From the NCBI RefSeq assembly GCF_900120165.1, contig NZ_LT635475.1, forward strand, positions 1,426,001 through 1,490,000: a DNA stretch of 64,000 nucleotides, given 5' to 3'. Each line of letters opens with the position of its first letter. The first letter of the stretch is position 1. This document shows positions 1-64,000 of the stretch, piece after piece. The notes beneath the pieces are model-generated. The model had not been told where the DNA came from and did not search any database. It worked only from the letters and a program-made list of their open reading frames with translations. The position numbers were made by a program, and so were the translations under genes. Origin of the DNA: Ezakiella massiliensis (GTDB lineage: Bacteria; Bacillota; Clostridia; Tissierellales; Peptoniphilaceae).

Positions 1-2
1 TA

Positions 3-308
3 AAAAAACTTGCCTCCCACAGGGCATCCATGGCTATATTTTTATCAGTCCAAAAAATTTCAGAAGTCGTGGACGAACTCTTGACCGCCTACGACAAGGA
101 TACGCCGATTGCAGTAGTGTACAGGGCTTCTTGGCCGGATGAAAAAATTGTCAAAGGGACACTGGCTGACATTGCAGAAAAAGTTAAGGACGCGGACATA
201 AATCGCCAGGCGCAAATTCTGGTGGGAGATTTCTTGGACACTGATTTCGAATACTCCAAGCTCTATGACCCGTCATTTACAACTGGATACAGAGATGGCA
301 AAAAATAA
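3..308 (+). CDS. cobM: Precorrin-4 / cobalt-precorrin-4 C11-methyltransferase, C-terminal part
   Basis: The reading frame is open from the left window edge, so the gene is truncated and the ATG at 30 is internal. The residues before it (LASHRASM) continue as AIFLSV, the typical CobM/CbiF region. This SAM-dependent enzyme methylates C-11 of the corrin ring in the cytoplasm. The visible C-terminal third carries the family's PIAVVYRASWPDE stretch and ends normally. The stop overlaps the start of cbiG by 14 bases, so it is translationally linked to the rest of the cobalamin operon. Identity is based on this partial sequence and on operon context. Confidence 0.88.
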   Translation, partial: KKLASHRASMAIFLSVQKISEVVDELLTAYDKDTPIAVVYRASWPDEKIVKGTLADIAEKVKDADINRQAQILVGDFLDTDFEYSKLYDPSFTTGYRDGKK

Positions 309-1266
309 TTTAGCCGTCATATTTTTTACAGAGGGCGGGAAAAACCTGGCCAACAAAATTCGCTTGGCCGGAGATTATTTTTACAACAAGGACAAAAAAA
401 TAAAACCCATGATGGCGCAGATCATGAGGGACTACAAAAACATTGTCTTTATTTCTGCGACTGGGATTGCAGTCCGCTACATCGCTCCCTATATTAAGTC
501 CAAGGATGTTGACCCGGCTGTGATCGTCATTGACGAAGGAGGAAATTTTGTAATTTCCTTATTATCCGGCCACTTGGGAGGGGCAAATGAAGTTGCCAAG
601 AGAATTGCCGACCGTATTGGAGCGACACCAGTTATCACGACTGCATCCGATGTTTTAAACGTCCCGGCTATCGATATTTTCGCCAAGGAAAATAATTTGA
701 TTATAGAAGACCTGTCGACAATTGCCGCTGTCATGGGCAGGGTTGTCGAGGGCAAGGACCTTTATTATTCGACCAATACGTCTTTGAAATATCCTTACGA
801 GTTTATCACAAAAGACATAGAAAAAGCCCAGGCAGCTCTGGTCGTTGGCGATTATTTTATAGAGACCGACTTGCCAGTAACCTATCTCAGGCCCCTCGAC
901 ATTTACGTAGGCGTGGGTTGCAAACGGGGGAAAACTTTTGAAGAAATTTATTTGGCCGTTAAAAATGCCTTTGAAATCGCAAAAATTTCTATGAAATCCA
1001 TTGCAGAGTTTAGGTCTATCGATTTAAAAAAAGATGAGGCAGGCATAGTTGAGTTGGCGAATTTTTTCAACAGAAAATTTATAACCTATGATTCGGAAAC
1101 GCTTTTAAAAGTTCAAGGGGACTTTAAGACCAGCGACTTTGTGGCCCAGACCACAGGAGTGGACGCTGTTTCGTCCAGGTCGGCCATGCTTGGCGCAGAT
1201 GAATTATTAGTAGACAAATACAGTGAAAATGGGGTTACCGTTTCGCTGGCAAGAAAATATATTTGA
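295..1266 (+). CDS. cbiG: Cobalt-precorrin-5A hydrolase CbiG
   Basis: About 323 residues, a normal CbiG length. CbiG opens the ring lactone of cobalt-precorrin-5A and releases acetaldehyde in the anaerobic (early cobalt insertion) B12 route. The N-terminal domain shows ISATGIAVRYIAPYI followed by VIVIDEGGNFVISLLSGHLGGAN, which is diagnostic, and the C-terminal domain begins at VGVGCKRGK. An upstream in-frame ATG at 265 would lengthen the overlap with cobM; ATG 295 is preferred because the protein then begins AKNNLAVIFFTEGGK, like homologues. It lies between the C11- and C17-methyltransferases, as expected for the anaerobic pathway. Confidence 0.9.
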   Translation: MAKNNLAVIFFTEGGKNLANKIRLAGDYFYNKDKKIKPMMAQIMRDYKNIVFISATGIAVRYIAPYIKSKDVDPAVIVIDEGGNFVISLLSGHLGGANEVAKRIADRIGATPVITTASDVLNVPAIDIFAKENNLIIEDLSTIAAVMGRVVEGKDLYYSTNTSLKYPYEFITKDIEKAQAALVVGDYFIETDLPVTYLRPLDIYVGVGCKRGKTFEEIYLAVKNAFEIAKISMKSIAEFRSIDLKKDEAGIVELANFFNRKFITYDSETLLKVQGDFKTSDFVAQTTGVDAVSSRSAMLGADELLVDKYSENGVTVSLARKYI

Positions 1267-1274
1267 GGTGAAAG

Positions 1275-2006
1275 ATGAAATTATATGTAATTGGAATTGG
1301 CCCAGGTGGCCGTGAGAGGATGACTCCAGAGGCTGTCCACGCAATTGAAGATTCCCAGGCCCTAGTTGGCTACAAACCATATTTGGAATATATCGAAGAC
1401 TTGATTGGCGACAGGGAAACTTTTTCAACTGGGATGACAGGTGAAATCGAACGCTGTAATCAGGCCATTGATATTGCACTTGAGGGCAAAAATGTTTCTA
1501 TTATTTCAACTGGCGACGCCGGACTCTACGGCATGGCTGGTCCGATTTATGAACTGGTCGAAGAGAGAAAGGCAGGCGTTGAAGTCGTCGTTGTGCCCGG
1601 TGTTAGCGCACAATTTTCTGCAGCCGCAGATTTGGGTGCGCCAATTATGCACGACATTGCGACAATTTCCCTGTCAGATTTGCTAACCCCTTATGATTTA
1701 ATCATGAAGAGGGTGGACCTGGCTGCCCAAGGCGATTTTGTAATCGCCCTTTACAATCCGCGCTCAAAGACCAGGAAGGACCATTTGAAAAATGCCTTTG
1801 ATCTGATTAAAAAATATCAAAAGGGATCAACACCAGTTGGCATTGTTAAGGACTCTGGTAGACCGGGAACTGAAACCACGATTACGACTTTGGATGACAT
1901 CGACTACGAGACAGTGGATATGAAGACAATCGTAATCGTCGGGAACTCAGAAACCTTTGTTGCCAATGGCAAGATGATTACGCCAAGGGGTTACAGGAAC
2001 TTATGA
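1275..2006 (+). CDS. cobJ: Precorrin-3B C17-methyltransferase
   Basis: A 243-residue tetrapyrrole methylase (CobJ/CbiH type), which methylates C-17 and contracts the ring. The N-terminal glycine-rich SAM loop reads YVIGIGPGGRERMTPEA, with VGYKPYLEYI and the STGMTGEIERC segment characteristic of this enzyme. Later come STGDAGLYGMAGP, VVVPGVSAQFSAAADLGAPI and ALYNPRSKTR, all family hallmarks. The ATG has a strong upstream GAGGTGA site, 8 bases after the cbiG stop. The gene overlaps the next one by four bases (ATGA), so coupled translation is likely. Confidence 0.93.
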   Translation: MKLYVIGIGPGGRERMTPEAVHAIEDSQALVGYKPYLEYIEDLIGDRETFSTGMTGEIERCNQAIDIALEGKNVSIISTGDAGLYGMAGPIYELVEERKAGVEVVVVPGVSAQFSAAADLGAPIMHDIATISLSDLLTPYDLIMKRVDLAAQGDFVIALYNPRSKTRKDHLKNAFDLIKKYQKGSTPVGIVKDSGRPGTETTITTLDDIDYETVDMKTIVIVGNSETFVANGKMITPRGYRNL

Positions 2007-2749
2007 TTTGGATAGCGGGGGGAACTCATGAGACCCGAGAGCTCTTAGACCTCTTGGGGACTTACGAGGACATTTTAATAACCGTTGCCACGGATGAGGG
2101 CAGAGAATTTTTGCCAGACGACGCCAGAGTTTTGGTGGGCCCGGTTTTGCGTGAAACAATTCCAGATTTTGTAAAAGCTCACGACATAAATTTAATTGTC
2201 GACCTGACTCATCCCTTTGCGACCAGAATTTCCGAAAGTCTTGCCATGATGAGCGAGCGTTTGGCTATCCCCCTCTTGAGATTTGTTCGAGCTGGCAGAA
2301 GGGTTGAGGACCAGAGGATTATTTATGCAAAATCTTATGAGGATTCTTTTGAAATCATAAAAAAATTAAAAGGAAATTTTTTGTTTACAACTGGGTCCAA
2401 GAGGGCGGACGAATTTTTTGCAGTACGTGGCGAAAACCGCTTTGTCTTCAGGATTTTGCCGACGGTCGCCTCTGTAAAAGCTCTGACAGAAATTGGAGTA
2501 AAAATCAACGACATCATCGCCATGGTCGGACCCTTTACTTATGATATGAATATGGCCATGCTGGGCATGATTAAGGCTGATTACCTGGTCACCAAGGACA
2601 GCGGAGACGGGTCTGGAATTGATGAAAAAATTCAGGCGGCCTTGGACTTTGGTGCACTGCCAATTGTAATTAAGAGAAACATAGAAGACGGATACAGCCT
2701 AGAGGAAGTCGCGAAAAAGATGGAGGACTACCGTGCAAGAAAAAATTGA
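2003..2749 (+). CDS. cobK: Precorrin-6A / cobalt-precorrin-6A reductase
   Basis: A 248-residue NADPH-dependent reductase (CobK/CbiJ family) that reduces the C18-C19 double bond of (cobalt-)precorrin-6A. The start MIWIAGGTHETRELLDLL holds the family GGT(x)E(x)R motif. DLTHPFATRISE and LRFVRAGRR follow, then FTTGSKRADEF and VTKDSGDGSGIDEK near the C-terminus, which matches the conserved TKDSG motif. It starts inside the cobJ stop codon (ATGA) and its end overlaps the GTG start of cobT by 17 bases. Confidence 0.9.
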   Translation: MIWIAGGTHETRELLDLLGTYEDILITVATDEGREFLPDDARVLVGPVLRETIPDFVKAHDINLIVDLTHPFATRISESLAMMSERLAIPLLRFVRAGRRVEDQRIIYAKSYEDSFEIIKKLKGNFLFTTGSKRADEFFAVRGENRFVFRILPTVASVKALTEIGVKINDIIAMVGPFTYDMNMAMLGMIKADYLVTKDSGDGSGIDEKIQAALDFGALPIVIKRNIEDGYSLEEVAKKMEDYRARKN

Positions 2750-3809
2750 AAAAATAATTGAGGGCATTAGGCCAGTTGAAAAATCAGATTTGGCAAATAA
2801 AGAATGGAATTCAATTGCCCATCCTCTTGGGAGTTTGGGAGACCTGGAAAAGACCACAATAAAAATTGCAAACATTCAAGGAAGAGGGATACCGTCCATC
2901 AAAAAACGCGTACTGATTTGCATGGCTAGCGACAATGGAGTAATCGCTGAAGGAATTTCATCTGGCTATCCTGATTTGACATCACAACTCGTCATGTCCA
3001 TGATGAGGGGGAAGACCGGCTGTGCTTCCCTGTGTAGGGACGCTGATATGCAACTCATTGTAGTCGACTTGGGAACTAGAAATGAAAATGAAATTAAAAA
3101 ATTATCTGAAGTTGTAGTTGAAAAGAGGCGAATAAATCCTGAGACCAAAAACTTTGCCACAGAACCTGCCATGACCATGGAGGAACTCTTTCAAGCAATT
3201 ACAACTGGCTTTGAAATGGTCGACAAGTATCCTGCAGATATTTATGGAACTGGGGAGCTTGGCATAGGAAACACCACAACCTCATCTGCAATAATGGCCG
3301 CACTCTTTGACCTGCCAGCAAATATGACTGTGGGCCTGGGTGGCGGCCTGGACGACGAAGGCTACAGGAAAAAAATAAGGGTCATTGATCAGGCAATAGA
3401 AAAATACGACTTATATAATAAGGATGTTTTTGAAATACTTAGGACTGTTGGCGGTTACGACATTGGCGGTCTTGTAGGCGTGTTTTTAAAGGCAGCCTAC
3501 GAGCAAAAACCAATTATAATCGACGGATTTATTTCCGCAGTTGCCGCAGCCGCAGCCGTCAAATTAAATGTTAATGTAAAAGATTATCTTATTCCATCTC
3601 ACATGTCTGCCGAAAGGCAAATGAAAATTCTAACGGATTTTTTAGGCGTCAATCCGCCCCTGTTTTTGTCCATGCGTTTGGGCGAGGGGACAGGCTGTCC
3701 GCTCATGATAAAGATGATTGACTCTGGCATTTACGCCCTGGAAAACATGGGCAGGTGGGACGACGTTTATATTGACGACGTCCTTTACGATATAAGGGAG
3801 GACCAATGA
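2733..3809 (+). CDS. cobT: Nicotinate-nucleotide--dimethylbenzimidazole phosphoribosyltransferase
   Basis: A 358-residue CobT, which makes alpha-ribazole phosphate from nicotinate mononucleotide and a lower-ligand base. It starts at a GTG, with a GGAGG site at 2722-2726 inside cobK. Family marks are NSIAHPLGSLGDLEK near the N-terminus, GELGIGNTTTSSAI in the middle, and RLGEGTGCPLMI at the end, which contains the catalytic glutamate of the GEGTG motif. The family usually reads GEGTGAAL; the Cys-Pro here is a small variation. It overlaps cobU by four bases. Its place among corrin-ring genes shows that the operon covers both ring building and nucleotide-loop assembly. Confidence 0.93.
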   Translation: MQEKIEKIIEGIRPVEKSDLANKEWNSIAHPLGSLGDLEKTTIKIANIQGRGIPSIKKRVLICMASDNGVIAEGISSGYPDLTSQLVMSMMRGKTGCASLCRDADMQLIVVDLGTRNENEIKKLSEVVVEKRRINPETKNFATEPAMTMEELFQAITTGFEMVDKYPADIYGTGELGIGNTTTSSAIMAALFDLPANMTVGLGGGLDDEGYRKKIRVIDQAIEKYDLYNKDVFEILRTVGGYDIGGLVGVFLKAAYEQKPIIIDGFISAVAAAAAVKLNVNVKDYLIPSHMSAERQMKILTDFLGVNPPLFLSMRLGEGTGCPLMIKMIDSGIYALENMGRWDDVYIDDVLYDIREDQ

Positions 3810-4342
3810 TTACGATTGTAACAGGGGGCGCGCGGTCGGGCAAAAGCGATTTTGCCGAGAGCCTTTACGCCCACACAGACGACGTTTGCTATATAGCTAC
3901 ATCAATAGTGGCGGATGATGAAATGGAAAACCGGGTCAAGCTTCACAGGGAAAGCCGCAATCAAAATTGGCGGACCTACGAGGGCTACACCGACCTCCAC
4001 AAGGCTCTGGGGACCGAGGCCAATTATCTTTTGGACTGCATGACCATTTTAATTAGCAATATTATGTACGACTTGTCCAAGGACGAGGAGGACTTGACGG
4101 CAGATTTGATTAAAAAAATTGAAGACAAGGCCTATTTGGAAATTGCGAATTTGATTTACGAAATCCGCGAAAAAAATAAAAACCTGGTCCTCGTGACCAA
4201 CGAAGTGGGATCTGCCATTGTGCCTGAAAACAAGGTCGCCAGGTCTTATCGGGACATAGTCGGCCGAGTCAACCGCCGGGTGGCGGAGATTTGCGACCGG
4301 GCCTATCTAATCGTCATGGGCTATGAGGTGAGACTCAAATGA
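3806..4342 (+). CDS. cobU: Adenosylcobinamide kinase / cobinamide-phosphate guanylyltransferase
   Basis: A 178-residue bifunctional enzyme that phosphorylates adenosylcobinamide and then transfers GMP to it. The N-terminal P-loop is VTGGARSGKSDFAESL. The C-terminal part has the conserved TNEVGSAIVPENKVARSYRD followed by GRVNRRVAEICDRAYLIVMG, which matches the CobU consensus closely. Length is normal for the family. Start and stop both overlap neighbours by four bases (ATGA), so it is translated as part of the tightly packed cobT-cobU-cobS block. Confidence 0.93.
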   Translation: MITIVTGGARSGKSDFAESLYAHTDDVCYIATSIVADDEMENRVKLHRESRNQNWRTYEGYTDLHKALGTEANYLLDCMTILISNIMYDLSKDEEDLTADLIKKIEDKAYLEIANLIYEIREKNKNLVLVTNEVGSAIVPENKVARSYRDIVGRVNRRVAEICDRAYLIVMGYEVRLK

Positions 4343-5064
4343 AATTTCTCCAGGGAATCATAGTTGCCTTTCAATTTTTAACCAGATTTTACTTGCCAAT
4401 AAATATCGAATGGGACGAGAAAAATATTAAATTCTCGCTCTTGTTTTTTCCGATAGTTGGCGGGGCCATTGGCGTAGTCCTTTACTTTGTAGAAAGAGTT
4501 CTTGCTCAGACGAATGTAAACATTAGTCTAATGATTTTACTGGCCTGGATTCTCATAACTGGCGGACTCCACTTTGACGGCCTGTCGGACACAGTTGACG
4601 GATTTTCCGCACGGAAAAATCGAGAAGAGACCTTAAAGATTATGGACGATTCCCACATAGGCGCCTTTGGAGTTATGGCCATCGTTCTTGCTCTTGCCTT
4701 TAAGTACTACGCAATCGCAAGTCTAATTGGACCAAATCCTTGGGGCATTTTTCTGGCCCCAGTTTTTGCCCGCGCCCTGGCAGGATTTTTTTTGACCTAT
4801 ATAAAGACAGCCAAGGACACGGGCCTCGCCGCTTATTTTCATTCTTGCACCAAAAAGTGGCCGGCCACTCTTGCTTTTATCTGCACCCTTGCCTTTGCTT
4901 TTTATTTTAATTCATGGATGGGAATTCGAATTCTCTACACAACAGGGATCATTTGTATTTTGTTAATACCGATTTATAGAAAACTCGGCGGCTTAACTGG
5001 CGATGTCTATGGGACAATTGTTGAAGTTTTTGAAATAATTTTTATGACCCTTTGTATAATTTAA
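4339..5064 (+). CDS. cobS: Adenosylcobinamide-GDP ribazoletransferase (cobalamin synthase)
   Basis: A 241-residue polytopic membrane protein joining adenosylcobinamide-GDP to alpha-ribazole (or its phosphate), the last step of B12 assembly. The signature GGLHFDGLSDTVDGFSA (about residues 74-90) is the metal-binding Asp-rich motif, followed by MDDSHIGAFGVMAIVLAL, the second conserved motif. Several hydrophobic spans follow. It is the last gene of the cobalamin operon in this window. No clear terminator follows; a promoter for the next gene lies directly after the stop. Confidence 0.93.
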   Translation: MKFLQGIIVAFQFLTRFYLPINIEWDEKNIKFSLLFFPIVGGAIGVVLYFVERVLAQTNVNISLMILLAWILITGGLHFDGLSDTVDGFSARKNREETLKIMDDSHIGAFGVMAIVLALAFKYYAIASLIGPNPWGIFLAPVFARALAGFFLTYIKTAKDTGLAAYFHSCTKKWPATLAFICTLAFAFYFNSWMGIRILYTTGIICILLIPIYRKLGGLTGDVYGTIVEVFEIIFMTLCII

Positions 5065-5074
5065 AGGAGTTTTA

Positions 5075-5083
5075 TGTTATAAT
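5075..5083 (+). promoter_or_regulatory. Extended -10 promoter for the PsiE-like gene
   Basis: TGTTATAAT at 5075-5083 is a perfect extended -10. No good -35 is placed 17 bases upstream, which is usual for extended -10 promoters. It sits 11 bases after the cobS stop and about 30 bases before the ATG at 5113, so the downstream gene probably has its own transcript. Confidence 0.55.
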
Positions 5084-5112
5084 AAATTCAAGAACAGACA
5101 TTGGAGGGAATT

Positions 5113-5742
5113 ATGAAGCCAGATATAAATTCATTTACCAGAAAAGCAGCCCACGCCGTGGAAATCGTCATCAGCCTTATAGTACTGGTGGCTGTTATCG
5201 GCGGGATACCAGATGTCCTCGGGTATATAGTCCTTTATGTAAAGTCCACGGATAGCGCATATTCATACGCAATATTTTCAGAATTTATAAAGCATACTCT
5301 TATGCTGGTCGTTGGCTTGGAATTGGTGGCCATGATTATAAACCACCAAAACGAATCCATCCTGACCCTTGTCCTCTATGTTATCGCTCGTAAGATGCTG
5401 GTCTATGCTGACAATATGACGGAAATCCTATTGGGAACAGTATCAATCGTCTTGGTCTTTGTAGTTTTGAAATTCTTTACAGTGAAATCCTATAAGAAAT
5501 CTGACAAGGACGGAAGCATTTCCGCCGGTATAAATTTCTTTGACCTCAAAGAACTCTACGGCATCGATTTGGACACCAAGCAAAACACCCTTGGCGGTTT
5601 AATCTATGAGCTCAGCAAGAGGGAAGGCAAAGAAATTAAAGAAGGCGAGACCTACGAATACCAAGGCTATGATATAGCAATTGTAGAGATGCGGGCCGGC
5701 CTAATTGAAAGAGTTGCAATAGAAAAAATAAAAACTAAATAA
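5113..5742 (+). CDS. PsiE-like membrane protein with C-terminal CorC/HlyC-type domain
   Basis: A 209-residue membrane protein. A TTG at 5101 is also in frame, but ATG 5113 has a GGAGGG site at 5103-5108. The first 130 residues contain about four hydrophobic spans and resemble the PsiE phosphate-starvation family (ELVAMIINHQ followed by YVIARKML). The last 75 residues, from FFDLKELYGIDLD through NTLGGLIYELSKREGKE, resemble the transporter-associated domain found at the end of CorC/HlyC proteins, here without the CBS pair that normally precedes it. Function is unknown; a role in ion or envelope homeostasis is only a guess. The gene is monocistronic, with its own promoter and terminator. Confidence 0.6.
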   Translation: MKPDINSFTRKAAHAVEIVISLIVLVAVIGGIPDVLGYIVLYVKSTDSAYSYAIFSEFIKHTLMLVVGLELVAMIINHQNESILTLVLYVIARKMLVYADNMTEILLGTVSIVLVFVVLKFFTVKSYKKSDKDGSISAGINFFDLKELYGIDLDTKQNTLGGLIYELSKREGKEIKEGETYEYQGYDIAIVEMRAGLIERVAIEKIKTK

Positions 5743-5754
5743 AACTAATACAAG

Positions 5755-5788
5755 CTCCCAAGTTCATTTAATGGACTGGGAGTTTTTT
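5755..5788 (+). terminator. Rho-independent terminator
   Basis: CTCCCA at 5755-5760 pairs with TGGGAG, extended by a second arm (GTTCA with TGGAC) across a short AT loop, and followed by a run of six T. It lies 12 bases after the PsiE-like stop codon and ends that transcript. Confidence 0.85.
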
Positions 5789-6060
5789 GTTAGTTAAATT
5801 TATCTGGTCATGTTTTAAAAAAATTCTTACAGATAATTTTTTTTCAAAGAAATTTAAAGGCAAATATTACCTTGCTTTTATTATTTAAAAGTAAAAAAAT
5901 GTATAACATTTAGAATTTAACCATTATTATTCAAGAGTTTTTAGCTGTTCGTTTTTAATTTTTAAAGACCATTAGCTGTAAACTTTTATGTTGCAAAAAT
6001 ATCTATCTGATTTCTTCTAGTCTGGCAAATGATAAAATTTTTCAATGATATTCAGCTAAT

Positions 6061-6348
6061 CATTCTTAAAATAAAAACGTAATTATTTTTTCGAAAATCG
6101 GGTACGCTAACTTTTAAATAAAAATCGAAATTATTTTTCCAAAAGGTCAGGCATCTTATTTTAATTTTGAAAAGCAAAAAGAATTTAAAAAGACCTGACC
6201 ATTTACTTTCAAATTAAAAACGCAATTATTTTCTTAAAAGTCCTTGCCCTTCATTCTTAAAATACAAATGTAAATATTTTTTCAAAACTTGCGTTCGCTC
6301 ACTTTTAAATAAAAAATGCATTTATTTTTTCAAAACAATTGGCCGGTC
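6061..6348. repeat. Degenerate tandem array, about 48 bp period, six units
   Basis: Similar blocks begin near 6061, 6109, 6157, 6205, 6253 and 6301, a constant step of 48. Each unit has an AT-rich core (about CTTTTAAATAAAAAnCG, then AATTATTTTTTCAAAA) followed by a short, more GC-rich variable tail (for example TTGCGTTCGCT or GGCCGGT). The third unit is the most decayed, and GGTCAGG at 6145-6151 pairs with CCTGACC at 6194-6200 across it. No reading frame of note crosses the array. The rest of 5789-6060 is AT-rich with only loosely similar stretches, such as two TTAGCTGT words at about 5940 and 5972; I see no gene there. Confidence 0.6.
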
Positions 6349-6362
6349 ACTTTTTCCTGTAT

Positions 6363-6391
6363 TTGATTTTTTGCAGGGTAAATGGTATAAT
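6363..6391 (+). promoter_or_regulatory. Sigma-A promoter of the tRNA-Arg pair
   Basis: TTGATT at 6363-6368, a 17-base spacer, and TATAAT at 6386-6391 preceded by TGG, giving an extended -10. The first tRNA begins 18 bases after the -10. Confidence 0.8.
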
Positions 6392-6408
6392 ATCCTGTAG
6401 ATATGTAT

Positions 6409-6485
6409 GTGCTTGTAGCTCAGTTGGATAGAGCGGCGCCCTCCTAAGGCGTAGGTCGGGGGTTCGATTCCTCTCAAGCACGCCA
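6409..6485 (+). tRNA. tRNA-Arg (anticodon CCT)
   Basis: A full cloverleaf with encoded CCA. The acceptor arm GTGCTTG at 6409-6415 pairs with CAAGCAC at 6475-6481. The D arm is GCTC/GAGC, and the anticodon stem GCGCC/GGCGT encloses the loop CTCCTAA. The T arm has GGTTCGATTCC. Reading 34-36 as CCT gives the AGG codon. Confidence 0.95.
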
Positions 6486-6505
6486 TATTTTTATTAGCCT
6501 GGCAA

Positions 6506-6582
6506 GCGAATGTAGCTCAATTGGATAGAGCGTTCCCCTCCGACGGGAAAGGTTGGGGGTTCGATCCCTCTCATTCGCGCCA
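6506..6582 (+). tRNA. tRNA-Arg (anticodon CCG)
   Basis: The acceptor arm GCGAATG at 6506-6512 pairs with CATTCGC at 6572-6578, with encoded CCA. The anticodon stem TTCCC/GGGAA encloses CTCCGAC, so the anticodon is CCG (codon CGG). It is co-transcribed with the preceding tRNA-Arg, 20 bases upstream. The walR gene begins 60 bases further on. Confidence 0.94.
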
Positions 6583-6642
6583 ATAGATATTTTTACTTAT
6601 AAGCTATTTGAAGACGTAAACAGATTTTACAAAGGAGGATCA

Positions 6643-7332
6643 ATGGCTAATTTAATTTACTGCGTTGACGACGAGAAAGTTATTACCGATATAGTGAAAT
6701 TCAATTTAGAAAAAGAGGGCTATGAGGTAGTCGCACTTGCAGATGGGTATGAAGCCCTCAAGGAAGTGGACAAGAAAGCTTGCGATCTAATGCTCTTGGA
6801 TGTTATGATGCCAGGTATCGACGGTTTTGAAGTTCTAAAGGAACTTAGAAAAAAATATTTCTTCCCTATTATTATGCTTACAGCTAAGGAAGAGGAAGTG
6901 GACAAGGTTCTGGGCCTGGAGCTTGGAGCCGATGACTACATTGTAAAACCTTATTCAATGAGAGAGCTTATTGCTAGGGTCAAGGCCAATTTGCGTAGGC
7001 TTTCTGTGACCGAAGAGGTTATGGATGACGAGCGCGTTTTTGGTGAGCTTGTAATCGACACTGGCAAGTATGAGGTCAGAAAAAATGGCCAGCCAGTAAA
7101 TCTCACCATGCGTGAGTACGAGCTCTTGAAATATTTATCTGAAAGTCCCAACCAAGTTTTCACCCGCGAGCAACTTTTGCAAGATGTTTGGGGCTACGAA
7201 TACTATGGTGACATCAGGACAGTTGACGTTACTATTAGGCGTCTCCGTCAAAAAATTGAAGACGAAGCAGATGAAGGTTCCTACAAGTATATAATTACAA
7301 AAAGAGGGGCCGGCTACTACTTCGGAGGCTAG
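6643..7332 (+). CDS. walR: Response regulator WalR (OmpR family)
   Basis: 229 residues. The ATG at 6643 has a strong AAAGGAGG site; an upstream in-frame start at 6553 would run from inside the tRNA and is rejected. The receiver domain (1-120) carries acidic residues VDDEK near 9-11, phospho-acceptor Asp53 in LLDVMMPG, Thr in LTAKEE and Lys in VKPYS. The C-terminal winged helix (about 130-229) has the WalR-like ELLKYLSESPNQVFTREQL. WalR is the essential cell-wall homeostasis regulator of Firmicutes, and the downstream genes are its usual partners. The tRNA promoter upstream may contribute to transcription. Confidence 0.92.
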   Translation: MANLIYCVDDEKVITDIVKFNLEKEGYEVVALADGYEALKEVDKKACDLMLLDVMMPGIDGFEVLKELRKKYFFPIIMLTAKEEEVDKVLGLELGADDYIVKPYSMRELIARVKANLRRLSVTEEVMDDERVFGELVIDTGKYEVRKNGQPVNLTMREYELLKYLSESPNQVFTREQLLQDVWGYEYYGDIRTVDVTIRRLRQKIEDEADEGSYKYIITKRGAGYYFGG

Positions 7333-7333
7333 G

Positions 7334-9127
7334 ATGAAATCGATCAAGTGGAGGTTTGTTGCCGTTTATTTTCTCTTGGTTTTGGCTGTGCTTTTGGTGG
7401 TTGCATCGTCAATCACCGGCAGGCTGGAAGCTTCTTTGATAGAAGAGAAGAAGGACAATGTAACAAATCAAATTAATTCTTTAATTACTACTGGATTTTC
7501 CTTTCAAGATGACATATTAGATCCCAATCAAAGGTGGTTGCAAACCGTCATTAGCGATCGGGGTTTTCAAAATGATGAAGATATTTACATCATAGGCAGC
7601 GAGGATTTTGAAAATATCCTTGCGTCAAAAACTGCAGATGCAATCGACCTGCAGGGCACAAATGTATATACTATTGAGAAACTTAACCCCGCTTTAATAA
7701 AGAGGGGTTATTTGGGTGAGAAGGTTTTTGATGTTATAGAAACGGATACCCACAGGGAGGCCCACTTGGTCATTCCTATTGTAAACGAGAGCTCAAACGT
7801 CAAGGGCCTGGTCTATTCTGTTATGGACCTTTCAAATATTTCAAACACCATCACCCGGGCCAACAGGATTATGCTTGACTCAGGTTTAATTGCCTTAGGG
7901 ATCACAATTGTACTTTCCTTTATTATTTCAAACGGAATTACCAGCCCCATTGTAAAGGCGACAGAGGTTGCCAAGAGCATGAGTGAGGGCAATTTTGACG
8001 AGCGTATAAAGGTAAAATCAAACGACGAGATGGGTCGTTTCGCAGATATGTTTAACTATTTGGCGGCCGAACTCAAACGCAATATTGAGCGGACGGAGAT
8101 TGAAAGGGCCAAGTTGGATACCATCTTTAACCAAATGATCGAAGGGGTTGTGGCTATTGACTCCAACAGAAAAATAATTCACTTAAACGACCGGGCCCGC
8201 GAACTCTTTGACCAGCCACTTGACGTCGAACCTAAAAATTTGGATCTGAGACTCGCTGATATGGGCCTTAGCTCAATTAACTTTGCAAATCCATTTTCCC
8301 TGGAAGGCGAAGGCGACATTAAACTCCACAACAAGAGTTATAGATTTATTTACGCACCTTTTGAAGACCGTAACTTAAATGTTGGCGGCGTTATTGTTGT
8401 CTACCAAGATATGACCAAGGAGCGTAAGCTGGAAGAAATGAGAAGGGAATTTGTGGCCAATGTTAGCCACGAATTAAAAACTCCGATCACTTCCATCAAA
8501 TCTTACGCGGAAACCCTCATGAAATATCCCGTCGACGAGGAGACCAAGATGAATTTCTTGGAGGTCATCGACCAAGAATCAGATCGGATGGCCCACATTG
8601 TTTCTGATCTTTTGACTCTCACAACCCTGGAATATTCGTCAGAGGAAAAAGAGCTTAAGCTGGTTAACCTTACAGACATTGCCAAGTCTGCTGCAGAGCG
8701 GATGAAGATGGCAATTGCTGATAAAAATCAAGCCCTTTATACAGATTTTACAGAGGACTTGCATTCATTTGCTAACGAAGAAGATTTGCTGCAAGTGGTT
8801 ATAAATTTAATTTCAAATGCAGTTAAGTACACTCCATCAGGTGGAATTATAAATGTTGGAACTTGGACTGACGGTAGAAAGAATTATATTTCTGTCAAGG
8901 ACAACGGCATGGGTATTGCCAAAAAAGACCAGGCCAGAATTTTTGAAAGATTTTACCGGGTCGAAAAATCCAGGTCGCGGGCCATGGGTGGCACAGGTTT
9001 GGGCCTTGCCATAGCCAAGGAAATGGTCGACGCCATGAAGGGCGATATCAGCTTGGAAAGTGAAGTTGCCAAGGGCTCTATCTTTACGATTTCTTTTGAA
9101 AGGGAGGATAAGGATGGAGAGGCATAA
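7334..9127 (+). CDS. walK: Sensor histidine kinase WalK
   Basis: 597 residues, beginning one base after the walR stop. One membrane span lies at about 9-29, then an extracytoplasmic sensor domain of about 150 residues, a second span near 185-205, and a HAMP linker (SPIVKATEVAKSMSEGNFDE). A PAS domain follows at about 260-370, containing GVVAIDSNRKIIHLNDRA. The dimerisation domain has His379 in NVSHELKTPITSIKSY, and the ATPase domain has the N box (NLISNAVKYTP), DNGMGI and GGTGLGLAIAKEM. The overall plan matches Bacillus WalK. It phosphorylates WalR in response to the state of the wall. Confidence 0.93.
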   Translation: MKSIKWRFVAVYFLLVLAVLLVVASSITGRLEASLIEEKKDNVTNQINSLITTGFSFQDDILDPNQRWLQTVISDRGFQNDEDIYIIGSEDFENILASKTADAIDLQGTNVYTIEKLNPALIKRGYLGEKVFDVIETDTHREAHLVIPIVNESSNVKGLVYSVMDLSNISNTITRANRIMLDSGLIALGITIVLSFIISNGITSPIVKATEVAKSMSEGNFDERIKVKSNDEMGRFADMFNYLAAELKRNIERTEIERAKLDTIFNQMIEGVVAIDSNRKIIHLNDRARELFDQPLDVEPKNLDLRLADMGLSSINFANPFSLEGEGDIKLHNKSYRFIYAPFEDRNLNVGGVIVVYQDMTKERKLEEMRREFVANVSHELKTPITSIKSYAETLMKYPVDEETKMNFLEVIDQESDRMAHIVSDLLTLTTLEYSSEEKELKLVNLTDIAKSAAERMKMAIADKNQALYTDFTEDLHSFANEEDLLQVVINLISNAVKYTPSGGIINVGTWTDGRKNYISVKDNGMGIAKKDQARIFERFYRVEKSRSRAMGGTGLGLAIAKEMVDAMKGDISLESEVAKGSIFTISFEREDKDGEA

Positions 9128-10217
9128 GACTTTATTTTTAGTTTTACTGGTTATCCTATCCGTGTTTTTGTCCTACAAACTGATTTTCGACAAGCCAGAG
9201 GTGACTCTTGAGACCATCGACGTGGACGAAACGGAAATTATTTGCTACAAGCGCATGTACATGGTAAATCCAAACCGCGAACTTTTGAGAGAAATCCCAA
9301 ACAAGGAGATAAATTCCCTTATCGTTTCGTCTTTGGTCGGAGTAAATCCGACAAGGATAGGCGATGAATTGGTTTCGACTGACTTAAAGGACCAGGGCTT
9401 TTTAATTATCTCTGCCTATGACGTGCCTGTGGGCATGCTCTTTGCTTGCTTCAAAGAAAAGCTCCCCAAGCTTGAATTCGAAAGTTATGACAGGGCTTTT
9501 ATATCAAACGAAGGGAAAATTCTCTTGCAAACGGACAAGGGCGTTTTTGAATTTGCATCCAAGTACAGCTTGGCTATGCCTCTTAACAATGACGAAAAAT
9601 ATGTAGAAGTGGACGAAAGATTTATGCCTACAAAAATCGTGGGCGTGGATTCTTACGCTGATATTGTAAATCCAGTCGACTCATATATTGCAGACGATAG
9701 GCATCAAATAGCAAATGGCTTTTTAAAAAGGGAAGTTGCTGAGATTCGTGAAGACGATTCCTATCTATATGCAAGTAATGATGAGTCACTCAGAATTTTT
9801 GAAAATGGGGACATACATTATTTGTCCGTTGATCCGCAAGTGGATGTCAAACCCAATTTGCATGAGACTTTAAAAGTGCTGAGGGCTTTTATAAAAAAAG
9901 TTCCGGTAAATTTTTCAAATTATAGGATAGTAAGCCTTTATGAATCAGAGGACAACACCCTGATTTATCTGGCCAATTCCAGCCTACCGTTTTTCGCTTC
10001 AAATGGCCTGCCAATTACAGTTAATATTTCTGGGGGCAAGGTCACGAGCTTTTATTACAGCTCAAAGTATTTGAAGAAAGCGGATTCACTTTTCGTGGGG
10101 GCAGATGCGAGCGATTATAGGAATGCCTTTAAGGACAACAGTGATCCCTTTTTGATTTATACGGAGGCCGAGTCTGACAAGACCAGGGCCATCTTATCCA
10201 CAATGAGTACGAGGTAG
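9114..10217 (+). CDS. walH: WalK regulator WalH (YycH-like)
   Basis: 367 residues from ATG 9114, with AGGGAGG at 9101-9107, overlapping the end of walK by 14 bases. An N-terminal membrane anchor (about residues 5-24) is followed by a large extracytoplasmic domain. Sequence conservation of YycH is weak, so the call depends largely on position between walK and a YycI-like gene, size and topology. In Bacillus, YycH and YycI form a membrane complex that restrains WalK. The product of the next gene has the same topology, consistent with a partner pair. Confidence 0.75.
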   Translation: MERHKTLFLVLLVILSVFLSYKLIFDKPEVTLETIDVDETEIICYKRMYMVNPNRELLREIPNKEINSLIVSSLVGVNPTRIGDELVSTDLKDQGFLIISAYDVPVGMLFACFKEKLPKLEFESYDRAFISNEGKILLQTDKGVFEFASKYSLAMPLNNDEKYVEVDERFMPTKIVGVDSYADIVNPVDSYIADDRHQIANGFLKREVAEIREDDSYLYASNDESLRIFENGDIHYLSVDPQVDVKPNLHETLKVLRAFIKKVPVNFSNYRIVSLYESEDNTLIYLANSSLPFFASNGLPITVNISGGKVTSFYYSSKYLKKADSLFVGADASDYRNAFKDNSDPFLIYTEAESDKTRAILSTMSTR

Positions 10218-10219
10218 AT

Positions 10220-11035
10220 ATGGACTGGGCAAGAGCTAAAACACAACTGATATATGTTTTTATTGTTTTAAATATTTTTCTTGGGGCTATGCTGTACAAG
10301 CGCCAGCACTCAGCCTATGAAGACTTTGACTTGGCCGAAATTTTAAAGGGTCACGATATTTATTTGGATGCTGAGATTCCAAAGCCAGCCACTTTTGAAG
10401 GCAAGAGTTTGGTTTACAAGGTCTATACAGACGATGAAATCAAGGAGATTTTTTTCGACAAGCCGACTATTAGTGGGACAGAAGAGCTGAAAACTTTTAG
10501 CCAAGGGGACATGAGGGTCGACCTTATGCAGGGGAAAAATATCCGCTATACAAATACGCCAAAGCCTGAGGGCAAACTGATAAAAACTGTTGAGGAGGCC
10601 GAGGAAGCCGGCAAGGCTTTTTTAAAAGAAAAATTCGGCGAAGAAAATCTGCGCCTGACCAATTCCGACAACAAGTACGATAGGTTTAACTTGGAATTTG
10701 AACAAGTCGATCCCAAGACCAATCTCATTTTGGAGTTTGCTTATATAAATTTGGTTTTAAATGAAAACGGGGTCGTCAGTATGGACAGGCGGTCCTTTGC
10801 CAGAGTTGACAGCGTAAAAAATAATTTAGAAATTAAATATCCCAAGAGAAAGCTCTTAAAACTAATTGACATGACGGGTGTGGCTGGACGAACGGTGACG
10901 GGCGTTGAATACTGCTATTCATTTGACCCCAGCGAAATCCCTTATATCAACAACCCAGACAAGGTTTTAAGCGGCGATGCCAAACTTGCCCTACGTGTAA
11001 GTTTGGACAATGGGCGAATCATAATTATAGAATAG
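10220..11035 (+). CDS. walI: WalK regulator WalI (YycI-like)
   Basis: 271 residues. The N-terminus DWARAKTQLIYVFIVLNIFLG is the classic YycI start, a short cytoplasmic tail followed by one membrane span. The rest is extracytoplasmic and contains EEAGKAFLKEKFGEENLRL, as in the tandem YycH/YycI fold. It starts two bases after walH and is followed by the walJ hydrolase. The expected role is to bind WalH and modulate WalK in the membrane. Confidence 0.82.
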   Translation: MDWARAKTQLIYVFIVLNIFLGAMLYKRQHSAYEDFDLAEILKGHDIYLDAEIPKPATFEGKSLVYKVYTDDEIKEIFFDKPTISGTEELKTFSQGDMRVDLMQGKNIRYTNTPKPEGKLIKTVEEAEEAGKAFLKEKFGEENLRLTNSDNKYDRFNLEFEQVDPKTNLILEFAYINLVLNENGVVSMDRRSFARVDSVKNNLEIKYPKRKLLKLIDMTGVAGRTVTGVEYCYSFDPSEIPYINNPDKVLSGDAKLALRVSLDNGRIIIIE

Positions 11036-11048
11036 AATAGGAGATTTT

Positions 11049-11816
11049 ATGAAATTTTGTTCATTACAAAGTGGGTCCACTGGTAACGTGCAATATATTG
11101 AATACAAGGATACAAAAATTTTAGTCGACTGCGGCCTAAACGGCAAGCAGACCGCCAGTCGCTTGGCTATGATAGGCGTTAATATCGACGATATTGACGC
11201 TATTTTAATAACCCACGAACACGCCGACCACATCTGCGGAGCTGGTGTAATCAGCAGGCGGCACGACATACCAATCTACGCCACGGCCAAGACCCACGGA
11301 GCGGCAGCCACGACGATCAAGGACATTGGCAAGCACAACCGTAGATTTATTGAAGGGGAGTTTACAATTAAGGATTTATTTATAAAACCCTTCGCCACTA
11401 GCCACGATGCCATCGACCCGATTGGTTTTGCAATTTACGGCAACAAAAAAATTTCCATTATAACGGATACGGGTTTTGTAAGCGAGGAGGCGATGGAAGC
11501 CACCAAGGGGTCGACCTTGTTTTTTATAGAAGCCAACCATGATTTAAATATGTTGGAGTATGGGCCTTATCCACTGCATTTGAAGAGAAGGATTGCAAGT
11601 ACCGAGGGCCATTTATCAAATGTAGCCTGCGCAGAATTTTTAATAAAAAATATAGACAAAAAGACCAAGCAAATCGTCCTTTGTCACTTGTCACACGACA
11701 ACAACAACGAGGTCTTGGCCCTGATGACGGTTAAAAACATGTTGACAGATGCAGGCATTGACTTGCCAATTTGCATTTCCCATAGGGATGCTATAGGAGA
11801 GCTGATAGAATTATGA
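11049..11816 (+). CDS. walJ: Metallo-beta-lactamase-fold hydrolase WalJ (YycJ)
   Basis: 255 residues. The N-terminus FCSLQSGSTGNVQYIEYKD matches YycJ proteins, and the metal-binding motif THEHADHICG is the HxHxDH signature. Further metal ligands are likely in SHDAIDP, ITDTGFV and the C-terminal LCHLSHDN. YycJ family members are thought to be exonuclease-like and affect cell-wall and DNA processes; the precise substrate is not settled. It is a standard member of the wal operon and overlaps rlmH by four bases. Confidence 0.9.
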   Translation: MKFCSLQSGSTGNVQYIEYKDTKILVDCGLNGKQTASRLAMIGVNIDDIDAILITHEHADHICGAGVISRRHDIPIYATAKTHGAAATTIKDIGKHNRRFIEGEFTIKDLFIKPFATSHDAIDPIGFAIYGNKKISIITDTGFVSEEAMEATKGSTLFFIEANHDLNMLEYGPYPLHLKRRIASTEGHLSNVACAEFLIKNIDKKTKQIVLCHLSHDNNNEVLALMTVKNMLTDAGIDLPICISHRDAIGELIEL

Positions 11817-12268
11817 TAGAGATTATTGCCACGGGAAAAATCCCCAAAGAATATCGAGTAATTATAAATGATCTAATAAAAAGATCTTCCGTCTACCAAA
11901 AAATAGACTTGATTGAGCTCAAGGAAGTCAGCTTAAAATCCGACGAAAGCAATCTGCCAGAAAAACTGACCAAGGAAACCGAGGCCGCATTAAGCCGGGC
12001 CAAGGGGGAAATTTATATTCTGGACGCAGACGGTAAAATGTTTACGACAGATGAATTTACGGATCTTATAGAAAAAAACGAAAATATCGGACAGACGCTC
12101 ACCTTTATTATAGGAGGCTCTTACGGCTTTGACCACGATATGATAAAGTCATACAAAAAGATTTCCCTAAGCAAGATGACAATGCTCCACCACATGGCCA
12201 GCCTGGTCCTGGTGGAGGCCATTTATCGGGCAGAAAAAACCATGCGGGGGGCCAAATACGACAAGTAG
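11813..12268 (+). CDS. rlmH: 23S rRNA (pseudouridine-1915-N3)-methyltransferase RlmH
   Basis: 151 residues, a normal SPOUT methyltransferase length. The C-terminal knot reads FIIGGSYGFDHDM and SLSKMTMLHHMASLVLVEAIYRAEK, corresponding to the GGs.G and SxSxMTxPHQ..R..L.EQiYRA motifs. Here MLHHMAS replaces the usual PHQLMR and RGAKYDK ends the protein, so some usual motif residues differ, but the fold and the usual operon position behind walJ support the call. It methylates a pseudouridine in helix 69 of the large ribosomal subunit. Confidence 0.87.
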   Translation: MIEIIATGKIPKEYRVIINDLIKRSSVYQKIDLIELKEVSLKSDESNLPEKLTKETEAALSRAKGEIYILDADGKMFTTDEFTDLIEKNENIGQTLTFIIGGSYGFDHDMIKSYKKISLSKMTMLHHMASLVLVEAIYRAEKTMRGAKYDK

Positions 12269-12341
12269 CTTTAGCACATATATTTGACGAAGAGCGATCA
12301 TATATGATAAGCTGTAGGCAGGAAATATTTGGGAGGGACTT

Positions 12342-12695
12342 ATGGAAAATAAAAAATTTACAAGAGTAGATGCTTTTTTCCTACCAATAATTATTATCCT
12401 CTTGGCTTTAAACTTCACAGTATTCTTCAAGTCTAGAAGGTTTTTAGAAGTAGAGCTCTTGGTGGATAGGAATGAAAAAAGCCAAGTCTATGCGGACATG
12501 CACGGAATTCAGCTGAAAAATTTTGTCAATCCAAAATCGCTGACTGATTTCAATATGGCGACAAATCCAATTACACCTTATAGACAGAAACACTCTGAAA
12601 ATCCTACAAAATATCACAACTTTTTGAGGATAGAACTCGGGGATAGAGAGGCTATAATTGCCTTAGATGGGATGTTCATATGGCCAAACCACTAG
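12342..12695 (+). CDS. Unknown small membrane-anchored protein A
   Basis: 117 residues. A short basic head (ENKKFTRVD) precedes one membrane span (AFFLPIIIILLALNFTVFF), with the remainder probably outside the cell. I do not recognise the family. A good GGGAGG site precedes the ATG. TTGACG at 12284-12289, with a weak TATGAT-like element after it, may be a promoter; otherwise the gene is read through from rlmH 73 bases upstream. It overlaps the next gene, also a single-span protein, by 16 bases, so the two probably work together. Confidence 0.6.
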   Translation: MENKKFTRVDAFFLPIIIILLALNFTVFFKSRRFLEVELLVDRNEKSQVYADMHGIQLKNFVNPKSLTDFNMATNPITPYRQKHSENPTKYHNFLRIELGDREAIIALDGMFIWPNH

Positions 12696-13111
12696 TAAAA
12701 ACTTTAATTTATATAGTCCTAGTCCTATTTTTGTTTGGACTTTTTAATAACATCAAACAAAAAAATATGATCCAAGAACTAGTAGCAGAAGAAATGGACT
12801 ACCAGATCTCAGAAGACGAGCTAAGAATAATAAGGGCAGACGCCAATGCCTTGGCCAATTCGACTTATATGAATGGAGACTTCAAGTGCCCAGAATTTAA
12901 AGACGAAAATTTGTTTTCTGATAACCTAAGAGACCAGGCGATTTTTGATAAGGATTTTAAAAATAACGAAGCCAATAGGAGATACTTAAGAAGCATGATG
13001 CGTTCACTGGTAACAGCCATCGACAATAGGGCAGATGAAATCACTCTAGTAAAAACACTCAAGATAAGATACCGGGGCGTGGAAGTAAAAATCCCCTTCG
13101 CCTTTGAATAA
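12680..13111 (+). CDS. Unknown small membrane-anchored protein B
   Basis: 143 residues. One N-terminal membrane span (about 6-22, LIYIVLVLFLFGLFNNI) is followed by a charged soluble part with predicted helices and a lysine/arginine-rich C-terminus (KTLKIRYRGVEVKIPFAFE). No family is recognised. It is coupled by overlap to the gene before it and ends in a clear terminator. Position directly downstream of the wal operon makes an envelope role possible, but that is inference from location alone. Confidence 0.6.
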   Translation: MAKPLVKTLIYIVLVLFLFGLFNNIKQKNMIQELVAEEMDYQISEDELRIIRADANALANSTYMNGDFKCPEFKDENLFSDNLRDQAIFDKDFKNNEANRRYLRSMMRSLVTAIDNRADEITLVKTLKIRYRGVEVKIPFAFE

Positions 13112-13125
13112 AAATATGTAAGATT

Positions 13126-13153
13126 AAAAGATGGAGCTGATCCATCTTTTTTT
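13126..13153 (+). terminator. Rho-independent terminator
   Basis: AGATGGA at 13129-13135 pairs with TCCATCT at 13141-13147 over a five-base loop, followed by a T run. It ends the two-gene membrane protein unit. From here to 13388 there is no gene; the stretch holds a palindromic repeat and a promoter. Confidence 0.85.
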
Positions 13154-13290
13154 GACTGTGTAATATGTGTTGGGAAGCACAACATGAGCAAAAATATACA
13201 GTCTATTTTTATTTTTCTCTTTTTATTATTGTTGGGTTCAAGTTCTTAGTTGTTTAAGTTGAAAATAGAATTATTTATCTTAAAAAATAA

Positions 13291-13322
13291 AATCCTTTTA
13301 ATTTATTAGGAGTAAAAGGGTT
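13291..13322. repeat. Palindromic repeat, left copy (inverted relative to 15842)
   Basis: Arms AATCCTTTTA (13291-13300) and TAAAAGGGTT (13313-13322) form a 10-base stem. Its reverse complement matches 27 of 32 positions of the hairpin at 15842-15873, loop included, so the two are inverted copies of one element on either side of the ABC gene. On the minus strand it would act as a terminator, but no minus-strand gene points into it. Confidence 0.6.
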
Positions 13323-13357
13323 CTTTGTTAGAAATGTGAGAAAACGAGAGCGAAATG

Positions 13358-13366
13358 TGTTATAAT
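13358..13366 (+). promoter_or_regulatory. Extended -10 promoter of the ABC exporter gene
   Basis: TGTTATAAT at 13358-13366 is a perfect extended -10, with no good -35 at the expected distance. It lies 22 bases before the ATG at 13389, leaving a very short leader that holds AAGGGGGG as the ribosome site. Confidence 0.65.
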
Positions 13367-13388
13367 ATTTATATACAAGGGGGGCAAG

Positions 13389-15005
13389 ATGGTTAAAAAA
13401 TATAGAAAGCTTTTGGGCTACATAGGACCTTTTAGAAAAAGGCGATTTTGGCTCGTAGTACTTTGCGCAGCTTCGATATTAATCGGCTCTATAATGCCAT
13501 TTTTCATCGGAAAGCTTGTCAATATGGTAACTGTGAGTGCGCCTATTGCCGAAATTTTAAAATTCGGAGCACTTTTAATCATAATCGGACTTTTAGATGC
13601 GACTTTAAACTCGACGCAAAACTACATATGGCATATGTACAGTACGGAGTATTTGAACTATTTCAGAACGATTATGCTCCAAGCTGCGCTAAAAAAGAAT
13701 GTAAAATTTTTCAAAGAGAATGACGAGGATTTTACTAACAGAATTCTGCACGACACGTCAATTCTTTCGTACGACATTTCAATCGGTTTTCCCATGCTCA
13801 TTTTAAACGTGCTGAGAATTGGAATTGTCGTGGTTTTGATGTTTTATATGAGTCCGATTCTCACGATTTTACCTCTTTTGATCGTTCCGATTTACACGTT
13901 CACATTCCATAGAATAGACAAAAAAATAAGAACGGCATCGAACAAAGAGAGACGACTTTTTACAAGAGTTTCCGAAACCGTACAGGAATATTTGAACGGA
14001 GTTTTGCAGATAAAAATCAACGGCAAGGAAAAATTTTTCCTCGACAATTTTAAAAACACAATAAATGAATATACGGATTCGGCAAAGGATATAAAAAAAT
14101 ACACCGCAGTAAGTTACGGCGTGGGCGGATTTACAAAGGCGCTCCTTCCGATACTTGTGCTTATTTCGGGTGCGATTTTAATTATAAAGGGACAACTTAC
14201 ACTTGGCTATCTCTTCGCTTTTTATTCATATCTTGACTTTTTGTACGAGCCGATGACAAATCTTTCGGATTGGTACACGGGTATAAACGTTAGTCTCGGG
14301 ATGAGCGACAGAGTTTTGAGTTTTCTTGAGGACGATATGGAAGAAGAGAGTGGAGAGAAGATTCAGAGTATTGATTCAATCGAGTTTAAAGACGTGTCTT
14401 TTTCGTATGATTCCCAAAAGCCGGTTCTTAAAAGCGTGAACTTCAAATTTGAAAAGGGAGACATCGTCGGCATCATTGGACCGTCGGGCTCTGGTAAGTC
14501 GACGATTATAGATATTATCCTCAAAATTTGGGACACGTATACCGGGGAGGTCATTGTGAATGATACTGAGCTCAGAAAAATCAATCGCTCGAGCTACTAT
14601 GACAATCTTTCGCTTGTTGAGCAGGAGCCCTTTATTTTCAGAGATACAATTCTTCGAAATATTCAATTTGACAATGAAGTTGTCGACGAAAATGTTTTGA
14701 GGGAGAGCGAACTTTCAAATCTTGTCGAGAAAAAAGACGGAAAGCTCAACTATGAGCTTGCAACGAAGGGAGCAAATTTAAGTGGTGGTGAAAAACAAAG
14801 AATCGCACTTGCACGCGCTCTTTACAGCGACAAGGACTTAATCATACTTGATGAGTTTACGTCGGCTCTTGACAATGAAACTGAGGATAAAATTGTGCAA
14901 AACATAAAAAAGCTTGGCGACCAAGGCAAGATTGTAATTATCATAACGCATAGAAAAAGCCCGCTTTCAATAACGAACAAGATAATCGATTTAGAAAAGT
15001 TTTAA
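13389..15005 (+). CDS. ABC exporter, fused permease and ATPase
   Basis: 538 residues, a half-size exporter with about six membrane spans in the first 300 residues and an ATPase domain after about 330. It has Walker A IIGPSGSGKST, signature LSGGEKQRIALARAL, Walker B LIILDEFTSALD and H-loop ITHRKSP. It is monocistronic with its own promoter and terminator, so it probably acts as a homodimer. The substrate cannot be inferred. Codon choice (frequent TCG and ACG, few GGC/GCC) looks unlike the wal operon beside it, and it is bordered by inverted palindromic repeats and duplicated DNA. Acquisition by transfer is therefore plausible but unproven. Confidence 0.85.
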   Translation: MVKKYRKLLGYIGPFRKRRFWLVVLCAASILIGSIMPFFIGKLVNMVTVSAPIAEILKFGALLIIIGLLDATLNSTQNYIWHMYSTEYLNYFRTIMLQAALKKNVKFFKENDEDFTNRILHDTSILSYDISIGFPMLILNVLRIGIVVVLMFYMSPILTILPLLIVPIYTFTFHRIDKKIRTASNKERRLFTRVSETVQEYLNGVLQIKINGKEKFFLDNFKNTINEYTDSAKDIKKYTAVSYGVGGFTKALLPILVLISGAILIIKGQLTLGYLFAFYSYLDFLYEPMTNLSDWYTGINVSLGMSDRVLSFLEDDMEEESGEKIQSIDSIEFKDVSFSYDSQKPVLKSVNFKFEKGDIVGIIGPSGSGKSTIIDIILKIWDTYTGEVIVNDTELRKINRSSYYDNLSLVEQEPFIFRDTILRNIQFDNEVVDENVLRESELSNLVEKKDGKLNYELATKGANLSGGEKQRIALARALYSDKDLIILDEFTSALDNETEDKIVQNIKKLGDQGKIVIIITHRKSPLSITNKIIDLEKF

Positions 15006-15009
15006 CCTT

Positions 15010-15196
15010 GTGATTCACATAACTAAATACAAAAAGACAAAGCTGTCCAAAGGGGCAGCTTTTTGAAATTCAATATTTTAGATTAATTCTCAATTTTACT
15101 CATATCGTACCATCAATAATCATGCTTAAAAGATAAAGCACAAAAACAAACACACCTAATGGGCAAATGACAACTTTTATCAATTGCTGAATAGAA
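15010..15196. repeat. Duplicated intergenic segment, copy 1
   Basis: Begins GTGATTCACATAACTAAATA and ends ATCAATTGCTGAATAGAA. The same segment recurs at 15478-15636 in the same orientation, 468 bases downstream, with scattered substitutions and an approximately 30-base deletion in copy 2. It contains the terminator of the ABC gene: AAAGCTG (from about 15038) pairs with CAGCTTTTT. Weaker similarity continues past both copies (see findings), so the original duplication was larger. Confidence 0.8.
15037..15066 (+). terminator. Terminator of the ABC exporter gene
   Basis: AAAGCTG and CAGCTTTTT form a stem over a short loop with internal CC/GG pairing, followed by T residues, about 35 bases after the stop at 15005. 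The same structure recurs in the second copy of the duplicated segment, where no gene precedes it. Confidence 0.75.
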
Positions 15197-15318
15197 TGCT
15201 GTCCTTTAATTTTTTGCTTTTATTTTTTATAAACTCTTGTTATTTTTGAAAATAAAATTGTCTCATAAAAATTTAAAACTGCTTAAAAATGAAATTATTA
15301 TTTTAAAGAAGAAAAATG

Positions 15319-15347
15319 CTTTACATTTAAAAGTAAAAGGGTTTTTT
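15319..15347 (+). repeat. Palindromic terminator-like repeat
   Basis: CTTTAC (15319-15324), an eight-base loop, GTAAAAG (15333-15339), then GG and six T. It closely resembles the hairpin at 15985-16020, including the CTTTAC/GTAAAA core and the trailing T run. A degraded counterpart (CTTTAC at 15746) sits at the matching point after the second duplicated segment. No gene precedes it. Confidence 0.55.
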
Positions 15348-15477
15348 ATTTGCTTTTTATAATTACAAAATAGCATTTTTATAAACAAAAAATTGCTATT
15401 CTTGAAAATATACTATTATCTCTTTGCTAACTTTTTTCTTAATTTATTTCTGAATTTAATTATTAACCACACTCATA

Positions 15478-15636
15478 GTGATTCACACAACTAAATACAA
15501 AAAAACAAAGCTGTCAAAACGGGCAGTTTTTTGAAATTCAATACATACCATCAATAATCATACTTAAAAAGATAAAACACAAAAAACAGATACATCTAAT
15601 GGGCGATTGATAATTTTTATCAATTGCTGAATAGAA
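15478..15636. repeat. Duplicated intergenic segment, copy 2
   Basis: Copy of 15010-15196 with the same start (GTGATTCACACAACTAAATA) and end (ATCAATTGCTGAATAGAA). Differences are point changes and loss of about 30 bases after GAAATTCAATA. It includes a weaker copy of the terminator hairpin. The whole of 15006-16028 is otherwise non-coding and AT-rich; I see no reading frame that looks like a gene or a clear gene remnant. Confidence 0.8.
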
Positions 15637-15840
15637 CTAGGGTTTTTAAAATTTTTTCTGTTTATTTTATAAATTATTATATTATTTAAAGAGATAATTG
15701 TTTTATATAAAAAAATGATTTTATGTCTTATACAAAACAAGACGTCTTTACCTTTAAAATTGAAAGGGACTCTTTAATTCTAATTTTGTTTGGATTGTAA
15801 AGCATTTTACATAATGATATTAAGTAATATCTCAAAAAAC

Positions 15841-15874
15841 AAAGCCTTTTACTCCTGATTAAGTAAAAGGCTTT
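15841..15874. repeat. Palindromic repeat, right copy
   Basis: A perfect 12-base stem: AAAGCCTTTTAC (15841-15852) pairs with GTAAAAGGCTTT (15863-15874) over a 10-base loop. T-rich flanks on both strands would allow bidirectional termination. It is an inverted copy of the element at 13291-13322. Confidence 0.65.
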
Positions 15875-15984
15875 TTGAGTTTTAGCATTTTGTATTTTCC
15901 AATAAAAATTTGTGGTTTTTCTTCCACAAGTCTTAGCAGAGGTCCATTTTTACGGGAGACAAAAAATAATTCATTTTAAAAAAT

Positions 15985-16020
15985 AAAACCGCTTTACTGT
16001 TGAAAGTAAAACGGTTTTTT
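15985..16020 (-). terminator. Terminator of the minus-strand ABC exporter operon
   Basis: AAAACCGCTTTAC (15985-15997) pairs with GTAAAACGGTTTT (16006-16018) with a single mismatch. On the minus strand the stem is followed by TTTTATTTTTT. It lies just beyond the stop codon at 16029, and the T run on the other side makes it potentially bidirectional. Confidence 0.85.
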
Positions 16021-16028
16021 AATTTATC

Positions 16029-18017
16029 TTAAGCTTTGGCTTTTTCTTGGGCTTGGTCTAATTGCAATTGATAGAGCCTGTAGTAATAGCCGTGTTTTTC
16101 CATGAGTTCATGGTGGTTGCCGACTTCGACTATGCGTCCCTTATTCATGACTATAATCCTATCCATATCGGATACGGTCGATAGTCTGTGGGCGATTGCA
16201 ATTGTAGTCCTATTTTTCATGAGTTCTTGCAGGCCTTCTTGGATGAGGAGTTCCGTTTCTGTATCGATGCTGGCTGTTGCTTCGTCGAGGATTAGGATTT
16301 CTGGATCCCTAAGAATGGTCCGCGCAAAGCTCAGGAGTTGGCGTTCACCAGTTGAAAATGTAGATCCGCGTTCTTCGACTCGTGTGTCGTAATCGTCGGA
16401 GAGTTTTTGAATAAAGTCGTCCGCACGCACGCGCTTGGCTGCGTCTTTGATTTCGTCAATGGAGTAGTCCTTGCCCAGGGTGATATTGTATTTGATATCG
16501 CCCGAGAATAAAAATACATCTTGGAGGACAAAGCCCAAACGCTTTCTCAAAACTGCTGGATCCATGGTCCTAATGTCCACGCCATCAATTGTAATTGAGC
16601 CCGAATCTATATCCCAAAATCTAGCAAGTAGTGATAAAATCGAAGATTTTCCGGCGCCTGTTGCTCCAACAAAGGCAACTGATTCGCCTTTTTTAATCTT
16701 GAAGGAAATATCCTTTAAGACTTGCTCGCCTGGTATATAAGAGAAGTTTACATTTCTAAACTCAATGTCGCCCAGGTCGGCAGGGATATTATTTTTATCG
16801 TATTCAGGCAGGGCCTTGATGCCTGTGTCTGTGTCCAAGATATCTACAATCTTTTCAACAGAGGCCATGGCCATTTGCAGGATATTATATTTTTCTGCCA
16901 TGTCCATAATTGGCATGAAAAACCTTTTTAGATAAGTTATAAAGAGGAAGAGGGTACCAAACTCGATTTTGTCTTGGATAACCTGACCGCCTCCGTAGTA
17001 GATCAAAAATGCCTCGCCTAGTGAGCGGACGATTTCGATTGACGGCCTAAAGAGGGCATGGTTTCTAACATTTTTTAAAACTTCATTGAGGTAGCCGGAG
17101 TTTTGGTCGTCAAACTTCCTGGCCATTTTTTCTTCCTTGCCAAAGATGCTAATAACAGACATGCCACTTAAATATTCATTTAAAGTTGAATTGATCCGTG
17201 ATAGTTTGGCTCTGGCGACTTGGAAGACCTTGAACTGAATATTTCTAAAGAAAATTGAAATTGCAACTATAACTGGCAGGAGCAAGAAGCACATGAGGGC
17301 CAGCTTGTAATTGAGTTTTAGCATAAGGATCATAATGCCGATTACGATTCCAAGGTCTGCGACAAAGCTTACCATTACGTTTGAATAGAATTCAGATAGG
17401 TTTTGCGTATCGGAAGTAACCCTTGTAAGCAGGCTGCCGACTGGTTTTTTGTTAAAGAAAGCTGAAGATTGACGAATGATATGGTCAAAGACTTGCTTTC
17501 TAATATCATAAATAATCTTGGATCCAGTTTGCCCTAAGAGGAAGTTAAACCACCAGGTAAAGACAAAGTTCAAGAGGATTACCAGGATAAATAAAAGAGT
17601 AATTTTGATAATAGCTTCATTGTCCCTCTTTCTTATGTCCAGATAATCGTCGTGGTCGATGTCCTCATAGGCTTGACCGTTTTTAAGTAGCGTGTGTTCT
17701 TGGCCCTTGGTTTCTATTGTATAAAAAACTGTGTCTTCGCTATAAGCGGATTTTTCTTTTGGATGGACGCGGAGATAATTTTTCCCGTTAATTGGAATTG
17801 TATCTTCATTTGCCTCTTCCGCTTGGACCATAGATACAATATCGCCAGAGATATAATCGTCGATGGCGACCTTGACCAGGTAGGGGTTTACAAGTTCGAG
17901 GACTGTTGAAAATGCGACCAAGATAAGCGCCAAGATAAGTGGTTTTACATATGGCCTTGCAAAGCTCAAGAGGTGATGCATCAAGGTTTTTTTATTTTTG
18001 TTATCTGTTTTACTCAT
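16029..18017 (-). CDS. Heterodimeric ABC exporter, subunit with catalytic Walker B
   Basis: About 662 residues, starting at MSKTDN (18017) with a GGAGG site; a longer frame to 18086 lies inside the upstream gene and is rejected. After the first span (about 30-50) comes an extracytoplasmic insert of roughly 100 residues, then the remaining spans and an ATPase domain. Walker A is GATGAGKSS and Walker B LILDEATASID with the catalytic Glu, but the signature is degenerate (FSTGERQ instead of LSGGQ). The partner encoded upstream shows the opposite pattern, as in heterodimers such as TM287/288 or LmrCD. Likely a multidrug or lipid exporter. Confidence 0.88.
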   Translation of the reverse strand: MSKTDNKNKKTLMHHLLSFARPYVKPLILALILVAFSTVLELVNPYLVKVAIDDYISGDIVSMVQAEEANEDTIPINGKNYLRVHPKEKSAYSEDTVFYTIETKGQEHTLLKNGQAYEDIDHDDYLDIRKRDNEAIIKITLLFILVILLNFVFTWWFNFLLGQTGSKIIYDIRKQVFDHIIRQSSAFFNKKPVGSLLTRVTSDTQNLSEFYSNVMVSFVADLGIVIGIMILMLKLNYKLALMCFLLLPVIVAISIFFRNIQFKVFQVARAKLSRINSTLNEYLSGMSVISIFGKEEKMARKFDDQNSGYLNEVLKNVRNHALFRPSIEIVRSLGEAFLIYYGGGQVIQDKIEFGTLFLFITYLKRFFMPIMDMAEKYNILQMAMASVEKIVDILDTDTGIKALPEYDKNNIPADLGDIEFRNVNFSYIPGEQVLKDISFKIKKGESVAFVGATGAGKSSILSLLARFWDIDSGSITIDGVDIRTMDPAVLRKRLGFVLQDVFLFSGDIKYNITLGKDYSIDEIKDAAKRVRADDFIQKLSDDYDTRVEERGSTFSTGERQLLSFARTILRDPEILILDEATASIDTETELLIQEGLQELMKNRTTIAIAHRLSTVSDMDRIIVMNKGRIVEVGNHHELMEKHGYYYRLYQLQLDQAQEKAKA

Positions 18018-19761
18018 CCCATGCCTCCATTTCGCTTTCCAAGAGTTGGTTTTGATACATTTGATTGTATTCGCCGTTAAGCTCAACCAACTGGTCGTGG
18101 TTACCGCGCTCTTTGATAGCCCCGTCTTCTAAGAATAAAATCTCGTCAGCGTTTTTGATTGTAGAAATCCTGTGGGCCACAATAATCATGGTCGATTGCA
18201 ATTTTGCAATTTGGTCCAGGATTACTTTTTCTGTATCCGTATCAACAGCTGATAAACTGTCGTCAAGGACCAGGAGTTTTGGATTTTTAATCAGGGCCCG
18301 AGCAATGGAAACCCTTTGCTTTTGGCCGCCAGATAGGGTGACTCCCCTCTCGCCCAAGATGGTGTCGAAACCTTTTTTAAAGCTGGTGACGTCATTGTAG
18401 ACTCCGCTCATCTTGGCGGCGTCTTCTATATATTTTTGATCAATCTCCTCGTCAAAGGCGAAGGCGATATTTTCAGCTATAGATTCACTAAAGAGGAAGT
18501 TGTCTTGAGGTACATAGCCGGCTTTTTCTGTCAGCATATTTAAATCCAAGTCTGCTACATTTACGCCGTCGATTAAAATTTCCCCTTCATCAGGTAAGTA
18601 TTCTCTAAAAATTAATTTTAAAATTGTCGACTTGGATGAACCAGTCTTGCCCACAAGAGCAAGTGACTTGCCATCTTCCAACTTAAAGGAAACATTTCTT
18701 AGGGCATATCTGTTAGATGTTGGATATTTAAAGGAGACGTTTTTAAATTCCACGCTGGCATTATCCATTGGAAGGGCGATTGGATTTTCTGGTTCCTTAA
18801 TCTTGGGTTCAATCTTGAGCATAGATTTAATCCTTTCCATACCAACGCTGCCTTGTTGAATCATATTTATAATCATGCCGAGGCTCCTGGCTGGCCACAT
18901 GATAATGCCAACATAAGAATAGTGGGCGATAAAGTCACCCAGACTGATGGTCCCGTTTATAACATAACGGGCGCCCAGATAAATTACCAGCATATAGCTA
19001 AGGCCCGCCATCAAAACCATAAGTGGAAATAAAAACGTAGTTTTCTTTATAACATTGACATTTTTCTCGTAATAGTTTTGATTGGCTTCTTCAAACCTAT
19101 CATTGGCGTGGTCCTCTTCAACAAAGGCCTTGATAACTTGGATGCCCGAAAAAGCTTCTGTGGTTGTGTCGGATAATTTCGCATAAGCGACCTGCCTGTC
19201 CTTAAAAATTTTAAAAAACATACCGCCATAGGAAATAATCAGGGCAGCAGAAAAAGGCACAGGAATTAAAGTAAGTACAGTTAGTCTGAGGCCAGAAGTT
19301 CTAATCATCATTACAAGAGTAAAGATCAGCATGAATGAAGAGTCCACGCTCATCATAATGCCCTGGCCTGTAAAGTTGCGAATTGCATTTATGTCGTTGG
19401 TGGCATAGGCCATGAGGTCTCCAACCTTGTTGTGGTTGTAAAAGTCCCTGTCCATTTTAAGCCAGTGCTCAAAAAGCTCTCTACGAATATCATATTCAAT
19501 CCGTCTGGCCGAACCAAAGAGGCAAACCCTCCAAAAATATCTGCCGATTGCCATCAAGAGGGCTGCGCCCAAAGTCAAGAGGGCATAAGTTTCTAGCTTG
19601 TCTTTAGTTAAGACGCCGTTTTGATAATCGTTGGCGAAATTTCTCATAATTTGTGGCACATAAATAACGGTTGTATCTATAAGTATCAGCCACAAAATAC
19701 CGATAATATATTTATCCCAATAAGGTTTCATATATCTTGAAACCGATTTTAAAAATTTCAT
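18010..19761 (-). CDS. Heterodimeric ABC exporter, subunit with degenerate nucleotide site
   Basis: About 583 residues from ATG 19761 with a GAGGAGG site. Six membrane spans and an ATPase domain. Walker A reads GKTGSSKST, where the usual GxGKS glycine is serine, and Walker B reads LLVLDDSLSAVD, with Asp in place of the catalytic Glu. The signature LSGGQKQRVSIARAL is canonical. This is the expected degenerate-site half, whose good signature completes the catalytic site of the partner. It overlaps the partner gene by 8 bases and is first in the operon. Confidence 0.88.
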   Translation of the reverse strand: MKFLKSVSRYMKPYWDKYIIGILWLILIDTTVIYVPQIMRNFANDYQNGVLTKDKLETYALLTLGAALLMAIGRYFWRVCLFGSARRIEYDIRRELFEHWLKMDRDFYNHNKVGDLMAYATNDINAIRNFTGQGIMMSVDSSFMLIFTLVMMIRTSGLRLTVLTLIPVPFSAALIISYGGMFFKIFKDRQVAYAKLSDTTTEAFSGIQVIKAFVEEDHANDRFEEANQNYYEKNVNVIKKTTFLFPLMVLMAGLSYMLVIYLGARYVINGTISLGDFIAHYSYVGIIMWPARSLGMIINMIQQGSVGMERIKSMLKIEPKIKEPENPIALPMDNASVEFKNVSFKYPTSNRYALRNVSFKLEDGKSLALVGKTGSSKSTILKLIFREYLPDEGEILIDGVNVADLDLNMLTEKAGYVPQDNFLFSESIAENIAFAFDEEIDQKYIEDAAKMSGVYNDVTSFKKGFDTILGERGVTLSGGQKQRVSIARALIKNPKLLVLDDSLSAVDTDTEKVILDQIAKLQSTMIIVAHRISTIKNADEILFLEDGAIKERGNHDQLVELNGEYNQMYQNQLLESEMEAWDE

Positions 19762-19782
19762 TTCTCTTCCTCCTCTCAAGTA

Positions 19783-19811
19783 ATAATAATATAAATGTAA
19801 GAAAAAATCAA
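19783..19811 (-). promoter_or_regulatory. Sigma-A promoter of the ABC exporter operon
   Basis: On the minus strand TTGATT (19806-19811) and TATTAT (19783-19788) are separated by 17 bases, about 22 bases upstream of the start codon at 19761. Two short palindromes lie just upstream. Confidence 0.65.
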
Positions 19812-19812
19812 G

Positions 19813-19855
19813 TTCGAATATCGAAATAAATATTTTTTTATCAATACGCTTGATA
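19813..19855. promoter_or_regulatory. Two palindromes in the divergent intergenic region
   Basis: TTCGA-ATA-TCGAA at 19813-19825 directly abuts the -35 of the exporter promoter. TATCAA-TACGC-TTGATA at 19839-19855 has six-base perfect arms. Both lie between the divergently read exporter operon and the ytxH-like gene, the usual place for a regulator to bind. No regulator gene is adjacent, and I cannot name a family. Confidence 0.35.
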
Positions 19856-19949
19856 ATTTTACTTGTTTAAATTAAATTTTAATGGGGTAAATAAGAAATA
19901 ACGACAGAGAAACTGCCGTAAATATTTCAAAAACACAAGGAGGAAAATT

Positions 19950-20363
19950 ATGAAAATAGTTGACATGATTGAAGCAAAAGTTAGAGAAGATAGAAGAAAG
20001 AAATTCTTGGAAAGCGCAGGAAAGGTTGTACTTGGTTTAACAACAGGTCTAGCAATCGGAGGAGCTGCTGGTGTTTTGTTTGCACCAAAATCAGGTGAAG
20101 AAACCAGAGAAGACATCAAAGAATTCTATGGCGAACAAAAAGAAAAAGTAAAAGACGGTTACAACAAAACTGTTACAAAGATTAACGAAGAAAAAGCAAA
20201 ATTAGCTGAAGGCGCCAAGGAAAAAATGGACGAAGTAGCTAGCAAGGCTCTAGACGCTGCTGAAGACGTAGTAGATAAGGCTGACGAAAAAGTAGCAGAT
20301 GCTAAAGAAAAAACAGAAAAAGCAAAGGAAAAAGTCGAAGACGAAAAGAAAAAGACTAAATAA
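19950..20363 (+). CDS. YtxH-domain protein
   Basis: 137 residues. A membrane-associated glycine/alanine segment LGLTTGLAIGGAAGVLFAPKSGEETRED (about residues 30-57, a YtxH hallmark) is followed by a long, highly charged Lys/Glu/Ala helix with LEA-like repeats. YtxH proteins are associated with the envelope and general stress in Gram-positives; molecular function is unknown. A good AAGGAGG site precedes the ATG. It forms a pair with the next gene, as ytxG-ytxH do in Bacillus. Confidence 0.8.
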   Translation: MKIVDMIEAKVREDRRKKFLESAGKVVLGLTTGLAIGGAAGVLFAPKSGEETREDIKEFYGEQKEKVKDGYNKTVTKINEEKAKLAEGAKEKMDEVASKALDAAEDVVDKADEKVADAKEKTEKAKEKVEDEKKKTK

Positions 20364-20374
20364 GGAGTGATACA

Positions 20375-20902
20375 ATGATTTTAGGAGCTGTAATGGTAAC
20401 GGATGTACTCCTTTGGATTTTAATTTTGGCAGGTGCCTTTGCACTTGTAGCCCTAGGCATTATGTTTGTAAAGCTGTCAAAGACCCTTTCACAGGTCAAC
20501 AAAATTGCAGAAGACAACAAGAGAAACATAGATGATAGTCTAAACCAATTGCCACAAGTAATTGCAAATGTTGATGACATCACGATAAGCGTTGCAAATC
20601 TATTGGAAGATTCCGAACCTGAAATAAAAAAGATTTTAGCAAATGTATCAAGTGTATCCGATAAGGCTGTTGGTATTACAAACTCAGCCGAACAAGCTGT
20701 CGACACTGTAACAACAGGAGTAGTTGGAGTTGTAAACGGCATTGCAAATCTGGGCAACAAGACAGTAGACTCAGTTGATCACGCAATTGACAACCTGAGA
20801 CTCTTTGGAGCCAACACAAAATTAGGATTTCTAAAAACAAAAGAAAGCGGATTAAATAAAATAGCAGACTTTCTAACAACAATTAGAAGATTCTTCAATT
20901 AA
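20375..20902 (+). CDS. DUF948-like membrane-anchored coiled-coil protein
   Basis: 175 residues. One N-terminal membrane span (about 8-30) and then an amphipathic helical region with repeated Asn/Asp-Ile-Val-Asp patterns (NIDDSLNQLPQVIANVDDI, AVGITNSAEQAVDTVTTG). Its plan matches DUF948/YtxG proteins, and it follows a YtxH-like gene by 11 bases, which supports that reading. An internal ATG at 20393 is an alternative start; 20375 has the better ribosome site. Function unknown, probably envelope stress. Confidence 0.65.
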   Translation: MILGAVMVTDVLLWILILAGAFALVALGIMFVKLSKTLSQVNKIAEDNKRNIDDSLNQLPQVIANVDDITISVANLLEDSEPEIKKILANVSSVSDKAVGITNSAEQAVDTVTTGVVGVVNGIANLGNKTVDSVDHAIDNLRLFGANTKLGFLKTKESGLNKIADFLTTIRRFFN

Positions 20903-20905
20903 TAC

Positions 20906-20963
20906 ACACACGCCTGGATAATGTTACAATTGTGTTAAATTTATTCAAATGGCGTGTGTTTTT
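20906..20963 (+). terminator. Long-loop terminator after the YtxH/DUF948 pair
   Basis: ACACACGCC (20906-20914) pairs perfectly with GGCGTGTGT (20951-20959), followed by T residues. The 36-base loop contains a smaller palindrome, ACAATTGT. Confidence 0.75.
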
Positions 20964-20965
20964 AA

Positions 20966-20993
20966 TTGAAATATTTATATATTAGTGTATAAT
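20966..20993 (+). promoter_or_regulatory. Promoter of the SLH surface-protein gene
   Basis: TTGAAA at 20966-20971, a 16-base spacer, and a perfect TATAAT at 20988-20993. The -35 follows the previous terminator directly. A leader of about 60 bases follows, with AAAGGAGG at 21047-21054. Confidence 0.7.
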
Positions 20994-21059
20994 ATAGGTA
21001 AGAAATATTTATAATGCTTGGGAAGAGACTCAAGTTTTTATAAACAAAAGGAGGATAAT

Positions 21060-23333
21060 ATGAAAAAAGTAATTAGTGTAATGATAGCAGTGCTAATGGT
21101 AATAGCCTTGCTACCACTAAACGTATTTGCTGAAGGCGGAGATGACAGTACTACTGAACTTGCTAAGGCTCAAATCGAGTTGACAGCACTTATTCGTGAT
21201 GCTAGAGATTTAATCTCTGCTACAAAGGTTTCCACAGATGGAACAAATATTGACCCAGCAGAAAAATGGGTTAAACAAACTGATGTTGATGCTTTAAATA
21301 CTGAAATTACAAATGCAGAAAATGCAGGAATGACTGTAGAAAAATTAGATGCTGCTAAAACTGCATTACAAGGAGCTATTGACACATTTAAAGGCGCAAT
21401 GAAACCTGGCACAAAGCCAGCTGAACCAGCACCAACACCAGGATCAACAGCTGAAAAAGAAACTTTAAGAGCTACAATAAATAGAGCTGAACAAGCTATT
21501 AAAGAAAATCCAAGTGCACCAGGCAAGGATAAACTTCAACAACTTATTAATGAAGCTCAAGCACTTGTACAATCATCAGATGCTAGCTCTGAAAAATTAC
21601 AAAGTGTACAAGCTTTGTTAAAGGCAGAAATTGGTCTTTTCATGGCTAATGCTGGAGTTGCACCACAACCAAAGCCTGAACCAAAGCCAGAACCAAAGCC
21701 TGATACAAAACCATCAACAGATAAAAACTATCCATACTATAGGGGTTATCGCTATGGTTATTACAGACCAGCTTCATTGGAATACACAATGGACAAGGCC
21801 AAGGCTTTCAAAAATAATTACTCAAGACAAATTGCAAACGCAAGCTACGCTGCAAGAACAGAATTTAATTCAGCTTACAGCGATGTAGCTGATATGTACA
21901 ACAATAAGTACTGGGGATATTATGATGGCAGATACAACGATGGTTATTACTATGGTGACAGAGTTTACTACAGAAATGGCAATTGGTATACTTTTGATGA
22001 ATATGTAAGTCGCTATGGCACATACGATATGGAAAACTATAGAAGATATGGTTACTATGGTGACTATTACGATGGTTACTATGAAGACCTTTATGAAAGA
22101 AATGGAAAAGTTTATTCATATAGCGATTACTACAGAACTTTTGGTAGATATCCATACGAATCTGAAAGATTAAAATATAGAGATGGCTATGGCTACTGGG
22201 ATCCATACTATGGTTGGACATACGATGGCTACTACAATGGCTACTATGATTATTACGGATCAAACTATCGTGCAAGACTTGAAAGATTGATCGATGCTAT
22301 CAGAGCTATTGCTAGAGAATATCCTACAAATTCATCAATCTATATCAACTACTCAGGACTTGCTTATCCATCATATTCAAGTGACTATTACTATGGTTAT
22401 GACTACTACGGATACAACGGCCTAACATCAAGCCAAGTTAAAAATATGAGAGAACTTATTTCAAAGGCTGAAAATCTCAGAGGCCAAGTAAAGGGCAATG
22501 TTGACAAGCAAATTGTAAACAATTTACAAGCAGCTATCGATGATGCTTACCGCGCTCTCCAAGGCAGGTCATCATACTCAACAGCTTACAGCAATTTGGA
22601 AGCTGCTATTAACTCTGCAGATTTAGTAGATAATACAATTTATATTAGAAGCGCTTATATGCAAGGTATTGCAAATGGAAACTTTGGTCCTAACGAACAA
22701 TTAACCAGGGCTCAAGTTGCACAAATCGTTGCAAATCTTCTAAGACAATCTGGCAAGACAACTGTTTATAATCCAAAACAATACAAGGACGTTGAAGACT
22801 ACAGATGGTACAAGGGAGCTGTTGATCTAGTAACATCATACGGCATTATGGAAGGTACTCCTGCAGGCAACTTTGAACCAAACAGATTGGTTACAAAGGC
22901 TGAACTTGTTGTTACAGCAGCTAGACTTAAAAACTATCAAACAACTCCAGGTAATGTATTTGGTCTAACAAGCCACTACTGGGCTCAAGGTTATATCCAA
23001 ACAGCTTATGTAAACGGCTGGCTCGATACCAAGAATGGTTTTGTACCAAACGCTCCAATCACCAGAGGTGAAACAGTTCACATCTTCAACGGTGCTTTAG
23101 GCTATGGTCCAGACCAAGATTATATTATCAAGTATGCAAATCAAATGAATAAATTCAACGACGTAACACGCGGTATGGATTATTACTTTGATATTATTAC
23201 AGCTACAAACTCAATTTCTTACAAGGTAAAATTAAACGGAAACAGAGTTTGGTTAACTCACATGCAACCTAACGGTATTTGGGCAATGCCACAATACTCA
23301 GCAGGTGGAGTTGCTGTTAATCCTTTAAACTAA
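21060..23333 (+). CDS. Tyrosine-rich S-layer-homology surface protein
   Basis: 757 residues. The signal peptide (1-24) ends in NVFA. Two helical segments follow (about 27-115 and 130-200); the first looks like a FIVAR-type repeat. A PKPEPKPEPKPD linker leads to a very unusual stretch at about 223-454 with some 65 tyrosines, mostly YY or GYY with Gly, Asp, Arg and Asn. A second helical part (about 462-520) precedes three SLH repeats (about 525-700; GNFGPNEQLTRAQVAQIVA, GNFEPNRLVTKAELVV, NAPITRGETVHIF), which usually bind pyruvylated cell-wall polymer. The last 50 residues are a short unknown domain. It is probably an abundant wall-bound protein; the function of the Tyr-rich part is unknown. 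Confidence 0.85.
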   Translation: MKKVISVMIAVLMVIALLPLNVFAEGGDDSTTELAKAQIELTALIRDARDLISATKVSTDGTNIDPAEKWVKQTDVDALNTEITNAENAGMTVEKLDAAKTALQGAIDTFKGAMKPGTKPAEPAPTPGSTAEKETLRATINRAEQAIKENPSAPGKDKLQQLINEAQALVQSSDASSEKLQSVQALLKAEIGLFMANAGVAPQPKPEPKPEPKPDTKPSTDKNYPYYRGYRYGYYRPASLEYTMDKAKAFKNNYSRQIANASYAARTEFNSAYSDVADMYNNKYWGYYDGRYNDGYYYGDRVYYRNGNWYTFDEYVSRYGTYDMENYRRYGYYGDYYDGYYEDLYERNGKVYSYSDYYRTFGRYPYESERLKYRDGYGYWDPYYGWTYDGYYNGYYDYYGSNYRARLERLIDAIRAIAREYPTNSSIYINYSGLAYPSYSSDYYYGYDYYGYNGLTSSQVKNMRELISKAENLRGQVKGNVDKQIVNNLQAAIDDAYRALQGRSSYSTAYSNLEAAINSADLVDNTIYIRSAYMQGIANGNFGPNEQLTRAQVAQIVANLLRQSGKTTVYNPKQYKDVEDYRWYKGAVDLVTSYGIMEGTPAGNFEPNRLVTKAELVVTAARLKNYQTTPGNVFGLTSHYWAQGYIQTAYVNGWLDTKNGFVPNAPITRGETVHIFNGALGYGPDQDYIIKYANQMNKFNDVTRGMDYYFDIITATNSISYKVKLNGNRVWLTHMQPNGIWAMPQYSAGGVAVNPLN

Positions 23334-23365
23334 TCCTCTTGATTAGCAAATAAATTTTAAATCAT

Positions 23366-23399
23366 AAGAGCTCCGGCAGATAGCCGGGGTTCTTTTTTT
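23366..23399 (+). terminator. Terminator of the SLH protein gene
   Basis: AGAGCTCCGGC (23367-23377) pairs with GCCGGGGTTCT (23383-23393) with G-T pairs allowed, then a run of seven T. A strong terminator about 30 bases after the stop. Confidence 0.9.
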
Positions 23400-23420
23400 G
23401 ATTAATGGGTTTAATAAAAA

Positions 23421-23468
23421 CCGAGGCGAGATTTGTAGCGGTCATCTTTATGATGACCACCGTCTCGG
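23421..23468. repeat. GTAG-hairpin (REP-like) element with outer arms
   Basis: The core is GTAG (23435-23438), C, GGTCATC, TTTAT, GATGACC (ending 23458). It is nested in outer arms CCGAGGCG (23421-23428) and CGTCTCGG (23461-23468), which pair with one G-T. The same core plan occurs at 39857, 40056 and 42960, with different stem sequences but the shared GTAG-N-GG and TTTAT-type loop. Confidence 0.65.
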
Positions 23469-23541
23469 ACAAAATTTTGTTTATTTATTATTATAAAATG
23501 AATTTATTTCCACCGATTTTTCCACCAAGATCTCCCGTGGC

Positions 23542-23570
23542 TTGATTTTTTTGAGCCGTAGTTGTATAAT
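23542..23570 (+). promoter_or_regulatory. Sigma-A promoter of rpsU
   Basis: TTGATT (23542-23547), 17-base spacer, TATAAT (23565-23570). It is about 43 bases before the rpsU start and probably drives rpsU-yqeY. Confidence 0.85.
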
Positions 23571-23612
23571 GTACAAGACATGGTGAAGCAACCGATGAGA
23601 GGGGGGAAGAGT

Positions 23613-23795
23613 ATGTCAGAAATCAGAGTAGGAGAAAACGAATCTCTAGACAGTGCCTTAAAACGTTTTAAAAGACAATGTGCACGTGCAGGTGTATTGG
23701 GAGAAATTAGAAAAAGAGAACACTACGAAAAACCTAGCGTTAAAAGAAAAAACAAGGCTATAGCTGCCAAGAAGAAAAAACGTAGAGGATTTTAA
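23613..23795 (+). CDS. rpsU: Small ribosomal subunit protein bS21
   Basis: 60 residues, a typical S21 length. [20 protein letters not shown] and [16 protein letters not shown] match the family, with a basic tail (KKKKRRGF) that binds 16S rRNA in the 30S subunit near the Shine-Dalgarno helix. The start is set by ATG 23613 behind a strong purine run (GAGGGGGGAAGAG); a longer frame from 23562 runs into the promoter and is rejected. yqeY follows after two bases, the usual Firmicute arrangement. Confidence 0.95.
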
Positions 23796-23797
23796 TA

Positions 23798-24250
23798 ATG
23801 TCACTTAAAGATATATTAATGGAAGATCTCAAGACTTCCATGAAAGAAAAAGATAATCTAAGAAAAAACACAATCACCATGCTCAGGTCTCGCATTAAGC
23901 AATATGAAGTTGATAATCGAGAAGATGCTAATGACGATCTCATTATGCAAATGATTCAAAAAGAATTAAAAGAGCGTTCCGACACGCTTGAATCTCTTAA
24001 AGATTCCAACCGCGATGACCTAATCGAAGATACCAAGGCTGAGATTGCAATCTTGGAAAAATATCTTCCAAAGCAATTGTCTGACGACGAGCTAGCAGAA
24101 ATTATCGAAAAGATAATCGCTGATACCAAGGCCGAATCCATCAAGGATATGGGCAAGGTTATGGCAAGTGCTAAAGAACAAATCGGCTCTCGCGCGACCC
24201 CTAAGAGAATGTCGGAAATAATAAAAGAAAAATTAAGTTCCAAGAATTAA
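23798..24250 (+). CDS. yqeY: GatB/YqeY domain protein
   Basis: 150 residues. Contains LKDILMEDLKTSMKEKDNLRKNTITMLRS at the N-terminus and AILEKYLPKQLSDDELAEII in the middle, both standard YqeY motifs. The fold is shared with the tail of GatB, the tRNA-binding part of aspartyl/glutamyl-tRNA amidotransferase, and a tRNA-related role has been proposed but not settled. It is co-transcribed with rpsU and ends before a short terminator. Confidence 0.92.
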   Translation: MSLKDILMEDLKTSMKEKDNLRKNTITMLRSRIKQYEVDNREDANDDLIMQMIQKELKERSDTLESLKDSNRDDLIEDTKAEIAILEKYLPKQLSDDELAEIIEKIIADTKAESIKDMGKVMASAKEQIGSRATPKRMSEIIKEKLSSKN

Positions 24251-24251
24251 T

Positions 24252-24273
24252 AAAAGGCTTGGAGCTTTTTTTG
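24252..24273 (+). terminator. Terminator after yqeY
   Basis: AAAAGGCT, a three-base loop, and AGCTTTTT, then further T residues. The stem is short but lies directly after the stop. Confidence 0.65.
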
Positions 24274-24324
24274 TGGAGGAATTTTTTAAAAAGCCTCTTT
24301 GATCAATCGAATTTGTCCGCAATC

Positions 24325-24354
24325 TTGTTATGTTAGACGGCTTTTGGGTATAAG
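24325..24354 (+). promoter_or_regulatory. Probable promoter of the nfeD-floA-phoH run
   Basis: TTGTTA (24325-24330), an 18-base spacer, and TATAAG (24349-24354), 17 bases before the chosen start at 24371. No other promoter of this quality is seen before rpoD. Confidence 0.5.
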
Positions 24355-24370
24355 ATAAATGGGGTGGATT

Positions 24371-25048
24371 ATGAAAAATTTACTTTTTAATTTTATTTTA
24401 GGCCAAGCAAATTTTGCAACTGACCATAGTCAGATGATGAACGAGCTTAAGCTTGCTTTATTTTTATTTATCTTCGCAAGTCTAGCCTTTGTCATCGGTA
24501 TGTTTGTGTATAAAAAATTATTTTATACCTTATCTTTTGCAAGTTTTATTGGCTGTTTTTATTTGTGCTATGTGAACTCAGATTTTGAAATTGTCTGGCT
24601 CTTTGTAAGCCTCATGGGCGTCTTGATGCTGGCCATGGAAATCCTGGTCCCGGGCGTTCAGGTTTTTGGTTTTGTAGGAGCAGGACTAATTGCTTTGGGC
24701 CTTTCAAATATGCTGGGCTCGATTGAGCTGGCTATATTTACTGTTGGCCTCTCGGTGCTCTTGTCAATTGTGACCATTTATATTTTTTCTAAAAAGGGTT
24801 ACAGGGTGAAGTCGCTTCAAAAGTTTGTACTTAAGGACGATATAAAATCCAAGGCTACTCCTGACCGAGAATCCTTGGTCGGCAAGGAAGGAATTACCAC
24901 TTCTGCCCTAAGGCCTACCGGCAAGGGCGTGATTGAAGATAAAGTTTACGACCTCTACTCAGACGCGGATTTTATTCCAGCTCAAACGGAGATTGTAGTT
25001 GTAGGAGAAAGTAATAACAAGATTATTGTAAGGAGGAAGACATTATGA
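24371..25048 (+). CDS. NfeD-family membrane protein
   Basis: About 225 residues. Four to five hydrophobic spans in the first 150 residues, with [23 protein letters not shown] typical of NfeD, followed by a soluble OB-fold domain ([19 protein letters not shown]). NfeD proteins partner with flotillin-like proteins, and floA follows with a four-base overlap. ATG 24371 has a GGGGTGG site; ATG 24359 is an alternative. It probably helps organise membrane microdomains. Confidence 0.88.
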
Positions 25049-26037
25049 ATTTAATTAACTTGTTGGCTTTAGGCGCTGGTTTTGGAACTCCTATTATCAT
25101 AGGACTGGTTGTAATATTTTTAGTAATATTCTTTTCCATGGTTCCTGTTGGATTGTGGATCACAGCATTTTTCTCAAATGTTAAGGTTAGCATTGGTTCA
25201 TTAATCGGTATGAAGCTCAGAAGGGTTAGACCTGGCAAGATTATTAATCCTTTGATCAAGGCTACCAAGGCTGGGATTGATATTAAAATTGACGAGCTAG
25301 AAGCCCACTACCTTGCTGGTGGTAATGTTGACACACTTGTTGACGCATTAATCGCTGCTCAAAGGGCAAACATTGATTTGGAATTTGAAAGAGCTGCCGC
25401 CATTGATTTGGCAGGCCGTGATGTGCTTGAAGCTGTTAGAGTTAGCGTTAACCCAAAGGTTATTGAAACTCCAAATATTTCTGCCGTAAGTAAAAACGGT
25501 ATTGAAGTTATAGTTAAGGCCAGGGTTACCGTTCGCGCCAATATTGAAAGGCTAGTCGGTGGTGCTGGTGAAGAAACCATTATCGCCCGTGTTGGTGAAG
25601 GTATCGTTACAACTGTTGGTTCCAGTATGACTCACGAAGCTGTTTTGGAAAATCCAGATAGCATTTCACAAACTGTTTTGGAAAAGGGTTTGGATTCAGG
25701 TACAGCCTATGAAATTTTGTCCATCGATATAGCTGACGTTGACGTTGGCAGAAACATCGGTGCCCACCTCATGACTGACCAAGCTGAAGCCGATATGAGA
25801 ATAGCCCAAGCCAAGGCAGAAGAAAGACGTGCTATGGCTGTGGCCAAGGAACAAGAAATGAAGGCAGCTGTCCAAGAAAAACGCGCCCTTGTTATCGAAA
25901 ACGAAGCTCAAGTCCCACTTGCTATGGCTGAAGCTTTGAAGAACGGTAATCTTGGAGTGGTTGATTATTATAAATTGCAAAATGTAAAAGCAGATACAGA
26001 TATGAGGAATTCTATTGGTAAGAACCAAGATAAATAG
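25045..26037 (+). CDS. floA: Flotillin-like protein FloA
   Basis: 330 residues, the standard FloA length. A short N-terminal membrane hairpin ([18 protein letters not shown] and the following span) precedes the SPFH domain ([40 protein letters not shown]). The C-terminal Ala/Glu-rich helix ([20 protein letters not shown]) drives oligomerisation. FloA scaffolds membrane microdomains in Firmicutes. It is adjacent to its NfeD partner and upstream of phoH, as in Bacillus yqfA. Confidence 0.96.
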
Positions 26038-26045
26038 GTGGTCTT

Positions 26046-26612
26046 ATGTTTAGGATGTTGTTGATTTTCATTTTGGTCTCATCTGTAATCTCGCGGTTCA
26101 CCGAGCTTGCAAATACCAAGCCAAATGAAAAGAAAGAGCCCAACCCTTTCAAGAAAAATCCACGGGGGACGGGCGGAATTTTTGGAGACCTATCCAAAAA
26201 ATTGGATGACTTTGTCAAAGAAGTTGAATCTTCTTACAGTGAAAAACCTATGGAAAAGATTGACGACGTCTCTGGCTTAAAAAAAGAAAAGCTAGTTGAT
26301 ATAAAAAAATCTGAAGCCAAGAATAGCCCTAAGGTCAGCTCTGATAAGAATATCAAGATGCGTGGAGCAGGCGACAGCATGGAAGGCAGAAGCCTAGAGG
26401 GGATCAGTCTTAATCAAAATGAAGCGGCTGACGTTTGCCTGATAGAAGAGAACAAAAAATCAAGAAGAAAAAAGACTCACAAGAAAAATCCTGATCCCAA
26501 GGCCATTGTACCTGGAGAAAAGGGTTTGGATCTAGAGAATATTACAAATGATGACCTGGTAAAGGGTATTATTTTTAGCGAGATATTAAACAAACCAGTA
26601 TCCATGAGATAG
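26046..26612 (+). CDS. Unknown protein between floA and phoH
   Basis: 188 residues. A short hydrophobic N-terminus (MLLIFILVSSVISRF) could be a membrane anchor. The rest is very hydrophilic, low-complexity and Lys/Glu/Asn/Pro-rich, probably disordered. I do not recognise a family. In Bacillus the matching interval holds yqfB, yqfC and yqfD; this protein does not obviously resemble any of them. The gene is closely spaced (8 bases after floA, 10 before phoH), so it belongs to the same transcript. It may be a membrane-associated accessory of the flotillin pair. Confidence 0.65.
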   Translation: MFRMLLIFILVSSVISRFTELANTKPNEKKEPNPFKKNPRGTGGIFGDLSKKLDDFVKEVESSYSEKPMEKIDDVSGLKKEKLVDIKKSEAKNSPKVSSDKNIKMRGAGDSMEGRSLEGISLNQNEAADVCLIEENKKSRRKKTHKKNPDPKAIVPGEKGLDLENITNDDLVKGIIFSEILNKPVSMR

Positions 26613-26622
26613 CGGAGGTTAG

Positions 26623-27639
26623 ATGATTAAAAGCGAAATTTCGGATGTAGATATTTTAAATATGGTGGTCGGTGATTTGGATAAAAATATCAACCACCTG
26701 ATGGAAAGATTGGGGACCAAGATCAAGATTGTAGACAATTCTATTGAGGTCAATGGAGAAAATGAAGACCTGGCAGCCAGAGTGTTTGAGACCATGGCCA
26801 AGTTTATCGAGGCTTCCAAAAAAGAAGTCAGCATAAATGAAATTGATTATATAATTAATTTGGCCAGGGACCACAGGGAGGCGGAGGTTTTGGACTTGCA
26901 TGCCAAACAAATCGCCTACACTGCCGACGGCAAGTCCCTTTATCCCAAAACTCTGGGGCAAAAGCTCTATATTGATTCCATTATGGAAAACGATATTGTC
27001 TTTGGGACCGGGCCTGCAGGAACGGGCAAGACTTATCTGGCCGTTGCCTTGGCTGCACATTCTCTGCGCAATAAGCAATTTGAGAGGATTATCTTAACTC
27101 GTCCTGCTGTTGAAGCTGGCGAGAGTCTGGGATTTTTGCCGGGCGACCTCCAAGAAAAGGTCGATCCATATTTGCGACCAATCTATGACGCCCTCTTCGA
27201 AATTTTGGGTGCAGAAAAATATACTAAATACATTGAAAAGGGGATTATTGAAATCGCCCCCTTAGCTTACATGCGTGGGCGGACCTTGGACAGGAGCTTT
27301 ATAGTTTTGGACGAGGCACAAAACACCACGCCTGAGCAGATGAAAATGTTTTTAACCCGTCTGGGCTATTCGTCCAAGATGGTTATAACTGGCGACCTGA
27401 CCCAGACTGACCTGCCACGGGGCAAAAAGTCTGGCCTCATGCACGCCATAAATATTTTAAAGAACACCAAGGGCATTGGCATGGTCGAACTTCAAAAGGT
27501 TGATATAGTCAGACACCCTCTGGTTAGACGAGTGATCGAGGCCTACGAAAACGACGACAAAAAAGTTCGTGCTATCGAAGACCGAATCGAAAAACGCAAG
27601 GCCAAGGAAAAAGAGGATAAAAATGCAAGCGACAAATGA
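26623..27639 (+). CDS. phoH: PhoH-like ATPase
   Basis: 338 residues. After an N-terminal region of about 100 residues, the ATPase domain shows Walker A FGTGPAGTGKTYLAVALA, then LTRPAVEAGESLGFLPGDL, which is diagnostic, FIVLDEAQNTTPEQMKMFLT (Walker B) and VITGDLTQTDLPRG. PhoH proteins are linked to RNA metabolism; the exact activity in Firmicutes is uncertain. It is followed by ybeY with a 17-base overlap, a conserved pairing in bacteria and consistent with RNA processing. Confidence 0.95.
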   Translation: MIKSEISDVDILNMVVGDLDKNINHLMERLGTKIKIVDNSIEVNGENEDLAARVFETMAKFIEASKKEVSINEIDYIINLARDHREAEVLDLHAKQIAYTADGKSLYPKTLGQKLYIDSIMENDIVFGTGPAGTGKTYLAVALAAHSLRNKQFERIILTRPAVEAGESLGFLPGDLQEKVDPYLRPIYDALFEILGAEKYTKYIEKGIIEIAPLAYMRGRTLDRSFIVLDEAQNTTPEQMKMFLTRLGYSSKMVITGDLTQTDLPRGKKSGLMHAINILKNTKGIGMVELQKVDIVRHPLVRRVIEAYENDDKKVRAIEDRIEKRKAKEKEDKNASDK

Positions 27640-28078
27640 AAAGGCCTTTGACTTTGAAAACTTTTCTTTAATTTTAAATTTCACCAGATTTGAAATGACA
27701 AAGGAAGAAATCGCGGCCATTAAATTGGCCATTGAAAAAACTTTGGCTGCCCACCATATAAAAAACACAGAGCTTAGCTTTACCATGGTCGACCCATATG
27801 AGATTAAACGCCTTAACTGCGACTTTAGAAATATTGACCGGGTGACCGATGTGCTGAGCTTTCCCATTGATGACCAAATGCTGGGCGATATTGTGGTTTG
27901 TAAGAAGAGACTAACTAAACAGGCCAAGGCCTACGGTAATTCTTATCTGAGGGAGCTTAGCTATTTGACTGTCCACAGTGTTTTGCACTTGCTGGGCTAT
28001 GATCATATGGAAAAACGCGACAAACAGCTGATGAGGAAGATGGAAAAGGAGATTATGAAGGACCTTGAAGGAAAGTAA
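27623..28078 (+). CDS. ybeY: Endoribonuclease YbeY (rRNA maturation factor)
   Basis: About 151 residues from ATG 27623; a longer frame begins inside phoH and is rejected. The metal site reads LTVHSVLHLLGYDHMEK, i.e. the HxxxHxxGyDH motif. Upstream, LNCDFRNIDRVTDVLSFPI matches the LN..yRgkd..TDVLSFp motif. YbeY takes part in 16S rRNA 3' maturation and ribosome quality control. Its end overlaps the TTG start of the following gene by 14 bases. Confidence 0.95.
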   Translation: MQATNEKAFDFENFSLILNFTRFEMTKEEIAAIKLAIEKTLAAHHIKNTELSFTMVDPYEIKRLNCDFRNIDRVTDVLSFPIDDQMLGDIVVCKKRLTKQAKAYGNSYLRELSYLTVHSVLHLLGYDHMEKRDKQLMRKMEKEIMKDLEGK

Positions 28079-28769
28079 GTTTTTAAAATCTTTTAATAAT
28101 GCAGCAAACGGCCTGGTCCAGGTTTTTAAGACCGAGCGCAACATGAAATTTCATTTTCTTGTCGCTGGTCTTGTCATGCTGGCCGGCCTCATGTTTAATT
28201 TAAACAAGCAGGAATTTGTCCAGCTCATAACGGCCATCGTCTTTGTATTATTTGCAGAGATGATAAACACATCCATCGAATACCTGGTCGATGCAACGGT
28301 CAAAGATTTTGATCCAATCGTAAAGGTGGTCAAGGATGTGGCAGCAGGAGCTGTTTTACTCAGTGCTTTTTATGCATGCATTGTAGGTTATTTGATTTTT
28401 TACGACAAGCTGGTCCCAGCCGGCCGAAGATTTTTGGGCGGCATCCACCAAAATCCCGTCCACCTAACTGTAATTGCTGTCGGACTTACAGTTTTACTTA
28501 TTATTGCTCTCAAGTCCAGGTACTCCAAGGAACGCGGCAGCTACTTCCAAGGGGGAGTTGTCTCTGGACATTCGGCGATTTCTTTTTTGATTGCCACTAT
28601 TATTTTATTTAATGCTAACAGCGCTCTTGTGATAACCCTTGGTTTTATCCTAGCTATGCTGGTAGCTGAATCCAGAATTGAGGGCAAGATTCACAAGCCA
28701 ATGGACACCATCTACGGGGCTATGCTTGGAATTATTATTGGAATTTTTATATTTTTAATTTTTGGGTGA
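28065..28769 (+). CDS. Undecaprenol/diacylglycerol kinase fused to a PAP2-type phosphatase
   Basis: 234 residues. The first 120 form a DgkA-type kinase: LKSFNNAANGLVQVFKTERNMKFH, then AEMINTSIEYLVD, the ExxNTAIE-like catalytic motif. The rest has four spans with PAP2 motifs VVSGHSAISF and a C3-like SRIEGKIHKPMDT; the first motif (KSRYSKERGSYF) is imperfect. The start is a TTG; a later ATG (28143) would cut off conserved DgkA residues. The fusion joins kinase and phosphatase acting on similar lipid substrates, perhaps undecaprenol and its phosphate, and sits at the usual dgkA position between ybeY and cdd. Confidence 0.85.
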   Translation: MKESKFLKSFNNAANGLVQVFKTERNMKFHFLVAGLVMLAGLMFNLNKQEFVQLITAIVFVLFAEMINTSIEYLVDATVKDFDPIVKVVKDVAAGAVLLSAFYACIVGYLIFYDKLVPAGRRFLGGIHQNPVHLTVIAVGLTVLLIIALKSRYSKERGSYFQGGVVSGHSAISFLIATIILFNANSALVITLGFILAMLVAESRIEGKIHKPMDTIYGAMLGIIIGIFIFLIFG

Positions 28770-28771
28770 TT

Positions 28772-29173
28772 ATGTATAATTTTAGCGAAATTGATAAAAA
28801 ATTAATAAAGGCTTGCTTGGATGTAAAGGCAAACGCCTATGTGCCCATCACAAAGTTCAAGGTTGGTGCAGCGATTTTGGCTGACGACGGAGAAATTTAC
28901 ACCGGGACAAATATAGAGACTATGACTTTGGCTCCCAGCATCTGTGCGGAGAGAAATGCAATTTACGGGGCCATGGCAAAGGGTGTCAGAACTTTTTCCA
29001 AGATTGCCGTTTGCGGCGACTACGATTTTACTTTTCCCTGCGGAGTTTGCAGGCAAGTTATTTACGAACTCAGCCCCGATGCCACAGTTTTTGTCGTGAA
29101 ATCAGAGGCGGAAGTTGAAGTTTATAATATAAAAGATTTGTTGCCTCACGGCTTCAGATTGGAGGAAGAATGA
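28772..29173 (+). CDS. cdd: Cytidine deaminase
   Basis: About 133 residues, a homotetrameric-type CDA. It converts cytidine and deoxycytidine to uridine forms for pyrimidine salvage. Motifs are ITKFKVGAAILADDGEIYTG, CAERNAIYGAMAKG (zinc site Cys-Ala-Glu) and FPCGVCRQVIYEL (the two further zinc cysteines). GTG 28766 would also be in frame and overlap the preceding stop; the ATG is preferred. It overlaps era by four bases. Confidence 0.94.
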   Translation: MYNFSEIDKKLIKACLDVKANAYVPITKFKVGAAILADDGEIYTGTNIETMTLAPSICAERNAIYGAMAKGVRTFSKIAVCGDYDFTFPCGVCRQVIYELSPDATVFVVKSEAEVEVYNIKDLLPHGFRLEEE

Positions 29174-30039
29174 AAAGCGGATTTGCAAATTTAATCGGCC
29201 GACCTAATGTTGGCAAGAGTTCGATTTTAAATAGATTAATTGGCGAGAAACTGGCAATCGTTACAAATAAGCCACAGACGACTCGGGTTCCCATGAAATT
29301 CATCTATACTGACGAGAGGATGCAGGTGGTGTTCTTTGACAACCCCGGCTACCAAAGGCCAAAGAATAAATTAAATCGAGTAATGAACGAAGAAATCCTA
29401 GCCAATTTAAAGGACGGGGACATAAATCTTTACGTGGTCGACAACTCCTTGGAGACTGGCCGCTTGGATTCAGATGTTTTTGAACTGGCAGCTGAGGATA
29501 AAACGCCCAAGGCTCTCCTTGTAAATAAATCCGACGAGCTTTCTCCAGAAGAAAAAGTCCTCTTGGACGAAAAATACCGAGACATGGGTATTTTTGACCG
29601 GGTGATTTTTATTTCTGCCTTGAGGGGAGATGGCTTTGACGAGCTCTTGGATTATGTTTATGAGACTTTAGACGAAGGCCCAAAATATTTCGACGACGAA
29701 TTTATTACAGATTTGCCTGTCCGCGATATTATGCGGGAGATTTTGAGGGAAAAATGCCTAATCCACTTGGACGAGGAAATTCCCCACGGGATTTATATCG
29801 ATATTGACGATTACGAAGAGACCGAAGACAAAATACGAGTCCGCTTCATTATGTATATAGAAAGGGACAGCCACAAGGCCATTGTAATTGGCAAAAACGG
29901 GTCTATGATTAATAAAATTATTAAAGATGCCGAAAAGGATATGACTCACTTTTGCGGCAAAAATGTTAAAATTAAAATCGATATAAAGACTAGAAAAAAT
30001 TGGCGAAAGGAAGACAGGCTTGTCTCGAGATGGTTTTAG
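29170..30039 (+). CDS. era: GTPase Era
   Basis: 289 residues. G1 is GRPNVGKSS, the switch region holds NKPQTTR, G3 is DNPG (DTPG in most Era), and G4 is VNKSD. The C-terminal KH domain includes VIGKNGSMINKIIKDAEKDM. Era binds the 3' end of 16S rRNA and assists 30S assembly. The DNPG in G3 is a mild deviation; everything else is standard. A GGAGGAAG site sets the start, inside the end of cdd. Confidence 0.95.
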   Translation: MKSGFANLIGRPNVGKSSILNRLIGEKLAIVTNKPQTTRVPMKFIYTDERMQVVFFDNPGYQRPKNKLNRVMNEEILANLKDGDINLYVVDNSLETGRLDSDVFELAAEDKTPKALLVNKSDELSPEEKVLLDEKYRDMGIFDRVIFISALRGDGFDELLDYVYETLDEGPKYFDDEFITDLPVRDIMREILREKCLIHLDEEIPHGIYIDIDDYEETEDKIRVRFIMYIERDSHKAIVIGKNGSMINKIIKDAEKDMTHFCGKNVKIKIDIKTRKNWRKEDRLVSRWF

Positions 30040-30738
30040 ATGAAGGTTGAAGGAATTGTTCTGAGGCTAATAAAATACAAGGAATCATCCGCTATTGCGA
30101 CAGTCCTTACAGACGACCTGGGCAAGATTTCCATAAACTGCCAAAGGATTTACAGGAACAAAAACTGGGTGGACCCACCGGCTCTTGAGACGATGAGCAT
30201 TACCAATTTTGTTTTAAGAGAGGGTCGGACTATTTATTATTTGGATGAGATTGAATCCACTGTCCGCATGGAGGCCATGGCCAGGGACCATAAAGTGTTT
30301 TTTGCCGGCCATATAGTGGCTGAAATCCTTTTAAAGTCTCTGGAAAATGAATATCAAGTGACTAACATTTATCCCCTAACTAAAACCTATTTGGAAAATC
30401 TGACAGAGGAAAACGCATATTATCTAACGGCGGCTTGGATTTTTAAATACCTGAGCCTACTTGGTTACAAGCCCTATATAAATATGGGCGAGGGCTCTCT
30501 TTACTTGAGCCAAAGCGGTATTGTCAGCCTGGATGAAATGGATTCGTCGGGGATGATTTTACCAGTCACGAGCCTAGACAGAGACATGGTGGTAAGGGCC
30601 ATGAATTCGCGTTTTGCAGACATAAAAGACACGGCTTATGACCTCTTGGACAAGGCAGTTTTTTATGCCCTCTTGAATTTGGATTTAAATAAAATTAATT
30701 CTTATGAATTACTTAAAAATTGGAGGTATTATGAATAA
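30040..30738 (+). CDS. recO: DNA repair protein RecO
   Basis: 232 residues. The N-terminal OB fold reads EGIVLRLIKYKESSAIATVLTDDLGK, a clear RecO start, followed by a helical domain. The usual C-terminal zinc-binding cysteines are absent, as in some other RecO proteins. RecO loads RecA on SSB-coated DNA. The gene directly abuts era and overlaps the following gene by eight bases. In most Firmicutes glyQ comes next or nearly next. Confidence 0.9.
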   Translation: MKVEGIVLRLIKYKESSAIATVLTDDLGKISINCQRIYRNKNWVDPPALETMSITNFVLREGRTIYYLDEIESTVRMEAMARDHKVFFAGHIVAEILLKSLENEYQVTNIYPLTKTYLENLTEENAYYLTAAWIFKYLSLLGYKPYINMGEGSLYLSQSGIVSLDEMDSSGMILPVTSLDRDMVVRAMNSRFADIKDTAYDLLDKAVFYALLNLDLNKINSYELLKNWRYYE

Positions 30739-31528
30739 TATCATTTCAAAAATTGTTGACTACTACAAAGCTTACGGGCAAATTAAATACATTTCCGTGC
30801 CAGAAATTATTCCTAGCGATATTTTGTCGGCTGAGGAGATTTTTGAGTACGCTTTTGGCGATAGCCATGTCATTGCAACCGAAGGGACTTACGCTGACCT
30901 TTACAACAATTCCAATACAAACGGAAAATATTTTTCCCATAAACTAAAAATTTATGCCAAGGAAGGAGATTTAAATGTCAAGGACCTGATTGCAAGCCTA
31001 AATGAATTGGGTTTGGATGATGAAAAATATTATATTTCCTATGAGACCAGGGAATATCAGGCCAGGTTTTCGAACTCTCTGATCGTTTCTACCATACTTA
31101 TTGTCAACTGCAAGGAAGTTGCCACTATTAATTATTCCAAGGCCATCAAGGGCGAGCAAACTCTGAATATTAATCAGATAGCCGAATATAATATTGACGC
31201 CATCAGGGAAATTTTGGGAGAAACTAATGAAGAAAAGCACTATGAAAATTCCCTGCACGCCGAGTACGAAAATTACATGGAAGACGACGGGACCTTGGAA
31301 AATCTTTATTTGATTATTGAAAGACATTTTTTGGATATTGAGATGCACAAGGAAAAGGCCAGGTACATCTTGGCTTACAATACTCTTCTTAAGGCCATTA
31401 TTCAAAATGAATACATCCGCATCAAGACGGGAACTTTTTCCGACAAGTACAAGGAAAATATAGAAAGCATAAATGCCAACTACAAGGATATAATTGGAAG
31501 TTTGATTGAAAAATACAGGGGAAATTAA
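30731..31528 (+). CDS. Degenerate glycyl-tRNA synthetase alpha-subunit homologue (GlyQ-like)
   Basis: 265 residues from ATG 30731 behind GGAGG. Comparison with remembered GlyQ sequences aligns it end to end: DYYKAYGQIKYISVP against the QDYWARQGC start, NVKDLIASLNELGLDDEKYY against IQELYLGSLKELGMDP, and AYNTLLKAIIQNEYI against the C-terminal [22 protein letters not shown]. The aminoacylation residues are gone. Motif 2 (RRPTDGRYGENPNR in GlyQ) is TYADLYNNSNTN here, and motif 3 (YGLERLAM) is YNIDAIREI. The reading frame is intact, has a good ribosome site, and sits at the canonical glyQ locus. It is presumably a pseudo-synthetase with a different role; that role is unknown. Confidence 0.72.
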   Translation: MNNIISKIVDYYKAYGQIKYISVPEIIPSDILSAEEIFEYAFGDSHVIATEGTYADLYNNSNTNGKYFSHKLKIYAKEGDLNVKDLIASLNELGLDDEKYYISYETREYQARFSNSLIVSTILIVNCKEVATINYSKAIKGEQTLNINQIAEYNIDAIREILGETNEEKHYENSLHAEYENYMEDDGTLENLYLIIERHFLDIEMHKEKARYILAYNTLLKAIIQNEYIRIKTGTFSDKYKENIESINANYKDIIGSLIEKYRGN

Positions 31529-33309
31529 TGGAGAAATTTGTTTTAGACGTTAGCATGGAGCCCATTCGAACTGAGTCTGTGGACTTGGTCGAGTATGAAA
31601 TTTTAGAAAAATTTCGCATCTGGCTCCTCAGTGAAAAAATTAAACAAAACGCCCTCCACGTCAGGGTTTTTAAAAATCGGGTCGTAGTCACAGCAAGTTT
31701 GGATACTTCGGCGGAATTTTTAAACGAAAATTTGGGCCAGGTCTTTGAAGCTATCAGGCAAAGTGACATTGACACCTTTAATGAATACCAGGCTTTTTAT
31801 AGGCCAATCCTAAACATAGTCGCCTTTTTTGGTGACAAAAAGCTGGACATAGAAATCGGCGACAAAAAATCTTCGGACCAAAACCTGATAAATTTTAGAG
31901 ACTATATAAAAATCGATTCGGCTGAAGATTATTTTGAAAAGATGAAGGCCTATCTTTACACTGATAAAAAAGAAGGCTACGAAAAAATGTCCACAGCCCT
32001 GAAAAAACGGGCCATGGCCAACGGCAAAAAGCTCATGCACGAAGACGAACGGGTGGAAGCCTTATCTGTGATTGACTCCAAGCTATCCATTGCTGAGGTT
32101 GAATTTGACGGGACCTATTTGGAACTGCCTGAGCCAATTATTGAAAGCGTCCTTCATAAGCACAATGTAATTTTTGCCATGTATTATTTGAACGGAGCCA
32201 TTTCCAATTCATATCTTATAGTTTACCGTGAGGGGACAGATCCTGGACCAGTCAAAAACAGCTTAAGTGAAATGATAAATGAAGAGCTAAAAAATATTTC
32301 TAGGCTCTTTAAAAAAGACACAGAAGAAACTTTGGATGCTTATTTGCCAAAGCTATCTTGGATTTCAGATATAGAAAGCCTGGGATCCATGAGCGATAAG
32401 ACCAAACGCCTGGAGTCCATTATCGGGTCTTTGGTCGACGAATTATCGCTGGCTGATGAGATGGAAGAAAATATAAAACTGGCCAGCAAATTTATGAAGG
32501 CAGACTTGGCAACCCAAACTGTTAAATGTTACGAAAATCTCCGTGGCATAGTGGGCGGGGAAATTTTTGAGGCAAACAGGGATAATTCCTCTGCAGCAAA
32601 TGCAATCAAAGAACAATACTTGCCTGATTTTACTGGTCGGGAGCCGGAGACCATTGGCGGTGCGGTTTTGGCCATAGCCGACAGGATGCACGACTTGGCA
32701 GGCCTAGAAATTTTGGGTGAGCTCAATATAAAATCTTCCTGGGCCTTCAAAGAAGCCTATGAGATTTTGAAGCTAATGATAAGCATCAAGCCAGAGCTTA
32801 GCCTGAGGGACTTGATTGAGAGCAGCCTTTACGCTTTTGCAGAAAATTCTGTGGGCGCCTTTGACTTTGATAAGGTTTTTAAATCTCTCTTTGAAATTTT
32901 TAAAGGGCAATTTAAATACACCCTCTACAAAAACAATATCAACAATATTTTCTATGAGGATATTTTAATTACAGAGGACAAGCCCATCAATAAATTGTTT
33001 ATGGATTTAAAAGATTTGTCGAGCATTGAAGATGAAGACCAGCTGAAATTTTTAAAAGACCTCATTGCTTACAAGAAGATGATTGGTGGAGCAAGTGATC
33101 CAGTAGATGGCGACTTTACAGAATCTGAATCGGATTTTTCGGATTTGATAAAATACGCAGGTGACAAGTCCAATGATGCTCTGGAATTTTTTAACCATCT
33201 TTACGAATACAAGGATAGATTTTACAAGCTCAAGGACTCTTATAAGGAGGCTGAAATCAGTAAATCCAGTCTGGTCCTTGCAGATAATTTAGAAGGGAGG
33301 TGGATATAG
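31528..33309 (+). CDS. Degenerate glycyl-tRNA synthetase beta-subunit homologue (GlyS-like)
   Basis: 593 residues, against about 690 for GlyS. The middle is clearly GlyS: LFKKDTEETLDAYLPKLSWI, then LGSMSDKTKRLESIIGSL, FMKADLATQTVKCYENLRGI, EQYLPDFTGREPETIGGAVL and IADRMHDLAGLEI align with the corresponding GlyS core. The N-terminal part aligns in pieces (YRPILNIVAFFGDKKLD), with a block corresponding to about GlyS 65-130 missing. The C-terminal tRNA-binding part is shortened and acidic. Start and stop overlap the alpha-like gene's stop and abut ppsR, exactly as glyS would. Probably a complex with the preceding product; function unknown. Confidence 0.75.
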   Translation: MEKFVLDVSMEPIRTESVDLVEYEILEKFRIWLLSEKIKQNALHVRVFKNRVVVTASLDTSAEFLNENLGQVFEAIRQSDIDTFNEYQAFYRPILNIVAFFGDKKLDIEIGDKKSSDQNLINFRDYIKIDSAEDYFEKMKAYLYTDKKEGYEKMSTALKKRAMANGKKLMHEDERVEALSVIDSKLSIAEVEFDGTYLELPEPIIESVLHKHNVIFAMYYLNGAISNSYLIVYREGTDPGPVKNSLSEMINEELKNISRLFKKDTEETLDAYLPKLSWISDIESLGSMSDKTKRLESIIGSLVDELSLADEMEENIKLASKFMKADLATQTVKCYENLRGIVGGEIFEANRDNSSAANAIKEQYLPDFTGREPETIGGAVLAIADRMHDLAGLEILGELNIKSSWAFKEAYEILKLMISIKPELSLRDLIESSLYAFAENSVGAFDFDKVFKSLFEIFKGQFKYTLYKNNINNIFYEDILITEDKPINKLFMDLKDLSSIEDEDQLKFLKDLIAYKKMIGGASDPVDGDFTESESDFSDLIKYAGDKSNDALEFFNHLYEYKDRFYKLKDSYKEAEISKSSLVLADNLEGRWI

Positions 33310-34128
33310 ATGTATGACATTACAGTTTTTGTCCTAAGCGACTCGGTTGGAGAAACGGGAACCAAACTTGCTCGCGCTTGTCTGGCCCAATTTCCCAATT
33401 GCAATTACGAAATCAAGAGATACCCATATATTTTATCCAAGGACCAAATCCTAGAGGCAATTGACGAGGCTAGGGACATCCCTTCGGTTATAATTTACAG
33501 TACGGTTATGACTGACCACCAGGATTTTATCGAGCACCAGGCCAAGAAGCTTGGCATACCTACAATTGATATAATGAAAAAACCCCTCACTGCAATTTCA
33601 AAAATTCTCCACGATAATCCAGTAAGAGAATCGGGAATTTTGAGGAAGATGGACGAAAAATATTTCCAAACTGTAAATGCAGTTGAGTTTGCAGTTAAGT
33701 ATGACGACGGCAAGGATCCAAGAGGTGTATTAAAGGCGGACATTTGCTTGGTTGGCATCAGCCGGACTAGTAAAACTCCCCTTAGCATGTACTTGGCCAA
33801 CAAGGGTTACTATGTGGCAAATGTGCCCCTGGTTCCTGAAGTTCCCCTTGCTCGCGAGCTTTATGAAAAAGATAAGAGACGAGTCTTTGGCTTGGAGACA
33901 AATGTGGAATCCATGATGAAGATCAGGGCCGAGAGGCTACTTGCCCTTGGACTTCCAGCAAACTCCATGTACTCAGAGACCGACAGAATTGAAAAAGAAA
34001 TTGAATATTCCAAAAAAGTTATGGATGAGCTGGGCTGCACAGTTATTGACGTGTCCAACAAGGCCATAGAAGAGACAGCCGAAATTATTCTTGAAACCAT
34101 GGAAGCGAGGTTTGGTATTCGTGACTAA
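33310..34128 (+). CDS. ppsR: Pyruvate,phosphate dikinase regulatory protein (DUF299)
   Basis: 272 residues. DUF299 proteins are bifunctional kinase/phosphorylases that switch PPDK or PEP synthase on and off using ADP. Motifs: VFVLSDSVGETGTKLARA at the N-terminus and the P-loop-like LVGISRTSKTPLSMYLAN near the middle, with KVPNVPLVPEV-type VANVPLVPEVPLARELY following. The nearby gly locus and dnaG-rpoD give the usual Firmicute context (yqfL). Its presence implies PPDK elsewhere in the genome. Confidence 0.93.
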   Translation: MYDITVFVLSDSVGETGTKLARACLAQFPNCNYEIKRYPYILSKDQILEAIDEARDIPSVIIYSTVMTDHQDFIEHQAKKLGIPTIDIMKKPLTAISKILHDNPVRESGILRKMDEKYFQTVNAVEFAVKYDDGKDPRGVLKADICLVGISRTSKTPLSMYLANKGYYVANVPLVPEVPLARELYEKDKRRVFGLETNVESMMKIRAERLLALGLPANSMYSETDRIEKEIEYSKKVMDELGCTVIDVSNKAIEETAEIILETMEARFGIRD

Positions 34129-35131
34129 TATTAGACAGACCCTAGAGGCAAACGAACACAAAATTCTCTCGCCCTACGCCTGTTTCTCAGACACGGCAAG
34201 GCGTGATAGGGAAGAGGAAAAGTGTTCCATTAGGACAGATTTTCAAAGGGACAGGGATAGGATTTTGCATTCAAAATCTTTTAGGAGATTAAAACACAAG
34301 ACGCAAGTCTATATTGCTCCAGCTGGCGACCATTTTAGGACCAGGCTTACTCACACCCTTGAGGTTGCACAAATCGGTCGGACTATTGCCAGGGCCCTTG
34401 GACTAAACGAGGACCTGACAGAGGCCATTGCTTTGGGCCACGATCTTGGCCACACGCCCTTTGGCCACAGCGGAGAAAATGTATTAAATACAATTAGCAA
34501 GTATGAATTCAAACACAATTTGCATTCACTTCGAGTGGTTGAATTTATCGAGCCCCACAAAAATTTTCGTGGGCTAAATCTTACCAAGGAAGTCCGTGAC
34601 GGCATCAAGAACCATTCGGGCGATGGCAAAGCGGCGACTTTGGAGGGCAAGATAATTAAATTTGCAGATAGGATTGCCTATATAAATCATGATATAGACG
34701 ACTCAATTCGAGCTGGATTTTTAAAAAACGAAGACATCCCTAAGGAAATTTCTGAAGTTTTGGGCAACAATCCCAGCGACAGGATCGATTACCTGGTCAA
34801 GGATATTATAAAAAATTCATACGGCAAGGACGATATTTTGATGTCCGACCCAACATTAGAGGCCATGCTGAGTCTCCGGGCTTTTATGTTTAAAAATGTC
34901 TACCAAGACGAGAGGTCATCCGTTCAAGGAGAAAAAATATTTAATCTCCTGGAAGCTCTTTACAAACATTACAAGTCTCATCCAGAAGACATGGGCGACC
35001 ATTTAAAAATTTACGACCATGACGAAGATATAGATAGGATTGTTACAGATTATGTGGCTGGTATGACAGACCAATTTGCCATTGAAAAGTTTAAGGAATT
35101 ATTTTTACCAACGAGTTTTAGAAGGGTTTAA
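34121..35131 (+). CDS. dgt: Deoxyguanosinetriphosphate triphosphohydrolase-like HD protein
   Basis: About 336 residues from GTG 34121, overlapping ppsR by eight bases, with GAGGT as ribosome site; an upstream TTG frame from 34091 is rejected. The HD-domain residues are visible in RTRLTHTLEVAQI, then LGHDLGHTPFGHSGE, and later IIKFADRIAYINHD. The N-terminal SDTARRDREE and HSKSFRRLKHKTQV are typical of the bacterial dGTPase-like family. It hydrolyses dNTPs to nucleoside and triphosphate. The gene sits between ppsR and dnaG, a common place in clostridia. Confidence 0.92.
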   Translation: MTNIRQTLEANEHKILSPYACFSDTARRDREEEKCSIRTDFQRDRDRILHSKSFRRLKHKTQVYIAPAGDHFRTRLTHTLEVAQIGRTIARALGLNEDLTEAIALGHDLGHTPFGHSGENVLNTISKYEFKHNLHSLRVVEFIEPHKNFRGLNLTKEVRDGIKNHSGDGKAATLEGKIIKFADRIAYINHDIDDSIRAGFLKNEDIPKEISEVLGNNPSDRIDYLVKDIIKNSYGKDDILMSDPTLEAMLSLRAFMFKNVYQDERSSVQGEKIFNLLEALYKHYKSHPEDMGDHLKIYDHDEDIDRIVTDYVAGMTDQFAIEKFKELFLPTSFRRV

Positions 35132-35134
35132 AAA

Positions 35135-36859
35135 ATGCGTATTTCAGAAGATACAATCGAAAAAATTAAAGATGCAAACGATATTGTCGACTTTATTGGC
35201 TCTTACGTTTCCTTAAAGAAACGAGGTCAATCCTATGTCGGCCTCTGCCCCTTTCATGGAGAAAAGACCCCGTCATTTACGGTCACTCCATCATTGGGAA
35301 TTTTTAAGTGCTTTGGCTGCGGAGAATCGGGCGATGTGATTGGATTTTTGATGAAGTATGAAAACTTGGACTTCAATGAAGCCATCAGAGTTTTGGCAGA
35401 CCGAGCCCGGATTCCCTTGGAAGAATATTCAGCGGTCCCAATGCCGAGGATCGATGACAATTATTATGAAATCCACAGGGAGGCGGCATATTTTTACTTA
35501 GATCAACTTTTTAAATCGCCAGTGGCAATGGCCTATTTAAAAAATAGAAATATTACGCCAGCCACAGCCAAACGCTTTGGCTTAGGTTACGCGCCCGACT
35601 CTTGGTCGGCCCTCAAGGATTATCTCATTGCCAAGGGTTACAGGGAAGACGAACTTTTAAAGGCAAATTTAATTGGCAAGAGCGAAAAAACTGGAAACAC
35701 TTATGACCTCTTTAGGTCACGCTTGGTTTTTCCGATTATAGATTTAAAAAAACGCGTATGCGGTTTTAGCGGGCGGATTATTGGTGAAGGCGAACCCAAA
35801 TACTACAACTCCAGAGATAGCCTGGAATTTACCAAGGGCAACATGCTTTTTGGTTTAAATCTGGTCCAGCAAAATACAAAACGCGACAAGATTATGTTGG
35901 TCGAAGGCAATATCGATGTAGTAAAACTCCACCAAATGGGTATTAATTACGTAGTAGCAGCACTTGGTACGGCCTTTACTGAAAGACAGGCCCAACTCTT
36001 GAAGCGTTTTGGCAACGAAGTTTACTTGTGTCTAGACGGAGACAGTGCAGGGAAATCTGCAACCCTAAGGGACATAGAAATTTTGCAAAACCAAGGAGTA
36101 AGTCCAAAAATAATTTCTATACCAGGCGGCCTGGACCCAGACGACTATGTAAATACTTATGGGGTTGACGGTTTTAAAGCGCTTTTGTTAGCTGCCAAGT
36201 CGCCTTTTGAATTTGTAATCGACTATAGTCTGGAGGGCAAGGACCTGGATAGGCACGATGACTTTATAAATTTTGTGCAATCGGTTTTGGATTTTATAAA
36301 AAAAGTTCCCGATCCGATCTCAAGAGACGTTTATATAAAACACCTGTCCAAGACTTATGACATTAGCATGGACGCCATCAGGGAAGAATTTACATCCCTT
36401 ACCAAGGTCGAGGAGGACAGCGAAAGCGATTTTACAATTCCACGGGCCGAGAACAAGTGGCCCCGCCTTTTGATAAATGTAATGGTAACTGAAAAGGCCA
36501 ACGCCCTTTACCTTGACAATATGGGTATAGGCGATATGCTGGCTGAAAACAATGTAAAATACCTTTATGATTTGATCTTAAAAATCTACCAGACAGAAGA
36601 TGTAATTGACATTGACGAACTGAAAAATATTCTGGACCAAGAGGGCAGGATAAATACAAAGCAATTATTCTGGCTGCAAAAGTTGGATTTAACTGCCAAG
36701 GAAACTGAAAAAATGTTAAGCGATATTTACCGCCAGGTCAAGGCTGCCAGCGAGTACAAGCGTACTGGCAAGCTGGTAGACGAAATTGATTCGGCGGACA
36801 ATATAGATGATGCGATGAAGCTTTTGGAAGAGCTTGATAAGATGCATGAAAGGAAATGA
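35135..36859 (+). CDS. dnaG: DNA primase DnaG
   Basis: 574 residues. The N-terminal zinc finger is [15 protein letters not shown] followed by [17 protein letters not shown]. The RNA polymerase core includes [14 protein letters not shown] and NMLFGLN, and the TOPRIM acidic residues lie in [10 protein letters not shown] and [11 protein letters not shown]. The C-terminal helicase-binding part (about 430-574) is poorly conserved, as usual. It makes primers for lagging-strand synthesis. It lies three bases after dgt and just before rpoD, the classic macromolecular-synthesis arrangement. Confidence 0.96.
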
Positions 36860-36863
36860 TATA

Positions 36864-37979
36864 GTGCAAAATATACAAAAACAAAAATCTTTAATGGAAT
36901 CTCTGCTATTTTTGTTTGAGGCTGGAACAAAGACGGGCCATGTCACCTACAATGACATCAACGAAAATCTATCGTCTTTTGAGCTGGAAGTCTGGCAGAT
37001 TGAAAAAATTTACAATCAGATGGCAGCTCTCAAGATTGAAATAACAGACGAAGAGTCTTATTCAGTCGGCATTGTTCCAAAAGAAAAGGCCGAGGATAAA
37101 AAAGCCCATAGCAAAAAAGCAATCAAGGAATCCGAAGTTCAAAAGGGAGCCAAGGTTGACGACCCTGTTAGGATGTACTTAAAAGAAATTGGTAAGGTCG
37201 ACCTCCTCACCATGGACGAGGAAATTGAACTTGCCAAGCGTATTGAAGCTGGTGACGAATCGGCCAAGGCTGAATTGGCAGAGGCCAATCTCCGCTTGGT
37301 TGTAAGTATAGCTAAAAGATATATCAATCGTGGCATGCCGTTTTTGGATTTGATTCAAGAGGGCAATCTGGGTCTCATGAGGGCTGTTGAAAAGTTTGAA
37401 TACCAAAAGGGCTTTAAATTTTCAACTTATGCGACTTGGTGGATTAGGCAGGCCATCACTCGTGCCATTGCTGACCAAGCTAGGACCATTAGGATTCCTG
37501 TCCACATGGTTGAAACCATCAATAGGCTCCTCAGAGTTGAGAGGTCACTGGTCCAAGAATTGGGCCGCGAACCGACTCCAGAGGAAGTCGCCAAGGAAAT
37601 GAATATAGATGTTGAAAGGGTCAGGGAAATTCAAAAAATTGCCCAAGAACCTGTCAGCCTTGAAACTCCAATTGGCGAAGAAGAAGACTCGCACTTAGGC
37701 GATTTTATTCCTGATGAAGACATCCCTAGTCCACAGGAATCTGCAACCAATACCATGCTTCGCGAGGAACTTTTCTCTACACTCTCACTTTTAACTGAGC
37801 GTGAGCAAAAGGTCATCCGCCTCCGCTTTGGCCTGGATGATGGCAAGGTGAGAACGCTTGAGGAAGTTGGCAAGGTCTTTGACGTTACCAGAGAGCGGAT
37901 CAGACAAATCGAAGCCAAGGCCCTGCGCAAGCTCCGCCATCCAAAACGCAGCGAAAAATTGAAAGACTTTTTAGAATAA
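36864..37979 (+). CDS. rpoD: RNA polymerase primary sigma factor
   Basis: About 371 residues from GTG 36864, chosen because AAAGGA lies about 10 bases upstream; ATG 36846 (inside dnaG) is an alternative. Region 1.1-like sequence occupies the first 90 residues, then [17 protein letters not shown] (1.2). Region 2 has [20 protein letters not shown] and [20 protein letters not shown], and region 4 ends with [19 protein letters not shown]. Region 2.4/4.2 residues are standard, consistent with the many TTGACA/TATAAT-like promoters seen in this window. It overlaps trmK by one base. Confidence 0.96.
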
Positions 37980-38638
37980 TGGATAGACTAGAACAGATAG
38001 TTGACCTGATTGAGTTCGAGGAATGCCTAGCCGATGTCGGTTGCGACCACGGCTATGTGGGCCTCGAACTTTTTAAAAAAGGCAAGATAAAAAAACTAAT
38101 AGCGACGGATATTTCTGCCGACTGCTTAGAAAAATCCAATCTTTTATTTGCAGACAAGCCCTACGATTACGAGGGCAGAGTGGGCGATGGCCTTAAGCCA
38201 ATTGAATATGGAGAAGTGGACGCCCTTGTAATTGCAGGTATGGGCGGAGATTTGATTGCAAAGATCGTCTGCGCGGACGAGGAGAAAACCAAATCCCTAA
38301 AGAAATTTATAATCCAACCTATGACCGAGCCCAAAAAGGTTAGAAAAACTTTTTACGACCTGGGCTTTACCCGGACTCACGATTTAATTGTCAAGGAGAA
38401 AAAGCACTATTATTTTGTAATGGTCTTTGAATTACTGGACACAAAGGACCAGGCCGAAGAAGATTATACTTATACAAGACTGTTGCAGGCCCATCCCCTT
38501 TTTAAAGATTATATAAGGCATGAGATAAGAAAAAGAAAAAATATTATAAATGAAATAAAAACCAAGAGTGGCAAGGATAACGCTGCCATTATAGAAAAAG
38601 AAAATGAGATAAAGGAGCTAGAGCGTTTTGAAAATTAA
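37979..38638 (+). CDS. trmK: tRNA (adenine-22-N1)-methyltransferase TrmK
   Basis: 219 residues. SAM-binding motif LADVGCDHGYVGLELFK, then ATDISADCLEKS and GRVGDGLKPIEYGEVD. The family signature IAGMGGDLIAKIV and LKKFIIQPMTEPKKVRKTFYD follow. It methylates A22 in a subset of tRNAs and is essential in some Gram-positives. The position between rpoD and the Nif3-like gene matches Bacillus yqfN. The C-terminus is a lysine/glutamate-rich helix, which overlaps the next start by 11 bases. Confidence 0.94.
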   Translation: MDRLEQIVDLIEFEECLADVGCDHGYVGLELFKKGKIKKLIATDISADCLEKSNLLFADKPYDYEGRVGDGLKPIEYGEVDALVIAGMGGDLIAKIVCADEEKTKSLKKFIIQPMTEPKKVRKTFYDLGFTRTHDLIVKEKKHYYFVMVFELLDTKDQAEEDYTYTRLLQAHPLFKDYIRHEIRKRKNIINEIKTKSGKDNAAIIEKENEIKELERFEN

Positions 38639-39389
38639 AGATGCCATTAATAAAATTGAAGAGAAATTTCCATTGTTCACCCAATCATCTTGGGACAACA
38701 GCGGAATTCAAGTGGGCGATTTGGACGCAGACCTCAAGGGCATTTACATCTGTATGGACGCAGAAGTGGCCAATGTAAAAGAGGCTATCGACTTGGGGGC
38801 AAATTTAATTCTTGCCCACCATCCCTTTATATTTTCTGGGATAAAGTCCCTGGTCAAGGGAGATTTTTCCTACGAGATTATTGACCTGGCTATTAAAAAT
38901 GATCTCACCATTTACGCCTGCCACACGCCCTTTGACGCAAGTGCAGAGGGGATGAAGGCAACTCCGCTTTTAAAGATGGCAAAGAGCGTTGACTACGATT
39001 TTGTCGATGAAGAAGACCAGACCTTTGGCGTAGTGATGGAGACAAATAATCAAAGCTTAGAGGAAATTGAGGACGTAATTAAAGTTGCATTATCAAAATA
39101 CAAGCTGGCTGATATCACTAGAATTTACCAGGCAAATGATAAACCCATAAATCGCATTGCCTATATGGGAGGGTCCGGCGCATCATATATTGGAGCTGCT
39201 GCAGCCAAGGGAGCTGACCTTTATATAACTGGAGATGTCAAATACCACGACGCCCAGCTGGCAAAAAGATTAGACCTAAATTTAATCGACCTGGGCCACG
39301 ACCAAAGCGAAATGCACTTTGTGGATATAATGGCTGAGTATTTAAAAGATTTTTCCAATGTCCACAAGACTTACAAAACCTTTCGCTAA
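38628..39389 (+). CDS. Nif3-like dinuclear metal-centre protein
   Basis: 253 residues from TTG 38628, with AAAGGAG at 38611-38617. Metal ligands lie in ILAHHPFIFSGIKSL and ACHTPFDAS, and the C-terminal half gives TGDVKYHDAQLAK and LIDLGHDQSE. It lacks the extra central domain that lengthens Bacillus YqfO to about 370 residues, and so resembles the shorter Nif3 type. The family has been linked to GTP cyclohydrolase-like folds and genome stability; activity is not established. It follows trmK, as in Bacillus. Confidence 0.92.
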   Translation: MKIKDAINKIEEKFPLFTQSSWDNSGIQVGDLDADLKGIYICMDAEVANVKEAIDLGANLILAHHPFIFSGIKSLVKGDFSYEIIDLAIKNDLTIYACHTPFDASAEGMKATPLLKMAKSVDYDFVDEEDQTFGVVMETNNQSLEEIEDVIKVALSKYKLADITRIYQANDKPINRIAYMGGSGASYIGAAAAKGADLYITGDVKYHDAQLAKRLDLNLIDLGHDQSEMHFVDIMAEYLKDFSNVHKTYKTFR

Positions 39390-39418
39390 TTGAAAAATAA
39401 AGATAAAAATGTTATAAT
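39390..39418 (+). promoter_or_regulatory. Sigma-A promoter of rnpB
   Basis: TTGAAA (39390-39395), a 17-base spacer, and TATAAT (39413-39418) preceded by TGT, an extended -10. The predicted start falls at the base of P1 of RNase P RNA, near 39425. The -35 begins at the last base of the preceding coding sequence. Confidence 0.88.
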
Positions 39419-39424
39419 AAAAAT

Positions 39425-39748
39425 GTAAATCAGACAGTTGCTATTTATAGAGGAAAGTCCGTGCTCCACAGAGCGAGGGTGCCGGGTAACACCCGGTGGT
39501 GGCGACACTAAGGACAGTGCAACAGAGAGATACCGCCGCTTATGCGGTAAGGGTGGAAAGGCGAGGTAAGAGCTCACCAGCGATTAGGCGACTAATCGGC
39601 TATGCAAACCCCATCCGGAGCAAAACTGAAGCGACACAAAATTGCCGCTGCTCGTGGCAAGTCGAGAATGGTAGGTTGCTAGAGGTATTAGGTAACTAAT
39701 ATCCAAGACAGATAACTGTCTAATACAGAACACGGCTTATAGATTTAC
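39425..39748 (+). ncRNA. rnpB: RNase P RNA
   Basis: 324 bases. P1 is GTAAATC (39425-39431) with GATTTAC (39742-39748). Universally conserved parts are visible: GAGGAAAGTCCGTGCTCCAC near the 5' end, the ATGCAAACCCC region in the middle, and ACAGAACACGGCTTATAG before the 3' P1 strand. This is the catalytic RNA that removes 5' leaders from tRNA precursors. The plan looks like bacterial type A rather than the Bacillus type B, but I have not folded it fully. Confidence 0.95.
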
Positions 39749-39754
39749 CGAGAG

Positions 39755-39777
39755 AGGACCCGTAGGGTCCTTTTTTG
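39755..39777 (+). terminator. Terminator of rnpB
   Basis: AGGACCC (39755-39761), loop GTA, GGGTCCT (39765-39771), then a T run. It directly follows the 3' end of the RNA. Confidence 0.92.
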
Positions 39778-39832
39778 CTTTAGGAAAAAATTTGCGGTTA
39801 ATTTCGTGTTAAATTCGCTATATTCTTTTGAA

Positions 39833-39893
39833 AAACTAAAAAATACGCGAAGCGTTGTAGCGGCCGATTCATTTCGGCCATATTTTTTAGTTT
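39833..39893. repeat. GTAG-hairpin (REP-like) element inside 13-base perfect arms
   Basis: The core is GTAG (39857-39860), C, GGCCGA (39862-39867), loop TTCATT, TCGGCC (39874-39879). It lies between AAACTAAAAAATA (39833-39845) and its exact reverse complement TATTTTTTAGTTT (39881-39893). The 39780-40327 interval is otherwise non-coding; it also holds a second GTAG hairpin, a direct repeat, further hairpins and the promoter of the next gene. Confidence 0.7.
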
Positions 39894-39964
39894 ATTTCAC
39901 TTCGAAGCCCTAGCCCAAGAGACGAGCCTCGAAATTTCCTCGCAAATTAATGATAAATGAAATA

Positions 39965-39985
39965 TCTCAACCTACAAAAATTCAT
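39965..39985 (+). repeat. Short direct repeat, copy 1 (copy 2 at 40237-40257)
   Basis: TCTCAACCTACAAAAATTCA, plus T, matches 40237-40257 at 19 of 21 positions, in the same orientation 272 bases apart. The two copies bracket the GTAG hairpin at 40056 and the nested hairpins at 40160-40225. It may mark a duplication or repeat insertion. Confidence 0.5.
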
Positions 39986-40055
39986 CAACTTTTTCTAAAA
40001 AAACAATAAGATTAACTGAATGGTATTAAAAATATAAATATTGATAAGCACGTAC

Positions 40056-40078
40056 GTAGGGGCTACTTTATGTAGCCC
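40056..40078. repeat. GTAG-hairpin (REP-like) element, no outer arms
   Basis: GTAG (40056-40059), then GGGCTAC (40060-40066), TTTAT, GTAGCCC (40072-40078). A perfect seven-base stem with the same TTTAT loop as the copies at 23435 and 42960. Unlike those, no outer inverted arms are visible. Confidence 0.7.
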
Positions 40079-40159
40079 GAAAAGTCTCGCTCCAAAAGTT
40101 AAAAAATAACAAAAAATTTTGTTTGATTGGATGCAACAATCTGAGGAGAATGTGGCCCG

Positions 40160-40225
40160 AAAAATGCTGATCGCATCTTGTATGCGTGAGGCATTTTTTA
40201 ATTGCTGAGGCTCTACTACGCCTCA
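40160..40225. repeat. Nested and adjacent hairpins
   Basis: AAAAATGC (40160-40167) pairs with GCATTTTT (40191-40198) and encloses CGCAT-CTTGT-ATGCG (40172-40186). A second hairpin, TGAGGC (40206-40211) with GCCTCA (40220-40225), follows at once. The nested plan, an inner stem inside unrelated T/A-rich arms, is like that of the GTAG elements, but the GTAG word is missing from this one. Confidence 0.5.
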
Positions 40226-40279
40226 TTCCTAAAAAGTCTCAAGCTACAAAAATTCATAAATTTAAACCCCAATCTTTTC

Positions 40280-40308
40280 TTGTATATGCTATCCCTTTAT
40301 GATAGAAT
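40280..40308 (+). promoter_or_regulatory. Promoter of the HAD/PAP2 gene pair
   Basis: TTGTAT (40280-40285), a 17-base spacer, and TAGAAT (40303-40308) preceded by TGA (extended -10), 20 bases before the ATG. Confidence 0.65.
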
Positions 40309-40327
40309 ATTTTTTAAGGAGGATTTT

Positions 40328-41077
40328 ATGATTTACGTATTTTTTGACCTTGATGAGACTTTGATTGAGACTATCAAGACCAATGATGATATATATAAGA
40401 ATGTTAGACGGGCTATTGGCATTCAAATGTCTGAAGTGAATTTTAAAAAAGAACTGAGGACGATTTTGAGGAAAAATATGCTAAGGCACATGGATTTTGT
40501 GGTGAACGAATCCGTGGGCATTGATCCTATTGATTTTTATTTTGAGGACGGCGACACTTATGGCTACGGCGACCTACAAGGCTTTAAGGACAGCGTCTAC
40601 AGGGACTTTGCTGATCACTTGGGAGTGGACTTTGACCGCGCGGCTTTTGAAGAAGCCTTTCATAAGGGTGGCGACATGTACACTGAGACCAAGCCTGGCA
40701 TTTTGGAGGCTGTGTCCTACATTAGGCACTATGCTAAGACTGGAATTATAACCAACGGGACCAAGGCTGCCCAGCGGAAAAAAATAAAAGCCTGCGGGGC
40801 TGAAAAATATTTTGATAATATATTTGTTTCAGGCGAGTACGAGGTTGGCAAGCCTGACCCTAGATTTTATAAAAAAATTATAGAAGAAACTGGATGCGAT
40901 GTTGAAAATTCCTTTATGGTTGGCGATAATATCCAATCGGATTATTTTGGATCTCTGGCTGTGGGTTTAAATCCAATTTTTTTCTCCGACCAAAAGGTTA
41001 ATTACGATGTCGTAAGGGCGACGACCGCTGAGGAAATCCTCGACATAGTTAAGCCGGTTTTATTTTCCAAGGAATAG
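40328..41077 (+). CDS. HAD-superfamily hydrolase
   Basis: 249 residues from ATG 40328 with AAGGAGG; a longer frame from 40202 runs through hairpins and is rejected. HAD motif I is FFDLDETLIE (nucleophile Asp), motif II ITNGTKAAQ, motif III Lys in VGKPDPRFYKK and motif IV MVGDNIQSDYFG. A helical cap of about 100 residues sits between motifs I and II. It resembles YjjG-like nucleotidase or haloacid phosphatases; the substrate cannot be assigned. It is paired with a PAP2 phosphatase four bases downstream. Confidence 0.85.
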   Translation: MIYVFFDLDETLIETIKTNDDIYKNVRRAIGIQMSEVNFKKELRTILRKNMLRHMDFVVNESVGIDPIDFYFEDGDTYGYGDLQGFKDSVYRDFADHLGVDFDRAAFEEAFHKGGDMYTETKPGILEAVSYIRHYAKTGIITNGTKAAQRKKIKACGAEKYFDNIFVSGEYEVGKPDPRFYKKIIEETGCDVENSFMVGDNIQSDYFGSLAVGLNPIFFSDQKVNYDVVRATTAEEILDIVKPVLFSKE

Positions 41078-41081
41078 ATTT

Positions 41082-41711
41082 ATGAAGGATTACAAAGCTT
41101 ATTCGAAAGTGTTAATCGGCCTCTTGGTGTTTTTTGCTCTTATGGCGACCTTGGTGGTCTTTGGATTAACGAATGACTTGGACCATGATTTTGGTCAGGC
41201 TTTTTTGCTAAAAAGCCCGGGAGCTTTTAAAATCGTAAAGGCCTTTACATCTTTGTTCAATCCACTGATGGCAACTGGGATAGGCATAGTCATTACCCTT
41301 ATATTTTTTGCCTGCAAAAAGTTTTGGCAGGGAGCCCTTGTCGGTTTGTCTTTGGGGATTGGGGCCTTGGTGAATTTTTTAGCCAAGATTTTAATCAGGA
41401 TGGAGAGACCTGCTTATAAACTAATTGACGAAGCTGGCTTTAGTTTTCCTAGTGGTCACTCAAATGCGGCCGCGGCGATTTCTGTTGCTCTAATGCTCGT
41501 AGTAGAAAATTCTAAAATAGACGCCAGGACCAAACGAATTTTAAAATTCCTCTTAGGCCTTTTTATGTTTGCCATGGCCATGAGCAGGATTATGGTGGGT
41601 GTACACTTTTTGTCAGACATTTTGGCCGGCCTCAGTCTGGGTGCAGCGAGTGCTTTGGCCATTTACATGGGCATTTATAAATTTAAAAATAGGACCCAGG
41701 CAAAAAGTTAA
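41082..41711 (+). CDS. PAP2-family membrane phosphatase
   Basis: 209 residues with about six membrane spans. The three phosphatase motifs are complete: KILIRMERP (KxxxxxxRP), FPSGHSNAAAA, and SRIMVGVHFLSD (SRxxxxxHxxxD). Such enzymes dephosphorylate lipid phosphates, for example undecaprenyl pyrophosphate, phosphatidic acid or phosphatidylglycerol phosphate. It is co-transcribed with a HAD phosphatase, but any shared pathway is unclear. This is a second PAP2 domain in the window, besides the one fused to the dgkA-like gene. Confidence 0.9.
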   Translation: MKDYKAYSKVLIGLLVFFALMATLVVFGLTNDLDHDFGQAFLLKSPGAFKIVKAFTSLFNPLMATGIGIVITLIFFACKKFWQGALVGLSLGIGALVNFLAKILIRMERPAYKLIDEAGFSFPSGHSNAAAAISVALMLVVENSKIDARTKRILKFLLGLFMFAMAMSRIMVGVHFLSDILAGLSLGAASALAIYMGIYKFKNRTQAKS

Positions 41712-41727
41712 AAGGCCCTTGTTTTTC

Positions 41728-41756
41728 TTTACTAAAGTTATAATAAATGGTATAAT
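41728..41756 (+). promoter_or_regulatory. Promoter of homoserine dehydrogenase
   Basis: TTTACT (41728-41733), a 17-base spacer, and TATAAT (41751-41756) preceded by TGG (extended). A second TATAAT lies at 41739-41744, so two overlapping promoters are possible. The start codon is 18 bases downstream of the second -10, so that leader would be short. Confidence 0.65.
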
Positions 41757-41774
41757 TATTTGCAGAGGTGGACT

Positions 41775-42947
41775 ATGAAAATTGCTTTGCTCGGCTATGG
41801 GAATATTGGTTCTGGTGTTTACACCGTCCTTCAAAACCATACTGACAATTTTGAAATAAAAAAAATCCTGGTAAAACACGACCGAACCGGCGAACTCTTT
41901 ACCAGGAATTTTGATGAGATTTTATCTGATGAATTTATTGAAACCATTGTCGATACAATGAGCGACGACCAGGCGTCTTATGAATATGTGACTGCGGCCA
42001 TGAAGGCTGGAAAAAATGTGGTCACTTCAAATAAGGAGCTCGTGAGCAGATATTTGAAAGAACTTCTGGACCTGGCTGAGGAAAACGGAGTAATATTTTT
42101 GTTTGAATCCACAGTCGGCGCTGGCATCCCTTGGATTGATATGATGAACGAGTACAAGCAGATAAATAAGATCGACGAAGTCTTTGGTTGCATGAATGGG
42201 ACTACAAACTTTATTTTGGATCTTATGAAAAAAGACGGGATCGATTTTGAAGAGGCCCTATTAAAATCCAGAATGCTTAGATACCAAGAGCCAGATTATT
42301 TTGACGACATCTCGGGCGTGGACTCCAGAAACAAACTGGCAATTTCGTCCATGCTTGCTTTTAACATAAAATTAAATCCAGACGACATACCGACTTATGG
42401 TATACAAAATATTAGAAATCTGGATTTTGGATTTTTTGAAAGGCACAAGCTTACACCCAAGCTCATGTCCTATGCCTGCATAGACAACAATCGGATAGCG
42501 GCCATTGTCGCCCCAGTTCTTTATAAAAATGAAAGACTAAGGTCCAATGTTGGCGGTAACAACAACCTGCTGGGCTTTACAGGAGACGTGGTTGGCAACA
42601 TTCAAATCATAGGCGAGGGCGCGGGCAAATTTTCCGCAGCCAACGGCATAGTCCTTGACTTGTACAGAGTTTTAAATAAAAAACCATCACCACATTTTGA
42701 AGTTGGCGATGCAACAGTGGATGAAACCATAGTTTCCTATAAATTTTATTTTTCCTTTGATCAAACCAGTTATAAAATCGAAAGAATCCTGCTTCCATAC
42801 GTACATTCCATTTACGAAACAGCAGATTCTTTTATTCTAACAACCAGGACCATCGGTTTGGATACCTGTTTGGAATTGTTGTGGAAAATTGAACAAACGG
42901 ACGAAAGATTCTTTTTTGCCATATACGATGATCTAGATGTAATCTAG
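41775..42947 (+). CDS. hom: Homoserine dehydrogenase
   Basis: 390 residues without a C-terminal ACT domain, so shorter than the feedback-regulated form. NAD(P)-binding IALLGYGNIGSGVYTVL, then VVTSNKELVSRYLKEL with its conserved Lys, FESTVGAGIPWI and FGCMNGTTNFILDLM are all typical. It reduces aspartate semialdehyde to homoserine for threonine and methionine synthesis. No thr or met neighbours are seen and the gene is monocistronic. The ATG at 41775 with AGAGGTG is preferred over an earlier in-frame codon. Confidence 0.9.
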   Translation: MKIALLGYGNIGSGVYTVLQNHTDNFEIKKILVKHDRTGELFTRNFDEILSDEFIETIVDTMSDDQASYEYVTAAMKAGKNVVTSNKELVSRYLKELLDLAEENGVIFLFESTVGAGIPWIDMMNEYKQINKIDEVFGCMNGTTNFILDLMKKDGIDFEEALLKSRMLRYQEPDYFDDISGVDSRNKLAISSMLAFNIKLNPDDIPTYGIQNIRNLDFGFFERHKLTPKLMSYACIDNNRIAAIVAPVLYKNERLRSNVGGNNNLLGFTGDVVGNIQIIGEGAGKFSAANGIVLDLYRVLNKKPSPHFEVGDATVDETIVSYKFYFSFDQTSYKIERILLPYVHSIYETADSFILTTRTIGLDTCLELLWKIEQTDERFFFAIYDDLDVI

Positions 42948-42950
42948 GCG

Positions 42951-43021
42951 AAAAATCCCGTAGCGGTTGACTTTATGTCAACCAAGGATTTTTGAGGGAT
43001 CGACATTAAATTGACCTCTAC
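42951..43021. repeat. BIME-like inverted pair of GTAG-hairpin elements
   Basis: Unit 1: GTAG (42960-42963), C, GGTTGAC, TTTAT, GTCAACC (ends 42983), held in arms AAAAATCC (42951-42958) and GGATTTTT (42986-42993). Unit 2 is inverted: 42999-43021, whose complement reads GTAGAGGTCAATTTAATGTC. The two GTAG words point toward each other, the arrangement of bacterial interspersed mosaic elements. It directly follows the hom stop and may also serve as its terminator. Confidence 0.7.
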
Positions 43022-43105
43022 AAGGCAGAGCGATATAATAGCTGAATGTATTTATTATACGGATATTTTTAATTAAACAACGAAACAAAACAAAGGGGAA
43101 AAATT

Positions 43106-44323
43106 ATGTATAACAGAGACACAAAAGCACTTTTATGGGGGAGAATTAGCACAAATATTGCTGACTCCCTCCAATATATGATTATAATGTGGTTTTTTAA
43201 CGAGCGATTTCAATCCCCATTTTTATTGGGATTGATATTTGCAGTTGAATCAGGAGCGGATGTTTTATCCTTCTTGTTTGGACCACTAATAGATAATTCA
43301 AACAGCAAAAAATTATTAGTAAATTGTTCGCTGGTACAAATAATAAACGTAATGGTATTAACTGTTTTAAGCCTTACAATAGGAATAGAAGCCAATAATT
43401 TTTGGGCTATAATAATGGTAATAAGCATGTCGATTACAACGCTTGCAAGCACGATATTATATCCCTTGCAAATGAAGATGATACCCATGGTAGCTAAGGA
43501 CGTATCATTGGTAAAAGTAAATGGCCTGTTCCATGTGTCGGAAAAAGTTTTTGATATATTATTTAATGCAATAGCCACAATATTAATTGCAAAACTCTTG
43601 ATACCGATTAACTTAATTATCACACTAGTCGTATTCTTTGTAGCAGTCAAATTGTACTCGTTAATTACTTATGATCAACATTTTAATTTTGAGGAATGCG
43701 AAGATTACGAAGAAGAGGGAACAATATCAGAATATATAGAGGATTTAAAAGAAGGCTTTGTTGAATTAAAAAATCAGGGAGAGCTTTTAAAACTTATTGT
43801 CCCATTGATATTTGTAAATTTCTTTTATGCAATAGCAATGGTAGGCCTACCCAGATTCTCGACAGAATTTATCAGTGATGAAGCCACAGGCTATGGAATA
43901 CTCCTGACCTTTAGTGCAATTGGATCAATATTAGGAGCAAGTCTTAGCCAAATAAAAAATATCGAAAAAATTTCCATGAAGAAAATGGTATCTTTCTGCC
44001 TTATGATGGCGGGAATTTCATGGCTCTTAATACCGATATTGGCGGAGAAATTTATCTATGCCAGCTATATTGGAATATTTTTTAACGGCATATTTATTAG
44101 CTATATGAATATAATCTTTATAAGCTTGGTCCAATCGCGAGTCTCTGAGGATACCTTGGGCCGGGTTGCTACAATAAATGAGAGTATTTTGTCATCCATA
44201 ATACCAATAGGAAACTTTGTTGGGGCATGGATATTAAAAGAACTTGGGGTTATAATAACCCAGTATACCTTTGCAATCGCTCTGATTCTGTTTGGGGTTT
44301 ACTATATATTTATCAGATCATAG
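43106..44323 (+). CDS. Major facilitator superfamily transporter
   Basis: 405 residues with about 12 membrane spans. The N-terminus NRDTKALLWGRISTNIADSL resembles the MFS_3/macrolide-efflux-like group. An acidic central loop (FEECEDYEEEGTISEYIEDL) separates the two halves. Codon use is rich in ATA and other A/T-ending codons compared with neighbours, and it lies just after a REP-like pair, so recent arrival is possible. A TATAAT at 43031-43036 is a candidate promoter. Substrate unknown; an efflux role is most likely. Confidence 0.8.
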   Translation: MYNRDTKALLWGRISTNIADSLQYMIIMWFFNERFQSPFLLGLIFAVESGADVLSFLFGPLIDNSNSKKLLVNCSLVQIINVMVLTVLSLTIGIEANNFWAIIMVISMSITTLASTILYPLQMKMIPMVAKDVSLVKVNGLFHVSEKVFDILFNAIATILIAKLLIPINLIITLVVFFVAVKLYSLITYDQHFNFEECEDYEEEGTISEYIEDLKEGFVELKNQGELLKLIVPLIFVNFFYAIAMVGLPRFSTEFISDEATGYGILLTFSAIGSILGASLSQIKNIEKISMKKMVSFCLMMAGISWLLIPILAEKFIYASYIGIFFNGIFISYMNIIFISLVQSRVSEDTLGRVATINESILSSIIPIGNFVGAWILKELGVIITQYTFAIALILFGVYYIFIRS

Positions 44324-44386
44324 TAATATTTAGTATCATAGAGTTGATCGTTGACATTTTTAATTAAAATTATTTAACACAAGATA

Positions 44387-44408
44387 TATAATTTAGGGCA
44401 GGCCCTAA
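44387..44408 (+). promoter_or_regulatory. Perfect palindrome at the start of the ECF/kinase operon
   Basis: TATAAT at 44387-44392 is followed at once by TTAGGGC-AG-GCCCTAA (44393-44408), with perfect seven-base arms and a two-base centre. A repressor bound here would cover the start of transcription. The -35 is unclear: TTGACA at 44351-44356 is too far for this -10. I cannot match the sequence to a known operator. It is also the only GC-rich spot in this region. Confidence 0.5.
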
Positions 44409-44445
44409 TCTATATATAAATTTGACTTATGTCAAGGAGGTTTTT

Positions 44446-44976
44446 ATGAAAATTAAAACAAAAGACATTGTTCTTATTGGACTTTTTGTTGCTCTTGGAA
44501 TTATCCTTCCAATGGCCTTCCACGCTGTTGGAACAGACCTGGGCAGGATGTTCTCACCAATCCACATCCCAGCATTAATTGCAGGTGCACTTATGGGACC
44601 TGTGCCGGGACTTTTGGTAGGACTTTTATCAGTGCTCGCATCCAGCTTATTTACCAGTATGCCGCCATTCCCATACGCCTTTGTTATGATGGCTGAAGTT
44701 GGCTCATACGGTTTATTTGCTGGCTTATTTGGCAAATTTTTAACCAAGGATGCTCTTGGCACCTTTGTTTCAACAGCTCTTGCCATGGTTGCAGGTAGGA
44801 TTGTTTACGGTTTTGCCCAATACATTTTTAATTCAGCAGTTAAGGGCGAAGCATACTCAATTGGTGTTTGGGTAAGCTCAATGTTTGTTACGAAAATTCC
44901 TACACTTATTTTGCACATAATTTTAGTTCCAATTGTAATTTTACTATTGAGAAAGTATGTAAGGGATTTCGATTGA
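44446..44976 (+). CDS. ECF transporter substrate-binding (S) component
   Basis: About 176 residues from ATG 44446 with AAGGAGG. Five to six membrane spans, and the segment DLGRMFSPIHIPALIAGALM followed by GPVPGLLVGLLSVL is typical of PF12822-type S components (RibU/PanT-like superfamily). S components bind a vitamin and use a shared EcfAA'T energising module encoded elsewhere. The vitamin cannot be read from sequence. It is four-base overlapped with a small kinase gene, which suggests uptake followed by phosphorylation of the same compound. Confidence 0.82.
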   Translation: MKIKTKDIVLIGLFVALGIILPMAFHAVGTDLGRMFSPIHIPALIAGALMGPVPGLLVGLLSVLASSLFTSMPPFPYAFVMMAEVGSYGLFAGLFGKFLTKDALGTFVSTALAMVAGRIVYGFAQYIFNSAVKGEAYSIGVWVSSMFVTKIPTLILHIILVPIVILLLRKYVRDFD

Positions 44977-45506
44977 TTTTTATTACTTTAGATGGACCCT
45001 CAGGCTCTGGCAAAAGCTATTTGTCTGAGGCCCTAAAAATTGAAGGCCTTAGAGTTCTCCATGCGGACGATTTCTTTTATCCTGCAAAGGAAAAGAAACA
45101 CCCGCTGGCGGGCAACTTTAACGCCCCTTTTTTTATTAAAAATATCCTGCCCATGGCCTTAAAGGATCAGGGATTTTATTATCCAGCCTTTGATTGCAAA
45201 GAGCAAAGATATTTTATCAAGTATGCGCCGCCGGCAAAAATTACCTTGCTGGAAGGGTCATATTCTTCGACAAAACTCCTTGGTCCATATAGAGACTTGT
45301 CCTTGTATTTAAAGGCGGACAATAAGCTTTGCAAAAAAAGAGTGAAAGGGCGGGTGGGACCTGAGGCCTACAAAAACTTTGAAAGCCGCTGGTTTGTGGA
45401 CGAAAGAAAATACTTAAAAAAATACAAGCCCCACAAGGCAGCGATAATCATCAGGAATTCTGCAGACCTAGAGGCGGCAATAAAAAATATATTTAATAAA
45501 GAATAA
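44973..45506 (+). CDS. Small P-loop kinase, uridine-kinase-like
   Basis: About 177 residues from TTG 44973 (TTGA overlap with the S-component stop; AAGGGA upstream). Walker A is LDGPSGSGKSYLSEAL, then LHADDFFYPAKEKK, like the HxDDFY part of uridine kinase/phosphoribulokinase folds, and TLLEGSYSS matches the EG..l motif. Later residues KRVKGRVGPEAYKNF and WFVDERKYLK continue the family pattern. The substrate is probably that of the ECF transporter, a nucleoside or vitamin, by operon context. Confidence 0.75.
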   Translation: MIFITLDGPSGSGKSYLSEALKIEGLRVLHADDFFYPAKEKKHPLAGNFNAPFFIKNILPMALKDQGFYYPAFDCKEQRYFIKYAPPAKITLLEGSYSSTKLLGPYRDLSLYLKADNKLCKKRVKGRVGPEAYKNFESRWFVDERKYLKKYKPHKAAIIIRNSADLEAAIKNIFNKE

Positions 45507-45533
45507 ATCCTCCGCCAGGTGCGGAGGATTTTT
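45507..45533 (+). terminator. Terminator of the ECF/kinase operon
   Basis: ATCCTCCGC (45507-45515), loop CAGGT, GCGGAGGAT (45521-45529), then T residues. Directly after the kinase stop, and able to act between the convergent genes. Confidence 0.93.
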
Positions 45534-45559
45534 GCGTATAAATATTTAGTTGTGTAGAT

Positions 45560-47275
45560 TTAATTATAAAATTTGCTTTGGGCCAGGTACATATCTTTGT
45601 AATATGGGCAGGTCTCCATTAGGGAATCGTGGTCGTCTAGTCCAATGAGCCTGCCATCTTTAAAGACTGCAACCCTGTCTACAAACCTACAGATGCCAAT
45701 CCTGTGGCTGATAATTATTGAAGTTTTATTTTTAGAAACTTGGAGGAACTGTTTTAATATTCTGCTTTCTTCCATTGGATCTAAGGCGGAAGTTGGTTCG
45801 TCCAAGATTATAAGGTCGGCATCTTTGTAAAGACTCCTTGCAATATCCAATCTTTCGCGCTCGCCACCTGAGAGTTCTATGCCATCAAAGTCCTTGCCCA
45901 GCCTAGTGGTGAGCATTTGGTCAGTGGCGAGTTTCCTTAGGCCAACATAGGTTAGGCAGTCCTTGACTCGGACCGGATCGTAATCGAGGCTGGCGCCAAC
46001 GTGCTCGCCTACAGTGAGGTTGCTGACAGTCCTAGTCTGTGGAACGATAGAAAAATCGTCAAGGCTAAGGGCCTTTTCCCCATATTTGTTATGGCCCGCA
46101 TAAATATTTCCGTTTGATGAATAAATGCCAGTCAAAACTTTGCTAAAGGTGGTTTTACCGGACCCGTTTTCTCCAACAACTGCCAGAGACTCGCCCTTGT
46201 TGATTTTAATATCGACATCTTTAATTCCATTTTCTGAATGCGGATAAGAAAAGCTAACATCCTCTAATTTTATTCCATCAAAGGCCAGACAATAATCTTT
46301 GTCGTCCAGGTCTTGGCCGATGAAATTCATATAATCGTTGGCAAAGGCCAGCCTGCTTGGCAGATTTCCAAGGGAGCTAATAATATATTTGCTGGCATCC
46401 TGCATTTCCTTGTAAGCAATTAATGCCGCCCCCATCATTCCTATCTGAATTTGCCCCTTGCGAGCGAGATTTACTGTTATAAAGAGGGCCAGGGAGTAGG
46501 AGATGACATTTAAGATATCGCATAAGAGGAGCTGGCGGGCGTCCTTAGTTTTTTCTTTATAATAGTCTGCTGACATACTATGAAAAACATTTCTATATTT
46601 ATTTAAGAAAAAGTCTGCGCTGTCGTTTATTTTTATTTCCCGATTGGTTTTTGTGTCTGTAAACAGAGAGTAAAAATATTCTAGCTTCCTTTGGTCAAAG
46701 GCTTGGATAGATTTTAAATCGTAAAAAGCCTTGCCACGGATAAGGCGGGTTATTAGATAGGGGACCGTGGTTAAAACAGCCAGATATATAAGCTTAGTTG
46801 AATAGGATCCCAGGCTTATAATTATGAGGACAATGGAGAAGACATGGCCCAAAATTCTTGCAAATGTGTGGGCACAGGTGCTAATAATTTCATCGTCCAA
46901 AGCCTTGTGGGCCCTCTGAATATTGGTTAAAAAATCCCTGTCCTCAAATTTTAATAAATCCAGATTTATCAGTTTTTGACCCATTTCGTATTTAAGTTCT
47001 TTACCAGTTTTTTCATACAGATAGCCGTTCATTGTTATGGCATAAAAATATTCCAAAATCCTGCTAATTAATATAAGGGCCAAAAAATACAAGCTGTAAG
47101 TAATCACTGGTTGTATGCTAGTTTGTTTATTAATATAGTCAAAGGCCGACTCTATAATGTGCATGGTCACATACAAATTGCCAGCTATCAAAAATCCGTT
47201 TATTATATGATTTAAAATAACATAGGTCAGGGCCAGGGGACATATTTTAAAAACTTTCTTTAATATTTTAAACAT
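45560..47275 (-). CDS. ABC exporter subunit, second of a pair
   Basis: 571 residues with membrane spans in the first 300 and an ATPase domain after about 340. Walker A GENGSGKTTFSKVL, signature LSGGERERLDIARSL and Walker B LIILDEPTSALDP with catalytic Glu; H-loop IISHRIG. Both this and the partner keep the key ATPase residues, unlike the 16029-19761 pair. The gene has a good AAGGAGG site and overlaps its partner by eight bases. It is likely a heterodimeric exporter of peptides or lipids; there is no adjacent substrate gene to tell. Confidence 0.85.
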   Translation of the reverse strand: MFKILKKVFKICPLALTYVILNHIINGFLIAGNLYVTMHIIESAFDYINKQTSIQPVITYSLYFLALILISRILEYFYAITMNGYLYEKTGKELKYEMGQKLINLDLLKFEDRDFLTNIQRAHKALDDEIISTCAHTFARILGHVFSIVLIIISLGSYSTKLIYLAVLTTVPYLITRLIRGKAFYDLKSIQAFDQRKLEYFYSLFTDTKTNREIKINDSADFFLNKYRNVFHSMSADYYKEKTKDARQLLLCDILNVISYSLALFITVNLARKGQIQIGMMGAALIAYKEMQDASKYIISSLGNLPSRLAFANDYMNFIGQDLDDKDYCLAFDGIKLEDVSFSYPHSENGIKDVDIKINKGESLAVVGENGSGKTTFSKVLTGIYSSNGNIYAGHNKYGEKALSLDDFSIVPQTRTVSNLTVGEHVGASLDYDPVRVKDCLTYVGLRKLATDQMLTTRLGKDFDGIELSGGERERLDIARSLYKDADLIILDEPTSALDPMEESRILKQFLQVSKNKTSIIISHRIGICRFVDRVAVFKDGRLIGLDDHDSLMETCPYYKDMYLAQSKFYN

Positions 47276-48986
47276 GGCTATCCTCCTTATACCACGAGGC
47301 TTGTTCTTGATACATACGGTAGTACTTGCCCTTGGCTTTCATTAGGGTCTCGTGATTGCCTCTTTCTATGACCCTGCCCTTGTCGAGGACGATAATTTCA
47401 TCTGCAAGTTTAGACAAAACTAGGCGGTGGGTAATGATAATGGCGCCGCGGTCTTTCAGGATTTTTATAATGTCCTCGTACATCCTAGCTTCTATTAGCG
47501 GATCCATGGAGGCGGTTGGCTCATCAAAGATTAGAAAATCTGAATTTTTTGCCAGGGCCCTGCAGATTGCAAGCTTTTGATTTTCTCCGCCAGATAAGTA
47601 GACGCCGTCTTCTTCTAGTTTTCCTATATTAATTTCGCCATCATACTTGTCTAGGTCCATTAATTCTAAGGACTTGTTTATTTCATAGTCCTTGCCCAAA
47701 TTTATATTGTCATTTATAGTTAGCTGAAAATTTTGAAAGTCTTGAAAGACTATGGCCATTTCTTGGGATAAGGCTTGGTAGCTAAGGAGATTTGCGTCTG
47801 CACCTGCCAGGAGAACTTTTCCAGAGTTTGGCCTGTACAAGCCAGCGGCCAGCTTGACCAAGGTCGTCTTTCCAGCTCCGTTATCTCCAACTATGGCTGT
47901 GATTTTATCCTTGTTGATGGACAGGTTTAAATTATCAAAAACCAATTCGTCAGATCCTGGATATGAAAAAGACACATTGACAAAGTCGATATTTGAACCG
48001 GATATGTCTTGGTCAATCTCTTCTTTTTCTTTGTGGGAAAGAATAAGAGCAAGGGTATTTGCCATGTAGCCGCTGTTTGCAATGGTGCTGGCCTCATAGA
48101 CCAGCTCTTCAGCTATATCTATGGAGTTTGCTGCAGATGTAATAACAGCTGTCACAGAACCAATGCTAATGCTTTGGGCCAAGAGTTTTAGAATTACAAA
48201 AACAATGGCAAGGATAAACCATAGGATAGTAATGGCTGAGGAATATAAGAGGAATTTTTGGCTGCTGATGGTCGTTTTTAATCGCTCATCAAAAACTGCG
48301 TCCGAATATTTTTTATACTTTGATAAAAACAAATTCTTCATTTGAAAAACTTTGATTTCATAGAGGGCGTCCTTGTCTTTTAAAATTCTTAGGATATTGT
48401 CCATCTCACGTTCATTGTGGGAAGTATTTTCAAACATGGCATCCATTTTGCTAACAGCTTTGAAAGTCATAAAGGAATCTAGGCTGGCAAAGACCAGGTA
48501 AGTAATGCCCAGATAAATCGAGATAGAAAAAAACACAAGGGCTATACCGATTACTTGGACCAGGATAGAAACAATTGCAATGGACGAGTTAAAGAGCTCA
48601 ATAATATCCATGTGAGGTCGGGACTTGATCTTGTTTAATTTGTCTTGCAAATCCGGATTTTCTAAGTCTTCCATGCTAATATTGTTTAGTTTTTTCATAA
48701 CTTTGGTCGTCAAATTTTCCTCTAGCCTTTGCTCAAGTTTGATATCCAAAATATTTCTAATAAACTTGGCCAGCTCTCTCCAGGCGAAGAGGACCATGAG
48801 TATAACAATTGGCTTGAGATCGCCTTGGCCGCTCGCAAATCCAGCGATTGAATCCACCACATTTTTTGTATAGTAGATAATCAGGGGACTGGCAAGGGCG
48901 GACAAGAGTGCCTGAAGCAATATAAGTAGAGAAATATTTTTGACATTGTCTTTGACAATTATATAAGTATTAATTATAGCTTTCAT
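47268..48986 (-). CDS. ABC exporter subunit, first of a pair
   Basis: 572 residues. Six membrane spans, then an ATPase domain with Walker A VGDNGAGKTTLVKLA, signature LSGGENQKLAICRAL and Walker B LIFDEPTASMDP; H-loop ITHRLVL. The signature's GENQK is slightly unusual. The AAGGAGG site precedes ATG 48986. An AT-rich region upstream (about 49000-49045) holds TATATT-like elements on the minus strand but no strong -35. It is co-transcribed with 45560-47275. Confidence 0.85.
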   Translation of the reverse strand: MKAIINTYIIVKDNVKNISLLILLQALLSALASPLIIYYTKNVVDSIAGFASGQGDLKPIVILMVLFAWRELAKFIRNILDIKLEQRLEENLTTKVMKKLNNISMEDLENPDLQDKLNKIKSRPHMDIIELFNSSIAIVSILVQVIGIALVFFSISIYLGITYLVFASLDSFMTFKAVSKMDAMFENTSHNEREMDNILRILKDKDALYEIKVFQMKNLFLSKYKKYSDAVFDERLKTTISSQKFLLYSSAITILWFILAIVFVILKLLAQSISIGSVTAVITSAANSIDIAEELVYEASTIANSGYMANTLALILSHKEKEEIDQDISGSNIDFVNVSFSYPGSDELVFDNLNLSINKDKITAIVGDNGAGKTTLVKLAAGLYRPNSGKVLLAGADANLLSYQALSQEMAIVFQDFQNFQLTINDNINLGKDYEINKSLELMDLDKYDGEINIGKLEEDGVYLSGGENQKLAICRALAKNSDFLIFDEPTASMDPLIEARMYEDIIKILKDRGAIIITHRLVLSKLADEIIVLDKGRVIERGNHETLMKAKGKYYRMYQEQASWYKEDSHV

Positions 48987-49074
48987 TTCTCACCCTCCTT
49001 ATTATCGAACTTAATCATAATAATATAATATATTTTAACTTTACTACAAATAAGTAAAAAAGTAAAGCAAAAGC

Positions 49075-49099
49075 CCTTAGACTTTGAATTAGTCTAAGG
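49075..49099 (-). terminator. Terminator of the small secreted protein gene
   Basis: CCTTAGACT (49075-49083) pairs with AGTCTAAGG (49091-49099), loop TTGAATT. On the minus strand it is followed by GCTTTTGCTTTACTTTTTT. It separates the gene at 49130 from the ABC pair. Confidence 0.75.
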
Positions 49100-49129
49100 A
49101 CCATGTTTTTGTTTTTAATTTGTTAATGT

Positions 49130-49525
49130 TTACTTAGTCATATCAATGAATAAATTTAGACTTTTCATTCTAGGAGCTAGTGGATTATCATGTACTGCAA
49201 TGACACCTCTATTTCCTTCAACTCTTACTTCGATTGATCTGTTAGCATTTTTAACATCATGTGCCCATCCAGAATAAGTTATATATGCTTGTGAATCTTT
49301 ATGAACAACACTTGTTAAATAAATCTTTCCTTCCCATTCTTTACTAATATAATCATAGTATGTTGGTACTTTTTCATCTGAAGGATGGCTAATCACAATT
49401 CCATCTATTAATTTTCCGTTGCTGGGTGTAGGCCCTTTTATTTCATATGCATTTGCCATAATGCTTGGCACCAATAAGGTGGATAGCATTAGCAGAGTTA
49501 ATAAAACTGACAGTATTTTTTTCAT
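49130..49525 (-). CDS. Small secreted protein, unknown
   Basis: 131 residues. The signal peptide (about 1-26, ending MANA) is clear. The mature part starts YEIKGPTPSNGKLIDG, and has VPTYYDYISKEWEGKIYLT in the middle, with no cysteines and no membrane anchor. No family is recognised. Some features (a WKGP/IKGP start, VPxYY, a Gly-Tyr-Leu core) recall the unrelated-looking 95-residue secreted protein at 58550, so they may be distant paralogues. It is monocistronic with its own promoter and terminator, suggesting a separately regulated exported product. Confidence 0.7.
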   Translation of the reverse strand: MKKILSVLLTLLMLSTLLVPSIMANAYEIKGPTPSNGKLIDGIVISHPSDEKVPTYYDYISKEWEGKIYLTSVVHKDSQAYITYSGWAHDVKNANRSIEVRVEGNRGVIAVHDNPLAPRMKSLNLFIDMTK

Positions 49526-49587
49526 AAAATATTTACCTCCTGTATAAATCTGGAAACATTTATAAATAAATTATTTCTCCACATATA

Positions 49588-49617
49588 ATGTTACCATCTG
49601 CACACTTGCTTTGTCAA
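49588..49617 (-). promoter_or_regulatory. Promoter of the 49525 secreted protein
   Basis: On the minus strand a perfect TTGACA (49612-49617), an 18-base spacer, and TAACAT (49588-49593) preceded by TGG. The transcript has a leader of about 55 bases with AGGAGG near the start codon. Confidence 0.7.
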
Positions 49618-49644
49618 GAATATGCGATAAAGCATTTACAGTTT

Positions 49645-51603
49645 TTATTTGTCCTTGTATTTTTCAAACCATTCGGTGATTTCTTTGAGTCTTCTGACCC
49701 TATGGTGGGGTTTGCCGGATCTGGAGAGTTCGTGGTTTTCGCCCTTGAACCAGACAAATCTGGCGTCTACTCCGTGGTATTTGAGAGCGGTGTAGAATTG
49801 CAGGCCTTCCACATGGTAGCAGCGGTAGTCTTCGTCTGAGTGGATGAAGAGGGTCGGTGTGGTTACCTTGTCTGCATATTTAAGAGGCGATTGGTCCCAC
49901 ATTTTGTCGTGTGAATCCCAAATATCTGCCCGTGTTTGGTCGGATGCAAAATAAAATCCGATGTCGGTTGTTCCCCACATTGAAACCCAATTTGAAATTG
50001 ATCTTTGAGTGGCGGCTGCCTTGAAGCGGTCGGTGTGGCCGACAATCCAGTTGGTCATAAAGCCTCCGTAAGATCCGCCAGTGACAAAGATATTATCCCT
50101 GTCGATGTTTTTGTATTTATCGAGGACCCTGTCGGTAAAGTCCATGAGGTCCTTGTAGTCGACGTCGCCGTAGCTGCCAAAGATATCCATAAAGTCATTG
50201 CCGTAGCCGTCAGATCCGCGTGGGTTGGTAAAGAAAACCACATAGCCGAGATTGGTCCAATATTGCATTTCGTGATAAAAAACTGGCCCGTAAACTGTCT
50301 TTGGTCCGCCGTGGATGTCCAAGATGGCTGGATATTTTTTCTTTTCGTCAAAGCCTTCTGGCAACAGTACAAAGCCTGTGTAGTCGTAGCCGTTTGCCTG
50401 CCAAGTGATTTTTTGTGGAGTGGCTACATATTTATTGTCAAGGCCTGTATTTATTTTTGATAAAGCTTTGAGGTCCTTATTAACTTCATAAATTTCTTGA
50501 AGATTTTGGTCCTTGAGGGCGACTGCGTAAATTTTTCCATTAATAATTTCCATGCAGTCGATAGATCCTTCAAAGTCTGTAATTTTTTCTAGATTTAAAT
50601 CCATGTCCATCTTAAAGAGGGGTCCATTGTAATGATAAGTGGTTGTGAAGAATAAATTTTCCTCATCTGCAATCATGGTCTTACCACCGCCATAGCGGAC
50701 GTCAGAGCCAACGCTATCCCAGAAGGACAGGTCGGGGAAGGATTCCTTGATAATTTTGCCCGAGCCGTCAATCAAAAATACTATTGGGTTTTCGTTGACC
50801 CCGTGCTTTTTCATATCAGTTCCACCGCATATAATCTTGTCGCCCATGAATTTTGCAAAGGCATAGGAATAATCTTCGCGTGGACTAATTGTGGTCCAGG
50901 AATTTTCCTTTATGTCGTAGATATTAATTTCATTTGTCAGAGGCTCTTTGTCTTTATGTCTCTCTGTGACAGCCAAGATTTTTCCGCCCTTATAATCGGA
51001 ATAGTAGCAGTTTGTAAGGTCGTCAGATATTATATTTAATTTTTCTGTTTTTAGGTCATAGATGGCCAGGCGGGTGCGATTTTTATTTGTAACTCCACCG
51101 CCGTTGGACCAAAATGGAATTTCGTCAAAGACATGGTAGTCGTCCTCTTCTTTTTTGTGGTCGAGGATTTTCTTGCGGTCCTCTTCATTTGCCTCTGCAT
51201 AGCCATCAAAGATAGGATTATAAGCTTCGCTCATAATGAGATAGTCGCCAGTAATTTTCTTCAGAGAAAAATTATAGTCAAATTCTAAGAATTTAATTGC
51301 TTCGCCGCCTGTAGGATCCAGCTTGTAGATGGATGTGTGGGGGCCGCCGTCCTTGGACTTTTCTTTTTCTTCGTCAGTACGACTGTCTGTAAAATAAAGG
51401 CATTTTCCGTCTGTGATAAAGCCGGCGCCAGAATTGGTTGCCATGATTTTGGCCTCCTTGCCGTCTAACTTAGCGATTGATGTTTGGTATTTTTTCTTGT
51501 CAGGTGAAACATTGGCGATGTTAAAATAGAGTTCGTCATTTACTTTTGTCAGATTTGACAAAAACTTGTAGTTAAAAAAATCATTGATTTGAATTTTTTC
51601 CAT
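49645..51603 (-). CDS. S9-family prolyl oligopeptidase-like peptidase
   Basis: 652 residues. The first 390 form a beta-propeller-like part without signal peptide; the C-terminal alpha/beta-hydrolase domain has LDIHGGPKTVYGP, the catalytic Ser in TGGSYGGFMTNW, Asp in HSDEDYRCYHVEG and His in GENHELSRSG. This matches acylaminoacyl-peptidase/S9C enzymes (such as Bacillus YuxL). It probably trims peptides in the cytoplasm. AAGGAGG precedes ATG 51603, 15 bases after the exoA-like stop, so the two share an operon. Confidence 0.93.
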   Translation of the reverse strand: MEKIQINDFFNYKFLSNLTKVNDELYFNIANVSPDKKKYQTSIAKLDGKEAKIMATNSGAGFITDGKCLYFTDSRTDEEKEKSKDGGPHTSIYKLDPTGGEAIKFLEFDYNFSLKKITGDYLIMSEAYNPIFDGYAEANEEDRKKILDHKKEEDDYHVFDEIPFWSNGGGVTNKNRTRLAIYDLKTEKLNIISDDLTNCYYSDYKGGKILAVTERHKDKEPLTNEINIYDIKENSWTTISPREDYSYAFAKFMGDKIICGGTDMKKHGVNENPIVFLIDGSGKIIKESFPDLSFWDSVGSDVRYGGGKTMIADEENLFFTTTYHYNGPLFKMDMDLNLEKITDFEGSIDCMEIINGKIYAVALKDQNLQEIYEVNKDLKALSKINTGLDNKYVATPQKITWQANGYDYTGFVLLPEGFDEKKKYPAILDIHGGPKTVYGPVFYHEMQYWTNLGYVVFFTNPRGSDGYGNDFMDIFGSYGDVDYKDLMDFTDRVLDKYKNIDRDNIFVTGGSYGGFMTNWIVGHTDRFKAAATQRSISNWVSMWGTTDIGFYFASDQTRADIWDSHDKMWDQSPLKYADKVTTPTLFIHSDEDYRCYHVEGLQFYTALKYHGVDARFVWFKGENHELSRSGKPHHRVRRLKEITEWFEKYKDK

Positions 51604-51618
51604 ATTGCCTCCTTAAAA

Positions 51619-52449
51619 TTAAATATCTATTTCTAAAATAATTGGCGTGTGGTCTTGGCGGTCACCAGAATCCATCATTTCGGACTTGGAAACCTTGTCT
51701 TTGATCCGATCACTCACCAGAAAGTAGTCAATCCTCCAGCCAGAGTTATTTATCTTGCTGGTCTTGACCCTTTGGGCCCACCAGGTGTAAACGCCTTCGA
51801 CATCTCCGTGGACGTGTCTAAAGGTATCTGTGAAGCCCTTGTTTAAAATATTTGTAAAGCCTTCACGCTCTTCGTCGGTAAAGCCTGCAGACATGTGGTT
51901 GGATTCAGGATTTTTAAGGTCGATCTCCTTGTGGGCAACGTTGAAGTCGCCAGTTGCTATTACCGGCTTGTTGTGGTCAAGGTTTGACAGATAATTGGCA
52001 TAGCACTTGTCCCAGTCTTGCCTCTCACTAAGCCTATTTAATCCGTCGCCAGCGTTTGGCGTGTAAACGGTTGTAAAGAAAAAATCGTCAAATTCAAGGG
52101 TCAGCATCCTGCCTTCCAAGTCCATGGGCTCTGGTGCACAGATGTGTGGAACGGTGACTATTGGATTAAATTCCTTTTTGTATAAAATCATCGTGCCAGC
52201 GTAGGATTTTCTGGCGCCATCTCTGGACGATGTCCACACGTGGTCGTAATCAGGGAAAAGCTCTTCCATAATCTCCAAATGTTTTTTGGTCGGACCAGTT
52301 GCAGGAAGCTTGGTTTCTTGCAGGGAAATAAAGTCCGGATCATAGGCGATGATAGATTTTAAAACCTCTCTGGACATTTGCGCCCTGTTGGAATCGCTCG
52401 TAAGAGCTGCGTTAAGTGAATCTATATTCCATGAAACAAATTTTTTCAT
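51619..52449 (-). CDS. xth: Exodeoxyribonuclease III (AP endonuclease)
   Basis: About 276 residues from ATG 52449 with AGGAGG; a longer frame to 52557 is rejected. Motifs of the ExoIII family are visible: SWNIDSLNAAL at the start, SLQETKLPA, WTSSRDGARKSYAGTMILY, TVYTPNAGDGLNRL, ATGDFNVAH and the C-terminal RIDYFLVSD and DHTPIILE. It repairs abasic sites and has 3'-phosphatase activity. The length is slightly above the usual 250-260. Confidence 0.93.
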   Translation of the reverse strand: MKKFVSWNIDSLNAALTSDSNRAQMSREVLKSIIAYDPDFISLQETKLPATGPTKKHLEIMEELFPDYDHVWTSSRDGARKSYAGTMILYKKEFNPIVTVPHICAPEPMDLEGRMLTLEFDDFFFTTVYTPNAGDGLNRLSERQDWDKCYANYLSNLDHNKPVIATGDFNVAHKEIDLKNPESNHMSAGFTDEEREGFTNILNKGFTDTFRHVHGDVEGVYTWWAQRVKTSKINNSGWRIDYFLVSDRIKDKVSKSEMMDSGDRQDHTPIILEIDI

Positions 52450-52477
52450 AATACCTCCTAAAAATTTTCTTACCTTT

Positions 52478-52505
52478 ATTATAACATTATAGGCAGTAAA
52501 TTCAA
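52478..52505 (-). promoter_or_regulatory. Promoter of exonuclease III
   Basis: On the minus strand TATAAT at 52478-52483 is preceded by TGT (extended -10), with TTGAAT at 52500-52505 as a -35 at 16 bases. A second overlapping TATAAT is at 52486-52491. Confidence 0.65.
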
Positions 52506-52577
52506 AATATTTTTGATGAGTAAAGCGATAGAATTTCGGGTAAATAGAATATATCAAAAGACGAAGGGAGAATTATT

Positions 52578-53108
52578 ATGAAACTTAATTACATTGGAAA
52601 AAACATGGAAGTTACTAACGATTTAAAAGAACTTGCTGAAAAGAAGCTCAGCAAACTAGATAAATTCTTCGCAGAAGATATAAAGGCGGATGTTGTTTTT
52701 AAGGAACAAAAGTCCAACAAGATTTTGGAGGTCACAGTTTACCTGCCTGATGGGGCAGTCCTAAGGTCCGAACAAAAATCAGACGACATGCAAAATTGCA
52801 TGGACAAGGCCTTGGCTCAACTTGAAAGACAAGTTAGAAAACACAAGACCAAACTCCAAAAGAGATACAAAAACAATGACTCAATCAGATTTGAAACCAT
52901 TGAACCTCTCAAGGAAGAAGCCCATGAAGAAGGCAAGATTGTCCGTGAAAAGAGCTTTGAGCTAATCCCAATGTCCAGGGAAGAAGCAATTCTTCAAATG
53001 GAACTCGTTGTTCACGATTTCTATCTATTCTTGGATGCCGAAACTGGCAAGGTCAGCGTATTATACAAACGCGGCGATGGCAACTACGGCATCATCAGCG
53101 AACAATAA
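52578..53108 (+). CDS. hpf: Ribosome hibernation promoting factor, long form
   Basis: 176 residues. The N-terminal domain (about 1-100) starts KLNYIGKNMEVTNDLKELAE and is the ribosome-binding part, with LERQVRKHKTKLQKR at its end. The C-terminal domain (about 118-176; IVREKSFELIPMSREEAIL, FYLFLDAETGKVSVLYKR) mediates dimerisation to 100S ribosomes. This is the long HPF of Firmicutes. It is monocistronic, divergent from exoA, and ends in a strong terminator. Confidence 0.95.
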   Translation: MKLNYIGKNMEVTNDLKELAEKKLSKLDKFFAEDIKADVVFKEQKSNKILEVTVYLPDGAVLRSEQKSDDMQNCMDKALAQLERQVRKHKTKLQKRYKNNDSIRFETIEPLKEEAHEEGKIVREKSFELIPMSREEAILQMELVVHDFYLFLDAETGKVSVLYKRGDGNYGIISEQ

Positions 53109-53120
53109 TTAAAGAAAGGG

Positions 53121-53146
53121 ACCCCGAGCAATCGGGGTTTTATTTT
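53121..53146 (+). terminator. Terminator of hpf
   Basis: ACCCCGA (53121-53127) pairs with TCGGGGT (53132-53138), then TTTATTTT. The next gene's ATG begins at 53149, only three bases after the T run, so read-through transcripts would be the only way to express it from hpf. Confidence 0.9.
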
Positions 53147-53148
53147 AG

Positions 53149-53760
53149 ATGACAAAGGTAAAAATATACGACTTCGACAAGACCCTGGCCCAGGGCGACT
53201 CCATTATGACTTTAATTGAATACGCAAAAGTTCACAATATTGCATCGAGATCTGCAATTTATTGGAGATTATTTTTGGCATCCCTAAATTTTTTGCTGGG
53301 TTTTAAAATTGAAAGATTTAAATCCTTCGCAGCCTGGCTGGTAAATAAATTTTCCGATGAAGACTTGGAAAAATATGTGACTTGGCACTTAAAAACCTAC
53401 GGCTTTCAAAATCTCATCGATGACATCCACGAAGAGGGCTACACTACGATTCTCTGCTCGGCTTCACTGGAAAGATATGTAAAAATTATTGCAAGAGATT
53501 TGGGCTTTGACTACTGTATAGCCACCCATCACGACGAGAAAAAAGTTCTGGGGACCAACAATGCAAAGGAGGAGAAACTCATTAGGCTCCAAGCACTTTT
53601 TGCTAGAGAAAATATTGAGGTCGACTACGAAAACTCCAAGGCCTACACGGACTCAGTTAAAAATGACAAGTGGATGTGCTCGCCATGCAAGTCCAAGTAT
53701 GTGGTCAATGACCGAAGAAGTCACGATGGCTTTATAAATATCGAGGGTTATAGAAGATAA
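53149..53760 (+). CDS. HAD-family phosphatase (type IB-like)
   Basis: 203 residues. Motif I is YDFDKTLAQGDS (Asp nucleophile), motif II LCSASLERYVKII, followed by CIATHHDEKKVLG and NAKEEKLIRL, and a C-terminal YTDSVKNDKWM (motif IV-like). The arrangement fits HAD-IB phosphatases, the group of SerB and phosphatidylglycerophosphatase C; substrate unknown. The ATG lies right after the hpf terminator, with GGGG of the terminator stem as the only Shine-Dalgarno-like site, so expression may depend on read-through. Confidence 0.8.
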   Translation: MTKVKIYDFDKTLAQGDSIMTLIEYAKVHNIASRSAIYWRLFLASLNFLLGFKIERFKSFAAWLVNKFSDEDLEKYVTWHLKTYGFQNLIDDIHEEGYTTILCSASLERYVKIIARDLGFDYCIATHHDEKKVLGTNNAKEEKLIRLQALFARENIEVDYENSKAYTDSVKNDKWMCSPCKSKYVVNDRRSHDGFINIEGYRR

Positions 53761-53780
53761 AATTTAATTTAAAGATGAGA

Positions 53781-53810
53781 GACTAAAATTTTTTAATTTT
53801 TAGTCTTTTT
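53781..53810 (+). terminator. Terminator after the HAD phosphatase gene
   Basis: GACTAAAA (53781-53788) pairs with TTTTAGTC (53798-53805), then T residues. The stem is AT-rich but perfectly paired. Confidence 0.75.
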
Positions 53811-53812
53811 AT

Positions 53813-53841
53813 TTGCAATTTAATTCGAATTTCGTTATAAT
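53813..53841 (+). promoter_or_regulatory. Promoter of the aldo/keto reductase
   Basis: TTGCAA (53813-53818), a 17-base spacer, and TATAAT (53836-53841), 20 bases before the start codon. Confidence 0.75.
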
Positions 53842-53861
53842 TATCGTGAGGAGGAGACTTT

Positions 53862-54992
53862 ATGAAATATTTTAATATTGGGGAGGACAAGGTTAGCCGC
53901 TTAGGTTACGGCTGTATGCGTTTTCCCATTATAGATGGAGACAATGATAAGATCAATGAAGAGGAAGCGACCAAGCAACTCTTGCATGCAATTGAAAAGG
54001 GAGTTAATTACATAGACACAGCCTACGTTTACCACGGTGGCACCAGTGAGGCCTTTGTGGGGAAATTTGTTCAAGAACACGGGCTCAGGGACAAACTACA
54101 CTTGGTAACCAAGCTCCCATGCTGGAAGGTTGAAACATATGAAGACTTTGAAAAATTTATGAATGAGCAAATGGCAAATCTGCGCACAGATGTAATTGAC
54201 TTTTACCTCTTGCACTCACTAGATATCAAGACCTTTAGAAAGGTAAAGGACTTGGGCGTGTTTGATTTTATGGACAAAATCAAAAAAGAAGGCAAGGTTA
54301 AGCACATGGGCTTTTCCTTCCACGATGAATTCCCAGCCTTTGAAGAAATGGTAAAATCTTACGATTGGGACTTCTGCCAAATTCAATTAAATTATTTGGA
54401 CACCGATTATCAAGCAGGTCTTAAGGGTTATGAGCTGGCAACCAGCCTTGGCATACCAGTTGTTATAATGGAACCGCTAAAGGGCGGCCGCCTATCGAAT
54501 CCGCCTAAGGAAGTTTTGGATTTAAATGAGGAGTTTAAACCCCTCAGCCCCTCCCAACAGGCTTTGAAATTCCCTTTGTCATTGGACAATGTAATGACAG
54601 TTTTATCTGGCATGAATGACATCAAGCAAATAGATGAAAATATTGAAATGGCAGCAACTGTTGATTCATCATCGATCACAGAAGCAGACAAGGCTTTCTA
54701 CAAAAAAGCCAGGGATATTTTTAAATCCAGAGAGCAAATCGGTTGTACGGCCTGTGAATACTGCATGCCTTGCACAGTTGAGATAAATATTCCAAGGATT
54801 TTCTCCATGTGGAATAACGCTTTCCTTTATGATGAATGTGACAAGTCCAGAGAAGCCTACAAAAAATATATCGAAGAAGGCAAGGTAGCACCTGATGCCT
54901 GCATAGAATGCGGCAAGTGCGAAGGCGAATGCCCACAAAATCTGGAAATCATCGAAGGCCTGAGACAAGCCCAAGAATTTTTAGAAAAATAA
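53862..54992 (+). CDS. Aldo/keto reductase with 4Fe-4S cluster motifs
   Basis: 376 residues. The AKR barrel has LGYGCMRFPI, then NYIDTAYVYHGGTSEAFVG with the catalytic Tyr and Asp, and LHLVTKLPCW with Lys. The C-terminal tail binds iron-sulfur clusters: CTACEYCMPCTVEINIPRIF and CIECGKCEGECPQNLEI, two cysteine-rich motifs. This is the ferredoxin-like AKR subgroup of anaerobes; the substrate is unknown. It may use clusters to move electrons. Monocistronic, with a strong promoter and a terminator shared with the convergent gene. Confidence 0.92.
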   Translation: MKYFNIGEDKVSRLGYGCMRFPIIDGDNDKINEEEATKQLLHAIEKGVNYIDTAYVYHGGTSEAFVGKFVQEHGLRDKLHLVTKLPCWKVETYEDFEKFMNEQMANLRTDVIDFYLLHSLDIKTFRKVKDLGVFDFMDKIKKEGKVKHMGFSFHDEFPAFEEMVKSYDWDFCQIQLNYLDTDYQAGLKGYELATSLGIPVVIMEPLKGGRLSNPPKEVLDLNEEFKPLSPSQQALKFPLSLDNVMTVLSGMNDIKQIDENIEMAATVDSSSITEADKAFYKKARDIFKSREQIGCTACEYCMPCTVEINIPRIFSMWNNAFLYDECDKSREAYKKYIEEGKVAPDACIECGKCEGECPQNLEIIEGLRQAQEFLEK

Positions 54993-55010
54993 ATATTTTA
55001 TTGCAAGTAA

Positions 55011-55048
55011 AAACCCTCGTGGAGAAAACCCATCGAGGGTTTATTTTT
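55011..55048. terminator. Bidirectional terminator between converging genes
   Basis: AAACCCTCG (55011-55019) pairs perfectly with CGAGGGTTT (55034-55042), followed by ATTTTTT on the plus strand. On the minus strand the stem is followed by TTACTTGC, so it works best for the aldo/keto reductase. It touches the last codon of the MBOAT gene. Confidence 0.85.
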
Positions 55049-56397
55049 TAGAATCTGAAATATATAAAGGGGTTAAAACCGTCCGTCATCAGCCTTACTA
55101 TTGAAAGCATAAAGAGCAAGATGAGGAGGACCCGCTTCAAGACTGGTCGCTTGGAAATCTTTTGGCCAATATATGGAGAGATAAACAAGAGGCCAAAGAT
55201 CCATTCCAATTTGAAATTTAAGATGTAGTAGACCCATGTTCTGCCTGCAAAGGGCATTTGAAAAACGGTAAAGGATTTCAAATAGGAAAGCGCCGCTCTT
55301 AGTCCGTCGGCCCTAAAGAATATCCAGCCGATTACAACTAGAATCATGGTAATGATATGGGACTCGAATTTATTTTTAAATACATAGCGTTCAATCAAAA
55401 GCAGGACCGCATAGTACATGCCCCAGGCTATAAAGTTGAAGCCAGCTCCGTGCCAAAGGCCGGTTAAGAACCAGACAAAGAGTAGGTTAAAAATATTGCG
55501 GCTGGTCGAGCACCTGCTGCCACCAAGTGGGATGTATACGTAGTCCCTGAAGTAAGTGGACAGAGATATGTGCCAACGGGACCAAAATTCCTTGATGGAC
55601 TTGGATATATATGGATAGTTGAAGTTCTCCAAGAAATTAAAGCCGAACATTTTCCCCAGGCCAATAGCCATGTGGGAGTAGGCTGCAAAGTCGTAATATA
55701 TATGAAGTGTATAGGCTACAGCGCCAAGTAAGGCCATCATAAAATAAAGTGAATTGTAAGTGTTAAGACTAAAGGCCGCGTCAGAAATTTTACCAAATTG
55801 ATTGGACAGGAGCATCTTCATTGAAAAGCCTAATAAAAATCTGTCCAAGCCCTCGGTAAATGAATCCAAGGTCACAGTCCGATTTTTTAATTCGTTTTCA
55901 ACCGTGTCATAGCGGACGATAGGTCCTGCAACCAACTGTGGAAAGAGACTTACATAGAGGGCTGCGTCGAAAACATTTCTGGCCGGATGGTGGCCCCGAT
56001 AAACGTCAACCACATAAGAGATGGCCTGAAAGGTAAAAAAGCTAATGCCAATTGGTAAGGCAATTTGAATTACAGGGGCATCTGCAAAGCGATTTAAAAT
56101 GCCTGTAAAAAATCCCAGGTACTTAAAAATCATCAGCTGGCCCAGCATTATTACAAGAGAGCCGACCAGGGCTGGCTTTTTGTATTTAGGATACTTGTCG
56201 ATAATTATAGCCGCCAAATGTGATGTGGCAATTGCTATAAGCATCAAAATAATATTTTTGCCCTCGCCGTAAGCATAAAACAAGAGGCTAAGGATCAATA
56301 GATAAAAATTTCTTATCCTTAAATTCTTTGGCAGTAGGTGATATAAAAGTGCCAGGGGCAAAAAGTAAAATAAAAATACTGTCGATGTAAAAACCAA
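55048..56397 (-). CDS. MBOAT-family O-acyltransferase (AlgI-like)
   Basis: 449 residues with about 11 membrane spans. The start is a TTG (56397) with AAGGAG upstream; VFTSTVFLFYFLPLALLY matches AlgI/DltB beginnings. Conserved parts: LPIGISFFTFQAISYVVD, FPQLVAGPIVRY, YYDFAAYSHMAIGLGKMFG, FWSRWHISLSTYFRDYVYIP, and the catalytic His in GLWHGAGFNFIAWG. Such proteins pass acyl groups to extracellular polysaccharide or teichoic acid. The partner SGNH/AlgX/DltD-type protein usually found beside them is absent here. Confidence 0.92.
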   Translation of the reverse strand: MVFTSTVFLFYFLPLALLYHLLPKNLRIRNFYLLILSLLFYAYGEGKNIILMLIAIATSHLAAIIIDKYPKYKKPALVGSLVIMLGQLMIFKYLGFFTGILNRFADAPVIQIALPIGISFFTFQAISYVVDVYRGHHPARNVFDAALYVSLFPQLVAGPIVRYDTVENELKNRTVTLDSFTEGLDRFLLGFSMKMLLSNQFGKISDAAFSLNTYNSLYFMMALLGAVAYTLHIYYDFAAYSHMAIGLGKMFGFNFLENFNYPYISKSIKEFWSRWHISLSTYFRDYVYIPLGGSRCSTSRNIFNLLFVWFLTGLWHGAGFNFIAWGMYYAVLLLIERYVFKNKFESHIITMILVVIGWIFFRADGLRAALSYLKSFTVFQMPFAGRTWVYYILNFKLEWIFGLLFISPYIGQKISKRPVLKRVLLILLFMLSIVRLMTDGFNPFIYFRF

Positions 56398-56433
56398 GTC
56401 GTCAACTCCTTATAGTAGTAAGCTTTTCTTGCC

Positions 56434-57198
56434 TTATTTTATAATGGTGTCCAAAGAAACGTTTTCAATTGAGTTTTGAATATTTTTCTTGGCACCTGGA
56501 AAATCTTTTTCAATTTGACCAAGCAGGGTCTTGATCCTGTCTCTGGTGGAAAGAGCATTCTTTTTTGTAAGCATGCAAGCGCAATCCAAAGTTTTTAGCT
56601 CTGCGTAGTCTCTAAATCTAATTATATCATATTCCTTTACTAAGTAAAGCGGGCGAATGAGTTTGATGCCGGGGAAATTATCCGAATCCAAAATCGGCAT
56701 CATATTCCTAAAGGACCCCTGCATAATCATATTCATCAGGGTCGTCTCAACCACGTCATCCATGTGGTGGCCCAGGGCGATCTTGTTAAAGCCGATTTCC
56801 TGGGCGTGGCTGTAGAGAGCGCCTCTGCGCATGCGGGCGCACATAAAGCAGGGATTTTCGTTGGCAATCTTTTCGGTCACTTCAAAGATATCCGTCTTAA
56901 AAATTTCAAGCTCAATGCCCAGGTGATTATAAATTTCTTTAATGCCTGAAACATATTCATCGGTAAAGCCAGGATTCATCATGACATGCCTGAGCTCAAA
57001 GTTTTGTATGCCGTGGTCAAAGAGCTCTTGAAGGAGAAGTGAAAGGAGGATTGAATCCTTGCCCCCACTTACGCAGGACATGATCTTGTCGCCTGATTCT
57101 ATTAAATTATATTTTTTGATAGCCTCAATAAAGGGCCTGTAAAGCTCCTTCCGATATTTTTTTATAAGGCTTCTTCTAATTTCAACTTGTGTCTTCAT
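56434..57198 (-). CDS. ttcA: tRNA 2-thiocytidine biosynthesis protein TtcA family
   Basis: 254 residues. The PP-loop is CVSGGKDSILLSLLL, and cysteines lie in ENPCFMCARMRRGALYS (CxxC, substrate or cluster site) and in LDCACML. These features match the TtcA group that thiolates C32 in tRNA with a 4Fe-4S cluster, rather than TilS. The ATG at 57198 overlaps the M23 gene's stop by four bases, so the two are translated together, though no functional link is obvious. Confidence 0.82.
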   Translation of the reverse strand: MKTQVEIRRSLIKKYRKELYRPFIEAIKKYNLIESGDKIMSCVSGGKDSILLSLLLQELFDHGIQNFELRHVMMNPGFTDEYVSGIKEIYNHLGIELEIFKTDIFEVTEKIANENPCFMCARMRRGALYSHAQEIGFNKIALGHHMDDVVETTLMNMIMQGSFRNMMPILDSDNFPGIKLIRPLYLVKEYDIIRFRDYAELKTLDCACMLTKKNALSTRDRIKTLLGQIEKDFPGAKKNIQNSIENVSLDTIIK

Positions 57199-58451
57199 AA
57201 TTGTGTCTCCGGATCTAAAAGGTCTCCATCTTTTAATATTTCAAAATGGCAGTGGGCACCTGTGGAATTGCCAGATGAACCCATCTCGCCAAGTACATCT
57301 CCTGTATTTACACTCTGTCCCTTGTAGGCATTTATCCGCAGCATGTGGGCATAGCGTGTCTCGTAGCCGTTGGCGTGCTCGACAAAGACCACGTAACCAT
57401 AAGAGCCCATGTAGCCAGCAAAGGTAACCTTGCCAGGAGCGGCTGCCTTGATGTCTGAACCAAAGGGGCCGGCGATGTCAATCCCTCGATGGAAGCCATC
57501 GAAGCGTGGACCGTAGCCACTTGTAATTACACCGAAAGTTGGCATTTGAAATTCAGGTTTCAATGTCAGGGCCCTGTCTCCTACGTGAACGATTGTAGAT
57601 GTGGGGTAGGAAATTAATTTTTCATTTAGGACATTGGATTTAATAATATTGTTGTTTATATATTCGTTCTCAGATTTTCTGAGTAAAACGCCGTCCTCAC
57701 CTTCGCGCTCAACGAAAGTTTCGCCCATGTTAAGTGTCTCATCGTAAATAAAAATTGTAGATGCAGGCAGTTTAATTTTTTCCTCCACCTGGTCCTTGAT
57801 AAAGACGTCAAAGGACTTTGGATTGCGTTTGACATATAAATCTTCGTAGTCCTTGTAGGCGGTTAAGTTATCAGCCTTGTAATGGGAAACTTTTGTTTCA
57901 GAAATGCTGGCTTGCAAAAATTCGTAAAACTTGTTTTGGTCCATCAAAAGACTTGTGTCAATTTCGCCAAAGTTAATACTGACATTACTCATAAAGTCAA
58001 TGGATTTTATTATTCTTTTAGTCTCGCCGATAAAAGATTGCTTGAAGGAGCTAATGGCGTCCAAGACCTCGTCCCTGTCATAGAGGGCTGCCACGGATTC
58101 TCCGTCAATGGTCACTATCCATGCGTTGGTATAAAGATCGGATTTTTCCATAATGAAATCTGCCAAATCTTTTTCGCTCAAGAGATTTTTGTAAGCCCCA
58201 TATGTCTTAGTTGCGGAAAAATTCGGCTTGTAATAGACATTTGAATTATTTTCTTGAATGGCCTTGTTGGCTCGATCAATTGCGTCTTCAATTATCTTTT
58301 CATTTTTAACTAGGCCTAGGTCCTCACCATTTAAATTAAGAGCCAGGCTCTCGACTTGTTTTTCATAAATGCCAGTTACTATTGAAGTCAAAAGTAAAAG
58401 TCCAAAGAGGATTGCTAGCAAATATTTTTTATTAAAATTTTCTTTTTTCAT
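57195..58451 (-). CDS. M23 peptidase with G5 domain
   Basis: About 418 residues; the third ATG (58451) is chosen because AGGGG is well spaced before it, and 58460 is an alternative. A single N-terminal span (about 10-26) anchors it. A region of about 200 residues follows, then a G5 domain and a C-terminal LytM/M23 domain with SGYGPRFDGFHRGIDIA and AHCHFEI (zinc ligands). It should cut peptidoglycan cross-bridges. A TATAAT (58467-58472, minus strand) lies so close to the start that the mRNA leader would be nearly absent. Confidence 0.9.
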   Translation of the reverse strand: MKKENFNKKYLLAILFGLLLLTSIVTGIYEKQVESLALNLNGEDLGLVKNEKIIEDAIDRANKAIQENNSNVYYKPNFSATKTYGAYKNLLSEKDLADFIMEKSDLYTNAWIVTIDGESVAALYDRDEVLDAISSFKQSFIGETKRIIKSIDFMSNVSINFGEIDTSLLMDQNKFYEFLQASISETKVSHYKADNLTAYKDYEDLYVKRNPKSFDVFIKDQVEEKIKLPASTIFIYDETLNMGETFVEREGEDGVLLRKSENEYINNNIIKSNVLNEKLISYPTSTIVHVGDRALTLKPEFQMPTFGVITSGYGPRFDGFHRGIDIAGPFGSDIKAAAPGKVTFAGYMGSYGYVVFVEHANGYETRYAHMLRINAYKGQSVNTGDVLGEMGSSGNSTGAHCHFEILKDGDLLDPETQL

Positions 58452-58496
58452 ATTCATCATCCCCTAATTATACTAAAAAGGCGAGCAAAAAACAAG

Positions 58497-58524
58497 AAAA
58501 GCCACGAGCGAACTCGCGGCTTTT
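58497..58524 (-). terminator. Terminator of the small secreted protein pair
   Basis: AAAAGCCACGAG (58497-58508) pairs with CTCGCGGCTTTT (58513-58524), loop CGAA, with a G-T/A-C near-match. On the minus strand the stem is followed by CTTGTTTTTT. It separates the 58550-59252 pair from the M23 gene. Confidence 0.88.
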
Positions 58525-58549
58525 AGGGGACACATGCATTTAATTAGAG

Positions 58550-58837
58550 CTAATCAGCGAATAAATATCCCCAGTAGACTAGAACCATTTCTCCTTTGTA
58601 TTCACTATAATCATCCATGTGTGAATACTCAAGATATCCAGAAAACCTGCCTTCTCTGTGAAAGTATGTTGGCTGCACTGGTATATCAATTGATTGTACA
58701 ACAACTTTTGTAAAAAATTTGGCTTCTCTTCCATCTGCTGGACCTTTCCATTGTGGTTTGTAAGATTCAGCAGTTACTGGGGCTACAATTGTTAGTAGAA
58801 AAATTACTACTAATGAAATAGATAATAGTTTTTTCAT
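58550..58837 (-). CDS. Small secreted protein, unknown (95 residues)
   Basis: 95 residues with a signal peptide (about 1-23, ending VTAE). The mature part runs YKPQWKGPADGREAKFF, then PTYFHREGRFSGYLEYSHMD, with VYWGYLFAD at the end. It has many aromatic residues and no cysteines. AGAGGTGA precedes ATG 58837 and contains the stop codon of the gene before it. It may be distantly related to the 49130 protein. No family recognised. Confidence 0.7.
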   Translation of the reverse strand: MKKLLSISLVVIFLLTIVAPVTAESYKPQWKGPADGREAKFFTKVVVQSIDIPVQPTYFHREGRFSGYLEYSHMDDYSEYKGEMVLVYWGYLFAD

Positions 58838-58841
58838 TTCA

Positions 58842-59252
58842 TCACCTCTGTTTTAAAGTCATAGATGGGGTTTTGCCTGTTCCTTTATATTTATATAGTC
58901 TACCTTTATAATAATAAAGAGTCAGGTTTATTCCATCAGCTTTTACAACGTCAGTTGCAATTAATGTAAGTACACCCTTTGCCTCTCCGTTGTCCATGTC
59001 ATATGTCTTTCCGTGGTTTAGTCCACCTTCAAATTTTGATTGTGGTATGGTAGTCATAACAACTAAGGTATCATACCATGTTCCATCTTTATCCTTATAA
59101 ATCTTTAAGTCATGGTCCTTGCTGATTTTTTTATAAGAATCTTTATACATTTTTGCGATTTCATCCCTATTTTGGGTGGCAAAAGCTATATTAGATATCA
59201 GCAATATCATAACTAGTGATAGAAACAGAACTTTTTTTAAAGTTTTAACCAT
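58842..59252 (-). CDS. Small secreted protein, unknown (136 residues)
   Basis: 136 residues with a signal peptide (about 1-26, ending NIAFA). The mature part contains RDEIAKMYKDSYKKISKDHD, TWYDTLVVMTTIPQSKFEGG and LYYYKGRLYKYKGTGKTPSM. It has no cysteines. No family is recognised. It is the first gene of a two-gene unit with the 58550 protein and has its own extended -10 promoter. The products are probably exported together. Confidence 0.7.
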   Translation of the reverse strand: MVKTLKKVLFLSLVMILLISNIAFATQNRDEIAKMYKDSYKKISKDHDLKIYKDKDGTWYDTLVVMTTIPQSKFEGGLNHGKTYDMDNGEAKGVLTLIATDVVKADGINLTLYYYKGRLYKYKGTGKTPSMTLKQR

Positions 59253-59291
59253 TTTTTACCATCCTTCTTATATATGCATATGTCCAATTTA

Positions 59292-59300
59292 ATTATAGCA
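59292..59300 (-). promoter_or_regulatory. Extended -10 of the small secreted protein pair
   Basis: On the minus strand TGCTATAAT: TATAAT is at 59292-59297 with TGC before it. The start codon is about 40 bases downstream. The -35 is AT-rich and unclear. Confidence 0.5.
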
Positions 59301-59336
59301 TATTAAACAAAAGATGTCAAATAAAATACTATTTAT

Positions 59337-60143
59337 TTACTTTTTTATAAAACTTGCAAGTATAAATATCGCCAGATTGACCAGGACAATTACAGATCCA
59401 GTTGGCAGTGAGGCCATAAAGGATATGGATATGCCGAGGACAATTGAGATGGCAGATATAATGCAGGCCGCTATCAGGCAGGTCTTAAAAGATCTAAAGA
59501 GCCTGAGACTTGATAGGGCGGGAAATAGTAAGAGCGATGAGATTAACATGGCTCCCATTACCCTCATGCCAATTACAATTACCAGGGCTGTGATGATGGC
59601 AAGCATCATCCTGTAGGCGTCAACGTTTACGCCGATGGCCTTGGAAAAATTTTCATCAAAGGTGATGGCAAAGATCTTGTTGTAATTTAAAATATAAATT
59701 ATAAAGACGATAGTACTTATAATTAAAGTTGCATACAAATCGGTTTTGCCAATGGTTAGGATAGACCCAAACATAAATTGGTAAATGTCAATTGTCATGC
59801 CCTTTGATAAACTGGTCGCAACCACGCCCAGGGCCAGAGATGAACTGGACAAGAGGGCAATAATGGCGTCAGCATTGATGGAGGACTTTTTGCTAAGGCC
59901 CAGCATCAAAAAGGCCGCAATAATTACAATGGGCAGGGCGAAGTAGAGGGGAGTAAAGCCCAATACAACCGCCAAAGCGAAAGCACCAAAGCCAACATGG
60001 CTAAGGCCGTCGCCAATCATGGAAAAGTTTTTTAAAACCAAACTCACTCCCATAATGGAAGAGATAATTCCTGTGATAAGTCCAACTATAAGGGCCCTTT
60101 GGATAAAACCGTGGCGGAGCATTTCGATGAAAGTATTAATCAT
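59337..60143 (-). CDS. znuB: Zinc/manganese ABC transporter permease ZnuB-like
   Basis: About 268 residues from the second ATG (60143), where the GGGG ribosome site is well spaced; 60149 is an alternative. Eight or nine membrane spans of the ABC-3 family, with NFSMIGDGLSHVGFGAFALA and the C-terminal IGMRVMGAMLISSLLLFPAL typical of metal permeases. It carries the metal across the membrane for the lipoprotein and ATPase encoded upstream. It overlaps the ATPase gene by eight bases. Confidence 0.92.
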   Translation of the reverse strand: MINTFIEMLRHGFIQRALIVGLITGIISSIMGVSLVLKNFSMIGDGLSHVGFGAFALAVVLGFTPLYFALPIVIIAAFLMLGLSKKSSINADAIIALLSSSSLALGVVATSLSKGMTIDIYQFMFGSILTIGKTDLYATLIISTIVFIIYILNYNKIFAITFDENFSKAIGVNVDAYRMMLAIITALVIVIGMRVMGAMLISSLLLFPALSSLRLFRSFKTCLIAACIISAISIVLGISISFMASLPTGSVIVLVNLAIFILASFIKK

Positions 60144-60819
60144 GGTCATGGACCCCGCTTATAAGTTTGTAAAGATCCGTAGAAAGATATTCGTCTTTGG
60201 ACCCGTAAAATAAAATTCCCCGATTTAGATGAAGTACAGACTTGGCGCATTTGATGCAGGTGTTTATATCGTGGGTGACCATTACAATTGTCACGCCTTC
60301 TTCGTTTAGGCGGTCGATAATATTGTAGAGCTCTTCGGTTGCAATTGGGTCCAGGCCAGTTGTGGGCTCGTCCAAAAATAAAATATCAGAACCGGATACC
60401 AGGGCTCGGGCCAAAAGAACTCTTTGCCTTTGGCCACCAGATAGGGCACCGAAATATACGTCTTTTATATCGTAAATATCCAGTCTTTTTAAAGTCTCAT
60501 CTATCTTTTGCCGGTCGGATTTTTTAAAGAAAAAACGAATTTGATTTACTAATCCTAATGAAACGATTTCATAGACTGTTGCCGGAAAATTTTCCAAAGA
60601 TTCATCGACTTGGGGCAGGTAGCCCACGCTCTTAAAGGCCGATAAATCAATTGTGCCCGTGTAGTCCTTGAGGCCCAGCATGGCCTTGACTAGAGTAGAC
60701 TTGCCCGATCCGTTTTCTCCGACAATTGCCAGGTAGTCGCCTTTTTTAATATTAAAGCTTACATTATCTAAAATTATATTGTTTTTATATTTAATTGTTA
60801 AATCTTTAATGGCCAGCAT
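60136..60819 (-). CDS. znuC: Zinc/manganese ABC transporter ATPase ZnuC-like
   Basis: 227 residues. Walker A VGENGSGKSTLVKAML, signature LSGGQRQRVLLARAL, Walker B ILFLDEPTTGLDP, H-loop VTHDINTCIKC. VGYLPQVDESLENFPATV is characteristic of metal (ABC-3) ATPases, where Q-loop and FP follow. The C-terminus SGVHDHD is slightly histidine-rich. It provides ATP hydrolysis for zinc or manganese uptake and overlaps the upstream znuA gene by one base. Confidence 0.94.
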   Translation of the reverse strand: MLAIKDLTIKYKNNIILDNVSFNIKKGDYLAIVGENGSGKSTLVKAMLGLKDYTGTIDLSAFKSVGYLPQVDESLENFPATVYEIVSLGLVNQIRFFFKKSDRQKIDETLKRLDIYDIKDVYFGALSGGQRQRVLLARALVSGSDILFLDEPTTGLDPIATEELYNIIDRLNEEGVTIVMVTHDINTCIKCAKSVLHLNRGILFYGSKDEYLSTDLYKLISGVHDHD

Positions 60820-61880
60820 TAGTTAAGGGCCTCTCTAAGAGCCTCGGCATTGGCCTTCATAATGCCTACATAGGTCTTGCCGACTTCAAAGTCCTCTTTG
60901 GATAAGTTGTGGCAAGAGTGGAAGAGCATGGCTTTGGCTCCAACTTCATCTGCAATTTGATTTGCAAGTTTTGGGTCAACCAATTCTTCGTAAAAAATAA
61001 CTGGAGCTTTTTCTTCTTTCATTTCATTTATGACTTCTGCGATCTCGCGTGGATTTGGCTCAGCATTTGCAGTGCAGTTGTCGTAAACGGATTCAACGTC
61101 AAAGTCGTATTGGTGGGCAAAGTAGGAAAGGGCAAAGCGGCTGCCAAAGAAGATTGTGTCTGACTTTGCGCTTGCTTTGATGTCTTTGAATTCCTTGTCA
61201 AGCTCATCTAAATCTCCGATTAGCTTGTCGTAATTTGCCTTGTAGTCGTCTTTGTTGGCAGGATCGATTTCGATAATTTTATTGTAAATATTTTCTGCCA
61301 TTTTTTTTGCGAGAACTGGGCTGGTCCAGATGTGTGGATCATAAAGATGGTGGTGGCCTTCGTGATCGTGATCATCGTGCTCGTCATGGTCATCGTGATT
61401 ATGGTCTTCGTCATGGTCGTGGTCTTCATCTTCATCGTGGTCATGGTCATGGTCGTGATCATCACCCTTCATCAGGTCGATTCCTTCTGCTGCCTTGACA
61501 ACCCTATCCATATCGAGATTTATTGCCTTGGCAGTTCTGTCAAACCACTCTTCCATATATTCTGATGTGTAGACAACCACGTCTGCCTTTTGCAAGGACA
61601 AAATATCGTCTGGGCTTGGCTCAAAGGCGTGTGAGTCTGCCCCTGGTGGGAGCAAGAGGGAAACATTTGCTTGAGGTGCTATAGCCTTGGCAAAGGAATA
61701 AGTTGGGAAAAGAGTTGTTACGATTGAAAGATCTGAAGATTGTTCTTCGCTTTTAACTTCTTCTTTCTTTTCTTCTTTTAAATTATTTTCGCTTTTTGTT
61801 TGCTCTTGTGGCTTTGCACAAGCTGTAAAGACCAATGCACTTACTATTATTAACACAAATATTTTTTTAAGCTTGTTCAT
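60819..61880 (-). CDS. znuA: Zinc-binding lipoprotein ZnuA/AdcA-like
   Basis: 353 residues. A lipoprotein signal with lipobox VFTAC (Cys at about residue 21) and a Glu/Lys-rich linker. The mature domain has TTLFPTYSFAKAIAPQ and GADSHAFEPSPDD (His ligand), then a long His/Asp-rich loop (DDHDHDHDHDEDEDHDHDED and on) ahead of GHHHLYDPHIWTSP, another metal ligand region. The His-rich loop is typical of zinc binders rather than manganese ones. The C-terminal Cys in YDNCTANAEPN and HSCHN are further ZnuA features. Confidence 0.93.
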   Translation of the reverse strand: MNKLKKIFVLIIVSALVFTACAKPQEQTKSENNLKEEKKEEVKSEEQSSDLSIVTTLFPTYSFAKAIAPQANVSLLLPPGADSHAFEPSPDDILSLQKADVVVYTSEYMEEWFDRTAKAINLDMDRVVKAAEGIDLMKGDDHDHDHDHDEDEDHDHDEDHNHDDHDEHDDHDHEGHHHLYDPHIWTSPVLAKKMAENIYNKIIEIDPANKDDYKANYDKLIGDLDELDKEFKDIKASAKSDTIFFGSRFALSYFAHQYDFDVESVYDNCTANAEPNPREIAEVINEMKEEKAPVIFYEELVDPKLANQIADEVGAKAMLFHSCHNLSKEDFEVGKTYVGIMKANAEALREALN

Positions 61881-62263
61881 TATTTAATACACTCCTTACA
61901 TAATCCATAAAGTATGATTGAATTGGTATCGACCAAAAAGTTGTGGTGGCTCATGAGATGGTCGGAAAAGTCATGGAGGTCATCGCAGTCCAGCTTAAAG
62001 CTCTTGCCGCATGAATTGCATTTTAAAATAGCAAAGCCAGTATCAGCTTTTGTCCTCCTGTATCTTAGCTTGCCGTCAACATAAAAGCTGTTGACCTTGC
62101 CAGCTTCTTTTAATTTTGCCAGCCGTCTATAAACTGTGGGCACGCTAACGGGCGTTCCCTTTGACTTTAAATATTCTACGATTTCATCGCAGGAAAAATC
62201 CTTATCGGTAGATAAAATTTCATCAATCAATTGTTTTTGTTCAGTTCTATAAGCATTTGCCAT
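61880..62263 (-). CDS. Fur-family metal regulator (Zur/PerR/Fur type)
   Basis: 127 residues, near the usual 130-150. The N-terminal winged helix has KQLIDEILSTDKDFSCDEIV and SVPTVYRRLAKLKEAGKV, then the metal domain with CNSCGKSFKLDCDDLHDFS (CxxC) and the C-terminal LYGLCKECIK (second CxxC). Position at the head of the znuACB operon and its one-base overlap with znuA point to Zur-like control of zinc uptake. Which metal it senses cannot be settled from sequence. It is probably autoregulated via the box at 62284-62300. Confidence 0.88.
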   Translation of the reverse strand: MANAYRTEQKQLIDEILSTDKDFSCDEIVEYLKSKGTPVSVPTVYRRLAKLKEAGKVNSFYVDGKLRYRRTKADTGFAILKCNSCGKSFKLDCDDLHDFSDHLMSHHNFLVDTNSIILYGLCKECIK

Positions 62264-62283
62264 TTTTAACCTCCAAATATAAA

Positions 62284-62337
62284 TTGATAATCAATATCAA
62301 CTTTCTTAATTATAGGCAAGAAAAAAACTTTTGTCAA
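62284..62337 (-). promoter_or_regulatory. Promoter and Fur-type box of the zinc-uptake operon
   Basis: On the minus strand a perfect TTGACA (62332-62337), a 17-base spacer, and perfect TATAAT (62309-62314). Directly downstream, TTGATATTGATTATCAA (62284-62300) has six-base perfect arms (TTGATA/TATCAA). Its 15-base core (TGATAATCAATATCA on the plus strand) matches the Fur-box plan TGATAAT-N-ATTATCA at all but one position. The box covers the start of transcription, so binding would block it. Confidence 0.8.
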
Positions 62338-62483
62338 TAGAAAAACAAAAAATAAAATAAAATTCATTGTGAAAGCTCAATAAATAATATCAAACAGCTT
62401 TTGCCCTTGTTTATATTTCATTTTATCAGGGTAAATATATGGAGAAGTCTATATTAATATTAAGATTAATCTTTAAAATTTTT

Positions 62484-62512
62484 TTGATTTTAAAAAATTT
62501 TAATACTAATAA
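62484..62512 (+). promoter_or_regulatory. Probable promoter of htrA
   Basis: TTGATT (62484-62489), a 17-base spacer, and TAATAA (62507-62512), 30 bases before the start codon with AAAGAGGTG as ribosome site. The remainder of 62338-62483 is AT-rich and holds no gene; AAAGCT at about 62372 and AGCTTT at about 62395 form a weak hairpin. Confidence 0.45.
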
Positions 62513-62541
62513 TCATCTTTATTTTAGAAAGAGGTGTTATT

Positions 62542-63798
62542 ATGGATGATAAACAAGATTTTGACGCCTGGAGGGAAGCTCGCAGGCGCGAACGCGATGA
62601 GCGTTATGAATATAGGTTAAACAATAGAAATCTCGGCAGGGATGACTACGGTGGATACAATTATACGACGGATGATGACGAGCCCTATGTATATGTAGAG
62701 GCTAAGCCTAAAAAGAAAAAGAAAGTTGGCAGGGTGATTTTATCTGGTCTGCTGTCGCTTCTTCTTGGTTTGGGAGGCGGCTATGCAGGTGCATCTTTGT
62801 TTTATGAGAATAATCCCATTCAAAAAACTGTGGAGACTCAAAATGTTTCGATAAATACCACCGATGAGATGGGCACGGTTGAAGCTGTTGCCAAAAAAGC
62901 TCTGCCGTCTGTTGTGGGCATCACGACAACTGGTAAGGTGAATACATTTTTTGGCGAGAGGGAAGTCCAAGGGGTTGGCAGTGGCGTAATTATAAATTCA
63001 AACGGCTATATACTTACCAACTCACACGTGGTTAGCGACGGCAACACATCTAGGATTCAAGTTATGCTCGAAGATGACAAGACTGTGGATGCAAAACTTT
63101 TGTGGAATGATCCTTATATGGATTTGGCCGTTATCAAAGTTAATGAAAGCAATTTGCCAGCAGCTGAGCTGGGCGATTCGGACAAGGTAAATATTGGTGA
63201 GCAAGCAATTGCAATTGGAAATCCATTGGGACTTGATTTCAATAGGTCGGTTACAGCTGGCTATGTTTCAGGGGTAGACAGGACCATTGAAACCCAAGAT
63301 GGCAAGATTATATCGGGTCTTATTCAAACTGACGCTGCCATCAACAACGGCAACTCAGGTGGGCCGCTCTTAAATAAAAAGGGCCAAGTAATTGGTATCA
63401 ACACTATCAAGATTGGTGGTACAGCCACAGAAGGACTTGGTTTTGCAATTCCAATCAACACTGCCAAGGAAATTGTAGACGCAATTATTTCTCGCGGAGA
63501 CAAGAGCCCATTGGTACTTGGGGTTAGAGTTGTAGACTATCAATATTTTAAGGCCAGAATGGGTATAGAAGATAATATCAAGAACGGTGCAATTATTCTT
63601 GAAATCGAAGAAGGAAGTCTAGCTGAAAAGTCGGGACTCACTAGAGGTGATATTATAATTGACATCGATGGAGAAGAGATAACCAATGCTTCTCAAATTA
63701 GGACAATCCTCTTTAAACACAAGGAGGGCGATGTGCTAAAGGTTAAGGTAAATCAAAACAACATGGAAAAGCTAATTGAAATTGAATTAGGTTATTAG
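62542..63798 (+). CDS. htrA: HtrA-type S1C serine protease with PDZ domain
   Basis: 418 residues. A charged cytoplasmic N-terminus (about 1-68) with KPKKKKKVGR is followed by one membrane span (LSGLLSLLLGLGGGYAGASLF, about 72-93). The protease domain has the catalytic triad His in LTNSHVVSD, Asp in YMDLAVIKV, and Ser in NNGNSGGPLLNKKG. A C-terminal PDZ domain follows (about 320-418; GVRVVDYQ, GSLAEKSGLTRGDIIIDIDG). It clears misfolded proteins outside the membrane. It is followed by a partial gene nine bases later. Confidence 0.95.
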   Translation: MDDKQDFDAWREARRRERDERYEYRLNNRNLGRDDYGGYNYTTDDDEPYVYVEAKPKKKKKVGRVILSGLLSLLLGLGGGYAGASLFYENNPIQKTVETQNVSINTTDEMGTVEAVAKKALPSVVGITTTGKVNTFFGEREVQGVGSGVIINSNGYILTNSHVVSDGNTSRIQVMLEDDKTVDAKLLWNDPYMDLAVIKVNESNLPAAELGDSDKVNIGEQAIAIGNPLGLDFNRSVTAGYVSGVDRTIETQDGKIISGLIQTDAAINNGNSGGPLLNKKGQVIGINTIKIGGTATEGLGFAIPINTAKEIVDAIISRGDKSPLVLGVRVVDYQYFKARMGIEDNIKNGAIILEIEEGSLAEKSGLTRGDIIIDIDGEEITNASQIRTILFKHKEGDVLKVKVNQNNMEKLIEIELGY

Positions 63799-63806
63799 GA
63801 GGTAGT

Positions 63807-64000
63807 ATGAATTTTTTAAATGATCTAGGCATTAATTTTTCAAAAGAGCCAAAGGAAGTTCAAGAAATCAGAAAGATGATTGCTGAAAGCGAAAGCAAGA
63901 GAGAAGCTTTGATTCAAGCTCTTGTAGAAGAAGAAAATAGGATTCTAGGCAAAAACGCGGAAGAATTTAAAAAGATTGGTGAATACGTATTTAACAATTA
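63807..64000 (+). CDS. Unknown protein downstream of htrA, truncated by window end
   Basis: ATG 63807 follows htrA with a strong GGAGG site, and the frame is open to the window edge. The first 64 residues (FLNDLGINFSKEPKEVQEIR, then KMIAESESKREALIQALVEE) are helical and highly charged. No family is recognised from this fragment. The reading frame and the ribosome site leave little doubt that it is a gene, co-transcribed with htrA. Confidence 0.7.
   Translation, partial: MNFLNDLGINFSKEPKEVQEIRKMIAESESKREALIQALVEEENRILGKNAEEFKKIGEYVFNN

Follow-up and report, generated by a model that had tools for sequence, protein, structure and literature searches.

The window analysed here, a 64,000-nucleotide stretch of contig NZ_LT635475.1 from Ezakiella massiliensis, contains two intact, overlapping open reading frames, a GlyQ-like gene followed by a GlyS-like gene, flanked by recO and ppsR (Table 1). 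The canonical order of this locus in Peptoniphilaceae is recO-glyQ-glyS-ppsR, and the order recO, remnant, ppsR is retained in the remnant loci read, where the remnant either overlaps its flanking genes or is separated from them by at most 14 bases. The reading frames, their overlap and the ribosome sites agree with the preliminary description, which had placed two intact genes at the canonical glyQS locus. In the four sources searched, no T-box or other Rfam element reached the gathering score, either at the two remnant genes or upstream of the gene for single-chain GlyRS.

Table 1. Features from recO to ppsR, in window coordinates; residue numbers are those of the alpha-like or beta-like protein unless marked E. 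coli.
Feature	Position	Strand	Observation
recO	30040..30738	+	Upstream neighbour; same upstream place in canonical and beta-only loci read
Ribosome site of alpha-like gene, ggaggt	30722-30727		Read in the sequence
Alpha-like gene (GlyQ remnant, 265 aa)	30731..31528	+	Class II-like fold retained; motif 2 and 3 residues gone
Motif 2 place, alpha-like (about residues 50-66)	30878..30928	+	GlyQ RRPTDGRYGENPNR replaced by unrelated residues; limits approximate
Motif 3 place, alpha-like (residues 152-159)	31184..31207	+	TYGLER to EYNIDA; Arg gone
Beta-like gene (GlyS remnant, 593 aa)	31528..33309	+	B2 domain absent; C-terminal part shorter
HD domain of beta-like protein (residues 268-470)	32329..32937	+	Strongest constraint, dN/dS 0.009
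HD cavity K291, R294	32398..32409	+	E. coli Lys364, Arg367
HD cavity K324	32497..32499	+	E. coli Lys394; falls where HD hydrolases have their doublet
R339	32542..32544	+	Equivalent of E. coli Gln409, which contacts tRNA C74; every shortened GlyS row read has a basic residue here
HD cavity Y364	32617..32619	+	E. coli Tyr434
HD cavity D385, R386, H388	32680..32691	+	E. coli Asp456, Lys457, Asp459; D385 invariant, other two vary
ppsR (PF03618)	33310..34128	+	Downstream neighbour; start abuts the beta-like stop codon

Descent, motif loss and selection

The alpha-like protein descends from GlyQ. The window's own protein alone gave no PF02091 match in the profile search. All six relatives list PF02091 (2e-15, 3.5e-9, 3.9e-4, 0.0063, 0.013 and 0.073, the two best exceeding the curated cut-off), profile-profile comparison with the family GlyQ gave 96% probability (E 4.8e-9, 257 columns), and GlyQ structures are the top matches of the AlphaFold model (1j5w, TM 0.74). 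Profiles, structure and locus order agree on GlyQ descent and fold, and the profile, reverse-profile and structure matches rule out a chance likeness or misalignment. Aligning the protein with GlyQ of E. coli and of the family confirms the reported loss of motifs 2 and 3, including the class II motif arginines. R64 and the pocket residues R76, E134 and R169 are absent from all ten alpha-like rows and R63 from nine, while E141 is retained in six and D67 in two. The class II motifs and the ATP/glycine pocket of GlyQ are therefore not preserved. Judged from sequence, the pair has probably lost its charging activity.

The beta-like protein has the GlyS beta fold and matches PF02092 at 2e-50, as anticipated. 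Its TIGR00211 score of 181 bits falls below the 300-bit cut-off; four other shortened GlyS rows score 193-214 bits, and that of genus g20, at 317.5, lies above it. The block of about 65 residues previously reported as missing corresponds to the tRNA-elbow domain B2 (E. coli residues 65-125). Losses across the shortened GlyS proteins extend to the H18-19 motif of the acceptor-stem loop, to Thr406 and Gln409, and to the majority of the anticodon contacts, and 17 mapped E. coli tRNA-Gly contact positions are retained at 0 to 0.53, with a mean of about 0.12. Arg481/Arg482 persist in all four rows from Miniphocaeibacter/Mediannikoviicoccus; Arg585 and Asn588 are seen in that of E. coagulans.

Both proteins are under purifying selection, with dN/dS against E. 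peruensis of about 0.03 over the pair and 0.009 over the HD domain, in line with the constraint first suspected from the letters of the locus. The reading frames are free of internal stops in all six Ezakiella genomes; together with the dN/dS values, this rules out a decaying pseudogene.

Single-chain GlyRS and the distribution of remnants

Glycyl-tRNA had been expected to come from a single-chain enzyme, and the E. massiliensis genome encodes a complete one elsewhere (461 aa; TIGR00389 538.7 bits against a cut-off of 243.3), ruling out a genome without another GlyRS. A search of the same genome returned no PF02091 match and no second PF02092 gene. None of the outcomes that would have overturned the preliminary description was observed. 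Among 130 Peptoniphilaceae genomes, 22 carry a single-chain GlyRS above the cut-off, 105 carry the canonical alpha/beta pair and none carries both. Shortened GlyS occurs in 15 of the 130, and 14 of these 15 belong to the 22 with the single-chain enzyme. In a wider set of 393 genomes of the class (completeness 90% or more, sampled evenly from a larger group), 44 have PF02092, of which five are low-scoring, all from Peptoniphilaceae.

The pair is found in all six genomes of Ezakiella, the only genus in which an alpha-like gene was found. Five other Peptoniphilaceae genera, including the Miniphocaeibacter/Mediannikoviicoccus rows, carry shortened GlyS, a spread that the preliminary description did not foresee, nor did it foresee the HD domain and its cavity as the best survivor. 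GlyQ was not found in any of the four beta-only genera with a readable upstream gene, and none fits at the locus itself; the alpha profile was built from Ezakiella-type rows, and a very diverged alpha elsewhere in the genome could escape it. In genus g34 (six genomes with single-chain GlyRS), no GlyS remnant was found; therefore its function is either dispensable or replaced there. In the g34 and g23 loci, where no remnant was found, ppsR adjoins ppdK (recognised by eye) in seven of seven cases.

In a species-tree test on a quick tree, a single clade of remnant-bearing genomes was rejected (p-AU 8.6e-6), which favours more than one retention of the remnant. The beta gene tree gives no evidence of several origins: all shortened GlyS group together (support 78/95, unstarred), on long branches that make the grouping weak either way. 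A single acquisition of the single-chain GlyRS in Peptoniphilaceae was not rejected (p-AU 0.188). Because of this value and the grouping in the beta tree, one origin is also compatible with the data.

The HD domain and its cavity

Structurally, the HD region of the beta-like AlphaFold model matches HD-fold proteins, namely PgpH (c-di-AMP), HD-GYP, RelH/Mesh1 and the tRNA processing enzyme 3wfr, which we take to be the CCA-adding enzyme. Compared with proteins of the HD superfamily, the remnant lacks the catalytic His-Asp doublet: at positions 393-394, every row has Lys second, and the residue before it is hydrophobic or small (MK, VK, LK, CK, AK or SK). The doublet is equally absent from canonical GlyS.

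Cavity retention was counted over 15 shortened GlyS rows, leaving out the g24 fragment. R367, K394 and D456 (E. coli numbering) are present in all 15, K364 in 14 (changed in one beta-only row) and Y434 in 13 (changed in two). D459 is kept in nine, and K457 in seven with Arg in the other eight. Of the eight polar positions best retained in shortened GlyS, five belong to the seven-residue cavity. Retention averages 0.85 in the cavity and 0.32 in the remaining 39 near-invariant polar columns (p 6e-5 by permutation, 14 rows); the difference holds within the 17 polar HD columns (p 0.003, permutation, 14 rows) and within all 47 near-invariant HD columns (p 0.006). Outside the cavity, the HD residues G359, D396, T399, the T408 column, G410, P436 and P444 are also retained. 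The Gln409 place is occupied by Lys, Arg or His and is basic in all 15 rows; no other column became basic in 90% or more of 14 shortened GlyS rows.

Two studies (PMC8464048, PMC9908026) describe the alpha/beta GlyRS HD cavity as strongly conserved, of unsettled role and a proposed antibiotic target; in the E. coli enzyme it adjoins U73 and C74 when tRNA is bound, and its mutants impair the tRNA step. Mutants of some cavity residues still activate glycine (PMC8464048). Since Gln409 contacts C74 and the cavity contacts U73 and C74 in these sources, the Gln409 place probably lies beside the cavity.

Candidate functions and significance

The pair had been proposed to lack class II motifs, to have been replaced as an enzyme, to be under selection and probably to be repurposed; the motif losses, the single-chain GlyRS and the dN/dS values support this. 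The explanation that we favour, with moderate confidence, is that the replaced alpha/beta GlyRS is now a pseudo-synthetase whose cavity is kept for a non-charging function, probably the binding of a phosphate-bearing ligand. A single-chain GlyRS would have taken over, the alpha/beta enzyme would have ceased to charge tRNA, and its subunits would have been retained for a second function. The ligand in the cavity may be a free nucleotide or the 3' end of an RNA, its binding aided by the change of Gln409 to Lys, Arg or His, and in Ezakiella the dead alpha domain may serve as a structural partner of beta. The predicted role of the remnant is in binding or regulation; metal-dependent HD hydrolysis is not expected because the catalytic doublet is absent. 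According to PMC8464048, the E. coli HD domain bound none of c-di-GMP, cAMP, cGMP and ppGpp, which weighs against this explanation, as do the poor retention of K457 and D459, the changes at K364 and Y434, the persistence of E141 of the alpha pocket and the lack of a remnant in g34.

It is unlikely, though a reading of some weight, that the cavity residues merely hold the HD fold and that the function lies elsewhere, for example on a protein-protein surface of beta facing RecO, PpsR, the single-chain GlyRS or another partner. The retained non-cavity HD residues and the constancy of recO and ppsR as neighbours in the remnant loci read speak for this account. It is countered by the lower retention of polar residues elsewhere and by those E. 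coli cavity mutants that keep glycine activation (PMC8464048), though that step does not test the HD fold. The earlier suggestion of a non-charging pair that still binds tRNA-Gly, or recognises its charged form, and so senses charging or chaperones the tRNA now appears doubtful: the cavity's position at U73/C74, the tRNA-step defects of its mutants (PMC9908026, PMC8464048) and the scattered arginines and Asn588 noted above speak for it, but B2, the H18-19 loop motif, Thr406 and Gln409 are gone together with most anticodon contacts, and the mapped contacts are hardly kept. The remnant may also bind RNA 3' ends non-specifically.

We give very little credence to a slowly decaying relic that merely bridges recO and ppsR in translation or transcription. 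The tight spacing of the genes would suit such a bridge, as would the adjacency of ppsR and ppdK where no remnant was found, but neither the low dN/dS and intact frames nor the residue-specific retention is expected of it. Highly improbable, too, is a ligase that remains active but has altered its chemistry, so that it charges a different tRNA or modifies a protein. Substrate has changed in some class II relatives, EpmA for example, and the class II-like fold persists here with E141 and D67 in some rows, but the pocket residues are lost almost throughout and no alpha was found in the beta-only genera.

Compared with the canonical alpha2beta2 GlyRS (PF02091, PF02092; E. coli 7EIV, 7YSE), the remnants share the locus, the alpha and beta folds and most HD cavity residues, whereas they lack motifs 2 and 3, B2, most anticodon contacts and the loop that recognises tRNA; outside Ezakiella no alpha was found, and beta, except in g20, falls below the TIGR00211 cut-off. 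HisZ, the regulatory subunit of HisG, and the accessory subunit of mitochondrial DNA polymerase gamma likewise retain a class II fold for a non-charging role, as the remnants probably do. Those proteins derive from HisRS or single-chain-type synthetases, whereas here both alpha/beta GlyRS subunits, or beta alone, stayed at the ancestral locus after replacement. A literature search, with most subscription journals outside it, uncovered no account of a dead GlyQ/GlyS pair that had been retained, nor of an orphan GlyS, consistent with the original claim that such a pair was undescribed, and nothing on a GlyS crosslink model.

Databases label the beta remnants 'glycine--tRNA ligase subunit beta', which would mislead metabolic reconstruction. 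Because most of the cavity survives in the remnants while the synthetase does not, the cavity's ligand and role can be sought there free of the charging reaction. A broader proposal, which we hold tentatively and as somewhat short of probable, is that the HD cavity carries a charging-independent function in alpha/beta GlyRS generally, and that the switched lineages, able to lose the synthetase but not this function, independently stripped the enzyme down to it, as beta alone or, in Ezakiella, as a dead pair. If so, the remnants would be natural separation-of-function mutants that could reveal the cavity ligand. The remnants hint at a second job of an ancient protein.

The pair at the recO-ppsR locus

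The genome of this stretch, a single 1.74 Mb contig of the genus Ezakiella, carries two overlapping genes between recO and ppsR. Of 20 canonical family loci, 17 show recO-glyQ-glyS-ppsR by direct reading; the other three have one undetected gene or reach a contig end. Because this is the canonical order of the family, the pair holds the ancestral glyQS place.

Features of the window
Feature	Position	Strand	Length	Remark
tRNA-Arg genes	6409-6582	+		two in tandem (CCT, CCG)
recO	30040-30738			upstream neighbour of the pair
alpha-like gene	30731-31528		265 aa	ribosome site ggaggt at 30722
beta-like gene	31528-33309		593 aa
ppsR	33310-34128			starts immediately after the beta-like stop codon
RNase P RNA	39422-39755	+		class A

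The beta-like protein matches PF02092 (2e-50) and scores 181 bits, under the TIGR00211 cut-off of 300 bits. Its E. peruensis counterpart is 98% identical, and four other records, of which three carry the name Ezakiella, are 30-35% identical. The window's alpha-like protein gave no match to PF02091; this family is listed in all six scanned relatives (2e-15, 3.5e-9, 3.9e-4, 0.0063, 0.013 and 0.073), with only the first two passing the curated cut-off. A profile of nine alpha-like proteins aligned with one of nine family GlyQ proteins (96% probability, E 4.8e-9, 257 columns) and also found GlyQ genes in 24 other genomes (E 3e-12 to 8e-6). Structurally, the AlphaFold2 models (pLDDT 79 for alpha-like, 89 for beta-like) have GlyQ (1j5w, TM 0.74, E 3e-12) and GlyRS beta as their respective top PDB matches.

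Charging residues and the HD cavity

Ten alpha-like rows were compared with GlyQ from E. coli and eight GlyQ sequences of the family. In all ten, motif 2 (RRPTDGRYGENPNR), R76, E134 and R169, the arginine of motif 3, are missing, as are the residues that contact the tRNA CCA end (W121, E122, Q150, N256 and R269). Missing from the beta-like protein of the window are the B2 domain (E. coli residues 65-125), the H18-19 loop, Thr406, Gln409 and all six mapped anticodon contacts. According to PMC9908026 and PMC8464048, B2 serves the tRNA elbow, recognition of the acceptor stem and U73 falls to the H18-19 loop, and Thr406 and Gln409 act at the CCA end, Gln409 touching C74 in E. coli (PMC9908026). 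Among other remnants, Arg481/Arg482 are retained in four rows from genera where GlyQ was not found (beta-only), Arg585/Asn588 in the E. coagulans row and Phe652 in that of genus g20. From these residues, we infer that the pair would have lost charging. The same genome encodes a complete single-chain GlyRS (461 aa, TIGR00389 538.7 bits, cut-off 243.3), and searches of it returned neither a PF02091 match nor a second PF02092 gene.

Residues were mapped on E. coli numbering in 16 canonical and 15 shortened GlyS rows, the fragment from genus g24 being left out of counts. The HD cavity, as defined in PMC8464048, comprises Lys364, Arg367, Lys394, Tyr434, Asp456, Lys457 and Asp459. Across the shortened rows, R367, K394 and D456 are kept in 15/15, K364 in 14, Y434 in 13, D459 in nine and K457 in seven, with Arg in the remaining eight. 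The catalytic HD doublet is missing from shortened GlyS and likewise from canonical GlyS.

Retention was tested on 14 rows (E. peruensis omitted as a near copy) with three lineages weighted equally, using polar near-invariant columns (D, E, K, R, H, N, Q, Y, W). Cavity retention was 0.85, versus 0.32 in the other 39 columns (permutation p 6e-5); p was 0.003 within the 17 polar HD columns. Without weighting, a comparison restricted to the 47 near-invariant HD columns gave p 0.006. Five cavity residues stand among the eight polar columns with the highest retention, together with D396, Y205 and R53. Retention at 17 mapped tRNA-contact positions ranged from 0 to 0.53, and the ten scored as in the weighted polar test averaged 0.14. 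By domain, canonical near-invariant columns were retained at 0.55 in HD, 0.31 in B1, 0.30 in B3, 0.18 in ABD and 0.01 in B2. Ezakiella (7 rows) and the Miniphocaeibacter, Mediannikoviicoccus and g6 rows (6) share ten fully kept columns, all in HD, where 4.6 were expected (p 0.003). Position 409 has become Lys, Arg or His in 14/14 rows, the only column turned basic in this way, and column 564 is Leu in nearly all rows.

Distribution, selection and number of losses

Among 130 family genomes (39 genera), 105 carry the canonical GlyQ/GlyS pair (over 400 bits), 22 a single-chain GlyRS over cut-off and none both; three incomplete genomes (G063, G076, G080) have neither. Fifteen genomes have a shortened, low-scoring GlyS: Ezakiella (6/6), g6 (2/2), g20 (1/1), Mediannikoviicoccus (2/3, the third 65% complete), Miniphocaeibacter (3/3) and g24 (1/1; G076, fragmented, 81% complete, single-chain GlyRS not found). 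No remnant was found in six g34 genomes or the one g23 genome (68% complete). Outside Ezakiella, a recO-place gene lies immediately upstream of the remnant in all seven covered beta-only loci (two each in g6, Mediannikoviicoccus and Miniphocaeibacter, one in g20); blastp identified recO in five, and TIGR00613 RecO in g6 (one of two tested). The beta-only genomes gave no match to PF02091 or the alpha-like profile. With 317.5 bits, the g20 remnant (L090, genome G072) clears the TIGR00211 cut-off and is less eroded; GlyQ was not found there, and this genome perhaps shows the same process at an earlier point.

Class-wide, PF02092 was found in 44 of 393 genomes, 39 of them above 650 bits, and the five low-scoring genomes all belong to this family. 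Single-chain GlyRS was over cut-off in 51/59 class genomes, and all eight without it carry a high-scoring PF02092. Single-chain and alpha/beta GlyRS are otherwise all-or-none in the samples examined. Canonical GlyS frames interrupted by several stops (G051, G043, G085, G119) are probably assembly or sequencing errors, since those genomes have no single-chain GlyRS over cut-off. Genome G076 has two ppsR genes (L091/L103), one behind the GlyS remnant and the other adjoining a gene resembling, by eye, pyruvate phosphate dikinase.

Within Ezakiella, the alpha-like gene was found in 6/6 genomes and the beta-like gene is free of internal stops in 6/6. Nei-Gojobori dN/dS against E. peruensis was 0.029 for the beta-like gene (0.009 in its HD part, with 1 nonsynonymous versus 27 synonymous changes) and 0.032 for the alpha-like gene, the latter resting on the later part of the gene because 1054 bases (30018-31072), spanning recO and the alpha-like start, show zero differences from the E. 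peruensis locus (L083). Neighbouring values were 0.017 (era), 0.032 (ppsR) and 0.115 (cdd); recO has zero differences. The remainder differs by ~2-9% in most 300-base steps, and the identical stretch is probably a recent recombination tract.

In a species tree from seven neighbouring proteins (34 rows), Ezakiella stands next to g5 (support 98), which carries canonical GlyQS, and g6, Mediannikoviicoccus and Miniphocaeibacter group with g34, away from Ezakiella (97); the position of g20 is poorly supported (40). On a quick tree, single clades of all remnant genomes (p-AU 8.6e-6) and of all single-chain genomes (p-AU 7.5e-7) were rejected. At least two losses of charging are likely, not proven. 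Two results count against several losses. All 11 remnants tested fall together in the beta gene tree, on very long branches (78/95, not starred), and the test of one common clade for single-chain GlyRS in the family gave no rejection (p 0.188).

Annotation and a possible retained function

Dead synthetase relatives with other jobs, such as HisZ, are a known kind. The literature searched yielded no description of a dead alpha/beta GlyRS pair retained at its own locus, or of an orphan GlyS retained without GlyQ. In NCBI/UniProt, orphan beta proteins carry the name glycine--tRNA ligase subunit beta, among them those of Mediannikoviicoccus vaginalis, Miniphocaeibacter massiliensis and Miniphocaeibacter halophilus (P0075, P0079, P0080), in whose genomes (G084, G088, G087) GlyQ was not found with PF02091 or the alpha-like profile.

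Set against the residue losses of the alpha-like rows, a still active ligase is very improbable; in its favour, E141 of the alpha pocket is present in 6/10 of these rows and D67 in 2/10. R63 and R277 survive in 1/10 each. The survival of E141 also slightly weakens the explanation that we favour overall: an alpha/beta GlyRS that would no longer charge tRNA and whose subunits may have been kept for a second function.
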